Shown here in pieces: positions 1 to 38,605 of a stretch of DNA of 38,605 bases (within the stretch, counting starts at the first letter, position 1; each line of letters starts with the position of its first letter). Position numbers and translations under genes: made by a program. Where the stretch lies: assembly GCA_011772425.1 (NCBI GenBank), contig WVZO01000153.1, positions 1,615-40,219 of the forward strand, written 5' to 3'. Origin of the DNA: Candidatus Aminicenantota bacterium. GTDB lineage: Bacteria; Acidobacteriota; Aminicenantia; UBA2199. The notes beneath the pieces are model-generated. The model was not told the origin of the DNA, searched no databases, and was given only the letters and a program-made list of their open reading frames with translations.

Positions 1-258
1 ATATTCGAAGGGAAGCTTTATTTGTTTTTACAACTTCCAAAACTTGAAATTTTGGTACTTGACACCCTTGGAAATATTGAAAATCATTTCTATAATTATA
101 ATGATTTTCAATTTATGTGGTGGAGAGATTTTGATATCCGGAGAGAAAAAGAAGGGATTGTTTTTTATATTTTGGGTTATTCCATGTCGGATGATAAACC
201 GGAAATGCAAGATTTCAATGTTTACAGGGTAGTGCCATGTCAAAACCAGAAAAAATGA
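1..258 (+). CDS. 3' end of a gene truncated by the window edge; possibly a 6-bladed beta-propeller protein
   Basis: Frame 1 is open from base 1 (IFEGKLYLFLQLPKLEILVLDTLGNIENHF...) to the stop at 258. The GKLYLF..LEILVLD.LGNIE pattern resembles the last blade of a propeller/NHL-like protein. Confidence 0.45.
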   Translation: MFEGKLYLFLQLPKLEILVLDTLGNIENHFYNYNDFQFMWWRDFDIRREKEGIVFYILGYSMSDDKPEMQDFNVYRVVPCQNQKK

Positions 259-291
259 AATGCGGATTTTAAATCCGGTGAAGTATTTATT

Positions 292-726
292 ATGAAGAAC
301 AGAAAGATAAGCTTACTGCTGAGGATTTTGTTTGTGGTGGTAGTTGTTTTGATATTCATCGTGGTTAAGTACTATAATTGCATTGTACTGGAGCTTTCAT
401 CTATACCAGGGGTTATTGCCGGTAATAAGAAAGCTTTTTTACTTTATGGCAGCGGAATATGCAGCACCTGCCCACCTGGTAAACTTCTTATGGCTCTTAA
501 AGATAAGAAGGATATCTTATATGTAGTTCCTGGGGAATTTTCTGAAACGGATATTTTCAATTTGAAAGATACGTTTATGTTGAAAGGAAATATTAAAAAA
601 GGCGATCAAATAGTCGTTGATTTTTTGAAGAAAATTGCTGCCTGCAACAGATTTTCGGATTGGAGAAATAATATATATATGGAAATCACTGAAAACGGCG
701 GCATTTCAAAGTTGAGAAAAATTTAA
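292..726 (+). CDS. Membrane-anchored thioredoxin-like protein with CxxC motif (GSGICSTCPPGKLL)
   Basis: 144 aa ORF 33 bp after the preceding stop; N-terminal hydrophobic helix; CSTCPPG motif placed as in a thioredoxin-fold active site. Confidence 0.6.
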   Translation: MKNRKISLLLRILFVVVVVLIFIVVKYYNCIVLELSSIPGVIAGNKKAFLLYGSGICSTCPPGKLLMALKDKKDILYVVPGEFSETDIFNLKDTFMLKGNIKKGDQIVVDFLKKIAACNRFSDWRNNIYMEITENGGISKLRKI

Positions 727-863
727 TCTATGATGAGATAATGAAATTGCAATACGTAAAAAAGTTGAAATTGTTTTTAGGCTCCAAGAGCGGAAAAATT
801 ACCTTTCAATTAATATTAATCAACACAAAAAAACAAATTAAGATAAGATGGAGGTGAATAGAG

Positions 864-1082
864 ATGTCAAAAGCAAAAGAGATTTTGGTTCTTATTACGG
901 TTTTGGCTTTAACCTTAACAATAATATTCTTGCCAAGCCATATATCAGGGCGCACATGTTGTAAAGATTTCAAAGGGTGTAGTGGAGATTTTTGTTGTTC
1001 TGGTTCGGGTACTCAATTCATGTGCATGATAGAATGTTATGGAGGAGTTTCAATCATTTGTGACGGTGATGTTCCAGAGTAA
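864..1082 (+). CDS. Small exported Cys-rich peptide (72 aa, 8 Cys in the mature part)
   Basis: Strong Shine-Dalgarno (ggaggtg) before the ATG; N-terminal signal/TM segment; mature part RTCCKDFKGCSGDFCCSGSGTQFMCMIECYGGVSIICDGDVPE. Confidence 0.6.
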   Translation: MSKAKEILVLITVLALTLTIIFLPSHISGRTCCKDFKGCSGDFCCSGSGTQFMCMIECYGGVSIICDGDVPE

Positions 1083-1351
1083 TGAAAAAATAGAAAAATC
1101 GCCAGAATCGAAGGTGCCAGGTACTTTATTCTCTTAAAGTATATATTAATATGTAATATAGAGCCATTCTTGCCTTTGTACTTTTTTTACAAAAGGAAAT
1201 GATATAAAACATACGGGGTCGCGGCTCAGAGGTCTGCCCGAGAATTCAAAATTACGGGATTTTAAGAAAACATAAAAAGAATTTTTGACCCATTGGCTTT
1301 CTAACCTTTCGCCGCAGGCGATTTAAACTTGCCCGAAGGGCACCTTTTTAT

Positions 1352-1381
1352 AGTTGGCAGTTGGCAGTTGGCAGTTGGCAA
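1352..1381. repeat. Heptanucleotide tandem repeat (agttggc)x4
   Basis: Four exact copies; reverse complement of the ctgccaa variant found at 36951-36995. Confidence 0.9.
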
Positions 1382-1424
1382 GTACGAAAAAGGGGACAAA
1401 AAAGGGGACAGGCAAGAAGTGATT

Positions 1425-1754
1425 CTAAACCTTTGTTTCAGAAGATTTTACCTCTGTTTCTCGTCCCGGGAAATGGATAACATCTTCCAATGCCTTTAAA
1501 TAGTTTGAAAACGCATCTCTTCCATGTCTGGTCATGCGGCATATTGTGGCCGGTTTCTTCCCTTTAAAGACGTTCTCGATTTTCACATACTCTTTTTGCT
1601 CCAACTTAGAAAGATGCGTGCTTAAATTGCCGTCTGTTGCGCCGGTAATTTTTTTCAAATAGTTAAAATCCGCCTCTTTGACCGAAACCAACACCGATAA
1701 GATGGCCAACCGCACCGGCGCATGGATGACGGCATCCAGTTGTGTGTGTGTCAC
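1425..1754 (-). CDS. Winged-helix transcriptional regulator (MarR/ArsR-like small DNA-binding protein)
   Basis: 109 aa, GTG start; HAPVRLAILSVL...FNYLKKITGATDGNLSTHLSKLEQKEYVKI...TRHGRDAF winged-helix pattern. Confidence 0.75.
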   Translation of the reverse strand: MTHTQLDAVIHAPVRLAILSVLVSVKEADFNYLKKITGATDGNLSTHLSKLEQKEYVKIENVFKGKKPATICRMTRHGRDAFSNYLKALEDVIHFPGRETEVKSSETKV

Positions 1755-1762
1755 GCTCCCCC

Positions 1763-1864
1763 CTACTCTTCTTTTTTTAATATTTTTTGCTGCCCTTTAC
1801 GAAGCATAAAGCCTGGCACCAGGTAACATACCACCAACAAGGGGATAAATACCAACGAGCGATA
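1763..1864 (-). pseudogene. Apparent C-terminal remnant of a membrane protein, truncated at a GGGGACATGCAAG repeat
   Basis: Minus-strand frame reads YRSLVFIPLLVVCYLVPGFMLRKGQQKILKKEE* directly upstream of the regulator; no start or N-terminus before the repeat and the neighbouring gene. Confidence 0.35.
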
Positions 1865-1889
1865 GAAAAAGGGGACATGCAAGAAAAAC

Positions 1890-2939
1890 TCATATCAGTT
1901 TTCTTATATTTAAGTTGCCAGTCCAGAGAGCCTTAAAAAAACTCCTAAAGATAATTTCATTCGCCAGGATCATCATGCGTGGATTTTTAAAAAACATTTG
2001 TATGGAAGAGGAGGTTACCTTAATTGAAGCGGATTTAAAAAGGGTATAAATCAATTTTTCTTGATCATTATCGGGAGGCGGCATCACCGAAACCGCTGCT
2101 TTGGCATTCATCAGGTATTGAGAAAAGCGTTTAATTTCAAATTCACTACGAGAGATTACTTTTGCTTCCCCTTCTTTTTCTCCTGCAAAAACAGAAAGTG
2201 ATTCAAGGCCCGTGGGTGGAAAACCGGGAGGAGTCTCCAGTTTTTTCTCTTTAATTATATCTTCAAACAACCACACAAACCAGGCTATTTGACTTTCTTT
2301 TTCACTATATATAAAAGGCCGGATTTTTTTATTGGTAAGTACACCTTTCTTGTTGCCTTTATATACGTCGATCATATTTTTTAATATTTCTTTCGGGGCA
2401 AGGAGCAGGTGGCTGGAATCCGGTACGGCAATATTATGCTTCTCTTTTGTATCTTTAAAAAAGACCCCCTTTATAGTAATTCCCAAATAGATTTCTTGCT
2501 CTTCTTTACTTGAGAAAGTATTGATTGCCCTGGCCAGCTTATCATTGTCGAACTTAAGTTTAATCACCATTCCCATATTGGGTATTTTGTCAATTCTATA
2601 AGGGCCGGTAAAAATAATAATTTTATCCAGGTTTTCTTTAATTTCGATGCCGGATATTTTTATAAACTCATGAAATTGCCTGCCAACGCCTGATTCATTT
2701 ATGTCTTTCTCCCACATTGAATATATCACAGGAAAATCTCTAATTTTCCTTAATTTCTGAAAATCAAATGAAACCAGCGATAAGATATATTTTGGTATAA
2801 ACCTGTACATATCATCCGTCACTTTTGTTTTTGAGCAGTTTTCAAAGAGAAAAACAACTGCCCAAATGCATACCGTAAAAATGAAAAATTTTTTCATCTT
2901 CGGCTCCTGTTTGTTTAGTATTCTTATCTTGATCCGCAT
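1890..2939 (-). CDS. Putative lipoprotein of unknown function (likely start at 2897)
   Basis: 349 aa ORF; internal Met gives MKKFFIFTVCIWAVVFLFENCSK, a signal-peptide/lipobox-like start. Confidence 0.55.
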   Translation of the reverse strand: MRIKIRILNKQEPKMKKFFIFTVCIWAVVFLFENCSKTKVTDDMYRFIPKYILSLVSFDFQKLRKIRDFPVIYSMWEKDINESGVGRQFHEFIKISGIEIKENLDKIIIFTGPYRIDKIPNMGMVIKLKFDNDKLARAINTFSSKEEQEIYLGITIKGVFFKDTKEKHNIAVPDSSHLLLAPKEILKNMIDVYKGNKKGVLTNKKIRPFIYSEKESQIAWFVWLFEDIIKEKKLETPPGFPPTGLESLSVFAGEKEGEAKVISRSEFEIKRFSQYLMNAKAAVSVMPPPDNDQEKLIYTLFKSASIKVTSSSIQMFFKNPRMMILANEIIFRSFFKALWTGNLNIRKLI

Positions 2940-3074
2940 TGGGGATTCGACCCTATTTTATCAGAAGAGGTAGAGGAAAGCAACTCAACTTTTCCTTTGT
3001 CCCTTCGTGTTTTGGAGAAAAGGTCAAGAAAAGGAAAAGGGGACATGCAAGTTTTTTCTTTTGCGGGCTGCTAT

Positions 3075-3707
3075 TTAACTCTCGAGCTGCTTTTTCCTTT
3101 TTTTCTTTAGATAGTCCTCTAACAGCTTTTGCGCACCCATGCCGCAGCTGATAATCGTCCGCATGGTATCTTCCACAGATGCGTCCACAAAATGAACATA
3201 CTGCTTTTCCACATGATAAATTAAACCGGATGTGGGAGTAAGCGCAGAGGGCACAAATACAGTATAAAATCCATCCGGGTGTTCATCCGTAACAAAAGCC
3301 GTCATCATGGTATTGGAAGAAGGACCAAACACCTGCACCAGGGCCACGGTTGAAAAGGGAGCACGCTCCCGTCCCAACAATTGCTTAATGGTCTCTTTAA
3401 AAAGACTATAACCCGGTGCGATTGTGAGTATTCGCTTTTCCAATGTCTGATGAATAAAACGCCCAAACCTGGTTTTTACCACCAACCCAACGAGAAAACA
3501 GAGCAATATAATAACAACAATCACCAGGATATCGGCGATATATTTCTGGAGTTGAGATTGTTCCATGAGCATCCGGGTGAGAGGTTCGATGAGCCCTGTG
3601 ATAAGACGAAACAACCACCTCAAGAAAAGAAACGTCACTACAACTGGCAGGATGACAATCACCCCACCCAGGATAGTGGTTCTAAAAAACCGCTTTATTC
3701 GTTTCAT
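3075..3707 (-). CDS. DUF502 family membrane protein
   Basis: Two N-terminal TM helices with ILPVVVTFLFLRW, then KTRFGRF...PGYSLFKETIKQLLG...FVTDEHPDGFYTVFVPSALTPTSG, characteristic of DUF502. Confidence 0.8.
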   Translation of the reverse strand: MKRIKRFFRTTILGGVIVILPVVVTFLFLRWLFRLITGLIEPLTRMLMEQSQLQKYIADILVIVVIILLCFLVGLVVKTRFGRFIHQTLEKRILTIAPGYSLFKETIKQLLGRERAPFSTVALVQVFGPSSNTMMTAFVTDEHPDGFYTVFVPSALTPTSGLIYHVEKQYVHFVDASVEDTMRTIISCGMGAQKLLEDYLKKKRKKQLES

Positions 3708-3804
3708 GGTTTACGCCTCCATTAATTTAACTATACCTATTGTAACCAAATTTAGCTCTTGTTTTCAATACTTTGACTTTTTTTCACAAATTTAATACAC
3801 TAAC

Positions 3805-5436
3805 ATGAAGGAGCAGCCAATGGCGGAGTCTATTTCAGTTGTCATTAACAAAACATTTAGCCACACCATCTCCTGGCATGAAACTTTTTTACCAGCCCTT
3901 CGTACTTTACCCGTAGACCAGGCCCAAAAATTGCTGGAACATATTCTAACCTGCGATCCAAAAGAAATCGAGGCCCATGTCTATCATAATCACTATTTTG
4001 TCATGAAGTTTATCGGTGAGCACGGTGAATGGCTCAACAATAGAGATTTCCTTGAAAACCAAATCGAAGATTTTTTTCGCTTCTCATGGAATGAAGGCAA
4101 AAGCAGAAGTTTTGTCGGAAATAAAACCTGGGAGAGATTTATGAGCTGGGTCTTCTCTGTGAAGGATTTGTGTGTCTCCTCTATGCTGCAGGAAAAACTT
4201 TTATCGATAGCTGAAGATGTAAATCAAGAAGGCTGGCTGCGGAGCGCCTGCGCCGAAGCCCTGGGAAATTCAGGCATGAAAGATAAAGCCATGGAACTGC
4301 TTCTTTTTATTGTTGAAGATAAAAACCGGGATGAAGGGCTGCGAAGTTCCTGTGCCCGGGCCGTGGGAAAATTGGGTGTTAAAGATAAAACCGCAGTCGA
4401 ACGCTTACTTACACTTGCAGAAGATAACAACCAGGGGGATTGGCTGCGGAGTTCCTGTGCCCGGGCCCTAGGGAAATTGGGTATTAAAGATAAAACCGCT
4501 GTGGAGCGCTTACTTGCTTTTGTTGAAAACAAGAATGAGAAGGGCTGGCTGCGGGGTGCTTACGCCGAAGTCCTGGGAAAGTTAGGCATTGAAGACAAAA
4601 CCGTGATGGAGCGCTTACTCGCTCTTGCCCAAGATGAGAACCAGGATGGTTGGGTGAGGAGCGGCTGTGCCAAAGCTCTCATAAAGTCAGGCATTAAAGA
4701 AAAACCAGTGGAACTGCTGATTCTTCTTTTGGAAGATGAAAATCAGGATGGCTTGATGCGCAGCTCCTGTGCCGACACTGTGGGGAAATTAAGCGATAAA
4801 GATAATAAGTTAGTGGAGCGGTTACTTACTCTTATCGAAGATGAGAGCCAGGATAGCATGCTGCGGCGTTCCTGTGCAGAGGCCGTGGGAAATTCAACCG
4901 CTAAAGATAAAGAAGCGGTGAAGCGGTTACTGGCGCTTGCTGAAGATGAAAGCCAGGAGGGTGCGCTGCGGGGGGCCTGTGCCAAAGCCATCGGTAAGTT
5001 AAACGTTAAAGATAAAACCGTGGTGGGGAGGTTACTTACACTTGCTGAAGATGGGTACCCGGATGCTGTGGTGCGGCGTTCCTGTGTCGTTGCTGTGGGT
5101 AACTTATACGTTAAAGATAAAGTGGTGGTGAAACGTTTGCTCACGCTTGCCCTAGATGAGAACCAGGAAGATGTGCTGCGGGGTTTCTGTGCTGAAGCCA
5201 TGGAAAAATTGGAGGTTAAAGATAAGGCGGTGGTAGAGCGGTTACTTACGCTTGCTGAAGATAGGAACCAGGATACCTTACTGCGGCGTTTTTGTGCCAA
5301 AGCCATTGGGAGTCTGGACCTTAAAGATAAAGCAGTAGAAATATTGATTGAACTTTATTTTACCCAAAGGGAGAAAATATCGGATGAAGCACGATTAATT
5401 TATGACGCTTTATGGAACTTGACAGGCAATAGTTGA
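3805..5436 (+). CDS. HEAT-repeat protein (11 repeats of 34-35 aa)
   Basis: 543 aa; from about residue 130 the unit LLTLAEDxNQxxxLRxxCAxAxGKLxxKDKxVVER recurs 11 times (helix-turn-helix HEAT-like). Confidence 0.75.
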   Translation: MKEQPMAESISVVINKTFSHTISWHETFLPALRTLPVDQAQKLLEHILTCDPKEIEAHVYHNHYFVMKFIGEHGEWLNNRDFLENQIEDFFRFSWNEGKSRSFVGNKTWERFMSWVFSVKDLCVSSMLQEKLLSIAEDVNQEGWLRSACAEALGNSGMKDKAMELLLFIVEDKNRDEGLRSSCARAVGKLGVKDKTAVERLLTLAEDNNQGDWLRSSCARALGKLGIKDKTAVERLLAFVENKNEKGWLRGAYAEVLGKLGIEDKTVMERLLALAQDENQDGWVRSGCAKALIKSGIKEKPVELLILLLEDENQDGLMRSSCADTVGKLSDKDNKLVERLLTLIEDESQDSMLRRSCAEAVGNSTAKDKEAVKRLLALAEDESQEGALRGACAKAIGKLNVKDKTVVGRLLTLAEDGYPDAVVRRSCVVAVGNLYVKDKVVVKRLLTLALDENQEDVLRGFCAEAMEKLEVKDKAVVERLLTLAEDRNQDTLLRRFCAKAIGSLDLKDKAVEILIELYFTQREKISDEARLIYDALWNLTGNS

Positions 5437-5534
5437 GAATCCACGAAGGCACTAAAGGTGAATCCAAGTAATTTTCCCTCTTGACTAATACTGGAAAAAC
5501 CATTATAATCAATCCTGGTTTCCGACATTTACCC

Positions 5535-5742
5535 AAAAGGGGACGGCGTCCCCACCTAGAGGAGTCGTTCATGACAGTTGAAAGGTACCATCCGGGAAAA
5601 CGTTGTTTTTTTAGGGCGTTTTTACGAGTATTAATAAAAGGTAGACGGCGTCCACACCCTATAGGAGTTGTTCATGACGTTTTAAAGGAACCTGGCGGAA
5701 AAATTTTGTTTTTTTTTGCGCGTTTTTACAGAGTATTAAAAA
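5535..5742. repeat. Diverged tandem duplication, about 101-bp unit x2
   Basis: Unit 1 aaaaggggacggcgtccccacctagaggagtcgttcatgac...ggcgtttttacgagtatta; unit 2 aaaaggtagacggcgtccacaccctataggagttgttcatgac...gcgcgtttttacagagtatta. Confidence 0.8.
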
Positions 5743-5770
5743 GAGATCATTAATCCAAAGGAGATATCCA

Positions 5771-6652
5771 ATGTACAGCGATGGGAAAAAGGTCCTGTTT
5801 ATGACCAATGATCAATTTTTAACCCAAAAAATGAAATCATATTTTTTTCAGCGTTACAATCTTACCATGGACCAGACATCCGATGCCCTGGAGGTACTTG
5901 AGCGAATTGGAAGCGATGACAACTCCTATGAACTGGCAATTTTAGATGAAGATGTGGTGGGACTGCCGACCACATCCCAGGTTCTAAGAACCATAAAAGA
6001 CCAGGACTATGGCCCCAATGTGCTGTATCTTTCCACTCTCCACGAAATCGTTAATCCCAATTACCACGAAGAACTTGATATACCTTCTTATTATTCCGAT
6101 GAGATGTTCCGCCTGGAAAAATGGAGTGAGAACGTGGGTAAAATTCTTTCGTTGTGCAAGCCGATTTTTGAATGCACTACCATAAGAGATGTATGCCAAA
6201 ATGGCTGTCAAAGCCTGGTGGAAAACATCGAAGTGGATTGTGCGGTTTGTGTCATTCCCCGATTCGATACCCAACCACCTACCCGGGGAGTAGTGGCCGC
6301 CCGCTATCCTGATTTCCTGCCGGAAACTTATGATATCCCACTAAGAGACTCCCACCATTTCCAGGAGTTGTTTGAATATTTCAAACCGATTCATATCCCG
6401 GATTTAAATACAGATAAAGAGTTTTGCCAGGAGTTGCTGGATAAGTTCCAATTCCCTTTTCGTTCGGCATTGATTGTACCCATGGCAATCGGGGGCAAAT
6501 TCCTGGGTTATTTCGGTTTATTTACCCATAAGACCAGTCGATTATACCGCCTGGTAGAAATAGACCGCAGTATACGATTGGCAGAATTTGCAGCTTCCGT
6601 ATCTGTGAGTATATTTTTTTCAGAATTGAAAAGGGAGGGTAAGACTTTTTAA
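5771..6652 (+). CDS. Degenerate receiver-like + GAF domain protein
   Basis: 293 aa; N-terminus KKVLFMTND...YELAILDEDV receiver-like; C-terminal half resembles GAF (RSALIVPMAIGGKFLGYFGLF). RBS aaaggag upstream. Confidence 0.6.
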   Translation: MYSDGKKVLFMTNDQFLTQKMKSYFFQRYNLTMDQTSDALEVLERIGSDDNSYELAILDEDVVGLPTTSQVLRTIKDQDYGPNVLYLSTLHEIVNPNYHEELDIPSYYSDEMFRLEKWSENVGKILSLCKPIFECTTIRDVCQNGCQSLVENIEVDCAVCVIPRFDTQPPTRGVVAARYPDFLPETYDIPLRDSHHFQELFEYFKPIHIPDLNTDKEFCQELLDKFQFPFRSALIVPMAIGGKFLGYFGLFTHKTSRLYRLVEIDRSIRLAEFAASVSVSIFFSELKREGKTF

Positions 6653-6677
6653 AAATACGCATTAGGCATTGTGCAAA

Positions 6678-9600
6678 TTACGTTGGATTTAATTTGGTTT
6701 TTAATAAATCTCGATGATAATTGTTTTCCAGGGATTCGCCGTACAATTCGGCAATTTTTTCATAGATCGCCCTTTCTTCTTCCGGTTTATTTTGCTCCTT
6801 CAGGATTTTTGCTTTCAGCCACAGGGCAGGAATGTAATTGCCGTTAAATTCAAAGCATTTTTCCAATTCAGATAAAGCCTCTTCATATCTTTGATTCCTG
6901 GTTAAGAATTTCGCGTATTCGGTATGGAAGAACTGGTAGTGGTAATAGGTGATCCAATAGGAGAGTTTGGTTTTCATATCGAGTAATTGTTTAAAGCGTT
7001 CTTCAGCTTCTTGTCGGCGGTTTTCTTTTTCCAGTATTGATGCTTCCAGGTGGATGAAGTACTTATAAGCGGCTTTGAAGTTATTCCAATCCAGGTTGTA
7101 CTTGTTTTTGAATTGTTCCAGCCATTTCAATTGCTTTTTGCTTTCTTCCAGGTTATCGAGGGCCAGTAATATGAGCCCTTTGAGCCAGATAGCTTCTGAG
7201 GAATCTTCTTTAATGTCGTCCGAATTATAGGTTTGCAGCGAGAGGTTAATGGCTCGCAGGGCATCATCATAGCGCCGGTCCTTATAAGCAATAAAGGCAC
7301 GTTTTGCCTGGGCATACGCTTCGGCTTTGGGGAGATTGGATTTAGTGATACGCTGCAACTCTTTATACTCAGTCAACGATTCATCGGCTTTTTTGTATTG
7401 GGCCTTTAAGATGTATATATCCGCCAGGGTCTGGTAGGGCCAGGGAAGTCGTTCTTTGGGATCATCCTCCAAAACAGCACGCTTTTTCATGGCTTCGGCA
7501 TTGACCAGGTCTCCGGAATAGTAATACCCGTCTCCAAGGGAATCAAAGGAGTTGTAGGACTCGTCAATGTCACGATACTGCTGGAATACTTTAAGGGCCT
7601 GTATATGTTCACCCAGGTAGGAGTGGCAGTAGCCCAGGTGATTAAGGGCCAGGGAATACCGTTGGTCCAACTTCAGCGCCTCTTTATAATGCTTCATTGC
7701 TTTTTCCGGGTTGGCAATGTGAAAATAAGCCTCGCCCAATTTATACAAAACCTCTTTCGAATAGGGAAACTCTTCTTTCAACTTTTCTAAGTTGGATATC
7801 TCATCGATAAATCGAAATTTCAACTTGGCTTCGATGGTACGAACCTTTAACTGCAGCGAAAGGGTTAAACTGTCGATTTGAGGGATAATCTCATCAATGA
7901 TCTCCAATGCTTTGGTGCGACTTCCATCAAAATCATACAAATCAGCCAGGTAATACTTTGAGATCAATAAGTCCGTAGTATCTAAGAAATTAGGTTCCGC
8001 CTTCTTTAGGTCCAGGCGATTATAGTGACGAAGCCCTCTATAAAATTCTGAAAACAGTTTCCACTGGGTACCAAATATCTCTTTTACTCTTTTATATTTC
8101 TTCTGCTTTTTCGCTTTTCGAGGAAAGAGATTTTGATATACCAGTCGGGTTAATAGGTCTACCTGGTTCCCCAGGAATGAGTCTCTTAGTTCTCCGGCAG
8201 AAGTTAGTCTGTATCCTTCCTGAGCCTCACCCTTCTCCTCCTTAATGGGGCTCAATTCAGCATCGATGTTGTAAAAATTTTTATTTTTGACAATCTTTCC
8301 CATTAATTCATATTTGATATCAAATTTACTTTTCAACCGTTTAAGATTTTCTGCTTCATTTTTACCTTCAGCAAAAGAGACAACAAAGTCTTTATTAATG
8401 GTTTTAAATTCTTCGAACTGGTTCAGGGATTCCATCAAGAGGTAATCCAACATATCAGGTAAAAACTTGTCCCCGCCCTTGAATTCAAAGGGGTGTAAAT
8501 AAATATAGAATTTTTCAGTGGGCACGGGTGGGGGCGGGGGGGATGGTTTAAGCAGGAGATAAACTCCCGCAACTACTACCACGGCTGCTGCCAGGGCCAG
8601 GAGAATCCATTTGAAATTTAGCTTTCTTTTGCCGGTAGTGTGGGGTACCCGTTCCGTCGAGGCTTTGAATTGTTTGATCCGGTAAACCAGGTCACCTAAA
8701 TCTTCTTTGTCCGATGTTTTTTGTACCTCTTCCAATAGTTTGGCCTGTTCATCATACTGGATGATTTCAGTTTCTGCTCCCACTGGTTGGGGTTTTTCTT
8801 CCTTTGTCTGTTGATAAAGGGTTCGAAATGCCTCCAGGTCTTGTTTTAAGTGGAAAAAATCAGGATACCGCTTTGCCTTGTCCCTTTCTAATGCCTTGCC
8901 TGCGATTTGTTTCAATTCTTCCGGTATATCCCGGGTGAATTCAATGTCTTTGTTGAGCACATTGTAGAGGGTTTCGATTTGTTCGTCTTCTCTAAAGGGA
9001 TTTTTACCCTCAATCATTTCATAAAGCACGACCCCAAAGGAGAAAATATCGGTTTGCCAGTCCAGTAATTTTCCCCGTGCCTGTTCCGGAGATATGTAGG
9101 CGACGGTTCCCATGACAAAACCTTTTTCGGTTAAATCGGAATCCACCCGGTCGCCGTCTCTAACAAACGAATCATCACTAAATTTTGCCAGGCCAAAATC
9201 CAGGATTCTCACAATTCCTTTTTTATCTACCATGATATTGCCAGGTTTAATGTCCCGGTGGATAATGTCATGAGAATGGGCTTCTATTATACCATCGCAT
9301 ACCTGGATACATATATCTAAAATTTTATCAACACTGAGTTTTTGCATCCCAATGATTTGATCCAGGGTGACACCATCAATATATTGCATAACAATGTAAT
9401 CTCTGTCACCCTCTTCGTAAATTTCATAAATGGTACATATATTGGGATGATCCAGTTGAGAAGCGGTCTGGGCTTCCCTTAAGAACCGGAGCTTGGAGGT
9501 GGTGTCGGTGAGTCCAATGTTGTCTTTTAATAAAATGCTTTTTATGGCAACTTTTCGTTTGAGTTTTACATCCTCTGCCAGGAGGACTTCCCCCATTCCT

Positions 9601-9776
9601 CCTTTACCCAGTTTCTTTAAAACCTTAAACCGTTCCTGGATGATATACCCACCCGGCAGGATTGTATCCGAGACATCTGAGACAAGAGTCATTTCTCTGG
9701 AAGGAAGGACTTCTCCACAGGCTCTGCAGAACCTTGCCTCTTCATTATTTTCAACACCACATTTTGTACACTTCAT
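6678..9776 (-). CDS. Zinc-ribbon serine/threonine protein kinase with TM helix and C-terminal TPR repeats
   Basis: CTKCGVENNEEARFCRACG zinc ribbon; KLGKGGMGEVLLAEDVKLKRKVAIK; HRDIKPGNIMV...DFGLAKF; TM WILLALAAAVVVVAGVYLLL; TPR-like repeats such as YKLGEAYFHIANPEKAMKHYKEALKLD. Confidence 0.92.
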   Translation of the reverse strand: MKCTKCGVENNEEARFCRACGEVLPSREMTLVSDVSDTILPGGYIIQERFKVLKKLGKGGMGEVLLAEDVKLKRKVAIKSILLKDNIGLTDTTSKLRFLREAQTASQLDHPNICTIYEIYEEGDRDYIVMQYIDGVTLDQIIGMQKLSVDKILDICIQVCDGIIEAHSHDIIHRDIKPGNIMVDKKGIVRILDFGLAKFSDDSFVRDGDRVDSDLTEKGFVMGTVAYISPEQARGKLLDWQTDIFSFGVVLYEMIEGKNPFREDEQIETLYNVLNKDIEFTRDIPEELKQIAGKALERDKAKRYPDFFHLKQDLEAFRTLYQQTKEEKPQPVGAETEIIQYDEQAKLLEEVQKTSDKEDLGDLVYRIKQFKASTERVPHTTGKRKLNFKWILLALAAAVVVVAGVYLLLKPSPPPPPVPTEKFYIYLHPFEFKGGDKFLPDMLDYLLMESLNQFEEFKTINKDFVVSFAEGKNEAENLKRLKSKFDIKYELMGKIVKNKNFYNIDAELSPIKEEKGEAQEGYRLTSAGELRDSFLGNQVDLLTRLVYQNLFPRKAKKQKKYKRVKEIFGTQWKLFSEFYRGLRHYNRLDLKKAEPNFLDTTDLLISKYYLADLYDFDGSRTKALEIIDEIIPQIDSLTLSLQLKVRTIEAKLKFRFIDEISNLEKLKEEFPYSKEVLYKLGEAYFHIANPEKAMKHYKEALKLDQRYSLALNHLGYCHSYLGEHIQALKVFQQYRDIDESYNSFDSLGDGYYYSGDLVNAEAMKKRAVLEDDPKERLPWPYQTLADIYILKAQYKKADESLTEYKELQRITKSNLPKAEAYAQAKRAFIAYKDRRYDDALRAINLSLQTYNSDDIKEDSSEAIWLKGLILLALDNLEESKKQLKWLEQFKNKYNLDWNNFKAAYKYFIHLEASILEKENRRQEAEERFKQLLDMKTKLSYWITYYHYQFFHTEYAKFLTRNQRYEEALSELEKCFEFNGNYIPALWLKAKILKEQNKPEEERAIYEKIAELYGESLENNYHRDLLKTKLNPT

Positions 9777-9810
9777 AGTAATAATATATTATCAAACTAC
9801 TACGCTTTTA

Positions 9811-10023
9811 TCAATCCATTTTTTTCTTTTTCTTCATACGGTATTCCATAACGGGGAGGCCGGCAATGCCGTAATGTTCTACCGGCATTTCATTAATAAT
9901 GACCCGTACGCTTTCCGGTGGTACTTCTAATGTTTTAATGACAGAATCGGAAACATTTTTAATTAATTCTTTTTTTTTCTCATTGTCCCGTCCTGCCAAC
10001 ATATGAATGGTTACAATGGGCAT
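9811..10023 (-). CDS. 4-oxalocrotonate tautomerase family protein
   Basis: 70 aa MPIVTIHMLAGRDNEKKKELIKNVSDSVIKTLEVPPESVRVIINEMPVEHYGIAG; Pro at position 2 after Met as in 4-OT. Confidence 0.85.
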   Translation of the reverse strand: MPIVTIHMLAGRDNEKKKELIKNVSDSVIKTLEVPPESVRVIINEMPVEHYGIAGLPVMEYRMKKKKKMD

Positions 10024-10047
10024 AAGTAACCTCCTGTTGTTTTAAAA

Positions 10048-10208
10048 GCACGAAATCCGAAATCCGAAATCCGAAACAAATTCAAAATTCGAATGTTCAA
10101 AATTCAAAACAGAAAAACCTGTACAGGGGTAAGTGGTTTATTGTTTTGGTCATTTGGATTTTGGTCATTCGGATTTGTTTCGAATTTCGATATTCGAATT
10201 TCGGATTT
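10048..10208. repeat. Dispersed imperfect-palindrome repeat, copy A (GAAATCC heptamers; inverted arms)
   Basis: Left arm gcacgaaatccgaaatccgaaatccgaaacaaattcaaaattcgaatgttcaaaattcaaaac, right arm gttttggtcatttggattttggtcattcggatttgtttcgaatttcgatattcgaatttcggattt; second copy inside 37194-37398. Confidence 0.85.
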
Positions 10209-10214
10209 TTCTTT

Positions 10215-10853
10215 CTACTCAATAACCCAGCGGGTGATTTCAAAGGCTTCGGCATATGTGGTGCCGATCTGGGTGCCGCGGGTCCTGGCCCAGCTGCGGA
10301 TAAAATCCTCTGAAGCATAATCCTTGCCGCTTTGAGAATTGTACGCTTGCAGCGCCTGAATTTTCTTTTCCACATGATTCTGCTGCAGCTTGATAAATCC
10401 CTGGGTATGAAACGTAATGGTGTTCCAGGGCAATTCATAGCTCAGGATACTGACCTGTTTAAATGCCCGGACAGCTTCGGTGGCAACGGTTTGATGGTCC
10501 TGGTGCAAATCGTTCTGGGTGGGCATAAATACCAGGTGGGGGTTCAGTTCTTTTTTTATTTTTATCAGTTCTTCCAGGATTTCCTGGCGGACATAGTTTA
10601 ACTTTCGCACTTCGTATTTATAGATAATAAGATTAGCGGGTGGAATACCGATGCGTTTGGTGGCTTCTTTTACCTCTGTTTCCAGGATGTTTTTGGGCCA
10701 TCCGTTGGGTACGGATTTTTCTGCGGTTGAGAAAGCCGCATAAAAGACTTGTTTTCCTTCTTCGACAAATTTGGCGATACTGCCGCCGCACCCGAATTCG
10801 CCGTCATCGGTATGGGGTGCCAATACCAGTATACGTTCGATCGCTTGATTCAT
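10215..10853 (-). CDS. PIG-L family deacetylase
   Basis: ILVLAPHTDDGEFGCGGSIAKFVEEG N-terminus and FMPTQNDLHQDHQTVATEAVRAF metal/catalytic motif. Confidence 0.9.
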   Translation of the reverse strand: MNQAIERILVLAPHTDDGEFGCGGSIAKFVEEGKQVFYAAFSTAEKSVPNGWPKNILETEVKEATKRIGIPPANLIIYKYEVRKLNYVRQEILEELIKIKKELNPHLVFMPTQNDLHQDHQTVATEAVRAFKQVSILSYELPWNTITFHTQGFIKLQQNHVEKKIQALQAYNSQSGKDYASEDFIRSWARTRGTQIGTTYAEAFEITRWVIE

Positions 10854-10886
10854 TGGTTCGCGCCTCCTATAGAGTTCAAAGAATTC

Positions 10887-11019
10887 ATTAACAATTAATA
10901 ATTAACAATTACTAAACTCAGGTTAAGGTTTAGGTTGATGACACACCCCGGCCTGGCGGCCACCGCTTGTTTTTCTCAAGAGGGGATTTCTTTTCCTCAA
11001 CCTCAGCCTTAACCTTAAC
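10887..11019. repeat. Short tandem repeats with an inverted arm pair (attaac-type heptamers; ggttaa/ttaacc arms)
   Basis: attaaca-attaata-attaaca at 10887-10907; aggttaaggtttaggttga at 10920-10938 is inverted relative to tcaacctcagccttaaccttaacct near 10997-11021. Confidence 0.6.
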
Positions 11020-14000
11020 CTAAGCCCTTTTGAGTTCGTCCTTAACAGCCCTGCCGATTTGTTCCATACCAAAGGGCTTTTTGATATAAGTGCCGGCTCC
11101 CAATTGCAGGGCTTCTTTAGCTTCTTTGGTTTCCGAATATCCACTGACGATGATGGCCTTTTGCCGGGGATACATGTTGAGAATCCGTTTATAGGTCTCA
11201 AGCCCACTGATCCCGGGGTCCATAATCATATCCAACACCAGGAGGTTCACGGGTCTTGTCTTCACGGTTTCAATCGCTGCTTCACCACTGGAAACAGCCT
11301 GAACCGAATATCCCAACTGCTTTAATATCAGGGTAGTAATTTCCCTCTGCTCTTCCACATCATCCACTACCAGGATCGATTCCCCATTGCCCATTAATTG
11401 ATCTATCGAAACGTGGAGTTTCTCTTTGATAACTTTTTGCTGGGTAGCAGGAAAATAAAGGGTGAAAGCGGAGCCTTTTCCTTTTTCGCTTTTTGCGGTA
11501 AGATATCCGTTGTGGTCTTTGACGGTTCCCCACACTACTGTCATACCCAATCCTGTTCCACTTTTTCCCATTCTCTTTTTGGTATAGAAAGGTTCAAAAA
11601 TATGTGTCATGTCTTTTTCAGATATACCTATACCGGTATCGGTAACCGAGAGGGCCACATAGTCTCCCGCTACCACTTCCCTGTACCCATCGAGGGGTTG
11701 GCTGAAGTATGTATTGAAGGTGGAAATAATGATTTTCCCTTTCCCCGGCATGGCTTCGGCTGCATTGGACACCAGGTTCATCAGGGCTTTGGACAGGTGC
11801 ACCGTAGAGCCTATCATGTTTTTTAAATCTTTATCCAACCGGTCTTCTACTTCAATTTCCGGTTGATAAGATAGAATCTTCATCAGCTCAGGGCTTTCCA
11901 TAAATTCACCAACCACCTGGTTAAGATTCACCACTTTTGTAACTTCGACACTGCGTCTGGCCAGGGTCAGCAGGTCCTGGACAATAGCAGCTGCTTTTTC
12001 ACCGGAATGTTGGATGGCGAGTGCATGCTTTCTTAATGGGTCGTCCTGGGGTATTTTTAACAGCATCAACTCCGGATAACTGACGATGCCAGCCAGGATA
12101 TTATTCAAGTCGTGCGCCACACCGGCTGCCAGGGTTCCGATCGCTTCCATTTTCTGAGCACGCAGCAATTGTTTGTTGGCGATTTCCAATTTCCGGGTCC
12201 GTTCCTCCACCCGTTGTTCCAGTTCCTCATTGATCTGTTCGACTTTTGCTTTTTCTTTTTCCAGTTCTAACGTACGTAAATGAACCTGTTGTTCCAGTAT
12301 TCGCTTTTGTTTTCTCAACTTTCGGGTCCGTAATTTTATAAAACCATAACCACTGCTAATTACAGCTATAGACACCAACAAATAAAACCACCAGGTTTTC
12401 CAGAAGGGGGGGATTATTCTAAATCGATACACGGCAGGTTTTTTATTCCATAAGCCATCATTGTTACAGGCTTTCACTTTAAACGCATATTCACCAGGGG
12501 GCAGATTGGAATAGATGGCATGGTTGTCTTTAGAGACCGGTGACCAATTCTCATCAAAACCCTCCAGCATAACCTGATACCTTACTTTTCCGGGAACCGT
12601 TAAACAAATTCCCACAAACTCAAAGGTCAGGTGATTCCGATTGTGGGAGAGTTCCACTCCCAGTGGCAGCCCAAAGTCAGTCCTGGATTTATGGTAGTCA
12701 TCAGACCAATCTACCTTTTCATGGAATAATTTCAAACCGGTAATATAAGTTGCCGGCTCTAGAGTATTGGGTTTATCTTCTTTGGGATTGAATTTAATTG
12801 CCCCATTTATCGTGCCCAGCCAGATATTGCCTGCTTTATCTTTGTATATTGCGCCCTCATTGGGTTCAATGCCAGGATAGCCATGGTCTCTATCGTAATG
12901 CTTAAATTTTCTTTTACCTGTTTTATTCAATTCAACCACATCCAATTGGGTGAGACTTTTTTTGCTGGCTATCCAGAGATTTCCATCATCATCAAACAAC
13001 AGTGAGAGGATTTCATCAGTCAACAAACCGTCTTCAGTGGTAATTGCCTCGAATTCGGCGTCTCCATTTATTTGAGATAGCTTATACCTGACAATCCCCC
13101 CACCGTACGTGCCAATCCATAGGGAATTTTCCCGGTCTTTTTCCAGGCACATGACGAAATTGTTGGTCAAGCCGTTGGCGGTGGTGATATGGCTAAAATT
13201 TACTCCATCGTACTTGCATAAGCCTTCGGGTGTAGCGATCCAGATATTTCCCTGTTTATCTTCCAATAAGTCGTTTATCAAATTATTTAATAATCCTTTT
13301 TCCTTTGTGAGGCTTCTAATCGTGTTCCCATCCCATACCATCACCCCCCTGTCTTCGGTTCCGAACCACATGTTTCCATGTCTATCTTCCAGGATACAAT
13401 AAATGCCAAGGGGGACCAAATTGTTTCTTTTACTGAAATCTGTATAAATATGGCCGTTATATTTAATGATTGAATCATCTGAGCAAAACCACAAATTACC
13501 TTTACTATCTTCATAGAATAGAGTTATATGCCCTTTGCAGTATTTTCCCTCCGCCATTTTAATAATTTTATCTTTTTGGTCATATGTTGCAATGCCTCCT
13601 TCGGTGGCAATCCACATGGTACCTTGATGATCTTCCCAAAAGGACCATACAATATTGTTTTTTAAACCTTCCTTTTCATTTAAATAGGTGAGGATTTCAC
13701 CCCTGAAGCAAGATACGCCGATACTTGTAGCCATCCAGATATTACCTTCGCGGTCCTCCAGGATATCGGTGACTTCATCATATCTCAAGCCTTGTCTTGT
13801 GGTATAGTTAGTAAACATGTGACCATCGAATTTACTGGCACCCCCAAATGTGGAAAACCAAAAATTACCGCTGCTGTCTTGCATGATATGACTCACATCG
13901 TTCTCACATAATCCTTCTTTGCTGGTATAACTGGTGAAGGTTTCGCCGTTAAAACACAACACACCGTTTCTCCTGGTACCGAACCATAAATTGCCGTTAT

Positions 14001-14679
14001 TATCCTCCAGGATATATTGGACAAAATACCCTTGTAAACGTCGGGTTACAACATCTGTGTTAAAGGCTGCCCCCTCATATTTATTGACTCCTTTGGGCGT
14101 AGCAAACCATAAATTGCCTGCCCTGTCTTCAAGGATACAGCGAACTTCGCTGTCAATTAAACCGTCTGCGGTGGTAAACGTTGTAAAATTCCTGCCGTCA
14201 TATCGACTGACTCCATTGGAATAGGTAGCAAACCACAAGTTACCATTTCTATCTTCCACCATATTCGAGATGGAATTACCACTTAAACCATCTTCCTTAG
14301 TATAAACGGTAAAATTACCATTGTCATATTTATTAAGGCCGTTAAGGGTTGCGATCCATAAGTGACCGTTCCGGTCTTCCATGATACAGGAGACAGAATT
14401 ATCGCTTAAACCGTTTTTTTTCGAATAATTAATAAAGGTATTACCATCGAATCGATCCACTCCTCCCCCATGTGTGCCGATCCACAAAAATCCTTTCCTG
14501 TCCTGGTAGACTGTATTAATAACAGAATCTCCCAATCCATCATCCATGGTAAAGGTTTTGAAATGGTAATGCTGCCCAAAAACAGGAACGGAGACAATAC
14601 GGAGCAATATATAGAAGAGTAATGCTGAAGCGGCAGCGCCCTTATATCTTACAATATTAAACTTCACGTCTCTTTTCAT
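11020..14679 (-). CDS. Hybrid sensor histidine kinase/response regulator with Reg_prop beta-propeller and Y_Y_Y domain
   Basis: 1219 aa; repeated DRxGNLWFAT...GLxxxxVxxIxEDRxGN propeller motifs; GEYAFKVKACNNDGLWN (Y_Y_Y); TM; AAGVAHDLNNILAGI (HisKA); GTGLGM (HATPase); LVVDDVEEQ...LLVLDMIMDPG receiver. Confidence 0.93.
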   Translation of the reverse strand: MKRDVKFNIVRYKGAAASALLFYILLRIVSVPVFGQHYHFKTFTMDDGLGDSVINTVYQDRKGFLWIGTHGGGVDRFDGNTFINYSKKNGLSDNSVSCIMEDRNGHLWIATLNGLNKYDNGNFTVYTKEDGLSGNSISNMVEDRNGNLWFATYSNGVSRYDGRNFTTFTTADGLIDSEVRCILEDRAGNLWFATPKGVNKYEGAAFNTDVVTRRLQGYFVQYILEDNNGNLWFGTRRNGVLCFNGETFTSYTSKEGLCENDVSHIMQDSSGNFWFSTFGGASKFDGHMFTNYTTRQGLRYDEVTDILEDREGNIWMATSIGVSCFRGEILTYLNEKEGLKNNIVWSFWEDHQGTMWIATEGGIATYDQKDKIIKMAEGKYCKGHITLFYEDSKGNLWFCSDDSIIKYNGHIYTDFSKRNNLVPLGIYCILEDRHGNMWFGTEDRGVMVWDGNTIRSLTKEKGLLNNLINDLLEDKQGNIWIATPEGLCKYDGVNFSHITTANGLTNNFVMCLEKDRENSLWIGTYGGGIVRYKLSQINGDAEFEAITTEDGLLTDEILSLLFDDDGNLWIASKKSLTQLDVVELNKTGKRKFKHYDRDHGYPGIEPNEGAIYKDKAGNIWLGTINGAIKFNPKEDKPNTLEPATYITGLKLFHEKVDWSDDYHKSRTDFGLPLGVELSHNRNHLTFEFVGICLTVPGKVRYQVMLEGFDENWSPVSKDNHAIYSNLPPGEYAFKVKACNNDGLWNKKPAVYRFRIIPPFWKTWWFYLLVSIAVISSGYGFIKLRTRKLRKQKRILEQQVHLRTLELEKEKAKVEQINEELEQRVEERTRKLEIANKQLLRAQKMEAIGTLAAGVAHDLNNILAGIVSYPELMLLKIPQDDPLRKHALAIQHSGEKAAAIVQDLLTLARRSVEVTKVVNLNQVVGEFMESPELMKILSYQPEIEVEDRLDKDLKNMIGSTVHLSKALMNLVSNAAEAMPGKGKIIISTFNTYFSQPLDGYREVVAGDYVALSVTDTGIGISEKDMTHIFEPFYTKKRMGKSGTGLGMTVVWGTVKDHNGYLTAKSEKGKGSAFTLYFPATQQKVIKEKLHVSIDQLMGNGESILVVDDVEEQREITTLILKQLGYSVQAVSSGEAAIETVKTRPVNLLVLDMIMDPGISGLETYKRILNMYPRQKAIIVSGYSETKEAKEALQLGAGTYIKKPFGMEQIGRAVKDELKRA

Positions 14680-14748
14680 TGCATTTGGAGATTTTAAAGA
14701 AAAAAGAAAAATAAATCAAGCTTAGGGGAGTTAATTATAACACGCTTA

Positions 14749-17700
14749 CTATTTGATGGTTTTGGATAATTCGTCCTTAACAGCCTTGCCGATGCCTTCC
14801 ATGCCAAAGGGTTTTTTGACATAAGTCCCTGCCCCCAATCGCTGCGCTTCTTTGACTTCTTCTGTTTCGGTATAGCCGCTGATAATGACAGCTTTCTGCT
14901 GCGGATATAACCGCAGGATTCGTTTATAGGTTTCAAGACCACTGATCCCTGGTTCCATTATCATATCCAGCACCAGCAGGTCCACCGGATTCTTTTCTAC
15001 AAAATCCACAGCCGCTTCACCACTGGAGACAGCCTGAACCGAGTATCCTAACTTCTTCAACATCAGTGTGGCGATTTCCCCCTGGTCTTCCACATCATCT
15101 ACCACCAGGATCGATTCCCCATTGCCCATAAGGTTTTGCAGGATTGTTTGCTTCTCGGATTTTTCTTCTTTTTTATGGGTAGCAGGGAAATAAAGAGTGA
15201 ATGTCGATCCTTTTCCTTTTTCGCTCTGGATGGTAATATATCCTTTATGGTCTTGTACGGTTCCCCACACCACGGACATTCCCAATCCTGTTCCACTTTT
15301 TCCCATTTTCTTCTTGGTATAGAAGGGTTCAAAAATGTGTGTCGCATCTTCTTCAGACATACCTACACCGGTATCGGAAACCGAAAGGGCTACATAGTCT
15401 CCCGCTGCCACCTCGTCGTACCCATCCAGGGGTTGATCAAGATATTTATTGAAGGTGGTAATGGTGACGTTTCCTTGTCCCGGTATGGCCTCCACTGCAT
15501 TGGATACCAGGTTCATCAGGGTTTTGCACAGGTGCAGGGGAGAGCCCACCATGTTTTTTAAACCTTCACCCAACCGGATTTCCACGTCTGCCCACGGGTG
15601 ATAGGATAGAATTTTTCCCAGTTCAGGACTTTTCATACATTCGGATACGATATGGTTGAGATTCACCACTTCCTCAACTTCAATACTGCGCCTTGCTAAT
15701 GTCAGCAGGTCCTGGACAATGGCAGCGGCCTTTTCCCCGGACCGTTGAATTCTTAAGATACTTTTTCTTAACGGGCTCTCATCCGGGCTCTCCTTCGGCA
15801 GCTGCAATAATAATAGTTCCGGGTAACTGACAATACCGGCCATGACATTATTCAGATCATGGGCGACCCCTGCTGCCAGGGTGCCGATGGCTTCCATTTT
15901 CTGGGCATGGAGCAATTGTTTGTGTGCTTTTTTTAACTTTTGGGTTCGCTCTTCTACCCGTTGTTCCAATTCGCGGTTGATCTGTTCGACTTTTTTCTTT
16001 TCCTCTTGTAATTCTAGTGTCCGCAAGCGGACCTGTTCTTCCAGTTTTCGCTGCCGTTTTTTCAGGTGCCTTTCCCGGGATTTAACAAATCCAAAGACAG
16101 TGCTGATGATTGCTGCGCCCACCAACATATAGAACCACCACGTCATCCAATAAGGCGCTTTGATTCGAAACGAATAAACGGTTGGTTCTTGATTCCATAT
16201 ACCACTGTTGTTACTGGCTTTGACTTTGAAAATATACTCTCCGGGCAGCAAATTGGAATAAGTAACAAAATTACTTTCCGAAGCCGGAGACCAATCCTGG
16301 TCAAATCCCTCCAGCTTGACACGATACCTCACTTTCTCGGGAACCGTTAAACTAATACCGATAAACTCAAATGTCAGATGGTTTTTATTATGCGGCAGCT
16401 CCAGGTTACCGGGTAAGCAGGGCAAGAGGGTGGGCCCCGCCTTCATCCTGTCCTGCTTATCCCTTGAATAGAGGAATAAATCTACTTCTTCAAAGAAAAG
16501 CTTCACATTGGTAATATGGGTCGCGGGTTCCACTGGATTGGGTTGATCTTCTTCGGGATCGTATTTAACGGCTCCTTTGATGGTTCCAAACCATAGATTA
16601 CCTTCTTTATCTTTATATACGGCATTTTGATTGCATTCGATACCGATAAACCCATCTTCTTTACCATAATATTTAAGAACTTTCTTACCGGTTTCATTAA
16701 ATTGGGCCACATCCAGTAATGTAATTCCTTTATTGGTGCCTATCCAGAGATTGGCGTTATTGTCGAAGATCATCAGGAGAACTTCATCGTCTACCAATCC
16801 ATCTTTGGAGGAAAAGCTTTCAAACGTGCCTTTCAAGATATCCCGGGATTCGTCAAACGTGTATTTGAGGACTCCTCCGCCGTATGTTCCAATCCAAAGG
16901 TTTTCATCTTTATCTTCCAGTAAAGAATTAATTACACGATTCGTCAAGCCATTTTCTGTTGTTATAGTAATATCGGTAATTTCCTGTTTTTTTCCATCAT
17001 ATATATTGATACCGCGACTGGTGCCGATCCAGATATTTCCCCTGGGGTCTTCGATGACCGCACTTACCGTGTTGTGCAGCAGCCCATCTTTTTCAATAAA
17101 ACTTGTAATTGTTTTTGTTTTTTCATCATACTTTTTAACGCCGTGGTCTTCGGAACCGAACCACAGGTTCCCCCCGCTGTCTTCATAAATAGCAACAATA
17201 TTTACAGCGTCGACATTTAATATGTTCTCCATGTCCGTATAGGTTTTTCCGTTATATTTAATAAGGGTTTTACCCGTCCCGAACCACAGGTTGCCCCGGC
17301 TGTCCTTATAAAAAGAATATGGAATCCCCCCTCCCCAGCCATCGGGGACGGTTACAATCGAAGAATCTTTTTTATTATATTTGGCGACACATTTTTCCGT
17401 GGAGAGCCACATTTCACCGTTTATATCTTCCCATATTGACCAGACTGTGTTATCCATTAATCCATCGTTTACCGTGAGGTAGGAGAATGCCTTTCCCCGG
17501 AATTGGGAGACCCCCGAATCTGTTGCGAACCAGAGCGGCCCTTCGCGACTCTCCATTACCCATGACACATTATTATGGGAAAGTCCTTCTTTGGGGGTGT
17601 AGGAAGTGAAATTATGAGTACGCCGGTTCAAATAGCTGGCACCATGTGCAGTAGCAAACCACAGGTCACCCCGGCTGTCTTCCAGTATGTGGTTAACCTC

Positions 17701-18528
17701 GTTAGAACATAAGCCTTGCTTTGTGGTGTAGACGGTCATGATTTTGCCGTTCCAACAGTAAGCGCCATTTCCTAATGTGGCAAACCAGAGGTTTCCTTTT
17801 TTATCTTCCAGGATATGTTCAACTTCATAATCGGATAAACGCTCCGTGAACGGACATTGAATAAATGTAAGAGTCTGAGGGTCAAATTTACTGACACCTT
17901 TAGACGTGCCAATCCACAAATTTCCTTCCCGGTCCTGGGTAATAGTCCTGGTTTTGTTATGGGCCAGGCCCTGGTCAGCGGAAAAATTGATAAACGGCTT
18001 GTTGGGATTAGCGGTGTCAAATCGACTGATTCCACCGGCATATGTACCCAGCCATAAATAACCGCTGCGGTCTTCCTGGATTACCCAGACGGTATCGTCA
18101 GGTAAACCGTCTTTTTTAGTATAACTGGTAAAGGATTTACCGTCGTATTTATTGAGCCCGTAATCGGTCCCGAACCACAGGTTGCCCTGGTGGTCTTCAA
18201 TAATCATATAGACGAAATTATCGCTTAAACCGTCTTTTGTGGAATAATTGGCAAAGGTTTTTCCATCAAAGCGGCTCACACCACCCCCCCAGGTTCCTAT
18301 CCACAAATACCCGCGGCTGTCCTGGAAAACAACATAAACCTGGGATTGGGCCAAACCCTCCTCTACGGAATAGCTCCTGAAATTATAGTGCAGGGCAAAA
18401 CCAATGTGCGAAAAAAACAGGAGCCCCAAAAAAATAAACAGGGCCATAAGAATCTCTAAATTTTTTACTTTTTTTGCTGACCCATTCCTTGTCATCAGTA
18501 TATTATTGTATAAAAAAATTAAGTGCAT
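14749..18528 (-). CDS. Hybrid sensor histidine kinase/response regulator, tandem paralog of the downstream gene (likely start at 18495)
   Basis: Same architecture and near-identical motifs (AAGVAHDLNNVMAGIVSYPELLLL; GTGLGMSVVWGTVQDHKGYI; LVVDDVEDQ). MTRNGSA start is more plausible than the upstream ATG. Confidence 0.93.
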   Translation of the reverse strand: MHLIFLYNNILMTRNGSAKKVKNLEILMALFIFLGLLFFSHIGFALHYNFRSYSVEEGLAQSQVYVVFQDSRGYLWIGTWGGGVSRFDGKTFANYSTKDGLSDNFVYMIIEDHQGNLWFGTDYGLNKYDGKSFTSYTKKDGLPDDTVWVIQEDRSGYLWLGTYAGGISRFDTANPNKPFINFSADQGLAHNKTRTITQDREGNLWIGTSKGVSKFDPQTLTFIQCPFTERLSDYEVEHILEDKKGNLWFATLGNGAYCWNGKIMTVYTTKQGLCSNEVNHILEDSRGDLWFATAHGASYLNRRTHNFTSYTPKEGLSHNNVSWVMESREGPLWFATDSGVSQFRGKAFSYLTVNDGLMDNTVWSIWEDINGEMWLSTEKCVAKYNKKDSSIVTVPDGWGGGIPYSFYKDSRGNLWFGTGKTLIKYNGKTYTDMENILNVDAVNIVAIYEDSGGNLWFGSEDHGVKKYDEKTKTITSFIEKDGLLHNTVSAVIEDPRGNIWIGTSRGINIYDGKKQEITDITITTENGLTNRVINSLLEDKDENLWIGTYGGGVLKYTFDESRDILKGTFESFSSKDGLVDDEVLLMIFDNNANLWIGTNKGITLLDVAQFNETGKKVLKYYGKEDGFIGIECNQNAVYKDKEGNLWFGTIKGAVKYDPEEDQPNPVEPATHITNVKLFFEEVDLFLYSRDKQDRMKAGPTLLPCLPGNLELPHNKNHLTFEFIGISLTVPEKVRYRVKLEGFDQDWSPASESNFVTYSNLLPGEYIFKVKASNNSGIWNQEPTVYSFRIKAPYWMTWWFYMLVGAAIISTVFGFVKSRERHLKKRQRKLEEQVRLRTLELQEEKKKVEQINRELEQRVEERTQKLKKAHKQLLHAQKMEAIGTLAAGVAHDLNNVMAGIVSYPELLLLQLPKESPDESPLRKSILRIQRSGEKAAAIVQDLLTLARRSIEVEEVVNLNHIVSECMKSPELGKILSYHPWADVEIRLGEGLKNMVGSPLHLCKTLMNLVSNAVEAIPGQGNVTITTFNKYLDQPLDGYDEVAAGDYVALSVSDTGVGMSEEDATHIFEPFYTKKKMGKSGTGLGMSVVWGTVQDHKGYITIQSEKGKGSTFTLYFPATHKKEEKSEKQTILQNLMGNGESILVVDDVEDQGEIATLMLKKLGYSVQAVSSGEAAVDFVEKNPVDLLVLDMIMEPGISGLETYKRILRLYPQQKAVIISGYTETEEVKEAQRLGAGTYVKKPFGMEGIGKAVKDELSKTIK

Positions 18529-18554
18529 GTAAAGAAAAGGAGAAGAAAAAAATA

Positions 18555-19184
18555 TTAGAAATCGTAGAGGTCCTTCTTATAACAGAAAAGCGTAAAATCA
18601 TGCGGCAAATAAGTGTGATCAAACCGGACATTGACGCAGAATTTAACGGTTTCTGCCAGGATGTCAAGGGGATGGTAATAGAACGTCTCCGGGTGGGGTT
18701 TCCGGGTAAGGGCAGAGGTCATGGTGATGGCAATCCCGATTTTTGCCAGGTTAACCATCTCTTGAATCAGCCGCATGGTCATGTCCATGTTCATTGTGGA
18801 TTCGAATTTCAGGTTTAAGGGGCCGTTGGATATGACATAATCAAATTGCCGGTCCAACTTATCTTCAATGATATCAAAGACAAAGAATTTATCTTTAATA
18901 TCCGGGTGTTTTTCTTGTGCGATTTCGATCATCCGGGGATTGATTTCAATACCGGTATAGTCGCAATTAATGCCTTTTTCTTTTAAAAAGTCAAAAAAGC
19001 CACCAATACCGCAGCCCACATCCAGCAGGGTTTTGTTGTTAAAATCTCCCAGGTCCAAGATTTTTTCAAACCGTTTCCGGTGGGAAATTTTGGATTGGGC
19101 CACGACATAATGCTCATCATCGGATTCATCCAACAGGCCGCTGAAATATGTAAGGTTTTTTTCTTTGACTTTTTTGTAATCCAT
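18555..19184 (-). CDS. Class I SAM-dependent methyltransferase
   Basis: KTLLDVGCGIGGFFDFLKEKG motif I, YTGIEINPRMIEIA, FDYVISNGPLNL. Confidence 0.85.
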   Translation of the reverse strand: MDYKKVKEKNLTYFSGLLDESDDEHYVVAQSKISHRKRFEKILDLGDFNNKTLLDVGCGIGGFFDFLKEKGINCDYTGIEINPRMIEIAQEKHPDIKDKFFVFDIIEDKLDRQFDYVISNGPLNLKFESTMNMDMTMRLIQEMVNLAKIGIAITMTSALTRKPHPETFYYHPLDILAETVKFCVNVRFDHTYLPHDFTLFCYKKDLYDF

Positions 19185-19252
19185 TGGTTGTCCTTTTTTT
19201 TAAAACCACGAAGGGGCGTGAAGTGCAATCTTCAAGTTTTAACCACGTGTTA

Positions 19253-19639
19253 CTACCAATATGTTTTTATAGGATATTGTTTGATGTAAGGATCGGATGT
19301 AAGAATTGTTAATTTATCGACTTTTGCCTGAGCGACCAACATCCTGTCAAATGGGTCTTTATGAATTTCCGGCAAATTGTATATCTCAAAAGAGTGCTCC
19401 ATGGTAATATTTAAAATATCAACAGCATTAATATTCAAATGTTCTTTTATAAATCCTTTTGGATTATCTGGTAAATCAAGCTTTCTGAGTTTTGACTTTA
19501 CCATCATTTCCCAGATACTGGCTGCGCTTAAAAACAGGGTGTTTTTCTTGTTTTTGATAATGTCTTTTATATTTTGGGATAACCTGGGGGAATCCTTTAT
19601 CCACCACAAAAATACATGAGTATCTAGCAGGTATTTCAC
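19253..19639 (-). CDS. vapC: PIN-domain toxin (VapC-like)
   Basis: MKYLLDTHVFLWW...SAASIWEMMVKSK...HKDPFDRMLVAQAKVDKLTILTSD, canonical PIN acidic residues. Confidence 0.88.
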   Translation of the reverse strand: MKYLLDTHVFLWWIKDSPRLSQNIKDIIKNKKNTLFLSAASIWEMMVKSKLRKLDLPDNPKGFIKEHLNINAVDILNITMEHSFEIYNLPEIHKDPFDRMLVAQAKVDKLTILTSDPYIKQYPIKTYW

Positions 19640-19860
19640 TGGTAGAACTGTTTAGCTATCTCTTCATCCAATGGTTCTTCAAAATCATCAGACATGAAGA
19701 ATTTACCTTTTGCCGACCCTGGTTTTCTTTCTCCTCGGGACCTGTCTTTCTCATCTATCATTAGGATCACTTTAACGTTTTTTGATTCAAATTCCTGGTA
19801 TTCATCCGGTATATGAATCATTTTCCCTTCTGCGACGGTTTCAAACTCAACAGCGTACAT
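19636..19860 (-). CDS. Putative antitoxin of the VapC-like toxin
   Basis: 74 aa, upstream of and overlapping the toxin by 4 bp; EGKMIHIPDEYQEFESKNVKVILMI resembles AbrB/DUF2281-type antitoxin N-termini. Confidence 0.75.
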   Translation of the reverse strand: MYAVEFETVAEGKMIHIPDEYQEFESKNVKVILMIDEKDRSRGERKPGSAKGKFFMSDDFEEPLDEEIAKQFYQ

Positions 19861-20015
19861 TTAAAAACCTCCACTTATTTTCTATTTAAATATAACTCGA
19901 TTTCAAAAATTTGTCAACCTTTTTTACCAGGGATTTGCACCTTTTTATCTTCCTATCTTCCCTCATTTTTTCGCGTACTTCGCGCTTTTAACCGCATTGT
20001 AAATGCCCTTCGCGG

Positions 20016-20702
20016 TTAAATATTTTTTAATATTTCAGCACTTTGGGGGCCGCAGTTGAACAGCAGGTCAATGGCAGATAAACCGAGTATAAAATCGCCC
20101 CACAACTGGAGATATTCCGGATGTTTGAAATCATAGACCACCAGTTCGATGTTGTTTTGCCGGAACATTTCCTGTTCCTGGTATTTCTGACCGCCAAAAC
20201 CGGAAAGGTATTGGCTGGCACCAACAGCTTTGCAGATAGTCACCAGTCGTTCCGTTGATTGGCCGCTGATCCCTGCCAATTCAGAGGACTTCACCATCGG
20301 GGTTTTAACCTCAAATGCCTGTGCCAACCATTGAATTAATTCAATGTTCAATTCCGCGAGACTACGGTGGTCTTTTTGTAGGATAGTTTCAAATTCCGGG
20401 AAATAGATTTTGTAATAGGGAGCCTTGCCGTAAGAGGATTGGAGGGTGCCCTGGATTTTTTTCTTCCAGATATTATCGGTTTCCAGTTCCACTTCAGAGA
20501 CCAACTGGTGATAGCGGCCTTTTTTCTTTACCGGGACGGACAGCCATTTTTCGCCTTGTTGAGTTTTAATCTTCACACGGCTGGTGACGCTTCTACGGTT
20601 ATACTGGACATCGTCCAAGAAGACGAAGCGGTGGCATTTCAGCATTTTGTAGAAATAGCCACTCCAGGGGATAAAATTAGGTTGATGAATCGCTGCAATC
20701 AT
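20016..20702 (-). CDS. WbqC family protein
   Basis: MIAAIHQPNFIPWSGYFYKMLKCHRFVFLDDVQYNRRSVTSRVKI is the hallmark WbqC N-terminus. Confidence 0.9.
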   Translation of the reverse strand: MIAAIHQPNFIPWSGYFYKMLKCHRFVFLDDVQYNRRSVTSRVKIKTQQGEKWLSVPVKKKGRYHQLVSEVELETDNIWKKKIQGTLQSSYGKAPYYKIYFPEFETILQKDHRSLAELNIELIQWLAQAFEVKTPMVKSSELAGISGQSTERLVTICKAVGASQYLSGFGGQKYQEQEMFRQNNIELVVYDFKHPEYLQLWGDFILGLSAIDLLFNCGPQSAEILKNI

Positions 20703-20713
20703 CTTTTTATTTT

Positions 20714-21988
20714 TTAAGCCACAGAGGACACAGAGTTTATTAAACCATCAAGCTTCTCCATCTGGGTTTTGACGGAATATTGTTCAATCTTCTCGTGATC
20801 CGCTTCAAGGGAATTGTAAAAATTACGATCCGTGACAATCTTCCTCAGCAAATCCGCAATGGCTTCCACCTGCTGCGGATGCACAACCCAACCGGTTTTA
20901 GTTTCATTGATTATATCCTCCAATACGGTTTTGTGAGTCAACGCCAAAATAGGTTTACCTGCATAAAGATACTCAAAAATTTTAGCAGAGGTAGAACTTC
21001 GACGATCCGGCAGGGTAATGATTAACAACAAATCCCCGGCTCTCTGAAACGCCAGAGATTTCTTCCGCTCCACAAACCCATGAAGAACTATGAAACCTTT
21101 ATCAATTAAATCCTTAACCTCCAGTAATTCCCCTTTCCGGTACTCACCCACCAGGTGAATTTTTATTTTCTTTACCAGGTCCTTCTCCTTTTCAATCAAC
21201 AGCCTGACCGCAGCAAAGAAAAAATCCACCCGGTTGTACTTATCGGATAAGGCAAAACGCCCGGTAAATACAATGTTAAAATCAGAGGAGTCGAAGCGGA
21301 TGCCCTCCGGCAGACCCTCTAAATCCTCCGGGTCAAACGCATTAGAGATAACATCTACATACGGAAGGTGATAGGTTTCTCGATAGTAGTCCGTAATGGG
21401 TTGGGCAATCGAAGTAACAGCCGCCGAATAAGACGCCGCTTCCTTTTCAATTTCCGCATATTTCTCACGGATGCACCGGTACTGCCGCATCCGCCTGGTC
21501 TCAATGGGTTCAAACATCAATCCGTCCCGGAAATCCGATATAAGAGAAATATTGCATTTCTTCGATAAATAGAGACCGATTTCCAGCGTCTCCACCGGCG
21601 GATACGTGGCAATAATCACATCCGGTTTGACCTGCTTAATAATGGCATCGCTGTTCTTAAGCACTTTGCGTTTCCACCAGGTATAGATAGAATGATAGAT
21701 TCCCAATTTGTTCAACACTTCAGTAAACAACCGCAGCACCAGCCACTGGATTTTCTTACGAATACCAGTGCGCTCTTTGTTATAACTGGTATCACGGATA
21801 CGGATAATCCGGGGATTCCCCGGCTCGGTTTTGTTTTTCCCATAGGTATGGGTCAGGATAGTAACATCATGCCCAAACCGGGCCAGGTATTTTCCCATTT
21901 TCACCGGCCGTATAGTACCACCCGTACTAATGGGAGGATAGTAATACGCAATAATCAGTAGTTTCATGTTTATTTTTATTTTTACCAC
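20714..21988 (-). CDS. Glycosyltransferase (GT4-like; likely start at 21967)
   Basis: MKLLIIAYYYPPISTGGTIRPVKMGKYLARFGHDVTILT...FEYLYAGKPILALT. Confidence 0.88.
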   Translation of the reverse strand: MVKIKINMKLLIIAYYYPPISTGGTIRPVKMGKYLARFGHDVTILTHTYGKNKTEPGNPRIIRIRDTSYNKERTGIRKKIQWLVLRLFTEVLNKLGIYHSIYTWWKRKVLKNSDAIIKQVKPDVIIATYPPVETLEIGLYLSKKCNISLISDFRDGLMFEPIETRRMRQYRCIREKYAEIEKEAASYSAAVTSIAQPITDYYRETYHLPYVDVISNAFDPEDLEGLPEGIRFDSSDFNIVFTGRFALSDKYNRVDFFFAAVRLLIEKEKDLVKKIKIHLVGEYRKGELLEVKDLIDKGFIVLHGFVERKKSLAFQRAGDLLLIITLPDRRSSTSAKIFEYLYAGKPILALTHKTVLEDIINETKTGWVVHPQQVEAIADLLRKIVTDRNFYNSLEADHEKIEQYSVKTQMEKLDGLINSVSSVA

Positions 21989-22031
21989 GAAGGCACGAAG
22001 GACACGAAGGTTAACGAAGAGAGAATTAAAT

Positions 22032-22766
22032 TTACTCTAGTGTTTTCCAGGCAACGATATATGCGTAATCTTTAAGAATATCCGTTCGTGCACTTTCAAT
22101 CATAGTAAATCCATGCTTCGCCAAAAGAGTTTCCAATTCCTCAATAGAATAACGCTTGTAACCCACATCAGACTTTTTTTCTTCAGTCTCTACATAAAAT
22201 TGAACATACAAATAACCACCCTCTTTACACAAAACATTGACCTTATCAAGAATCCCGGGGACCCTTTTTAAAGAAAGAACCTGGATGATACCAATCATAC
22301 ACACCAGGTCAAATTTCCCCCGGTTCTCAATATGAAAGCTTTCATCAATCTCAATGTCCAATACATGAATAGGAACACCCGGCACTAACTTGCAGGTAAA
22401 TTTCTCCACGATCTCCCTGGAAATATCAATGCCTTCCAGGTGAGTACCGGGCCAAACAACTTCCATTTGCTTCAGGTATCTGCCAGTTCCGCAGCCGATG
22501 TCCAACACAGCTTCAGGTTTGGGTACCACCCTGGCCAGGTTGTCCACCAATTCCACGATCTTCTGATTATCACCTTCATCTTTATAACCATCCACATCAC
22601 TGCAAGCAATGCCTACAATAGAATCAAAATGAAGGTCCCTGTAGTACCGTTTGAATTTAAGACTATCAAGGCCACAAGAATAAATCCATTTCCTGTAAGG
22701 CCCGAAATGCAGCAAAACCCGATGCAACCCTGTTAAGATATTCCCCGATATCTGTTTAATTTTCAT
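22032..22766 (-). CDS. Class I SAM-dependent methyltransferase
   Basis: AVLDIGCGTGRYLKQMEVVWPGTHLEGIDIS...FDLVCMIGIIQVL. Confidence 0.88.
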   Translation of the reverse strand: MKIKQISGNILTGLHRVLLHFGPYRKWIYSCGLDSLKFKRYYRDLHFDSIVGIACSDVDGYKDEGDNQKIVELVDNLARVVPKPEAVLDIGCGTGRYLKQMEVVWPGTHLEGIDISREIVEKFTCKLVPGVPIHVLDIEIDESFHIENRGKFDLVCMIGIIQVLSLKRVPGILDKVNVLCKEGGYLYVQFYVETEEKKSDVGYKRYSIEELETLLAKHGFTMIESARTDILKDYAYIVAWKTLE

Positions 22767-22804
22767 CTTTTATCTTCCTTCGTGTTTCTTCGTGTCCTTC
22801 GTGG

Positions 22805-23947
22805 CTACTCAATTAATCGTTCAACAATGCGGCCCAATTGTTCCATGTTCTTACTGGCGGTCAATTCGCCGGCGGCAAGGTGAGATTTTCTTTTATACCC
22901 CTCAATCTCTTCCGCAGTCAATCGATTTAACCGCGCAGCAATTTCCTTCGGTTCAAAACTATCTACCACAATCCCACATCCGTATCGATTGACGATTTCT
23001 GCCTGGGGCTCAGGGGAAGGACCGGTAACAATCGCCAACCGCGCCTGGAGAGATTCAAAAAATTTGTTGCCTAACCCATACCTGAAGTTAACCGTATAAG
23101 GTTTGAATACCAACAGCGAAATATCATAATCATTAGTTCGTGGAATAATTTCTTTTCGCTCTACAGGTTGAATTACAGAGACATTGCCGCGTTTTGCCGC
23201 CATTTTTTCCAACCGCCGGTAATACCGCGGAAATACAGGAAGCAGCATTAAATCCAGGTGAAACCCGGAATCCATATAATCCATTATACGAATCATCAAC
23301 TCCAACCTGCGATTGGGATTGGCAACACCATGCGTAATCATTCGGATGTTTTTTTTATCTACAGGCGACGGCTTCAAATCCACATACTCCACCGCATTGG
23401 TAATTACAATGGGATCAATGCCGTAATTTTTCTTATATTCGACGGCAACTCCAGGGGTGACGGTGATAATTTCATCGCATTGTTTCATATAGGTGCCACA
23501 AAGATATTCATTGAATCCCTGGAAAAAAAACCGCCAGGTCAGTTGATCTGCAAAATGCCGGGGAGCATATTCATGCGTATCCAGGAGAATTTTTGCACCA
23601 TTGGTGATCTTCAAAGCAAAGGGCAGCGTGTCCAGGTCATTGGCCAGGATGAGATCAAATTTGCTGCGCTGCAAAATGTCCAGCAGCGGTTGATATTCAT
23701 AAAGACTCCAGTATAACTTTTCATAACGACGCAGCTTGTATTCCACAGCCCGCCGCATACGTGTTAAACGGGAACGGGGAATAGGCTGGATTTTGAAAAA
23801 TTCAACTCCCTCAAGCTCCGGCCCGGTCCAACCTACCGCAGTTACCCGGTAATGCTTTCGCAAATAATCGATCTGCCGAAATACCCGGGGATCATTCTCC
23901 AAATCCGTAAAAGCAATTATTAAAACCTTTTTCATTACCGTGCCCAC
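22805..23947 (-). CDS. Glycosyltransferase
   Basis: MKKVLIIAFTDLENDPRVFRQIDYLRKHYRVTAVGW...GLGNKFFESLQARLAIVTGPSPE. Confidence 0.85.
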   Translation of the reverse strand: MGTVMKKVLIIAFTDLENDPRVFRQIDYLRKHYRVTAVGWTGPELEGVEFFKIQPIPRSRLTRMRRAVEYKLRRYEKLYWSLYEYQPLLDILQRSKFDLILANDLDTLPFALKITNGAKILLDTHEYAPRHFADQLTWRFFFQGFNEYLCGTYMKQCDEIITVTPGVAVEYKKNYGIDPIVITNAVEYVDLKPSPVDKKNIRMITHGVANPNRRLELMIRIMDYMDSGFHLDLMLLPVFPRYYRRLEKMAAKRGNVSVIQPVERKEIIPRTNDYDISLLVFKPYTVNFRYGLGNKFFESLQARLAIVTGPSPEPQAEIVNRYGCGIVVDSFEPKEIAARLNRLTAEEIEGYKRKSHLAAGELTASKNMEQLGRIVERLIE

Positions 23948-24077
23948 AACCCGGACGAGCCGGAACCAAAAAGAAAATTAGCCACTAAGACACGAAGGCA
24001 CGAAGGCACACAAAGGAATTTTATTATAAAAATATTTTTTTGTGTTTCTTTGTGTCTTGGTGTCTTTGTGGCCATCA

Positions 24078-25430
24078 TTATCTTCCTACTTGCAAAATTT
24101 CCTCATACATGTGGACAAAGGCTTTATCCGCAAAGGTGTCATTGTGAAATAATAGGGTAACCGGGGTGTTGAATTCTCTGGCATTATCAATGATCCGGTA
24201 AAGATTATGATCAAAAAGTGATTTACCTTTGTAGCCGCCGCATTCGAAATTCCTCATGTCCATGAAAATCAATGGTTGTTCTTTAAGTTTTAATTTTTTA
24301 CAGGTCATAATGTTAAACACACTGAAAGTGTGACCCGTGCCGCAGCGAAACCCCTCACGATCCGAATAACCACATGTGGAATCGATTTCCATGTTTTGAT
24401 TTTCCCACAACTGCCAGGTATGAGGCACCTGGAAACGCAAATAATGCTGCCTGCCGCGAGTAACTTCACACCCGCAGGCCCCTTCCAGTTGTTTTTTTTG
24501 CGCTTTCCACAACGACTCATTGTTGTAACTGTCGTAACCGGGATGAATCCCGATCACATGACCTCTTGTTTTTATTTTTGCAAAAATTGCCAACGCCTTT
24601 GGGGAATCAAGGGAATAAGGAGAATGATTGTCCTCGGGTGCGGCAGACAAACCACTGCTCATAAAATAAAAATGAGATTTAAGATTCAACGATTCCGACA
24701 GGTCCATGAGCCAGTCATAGGTATCGAACGGGTCTTTTACCTGTCCACGGCGTATCTTTTTATACTCCTTTATACGGGAAAAAGCAGTACGGATTTGCTT
24801 TCGTTTGATAATATCCCCGCCGGCAGTACGCAGCACATGATACCATCCCAACCACTTCAACAAGGCATCCACATCGTGGGTCAATACAAAAGTAAAAGGC
24901 TCTTCTTTTCCTTGCTGTTGACAACCAAGGTGACGCACCATTTGCCGGAGCATTTCCACATACTCGTTGACCACGGGCCTGTCCAGGAAACTGTATTTAA
25001 AGGCCGATGAAGCAGTGGCAGGAAACCGTTGATGCGTGTCCCTGGTTTGAATCACAACCTCTTCCCACCGGGTGAGCATAAAAAACACAGAAGCAAAAAT
25101 ATCGATACCGCAAACAATTCGTCGGTCTGTAATTTCCAACTGTTGGCTGCCGTAAATCACCGGGATATCTTCTCCTTTTACAAACCGGTTTTTAATAAAA
25201 TCAATACGTTTGGGAAGGCAATTTTCATTTAAATAACCGGAACCCCCGGGAATTTGCGAAAAGAAATGATCTTTAATAATCACTTTATTGCCGTTCTCCA
25301 GTATAATTTCATAATCGTGTTGATGTTTGGTTTCGATGCGATAGTCCAGTCCCAGGATTTCATCCATCACGATATCGATAGCGTACATGCGTTCAGCAGA
25401 AAAATTTTGAGGAATAGTGACTAAAATCAT
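24078..25430 (-). CDS. Polysaccharide deacetylase family protein
   Basis: FTFVLTHDVDALLKWLGWYH, GHVIGIHPGYDSYNN, TPVTLLFHNDTF; N-terminal region as in DUF7033-type deacetylases. Confidence 0.8.
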   Translation of the reverse strand: MILVTIPQNFSAERMYAIDIVMDEILGLDYRIETKHQHDYEIILENGNKVIIKDHFFSQIPGGSGYLNENCLPKRIDFIKNRFVKGEDIPVIYGSQQLEITDRRIVCGIDIFASVFFMLTRWEEVVIQTRDTHQRFPATASSAFKYSFLDRPVVNEYVEMLRQMVRHLGCQQQGKEEPFTFVLTHDVDALLKWLGWYHVLRTAGGDIIKRKQIRTAFSRIKEYKKIRRGQVKDPFDTYDWLMDLSESLNLKSHFYFMSSGLSAAPEDNHSPYSLDSPKALAIFAKIKTRGHVIGIHPGYDSYNNESLWKAQKKQLEGACGCEVTRGRQHYLRFQVPHTWQLWENQNMEIDSTCGYSDREGFRCGTGHTFSVFNIMTCKKLKLKEQPLIFMDMRNFECGGYKGKSLFDHNLYRIIDNAREFNTPVTLLFHNDTFADKAFVHMYEEILQVGR

Positions 25431-25447
25431 CTCAACTTTCGTGATCT

Positions 25448-26404
25448 TTAATTAAAAATAAACTTCTTTAATCTCAAAAACTTTGAATTGACCTTGGATA
25501 TTTGGAAATAGGGTTTTTGCACGGCGCCGAAGGAGCTGAAAAAGCGCTCGATAGGCTGAATCATGCTTCCTTCGAAATCGAACTTCTTCGTAATCGTGGA
25601 GGCGAATCGAATCGCTTCCCACATTAGCAAGCTGGTAGCACCGCTGGTGCGTAATTGGGGATCGCCGCCGCTAATTAAATGATAACAACTCAGCGAATCC
25701 CAGACAATGTAAACCGCTGCATGCACTTGCCCGGTGTTATCCGCAGCAAAAAAGATTCGCCGGCATTTATTTTTTTCACAGGCAGCATCCACCTGTTTCA
25801 TAAATTCCAGGGAGAGGGGGAAAGTTAAATCTTGACGAGTATAGGTTTTACAGGCCATGTGAAAAAACGTTTCAATATCGTTATCCACTTTCACCGAGAC
25901 TTGTTTTTCAGCTTTGCGGATTTCCCGGCGGATATTACTCCTGAAATTATTGAAAAGGCTGTCCAGGTCTGTTAAATCTTCCAGTACATAGGTGTAACCG
26001 GTAGATTGTTGAAATCCCTGCCAATAAAAGGGCAGCCAATTGGTGACTGAGTAATTAAAATTCTGGGAAAAGCTGTCAAATTCGGGTAATTGAAGGATCA
26101 GGTGTGCCATTACCTCTTTTTCATAAGAGAGTTTGCGGGCGTATTTTTGCCCGGGGGGATATTTAAGCCAAGGGCCCATAAACTGGGTCATGTAGGGCAT
26201 GGTCAAATATCGATGTCCCAGCTTTCCTTTCACCTGGTAATAGGGCAATACTGCTTTAACACTGCCGCTGTCTGCCTCAACTGCCACGGCCGCGTCCCAG
26301 GGACCTTCAACACATACGGCATCCAACCACCAGTCCTGTAAAAAAATAGGCAGGCTTTGCTCTTGTTTACAAAATTCCCGGTAAATCTCTTTATTGGATG
26401 TCAT
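25448..26404 (-). CDS. FemAB/GNAT-like N-acetyltransferase
   Basis: IRREIRKAEKQVSVKVDND...FFAADNTGQVHAAVYIVWDSLSCYHLISGGDPQLRTSGATSLLMWEAIRFA, typical of FemAB-like GNAT. Confidence 0.8.
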   Translation of the reverse strand: MTSNKEIYREFCKQEQSLPIFLQDWWLDAVCVEGPWDAAVAVEADSGSVKAVLPYYQVKGKLGHRYLTMPYMTQFMGPWLKYPPGQKYARKLSYEKEVMAHLILQLPEFDSFSQNFNYSVTNWLPFYWQGFQQSTGYTYVLEDLTDLDSLFNNFRSNIRREIRKAEKQVSVKVDNDIETFFHMACKTYTRQDLTFPLSLEFMKQVDAACEKNKCRRIFFAADNTGQVHAAVYIVWDSLSCYHLISGGDPQLRTSGATSLLMWEAIRFASTITKKFDFEGSMIQPIERFFSSFGAVQKPYFQISKVNSKFLRLKKFIFN

Positions 26405-27387
26405 AATTGGTAATTCTCCCAGTCCAATCGATTCACTTCTTTTTTTAATAATAAAAAATCCTTTTCATTTATTTTTTGGGTTTCATTAAAATCCAGGTTC
26501 GGAATCTCTGCGCCTTCTTTTGCTTTGACTCCAGGTCCAATAAACTGCTGCAAGGTTTCAACGGTTTCCAGGGGATGGCGGCACAATTCCTCGTACTCGA
26601 CAGTTATAAAATTTTCAGCAGGATAGTATCTACGGTCGTCTAAAATCTGCTTCTCTAAAAAAAATATTTGTCGTACAATTTGCCGGTGCGCAGGCAACTT
26701 CACCAGGTCGTGGTAATTTTTGGGCATAATAGACCACCATTGGTGGGGTTCCAAACCGATCTTCTTTTTGGATAACCAGATGGACTGTGCTGCATATAAC
26801 GGATTGCGTCTAATAAAAATAAATTTGGCATTGGGTGTTATTTGAGTAAACAGCCCCATCCGCTGCCCGGCGTTGAGATTTTTGATTAAAAACGGTTTAT
26901 CCCAGCGATTTATAATAGCAAAAAGGGTTTTGCCTATTTCCTCCCGTTTCCTTTCTTCTACTTCGTCTTTTCCAATATAGTGCCTGTCCCTGGGCAGCCA
27001 TCGGTACCAAAAATCCCCACACTCTGCAGGTCCTTTCAAACCACATTGATACGTATCCCCCTGGAAAGAATCAAAACAATTGTGGGGCTTGTCCCGGAGA
27101 AATTTCCGGCTTAACCAAACACCTGAAAACAAATCCTGGTAAAACAGACCGGCAAAGTTATTAATATAAAGCACATCAAGGTAATGAGTGAGGAGTTGAT
27201 AAAGGATGGTAGAACCGGTCCTGGGTGCACCCACTATAAAGACCAGGGAGTTCTTCTCTCCCAATCGTGCATATTTTTCAATCTTTCGTTTCTCCACCCC
27301 CTTAATAAACGGATGACCGTACTTGGCTAAACGCCTCAGAAAAGAAAGCTTATAGTTCTTTTTCATTTTATTATTATTGCCTATCAA
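26401..27387 (-). CDS. Sulfotransferase family protein (possible start at 27366)
   Basis: VFIVGAPRTGSTILYQLL (PAPS 5'-phosphosulfate loop) and FIFIRRNPLYAAQSIW. Confidence 0.85.
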   Translation of the reverse strand: MIGNNNKMKKNYKLSFLRRLAKYGHPFIKGVEKRKIEKYARLGEKNSLVFIVGAPRTGSTILYQLLTHYLDVLYINNFAGLFYQDLFSGVWLSRKFLRDKPHNCFDSFQGDTYQCGLKGPAECGDFWYRWLPRDRHYIGKDEVEERKREEIGKTLFAIINRWDKPFLIKNLNAGQRMGLFTQITPNAKFIFIRRNPLYAAQSIWLSKKKIGLEPHQWWSIMPKNYHDLVKLPAHRQIVRQIFFLEKQILDDRRYYPAENFITVEYEELCRHPLETVETLQQFIGPGVKAKEGAEIPNLDFNETQKINEKDFLLLKKEVNRLDWENYQL

Positions 27388-29323
27388 TAAACTGCTGGAA
27401 CCACAATTCTACCATCACCAGGTGCCAGACCTTTTTGTAAAGATGGGGTTTGCTTTGCTTAAACGTGTTATACAGGTTATCGATCTCCTTGTTATTAAAT
27501 ATATCTCTTTTTTTTAGACTTTCCAGTGAGGTTTCGGTTAATTCTTTGAGTTCTTTTTGCATCCACCTGCCTACCGGCAGCCCAAATCCCCGCTTGGGCA
27601 TTTGTAAGCAAGCCGGTGCAATATACTTCTTCGCCACTCTCCGCAGAACATATTTCTGATACCGGGGCTGGTTTTTCATGATTTTATAACAAGAAGGCAT
27701 CCGGAACGCCAATTCAATAAGATGATGATCCAGGTAAGGGAACCGCCCCTCCAATGAAAACCACATGGTAAACTGATCAATCCGATACACATGATGATTG
27801 CCAATATACGACATGATATCAAAGTAACTGAGGGCTTCGATATCATCGGTAAAACTTCCTGTTAGAGGCTTATACAATTTATCCAGGAGGGAAAGGGTAT
27901 CAAAGCCGTCATTCTTCAAAAACAATTTTTTCTTCTCATGCTCCTTGAAATTGGAATATTGATCAACATAGTAATTGTCAATGGTTTTCAATTGGCGGTA
28001 ACGGCCATACCGGCTCAAAAACAGGGGTAAAAACGCAGCAACGAATTTTTTCCATTTCCAGGTATTGATAGTCCGGTAATGGCTGTAACCGGCAAAGAGC
28101 TCATCACCCCCCAACCCATTCAATACCACCACGATCCCATGTTTGGCAATACATTTGCATATGAGATAATTGGGTGCCAGGGTGCAGATGGGTTCTTCAT
28201 ATCCCAGCACCATGTCGTGGATATCCGTCAACATCTCATCCGGGTTAACTTTTTCAATAATATGATGCATCGGATGCATCCGGGCAGTTTCTACAGCCTG
28301 GTCCAATTCATCATATTCAGGTACGGTTTTGTCAAAGGCCAATGTAAAGGCATTGATCCCGGGATGAAGAGAGGAGGCAATAGCTGATATGGTGGTGGAG
28401 TCAATCCCGCCGCTCATAAAGGTACCCACTTCCACATCAGCCACCAACCGGTATTGGATGGATTTCTTCAAATGCATTTCTAATTGTTCTATCGCCTCTT
28501 GCTCGGTCATGGATTCCTCCTGGCTGAGTGTGGGGATGTGCCAGTATCGCTGTTGGGTTATATTTTGAGTGGCCAGGTTGATTTTCATCCAATGGGCCTG
28601 CGGCAGCGCTGCCACATCTCTAAAAACCGTCATGGGCCTCGGCGCAACAGAAAAACTAAGATTGTGCCACAACCCCTCCCAATTCACTCCAGGTCTATAA
28701 AGACCGGAAGCAATAATGGTTTTTATATCTGAGGCAAATATAAAGCAGTCCTTTTGATGCGTGTAATAAAGAGGTTTTATACCGATTCGATCTCGAGCCA
28801 AAAAGACTTCCTGTCTGCTGTGGTCATAAATAACCACGGCAAACATACCGTTAAAACGCTGAAGACTATCCACCCCCCACTGCATGTAAGCAGCCAATAC
28901 CACTTCCGTATCCGTATCACTGGAAAAGGTGTGACCTTGTTTTTCCAGCTCTTTCCTGACTTCTTTAAAATTGTAAACTTCACCGTTATACAGGATCCAA
29001 AACCGGCCGTCACTGCTGCACATCGGTTGATGCCCCCGGAAAGAGAGGTCCAGTATTTTTAGGCGCCGATGCCCAAAAGCAAGATGAGACTCCATTTGAT
29101 AGGCATCTTTGATGTGTTTCATCCCCTCTACATTAGCTTTGGCTTCCTCTAAAGGGGTATCGTCTCCATAAAAGGGATATGCACGACGGTTTTCCAAATC
29201 CACCAGGAGATAACCTTCATCATCCGGCCCCCGCTGCTTCATCTGCTTTGCCATCCGCTGAATAGGAGGCACCAGGAGACTTTTTTCTCCGCTAAGATTA
29301 ATAACTCCTGCTATTCCACACAT
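27374..29323 (-). CDS. asnB: Asparagine synthase (glutamine-hydrolyzing)-type amidotransferase
   Basis: MCGIAGVINLSG (Cys2 nucleophile), RGPDDEGY, YNGEVYNFKEVRKELE, SGGIDSTTISAIA synthetase motif. Confidence 0.93.
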   Translation of the reverse strand: MCGIAGVINLSGEKSLLVPPIQRMAKQMKQRGPDDEGYLLVDLENRRAYPFYGDDTPLEEAKANVEGMKHIKDAYQMESHLAFGHRRLKILDLSFRGHQPMCSSDGRFWILYNGEVYNFKEVRKELEKQGHTFSSDTDTEVVLAAYMQWGVDSLQRFNGMFAVVIYDHSRQEVFLARDRIGIKPLYYTHQKDCFIFASDIKTIIASGLYRPGVNWEGLWHNLSFSVAPRPMTVFRDVAALPQAHWMKINLATQNITQQRYWHIPTLSQEESMTEQEAIEQLEMHLKKSIQYRLVADVEVGTFMSGGIDSTTISAIASSLHPGINAFTLAFDKTVPEYDELDQAVETARMHPMHHIIEKVNPDEMLTDIHDMVLGYEEPICTLAPNYLICKCIAKHGIVVVLNGLGGDELFAGYSHYRTINTWKWKKFVAAFLPLFLSRYGRYRQLKTIDNYYVDQYSNFKEHEKKKLFLKNDGFDTLSLLDKLYKPLTGSFTDDIEALSYFDIMSYIGNHHVYRIDQFTMWFSLEGRFPYLDHHLIELAFRMPSCYKIMKNQPRYQKYVLRRVAKKYIAPACLQMPKRGFGLPVGRWMQKELKELTETSLESLKKRDIFNNKEIDNLYNTFKQSKPHLYKKVWHLVMVELWFQQFIDRQ

Positions 29324-29327
29324 GTGT

Positions 29328-30542
29328 TTAACCGACCGCCTTCTCTAATTGCTGCCAATAATTCCGGGCCGCATTCTCATCGTTATATTCCCGGATAGTC
29401 TGGTGGGCATTCTTTAAAATGTTCTCCAATTCAGCGGTGGATGATTGGAGAATAATTGTTTCCAGGAGGTTTTTCAGCGGTTCTACCTGGCCGGGAAGGG
29501 AGAGGAAGCCGTTTTTTTCGTGTTGAATCACGCCGTCGATGCCTTCTCCCCTACCCCCGATAACAATATTACCGGCAGCCATGGCTTCAAGATAAACCAA
29601 CCCAAAAGTTTCCAGGTAACTGACCATTACAAAAATATGAGAGCGTTTCAACGCTTCTATCACCTGTCTTCGCGGCACAGTCCCTTTGAACCGCACCCGG
29701 GATTGAATCCCCAGCTGCACCGTCAATGCCTCTAAGTGGGGACGCTCTTCACCCTCTCCGATAATGGTATATGTCCAGTCGAATTTATCTTTCAACCGGG
29801 CCAGTGCCCTTAAATTGGTGTCAATTTTTTTTCGTTCAATTAAACTGCATACGGAAATAATAGAAACCTTGCCGCCGGTTTTGCCGGTTTTCCATTGTCT
29901 CATCCGGGCAGCGGCATTTTCCGGGTTTTCGATAAGGTCTTCTTCAATGCCGGAAAATGCGATAAAACTTTTTTCCCGGTAATGAGGGAACCATTTTTGG
30001 ATTTTATTGTAAATATATTGGGAACGGCAGGCAATAGCAGAAGCCGCCTCCAGGACGCTGCCGCAGCGCTTCGCAAAAGCAGTAGGGTCATCCTCCACCA
30101 GGTCCGGCGTAATGTGAAGACCAACCACCAAAGGCAATTCCCTCATCCGGGAATACCGGTAACCGATGTACAAACTCTTATCATAGTGAGCCACCACCAC
30201 ATCCGGTTTAAAATCAATAGTCTTTAAATATTTATTCAAATACCGGTACAGCGGATAATAAAAATACGCAATCCTGGGAATTTTAAAAATGGGAAAAACA
30301 ATAATCGGCACATTATCCAGGGAAATAATTTTGCTTCTAAAGCTTTTCCCAGACAGTTGATTTTGCCTGCGTGTAAACCATTCCCTTACGTATAAATAAA
30401 CCGGACATACCACCAGGACATTTACTTCCCGGTTCTTATCCTGATGCCAATGCTTTACAAAACTATGCAGCACAGAGGTAACACCTTCGGCACTGGGTTC
30501 GGCAGTGGTAGGATACAATGAAGAAATCAAAAGAATGTTCAT
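29328..30542 (-). CDS. Glycosyltransferase family 4
   Basis: MNILLISSLYPTTAEPSAEG...ETFGLVYLEAMAAGNIVIGGRGEGIDGVI. Confidence 0.9.
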   Translation of the reverse strand: MNILLISSLYPTTAEPSAEGVTSVLHSFVKHWHQDKNREVNVLVVCPVYLYVREWFTRRQNQLSGKSFRSKIISLDNVPIIVFPIFKIPRIAYFYYPLYRYLNKYLKTIDFKPDVVVAHYDKSLYIGYRYSRMRELPLVVGLHITPDLVEDDPTAFAKRCGSVLEAASAIACRSQYIYNKIQKWFPHYREKSFIAFSGIEEDLIENPENAAARMRQWKTGKTGGKVSIISVCSLIERKKIDTNLRALARLKDKFDWTYTIIGEGEERPHLEALTVQLGIQSRVRFKGTVPRRQVIEALKRSHIFVMVSYLETFGLVYLEAMAAGNIVIGGRGEGIDGVIQHEKNGFLSLPGQVEPLKNLLETIILQSSTAELENILKNAHQTIREYNDENAARNYWQQLEKAVG

Positions 30543-31702
30543 TCTAAAAGGCTCTTATATTTCTCTTCCAGGTTCAGGACTTCTTTTTTTATGTCGTGGT
30601 ACTCTTCCACAAATTCTCTGCCGACTTTTCCCATTGGGCTCCAGAGTTGCTGATTCTCTAGGAGGAACAAGATGTTGCGGGTGAGTGCCTCCACATTTCT
30701 TTCTGCTGATAACAACGCACTTCTATTGGGAACCACAACATTGGGAATATCCGCATGCTCAGTAGAAATGATTGGCAGACCCATGGCCTGGGCTTCCAAA
30801 ATAGTCGTGGGTGCACCCCCTTCACTGTCTCCATCAGAAGCAGTCACACTGGGATGAATGAAAATATCTGCTTCCTCTACTTTCTTTAAATAATCACGAT
30901 AGCTCAAAAAACCCGGCAGCTCTACATACTTCTTCATTTTATTTTTATCGATAAATGCTTCGATCTCTTCTTTTAACTCACCATCGCCGATTATACAAAA
31001 ACGAATATTCCGGCAGTGGTGTTCATTATATACCTTTTTCACCGCTTCTAATGCATAAACCAGGCCTTTCTTCTCAGTAAACCTGCCGCAAAAAAGCAGC
31101 CATGTAATATTTTTCCCTTTGGGTTTACGCTCTTTATATTGAATGGTTTCTACAGGTATGGCAATCCGTTGAATATGGATTTTTTCCGGCGGACACCCCA
31201 ACCCCTGGAGCATTAACTTCATATGCTCGCCTTCCACCAAGAACATCTCCCCCTGTGCAAACAATTTCTTATAATGCTTCATTAACGGCTTAATCATATC
31301 GCTTTTGGAGAGGTCTGCACCATAGAATGTGGTCACCAGGGGAATCTTTACTTTCTTTTTCACCTTTAACGCTTGTACCCCATTATGACCGAAATGCGCA
31401 TGAAGCAGCCGCGCACCCCGTTTTTTTAAAATATTTTCAAAATTGAGGTTCCGCCTTAAAATACGCTTTAAAATACCGTAATAAAACCATTTGGAACTGT
31501 ACCGCCTGAGCTGAAGCGAATAAATATCCCGCGGCGAAAAGAAAAAACCTCCCTCTCCCAGGTTCTCAATCCTCCAGGCCAGGCAAATGGGCGTAAAAGA
31601 TTTCATGTGAGAAAGATAATGATAAATAAACGTCTCGGATTTCACAAAAAACGCACCACTAAAATGTGCCGCCACAGGTCTGGATTTACCGTTAATCATC
31701 AT
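30539..31702 (-). CDS. Glycosyltransferase family 4
   Basis: LLHAHFGHNGVQAL...FCGRFTEKKGLVYALEAVKKV...EGGAPTTILEAQAMGLPIIST. Confidence 0.9.
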   Translation of the reverse strand: MMINGKSRPVAAHFSGAFFVKSETFIYHYLSHMKSFTPICLAWRIENLGEGGFFFSPRDIYSLQLRRYSSKWFYYGILKRILRRNLNFENILKKRGARLLHAHFGHNGVQALKVKKKVKIPLVTTFYGADLSKSDMIKPLMKHYKKLFAQGEMFLVEGEHMKLMLQGLGCPPEKIHIQRIAIPVETIQYKERKPKGKNITWLLFCGRFTEKKGLVYALEAVKKVYNEHHCRNIRFCIIGDGELKEEIEAFIDKNKMKKYVELPGFLSYRDYLKKVEEADIFIHPSVTASDGDSEGGAPTTILEAQAMGLPIISTEHADIPNVVVPNRSALLSAERNVEALTRNILFLLENQQLWSPMGKVGREFVEEYHDIKKEVLNLEEKYKSLLE

Positions 31703-31720
31703 CAGGACACCTTTATTCCC

Positions 31721-33196
31721 CTATTCAACCACCTTCTCTTTTCTTATTGAAGCGTACTCCTTTAAGTTTTTCCATATGAAACAGATTTCCTGCTTATCAA
31801 AAATAAGCAGTAAAATAATGTATATTATCACAAAAATACCTGAGAGCAATAACAACTCTCCCAATATACCTAAAGATATAATATATTTTTGCAATAATAG
31901 AATAACTGCTGCTGCCGTAAGTGCAAACAACAGGGGGTTTTTTAGTTGTTCCAGGTATTCCGGAGCTTTCATTTTTACCAGGTAATACCTGATGAAGAAG
32001 CCGGCGGGAAAAAACAGGAAAAGGGTGACAAATAAGGTACTGCAAGCAACCCCGTAAATCCCCCACCTGAGACCGATATAATTGGCCACAAATAAAAAAA
32101 ACGTTTTCGCAAGATTCTCCCAGAACCCGATATCGGCCCGGCCTTTGGCTAAAACTAAATTCCCCATGGGGTTCCCAACCGAATAAAGTATCCCCAGGAA
32201 AGAAAATATCGCCAGTATCGGTACGGATAAAAGCCAGTTATTACCATAGAAAACAAGAATTAAATTTTCGGATAGCGCAAAGAACAACAGGAAGATGGGA
32301 GCCGCGGTATAACAGATATACCGTATCATCTTCAAGAAATACTTCTTAATTTGAGCGTTATCCTCCTGGACTTCCGATAGGGCTGGAAACGCCACACTGG
32401 TAATGATGGGATTAATCCTGTGAATGGGTTTCATCATGAGGGTATAAGCTACTGAATAGTAGCCCAGGGCTGCTGCCCCTAAAAACCGGCCGATCAATAA
32501 ATAATCGATGTTCTTATTGAACCGGTTTATAATTCTTTCCCCCATTTGATATAGACCGAAAGACAAAAACCGTTTAATGTGTTTATATTGAAGCACGAAT
32601 CTGGCGGGCTTCCATATTCTCAAACCGAAATAAACATTCAAACCCGCTGATACAAAGGATTGCAACATTGTACCCACCACGAGACTCATGATATCCCTGG
32701 AGAAACAGGCATACAGGATGGCTGATACCGAATAAACCACGGTGGCGGTCATATTTATTCTCGATAAAATTCCAAACTTCATGTTTTTCTTCAACAGCAC
32801 GTTAAAAACCGTTGCCGGAGATGTAATCGTAAAATTAAGGGCAAGAATCCATAAGTATAAATATATCCTGGGTTCCTTATAATAGTAGACAATAATTGGA
32901 GTTGCCAGTATCAATAAAATCGTTAGGAAAACGCCCACCAGTATATTAAAATAAAAGAGGGAAGTTAACTCGACCGGCGTAACATCGCGATAACTGATTA
33001 TCGCCGCACTTACCCCCATATCAGAAAATGACTCCAATATACTCACCATCACCGTAATCATGGCAAAGAGACCGAAATCATCAGGTTTTAACAGGCGGGC
33101 CAGTACCGCAATCGTACCCATACTGACGATAAAGGAAAAACTCGAACTGATGGCATTCCAGATGGTGCCGGCAATCACTTTGTATTTCAAAAACAT
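31721..33196 (-). CDS. Lipopolysaccharide/polysaccharide flippase (MOP superfamily, WzxC-like)
   Basis: 491 aa multi-TM; VIAVLARLLKPDDFGLFAMI-like N-terminus and NKNIDYLLIGRFLGAAALGYYSVAYTL. Confidence 0.88.
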   Translation of the reverse strand: MFLKYKVIAGTIWNAISSSFSFIVSMGTIAVLARLLKPDDFGLFAMITVMVSILESFSDMGVSAAIISYRDVTPVELTSLFYFNILVGVFLTILLILATPIIVYYYKEPRIYLYLWILALNFTITSPATVFNVLLKKNMKFGILSRINMTATVVYSVSAILYACFSRDIMSLVVGTMLQSFVSAGLNVYFGLRIWKPARFVLQYKHIKRFLSFGLYQMGERIINRFNKNIDYLLIGRFLGAAALGYYSVAYTLMMKPIHRINPIITSVAFPALSEVQEDNAQIKKYFLKMIRYICYTAAPIFLLFFALSENLILVFYGNNWLLSVPILAIFSFLGILYSVGNPMGNLVLAKGRADIGFWENLAKTFFLFVANYIGLRWGIYGVACSTLFVTLFLFFPAGFFIRYYLVKMKAPEYLEQLKNPLLFALTAAAVILLLQKYIISLGILGELLLLSGIFVIIYIILLLIFDKQEICFIWKNLKEYASIRKEKVVE

Positions 33197-33222
33197 CGGG
33201 GAAAACCTTTTAATGGTTTGTT

Positions 33223-34266
33223 CTACAAATCATAACACGTTTCAAGGTAACTTCGCAAAAGAGGGTTCAACGTCTCTGAATAGTGCAGGATAACCTGCCG
33301 GATTTTATCATTCAAAACCGGGTTCACCGCTTTTATCATTTTTTTGTAGTAGTTTGCCGAATCTCTACGAGTATCCACATTGGATTGAATATCACCATTG
33401 CTTTTACTTGACAGGTCCAGGTAAGATCGAACCTCTCCCACAAAATCCAGGCCGATAAAATCAAATACCCGGTTTACTACTTTATCCGGGTCCTCCGATA
33501 TCTCCTCATGAGAAACCAACCGGAAAGTGCACTGAAATCGATAGAGGTCTTCCAGCATGACGTCATAGTTAATCAACCACCACAATACCAGTTTTATTTC
33601 CGGATCATTCTCCCAATCACTGTGATTAATCAGGTCTCTATATTTTTCAAACCGGGGGCAATTTTTTATATCATCCATAAACGTAAGGAGCGATCGATGT
33701 AATTCTCCCAGGCTGCCCCGGGAAAACAATTTCATAATAGAAGCGGCCTGGGCCCCAGGGTGTCTTATACAAACAAGAATCCCGGCACCCGGGAAAGCTC
33801 CCGATATTAAACCGATCTTGAAATTTAAACGCAGCTCTTTGGTCACCGTAAAAGAAGGATTGGCACTCTTCCTGCTTTGCCGGTCCGGGGGGATGTTCCG
33901 GGTGTTGAGGTGCAATAAATCGTATCGCTGAATCTTCAACGATACGGGGGATTTGAAACGTCTCTTAATTCTCTGATAACTTTCAATAATAAATTTATCC
34001 AATTTCTTTAAATAGAGTGGCCTTCCACTCTTATAAAACAAGGGGTATTTAAGAGAATATAATTTGTTATAACCATTTTTTACCTCATTGGTTAGCTCTT
34101 CACCGGGATGATCCGAATATATATTTCTTCCCGGGATTTTTTCAAAAATCGCGGCATAATCGGCAAAGGGTTCCATGAAGAATTCCACATCGGGATGAGA
34201 ATCGAAAATATTGGAGAGCCATGTGGTACCGGACCGCTCACAGCCCAAAACGAAGACGTGTTTCAT
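33223..34266 (-). CDS. Sulfotransferase family protein
   Basis: MKHVFVLGCERSGTTWLSNIFDSHPDVEFFMEPF; ILVCIRHPGAQAASIMKLF. Confidence 0.88.
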   Translation of the reverse strand: MKHVFVLGCERSGTTWLSNIFDSHPDVEFFMEPFADYAAIFEKIPGRNIYSDHPGEELTNEVKNGYNKLYSLKYPLFYKSGRPLYLKKLDKFIIESYQRIKRRFKSPVSLKIQRYDLLHLNTRNIPPDRQSRKSANPSFTVTKELRLNFKIGLISGAFPGAGILVCIRHPGAQAASIMKLFSRGSLGELHRSLLTFMDDIKNCPRFEKYRDLINHSDWENDPEIKLVLWWLINYDVMLEDLYRFQCTFRLVSHEEISEDPDKVVNRVFDFIGLDFVGEVRSYLDLSSKSNGDIQSNVDTRRDSANYYKKMIKAVNPVLNDKIRQVILHYSETLNPLLRSYLETCYDL

Positions 34267-34281
34267 CGACCTATTTTTTCA

Positions 34282-34959
34282 TTATTTCGATGGTTTTTTT
34301 ATCACTGCGATATACTCTACGGAAAAACGTTCCGTGAGATCGATCTTATTTAGAAGATAGGCCGCACCCTGGACCAGGTGTACAAAGGGGGGTATAATCC
34401 ACCACAACGGATTGAGCTTCCCTCCTTTACGAAGCCCATTCAAAAAATAAGCCAGTTCCTGGCCAAAGGCAGCGCAAAATCCTGACAAAGCTTTAATTTC
34501 AACCACTTCGAACCCATTTTTCTCGAATAAATATTTTAACCCGTACCTGGTGAAACGATAGTAGTCATAGGGTTCTTCATGTAGGTGCCAGAACAAAGGG
34601 ACCGTATAGATCCCAAAGCCCCCCGGCTTTAATATTCGATAAGCCTCGGCCAGGGCTAAACCAGGCTCTTTTAAATGCTCGAGCACATCCGTACAAAGAA
34701 CTGAGTCAAAGCTTTCATTTTTACAAGGAATCTCATAAGCCGTAGAAAATATATCGATATTCGATTTATCGGAATAGGTATCCCAACGATCGATCCCGAT
34801 GTGTCCGGTCACATAAGGTGAAGCCATTTCCAGGTAAGGTTTTTCCCCGCAGCCGATATCCAGTAATTTCCCCTGTACATACAGGGGCAATCTTTCCTTA
34901 AGAGCGGGGTTAATAATACTGAAGATTAGCCAGTTATAATATCTTGTCAGGCGAAACAT
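34282..34959 (-). CDS. Class I SAM-dependent methyltransferase
   Basis: KLLDIGCGEKPYLEMASPYVTGHIGIDRW...FDSVLCTDVLEHLKEPGLALAEAYRILKPGG. Confidence 0.9.
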   Translation of the reverse strand: MFRLTRYYNWLIFSIINPALKERLPLYVQGKLLDIGCGEKPYLEMASPYVTGHIGIDRWDTYSDKSNIDIFSTAYEIPCKNESFDSVLCTDVLEHLKEPGLALAEAYRILKPGGFGIYTVPLFWHLHEEPYDYYRFTRYGLKYLFEKNGFEVVEIKALSGFCAAFGQELAYFLNGLRKGGKLNPLWWIIPPFVHLVQGAAYLLNKIDLTERFSVEYIAVIKKPSK

Positions 34960-35662
34960 TTTTTCTACCTGCCATTATGGATAATCTTTCACCCAGGTCA
35001 AAATAGTTGGAAATATGTTTTAAATTAACAAATCCGAACAAGTGTCGATACATTTCCACGGGTCTGTATTTCCAGTGAAGGGTGTCCGGTTGATTCGAGG
35101 TATTTTCCACTAAAAAAACCAGTCCGTTTTTTTTTAGCACCCGGTCAATTTCGGCTGTGGAGTGTTGGAGGACTTTCTCATCGACGATGCCCCCCAGGAC
35201 AATACATATCCACACCACATCGACGAAATCGTTTTCAACGGGAATTTCGGCCTCTTTCATCAACCTGTATTCTACATTGGGAAATCGGGGTGCAATGTTG
35301 AGTAAATGCTCTACCGGGTCCACTCCAATCGCTTTTCCATGGACGATTCCGGCAAGATCGGGAGTAAACCGGCCCGGTCCACAGCCAAAATCAAGAACCA
35401 GCTTTTCATCCCCTCTTAACTGCTGTTCCAGGATAGGGAATAATATATTTTTCTGCCGTTGAGTAACGGCTTCAAGTTCTTCTTCGGGATGCCGAAGATT
35501 GAATACCGACCGCCGGCCATACGCCTTTGCTCTTTTCTTCCAATATCGAATCCCTGAAAAGTGCTTTTCTTCATTAAAAACAAAATGGTAAAGTTTTCGG
35601 AATATTTTTTTTATTATTGTTTTCATTCGGGATTTGATTTTTGGTTTTGTTTCGGATGTCAT
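34934..35662 (-). CDS. Class I SAM-dependent methyltransferase
   Basis: LVLDFGCGPGRFTPDLAGIVHGKAIGVDPVEHLLNIA...DFVDVVWICIVLGGIVD. Confidence 0.87.
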   Translation of the reverse strand: MTSETKPKIKSRMKTIIKKIFRKLYHFVFNEEKHFSGIRYWKKRAKAYGRRSVFNLRHPEEELEAVTQRQKNILFPILEQQLRGDEKLVLDFGCGPGRFTPDLAGIVHGKAIGVDPVEHLLNIAPRFPNVEYRLMKEAEIPVENDFVDVVWICIVLGGIVDEKVLQHSTAEIDRVLKKNGLVFLVENTSNQPDTLHWKYRPVEMYRHLFGFVNLKHISNYFDLGERLSIMAGRKNVSPDKIL

Positions 35663-35687
35663 AATGCCAATTTTGTACTTCGGATGT

Positions 35688-36854
35688 TTAAATGACTTTT
35701 CCGGTTATCGTATCTTTTACTGCTTCGATAACATCATTGACATCTCGATCGGTTAATTTAGGAGAGAGAGGCAGGCTCACGGTGCGTTGGGAAATCCACT
35801 CTGCATTGGGAAAATCACCTTCCTTATATCCATAGGTTTGTTGATAATAAGGATGGAGATGAAGGGCGATGTAATGCACCCCTACCCCGATGTTCCGTTT
35901 GGTCATTTCATCCAGGAACCGGTCCCTGGTGATGCCCAGGCGGTGGATATCCGGTAACAGCGTATACAAATGATAGGAATGTTTGATATAATCTGGCACC
36001 GGTGCAGGCAGGAATACCGGTAAATCTTTGAATGCCTCATTGTATATGTTCCATATCTCTTTGCGTCGTTTCCAGTAGGACTCGACGCGCGGCAGTTGAT
36101 GAATTCCCATGGCAGCCTGGATATCCATCATGTTGTACTTAAACCCCGCATACACCACCTGGTAATGTTTGTATCCTTCATCTGAAAAGCGTCTCCAGGC
36201 ATCTTTGCTCATGCCGTGCAGGGCCAAGACTTTTATTTTATCAGCGTATGCTTCGTTGTTGGTAATCGCCATGCCCCCTTCGCCAGTGATAATATTTTTG
36301 GTGACATAAAAACTAAAGCAGCCAATATCGCCGAAAAGTCCGGTATCTTTTCCTTTGTATTGGGCTTCGATGGTATGGGCGCAATCTTCGATCACCTTTA
36401 AACCATGCTTCCTGGCAATCTCCATGATATCATCCATTTCGCAGGGTCTGCCGGCAAAATGTACTACGATAATGGCGCGGGTTTTGGGGGTGATTTTGGC
36501 TTCGATCTGCTGTGGATCGATATTCATAGTAGCTTTTTGGCAATCTACCAATACCGGTTTACCGCCGGAGTGGATCACGGCATTGGCTGTAGAGGCAAAC
36601 GTCATCGTGGGAACAATCACCTCATCTCCCGGTTGAATACCGATCACATTTAATGACAGGTGAAGGGCTGCCGTGCAGGAATTCAGGGCCATGGCGTATT
36701 TCACCCCTTTGTACTCCTTGAACATCTCTTCAAAACGTTGGACTTTCGGTCCGGTGCCGATCCACCCGCATTTCATGGACTTTACCACTTCTTCGATCTC
36801 GTCGTTTTCGATCAACGGACTGCCAAAAACTAAAAAATCCTTTCGCTTAAACAT
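35688..36854 (-). CDS. DegT/DnrJ/EryC1/StrS family aminotransferase
   Basis: ALNSCTAALHLSLNVIGIQPGDEVIVPTMTFASTANAVIHSGGKPVLVD...EDCAHTIEAQYKGKDTGLFGDIGCFSFYVTKNI. Confidence 0.94.
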   Translation of the reverse strand: MFKRKDFLVFGSPLIENDEIEEVVKSMKCGWIGTGPKVQRFEEMFKEYKGVKYAMALNSCTAALHLSLNVIGIQPGDEVIVPTMTFASTANAVIHSGGKPVLVDCQKATMNIDPQQIEAKITPKTRAIIVVHFAGRPCEMDDIMEIARKHGLKVIEDCAHTIEAQYKGKDTGLFGDIGCFSFYVTKNIITGEGGMAITNNEAYADKIKVLALHGMSKDAWRRFSDEGYKHYQVVYAGFKYNMMDIQAAMGIHQLPRVESYWKRRKEIWNIYNEAFKDLPVFLPAPVPDYIKHSYHLYTLLPDIHRLGITRDRFLDEMTKRNIGVGVHYIALHLHPYYQQTYGYKEGDFPNAEWISQRTVSLPLSPKLTDRDVNDVIEAVKDTITGKVI

Positions 36855-36903
36855 TTTTTTATATCTTTATCCATTCATCGCGAGAAACCTGGCCCAAATA
36901 TTT

Positions 36904-36995
36904 ACTGTTTACTGATTACTTCCTACTCCCTACTGCTTACTTTCCTTTGCTTGCCAATTGCCAATTGCCAATTGCCAATTGCCAACTGCCAACTG
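36904..36995. repeat. Two adjacent heptamer tandem repeats: CTNNNTA-type, then (ttgccaa)x5-ctgccaa
   Basis: Direct reading: ctgttta-ctgatta-cttccta-ctcccta-ctgctta, then ttgccaa x5 + ctgccaa + ctg at 36951-36995. Confidence 0.88.
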
Positions 36996-37193
36996 AAAAA
37001 CATGCTTCCGCCCTTGGGTTTCTCTGACACGGCAGCCTGAATTAACAATAAACATCATAGGAACATATTTATAACATAAAAACGTTTTTTTTTACAGGGC
37101 AACACTAAAATTGTGGCAATTCTAATTATGGAGTAATGGAGTAGTGGAGTAATGGAAATAGAGCTGTCCGAACCTGAAAAAAGGGACTGGTGG

Positions 37194-37398
37194 GAATGCC
37201 ACTAACTTAAGACTAAATTCGAAGCACGAAGCACGAAATCCGAAACAAATCCAAAATTCTAATGTTCAAAATTCAAAACAAAAAGAACCTGGCATGTTGG
37301 TTTTTTTTGTTTTGGTCATTTAAATTTTGGTCATTTGAATTTGTTTCGAATTTCGATATTCGAATTTCGGATTTATTAGCCTTAAGTTAGTGGCATTC
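37194..37398. mobile_element. 205-bp MITE-like element with perfect 18-bp terminal inverted repeats, containing copy B of the dispersed palindromic repeat
   Basis: Left end gaatgccactaacttaag (37194-37211) and right end cttaagttagtggcattc (37381-37398) are exact reverse complements; interior closely matches 10048-10208; no ORF. Confidence 0.75.
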
Positions 37399-37433
37399 TG
37401 GCCAGGCCAATTTCTCATTTATTCCCTAGGCCA

Positions 37434-38036
37434 TTAAATCAACATCAAATCCTTGTAATCGGTACAGAAATCTTTGCGCTGACATTTCACACACCGCTTG
37501 CCCATCCAGATTAGATCAAACTGCTCCATGATCCGGCCCACCAACTGGGGATCGGTAGTAATGAAACCCGATTCAAAATTCCTGCGGTTGCCGCTCTTCG
37601 CCCCCATACCGGCACCGGTTAAGTTGGCACTGCCGGAATAGGCAATCTTACCATCCACTACGACTGTCTTGAAATGAACCCGGGGACACAAAATACGCTC
37701 CATACCGGTAATAAGGTTAGGGTAACGGTCAAAATCCTGGCGAAACGCCTGACCAGGCTCCTTTGCATGCAGCATACGAATGGCTACCCCTCGCTCTACG
37801 AGATTGGAAAGTACCTCAAGAAAAGGCACCATCTGCTTTCCTTTGTGCACATGAAGGTCCTTCAAATCAGACGTCCCCAACCAAAGAAATTCCTGCGCAG
37901 AAGAAACAGCCTCAAGTATCACTCGCCTATAAATCTCTTCGTCAGTAATAAACTCTGTCTTCATCATTTCTATTAATAGAGTCACCGCAGGTCTCCACCT
38001 CGTGTGGCGTCTCCGGCGGGCATGCGGCGCATGCAC
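37434..38036 (-). CDS. Phospholipase D-like (single HKD) protein with C-terminal Cys cluster; likely start at 37964 or 37967
   Basis: HFKTVVVDGKIAYSGSANLTGAG fits HxKx4Dx6GSxN; C-terminus CVKCQRKDFC; residues before MMKTEF look like translated leader DNA. Confidence 0.82.
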   Translation of the reverse strand: MHAPHARRRRHTRWRPAVTLLIEMMKTEFITDEEIYRRVILEAVSSAQEFLWLGTSDLKDLHVHKGKQMVPFLEVLSNLVERGVAIRMLHAKEPGQAFRQDFDRYPNLITGMERILCPRVHFKTVVVDGKIAYSGSANLTGAGMGAKSGNRRNFESGFITTDPQLVGRIMEQFDLIWMGKRCVKCQRKDFCTDYKDLMLI

Positions 38037-38116
38037 CCTCTTAGGGTGTGAGATAACGTTCGAAGCAAAGAAATTCCTTTAGGCCGTGCTGTCGGGAGCA
38101 CCAGCATGGTGCCTCC
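38020..38116. promoter_or_regulatory. Cluster of hairpin-forming sequences upstream of the PLD-like gene
   Basis: GCATGC-GGC-GCATGC (38020-38034), CACCCT-CTT-AGGGTG (38034-38048), GGAGCACCA-GCA-TGGTGC(C)TCC (38095-38116). Confidence 0.45.
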
Positions 38117-38258
38117 GGCGGCTGGCAGCCTATAAATCAGGTCAAAAACCAAAAGTCAATTATAGCACAGTTTTCCAGTAGTTTCAAAAGGGAAAAATCC
38201 ATAATAAATTCCCAAATTTTTTTTGACTGGCCCCTTTTTTTGCTTCCTCATTGATGAT

Positions 38259-38528
38259 AAGACGTCTATTCTATTTTCAGTAGATGACTATACACGGATG
38301 ATGAGACGTCTTCTCCCTTTTAATAGACAGCTATACAATGATGAATAGACGTCTACTCTTTTTTAATAGATGGCTATACAGTGATGAATAGATAGCTACT
38401 CTTTTTTAATAGACGGCTATACAATGATGAATAGACAGCTACTCTTTTTCAATAGACGGCTATACTGTGTTTAATAGATGGCTATACAGGGATGATAAGA
38501 CGTCTATTCTATCTTTAGTAGATGACTA
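38259..38528. repeat. Iteron-like array: 13 near-palindromic decamers at 21-22 bp spacing, with a 43-bp higher-order period
   Basis: Decamer starts 38259, 38281, 38303, 38324, 38346, 38367, 38389, 38410, 38432, 38453, 38475, 38497, 38519; consensus xAGAYRDCTw, e.g. TAGACGTCTA at 38346-38355. Confidence 0.92.
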
Positions 38529-38605
38529 CTTGTTGATGATGAGAGTTACAATCACCATCTTTTGTAGAATTAAAATTAAGCGAGCCATTTGGTTCACCTG
38601 GTTTG

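Follow-up and report, generated by a model that had tools for sequence, protein, structure and literature searches.

Structure of the tandem array

The window, by which is meant the whole stretch of 38,605 nucleotides that was analysed, ends in a tandem array of short near-palindromic units (Table 1). The question raised by the array is whether its regularly spaced units form an iteron-type replication origin, a partition centromere or a cluster of operators, as a first-pass annotation proposed, or belong to a different kind of repeat. All 13 TAGAYRNCTA-like decamers described in that annotation are present, and each of the 12 spacings between them (22, 22, 21, 22, 21, 22, 21, 22, 21, 22, 22 and 22 bp) is as stated there. 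TRF detects the array independently, with periods of 22, 43, and 86 bp. For comparison, 300 Markov-1 random windows equal in length to the real one contain 5.3 motifs on average, and their longest chain with a spacing of 21 or 22 bp includes two motifs, compared to 13 in the real array. The contig (C455) ends approximately 65 bp beyond the array.

Each of the six reading frames of the array contains 6–14 stop codons, and none has an open stretch longer than 36 amino acids. Therefore, the array is non-coding, in agreement with the first reading, and a coding repeat is ruled out for every frame on both strands. A CRISPR array of identical repeats and unique spacers is ruled out by the linkers, which are of two recurring types. 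The window does include a coding tandem repeat, unlike the intergenic arrays, at positions 4315–5336, where 105-bp (35-residue) repeats lie in the gene of a HEAT-repeat protein.

Table 1 Coordinates of the array and its neighbouring gene in the window
Feature	Position	Strand	Description
PLD-like domain protein gene	37434–38036	−	Nearest gene; 200 aa; Pfam PF13091, E = 1e-14; start ~217 bp from the array
Satellite array, non-coding tandem	38253–38540		13 units of 21/22 bp; two units form a 43-bp super-period; TRF, family BLAST
Core decamers WAGNYRNCTA	38259–38528		Starts at 38259, 38281, 38303, 38324, 38346, 38367, 38389, 38410, 38432, 38453, 38475, 38497, 38519
Left two-unit block	38253–38296		TTCTATTTTCAG linker variant; the C21 array has a near-identical one in its interior
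Right two-unit block	38491–38534		TTCTATCTTTAG linker variant; CTTGTTGATGATGAG comes next, as it does in the C21 array

A dispersed family of arrays in one genome

The assembly from which the window originates has 10.4 Mb in 768 contigs, and is 88% complete and 7% contaminated. The rpoB of the host is 82% identical to that of a metagenome-assembled genome from Lac Pavin sediment named Candidatus Aminicenantes, and most of the other close matches bear the same name. A BLAST search of the assembly identified 17 matches to the family on 13 contigs, with the window array itself counted. The family comprises approximately 14 arrays on 12–13 contigs, each composed of 3–20 units; the 138 units analysed below were parsed from 14 extracted arrays that include the one from the window. 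The arrays are intergenic and adjoin unrelated genes in all orientations. The 21–22-bp spacing is conserved throughout the family, since 123 of the 124 spacings in the 14 arrays are 21 bp (80) or 22 bp (43), and a single one is 20 bp.

A search with the decamer consensus and its spacing, which the first-pass annotation suggested for the genome and its relatives, gave 48 matches to a two-decamer pattern in the genome of origin and none in five relatives (three congeners and two family members). Every listed two-decamer match is on a contig bearing an array of the window family. A three-decamer pattern matched 32 times in the genome of origin, whereas 142 other genomes of the class gave no match. 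A pattern scan of a collection of genome contigs that excludes records of the genome of origin was likewise negative. No DNA match to the array was found among 59 relatives, and none in collections of phages, plasmids, and viruses, and an origin of the array from such elements was rejected.

Arrays have been gained or lost at given positions. At two orthologous spots (L024/L200 and L201/L015), the array is present in one genome and absent from the relative, in a positional comparison that covers few cases and different species rather than strains. Some contigs break at arrays: the end of C146 (L011) matches the sequence just past the array on C564 (L014), and C520 (L010) ends in the array exit sequence seen on C146. 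These breaks suggest strain variation in array length or breaks of the assembly. Next to the end of the arrays on C21 and C54 (L009:6240-6590 and L012:4650-4980) lies a small remnant reading frame (...ALKRMDVRHYSHFSRGYKEYRGCYPSETLRKYKKRN...) common to both, a possible trace of the way in which the array was copied.

Anatomy of the repeat unit

Six columns of the decamer are nearly invariant over the 138 units of the family: A2 (134 units), G3 (137), Y5 (138), R6 (135), C8 (135), and T9 (132). Columns 4 and 7 are free. The family contains two alternating half-unit types, one of which is followed by a T-rich linker and the other by TAC...GATGAT. The two types have the short core AG..YR..CT in common and differ in their linkers, as the identity between them is 0.68 in the decamer versus 0.38 in the linker. 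Selection for the core only is unproven, because conservation between arrays is no lower in the T-rich linker (0.77) than in the decamer belonging to that unit type (0.73). In the window, the previously described alternation of T-rich and TAC..GATGAA linkers holds in general, with one break between the units at 38453 and 38475, where the linker is tactgtgtttaa.

The two-unit blocks at the ends of the array are nearly identical and had been regarded as boundary units. However, the TTCTATYTTTAG-TAGATGAC variant is also located inside the C21 array, where it forms units 7–8 of 10, and it terminates a four-unit array on C146. A near-identical form of the TTCTATTTTCAG variant lies inside the C21 array, which indicates that the left block marks no boundary and represents a unit variant that was inherited. 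The unit order of the right block is shared with locus L009, and the block was therefore copied between loci; unit blocks recurring in the same order at different loci have been copied from one to another. The first unit of six other arrays of the family is degenerate (GATAACNGGTCATGGATGATGAG-like), and GTGATAAC closes some; neither is seen in the window array.

The units had also been proposed to place all their dyads on one face of the DNA helix. This holds between neighbours, which are shifted by 0 or approximately 34° at 10.5 bp per turn, but the errors accumulate, so that over the 260 bp from the first to the last decamer the difference reaches 274°. The phase resultant of the window array is R = 0.35 at 10.5 bp per turn, and R = 0.97 is obtained at 10.83 bp per turn only. 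The mean spacing ranges from 21.0 to 21.67 bp among the arrays of the family, and therefore no single strict helical phase is kept. Two helical turns is a correct description of the length class, whereas the location of all decamers on one face is not established.

Flanking genes

The first-pass annotation suggested looking for the same array next to homologs of its flanking genes. Orthologues of the PLD-like gene in two relatives (G003 and G006) lack the array within the stretch fetched, and a tie of the array to this gene was rejected on these grounds. The PLD-like gene is treated here as a neighbour of the array. It is highly unlikely that the array is a gene-specific multi-operator or enhancer of the PLD-like gene. 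A good sigma-70-like site (TTGAAA-17-TATAAT with an extended −10, 11/12) is positioned on the minus strand at 38187-38159, between the array and the gene, and speaks for the operator reading. Nevertheless, promoter-like sites are no more common than in shuffled sequences (3 found versus 3.8 expected), the two orthologues have no array within the stretch fetched, and the array family adjoins unrelated genes in all orientations.

An iteron-type replication origin or a partition centromere is already contradicted and can practically be dismissed. Direct repeats at a two-turn spacing do resemble the iterons of plasmid and phage origins. However, instead of the single cluster beside an initiator gene that characterizes an iteron origin, there are approximately 14 loci on many chromosomal contigs, and no initiator gene is nearby. 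The dnaA gene with a neighbouring parB is on contig C668 and another parB is on C578; neither contig carries an array of the window family, so that a parS-type site next to parAB is not observed either. The scanned window proteins include no rep gene, and no homologue of the array was found in the plasmid or phage collections. The origin and the centromere were rejected on the multiplicity of loci and the position of dnaA and parB elsewhere, and the multi-operator interpretation that had been offered along with them is not supported either.

Other features of the window include a MITE-like element at 37175-37417 with imperfect 42-nt terminal inverted repeats that are 81% complementary; the inner part of the repeats, CCACTAACTTAAG...CTTAAGTTAGTGG, flanks a CGAAATTCGAA-rich core. 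The core recurs without terminal repeats at 10053-10208. Two adjacent giant hybrid two-component proteins of approximately 1220–1260 residues each, with Reg_prop propeller, Y_Y_Y, HisKA, HATPase, and receiver domains, are encoded on the minus strand at 11020-14679 and 14749-18528.

Unrelated families of the same unit length

Tandem repeats were sampled with TRF from 536 kb of the genome of origin (G000) and 730 kb of a congener (G001), mostly from evenly stepped contigs with some picked for length. Among non-coding arrays of at least 60 bp, 14 of 18 in G000 and 11 of 12 in G001 have a 20–22-bp unit or a 42-bp double. The 20–22-bp arrays belong to 11 families in G000 and 21 in G001, with no 9-mer shared within a genome. 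The numbers of 20-, 21-, and 22-bp spacings within arrays are 3, 66, and 18 in G000 and 26, 240, and 5 in G001, and many columns have diverged; the scarcity of insertions and deletions is in part ascertainment, because arrays of regular length are more readily picked up with TRF and the gap penalties applied. Thus the unit length is held at about two helical turns while the sequence differs freely between families. In G001, the 21-bp unit corresponds to seven codons and some arrays are inside long open frames, and therefore not every sampled member of the class is surely non-coding. The possibility that the 21-bp unit consists of three 7-mers was rejected, since the identity at a shift of seven equals chance after the removal of one trivial case.

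The palindrome TGCA is present in 8 of the 21 unrelated 21-bp families of G001, where 1.6 are expected, and could be a shared core for one binding protein in that genome. Across the G000 families, no common word clearly exceeds the threshold set for the maximum of all words. The family CGTAGGAA... is present at more than 20 loci in G000 and has two weak matches in G001, and one G001 family is common to G003 and absent from G000. Of two other genera of the same taxonomic family, one (G014) had mostly heptamer-type and mixed short repeats in its sample, and the other (G005) had almost no repeats.

Unrelated 21–22-bp families are adjacent to each other in single intergenic regions (L013:4809-6856, L015:5335-6052, L019:5960-6640, and L020:3330-3667), for example as CGTAGGAA, CCCGAA, and TAGAC arrays in a row. 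The arrays therefore cluster. A sister family, CGTAGGAAGATNNTTCC, which occupies L009:10198-10380 and more than 20 further places in G000, resembles a GTAG-tagged REP palindrome set in tandem, and one of its copies is on C352, approximately 29 kb from the best Y1_Tnp match on the same contig.

Comparison with known repeats

Tandem repeats of constant length and variable sequence, with units of 20–23 nt and no known function, have been described in bacteria by Subirana & Messeguer (PMC8161180, whose ref. 3 is an earlier survey of the class). According to that paper, about 21 nt corresponds to two turns of the helix, and nucleoid proteins or small RNAs are offered as untested explanations. The array shares the features given there: units of 20–23 nt in at least four repeats equal to within ±1 (here 13 units of 21 or 22 bp only), a non-coding sequence (6–14 stops per frame), and several families of one length and unrelated sequence per genome (11 and 21 in the two samples). 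The families are limited to a species or its close relatives (no match in the 142 class genomes or the 59 relatives searched), and a short word is retained. Positional conservation is partial, as judged from the two orthologous spots and the neighbourhood of the PLD-like gene, which are few cases from species and not strains. All testable defining features are thus present, and the array is filed in the 20–23-nt satellite class. It differs from the class in having a clear two-unit super-period of 43 bp with alternating linkers, and in its host, since Aminicenantes (Acidobacteriota) are not among the groups named in the available text. No earlier report of such satellites in the phylum was found in the open-access literature. 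The array probably represents one of the dispersed copies of a non-coding satellite family that is specific to its species, a large-genome Candidatus Aminicenantes bacterium, and that belongs to the constant 20–23-bp class.

REP, BIME, and REPIN elements, which are associated with RAYT transposases, are likewise short imperfect palindromes scattered between genes (PMC3733652, PMC3116915). By contrast, the window family forms long head-to-tail arrays of 3–20 units at fixed spacing, and its units do not have the paired stem of a 20–40-bp REP palindrome. The four Y1_Tnp matches in the genome (C352, C507, C374, and C132) are all on contigs without the window family, although a transposase of this type may act on it in trans. 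The tandem repeats of Borgs, giant archaeal elements, resemble the arrays in being genome-wide, fast-evolving, and intergenic, some with units of 20–21 nt (PMC9879509). However, the Borg units quoted there vary in length (18, 20, 21, and 36 nt) and occur in near-perfect copies, whereas the units described here are confined to 20–22 bp and have diverged.

Possible causes of the constant unit length

The decamers had been described as near-palindromes, and they are partly palindromic; however, columns 4 and 7 of the inner dyad are paired in 20% of the units, less than the 33% expected from shuffled columns, and no covariation between neighbouring-unit or intra-unit pairs was seen in the 138 units. 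Therefore, palindromy is not the conserved property of the window family. Column-shuffled units of the family fold as well as the real ones (mean z = +0.25), and a hairpin or dyad kept by compensatory change was rejected. Applied class-wide, the same test gives only a weak trend (Stouffer −1.8). The unit consensuses are enriched in inverted repeats and form hairpins more often than shuffled units, with 18 of 38 below p = 0.15 compared to 5.7 expected (binomial 2e-6), at a cut-off picked after the values were seen.

It is improbable that the array is transcribed into tandem hairpins or serves as a source of small RNAs. It folds better than shuffled sequences as single-stranded DNA (z = −3.8) and weakly so as RNA (z = −1.7), and in Bacillus coagulans, satellites that belong to another length class are transcribed (PMC8625621 and PMC8161180). 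However, tandem repeats of near-palindromes fold well trivially, the pairs within and between units do not covary, and a known RNA family was rejected for lack of an Rfam match in the window. A neutral or selfish minisatellite is quite possible, if somewhat doubtful. The mutational process that starts and expands arrays would then set the 21–22-bp length, for example by slippage favoured at two helical turns and aided by unit hairpins, and the arrays would be functionless. Fast turnover without conserved position, the range of 3–20 units per array, families private to one or two species, and the lack of covariation agree with such a process, and units enriched in inverted repeats could seed slippage. 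Nevertheless, a mutational cause alone does not explain the AG..YR..CT likeness of two half-unit types with different linkers. Nor does it account for unit lengths kept within ±1 bp despite much substitution, which is partly ascertainment. A further point against it is that the 21-bp units are not built from 7-mers.

The alternative, plausible but short of probable, is that the length is held by a protein. A putative nucleoid-type protein, probably dimeric, would contact the short core in each unit; with contacts recurring roughly every two turns, it would coat the array and thereby hold the unit length. Cooperative binding of a protein to the array, as deduced from the repeat pattern, is possible. 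On this view, the array would not be the operator of a single gene but a generic platform for binding within intergenic DNA. What tends to favour the protein is the core common to the unit types, together with the surplus of inverted repeats; a passive satellite is favoured rather by the rapid turnover, the private families, and the lack of covariation. The protein is rated slightly ahead of the passive satellite, and the small remainder falls to RNA, operator, and other readings.

Implications

The fixed 20–23-bp length of bacterial satellites that are unrelated in sequence is still puzzling. For annotators, the window array is not an origin, centromere, or operator. The genus has congeners with dozens of unrelated families of the same length, as opposed to the few or none in samples of relatives with smaller genomes, and offers a natural comparison by which a binding constraint could be told apart from a duplication mechanism. 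It is conceivable, although rather unlikely, that in this genus of Aminicenantes a lineage-specific DNA-binding protein forms polymers along intergenic arrays of any kind, as long as a short core recurs every two helical turns. Selection would then act on spacing and not on sequence, and each species would evolve satellite families of its own to serve a single chromosome-organising system shared between them.
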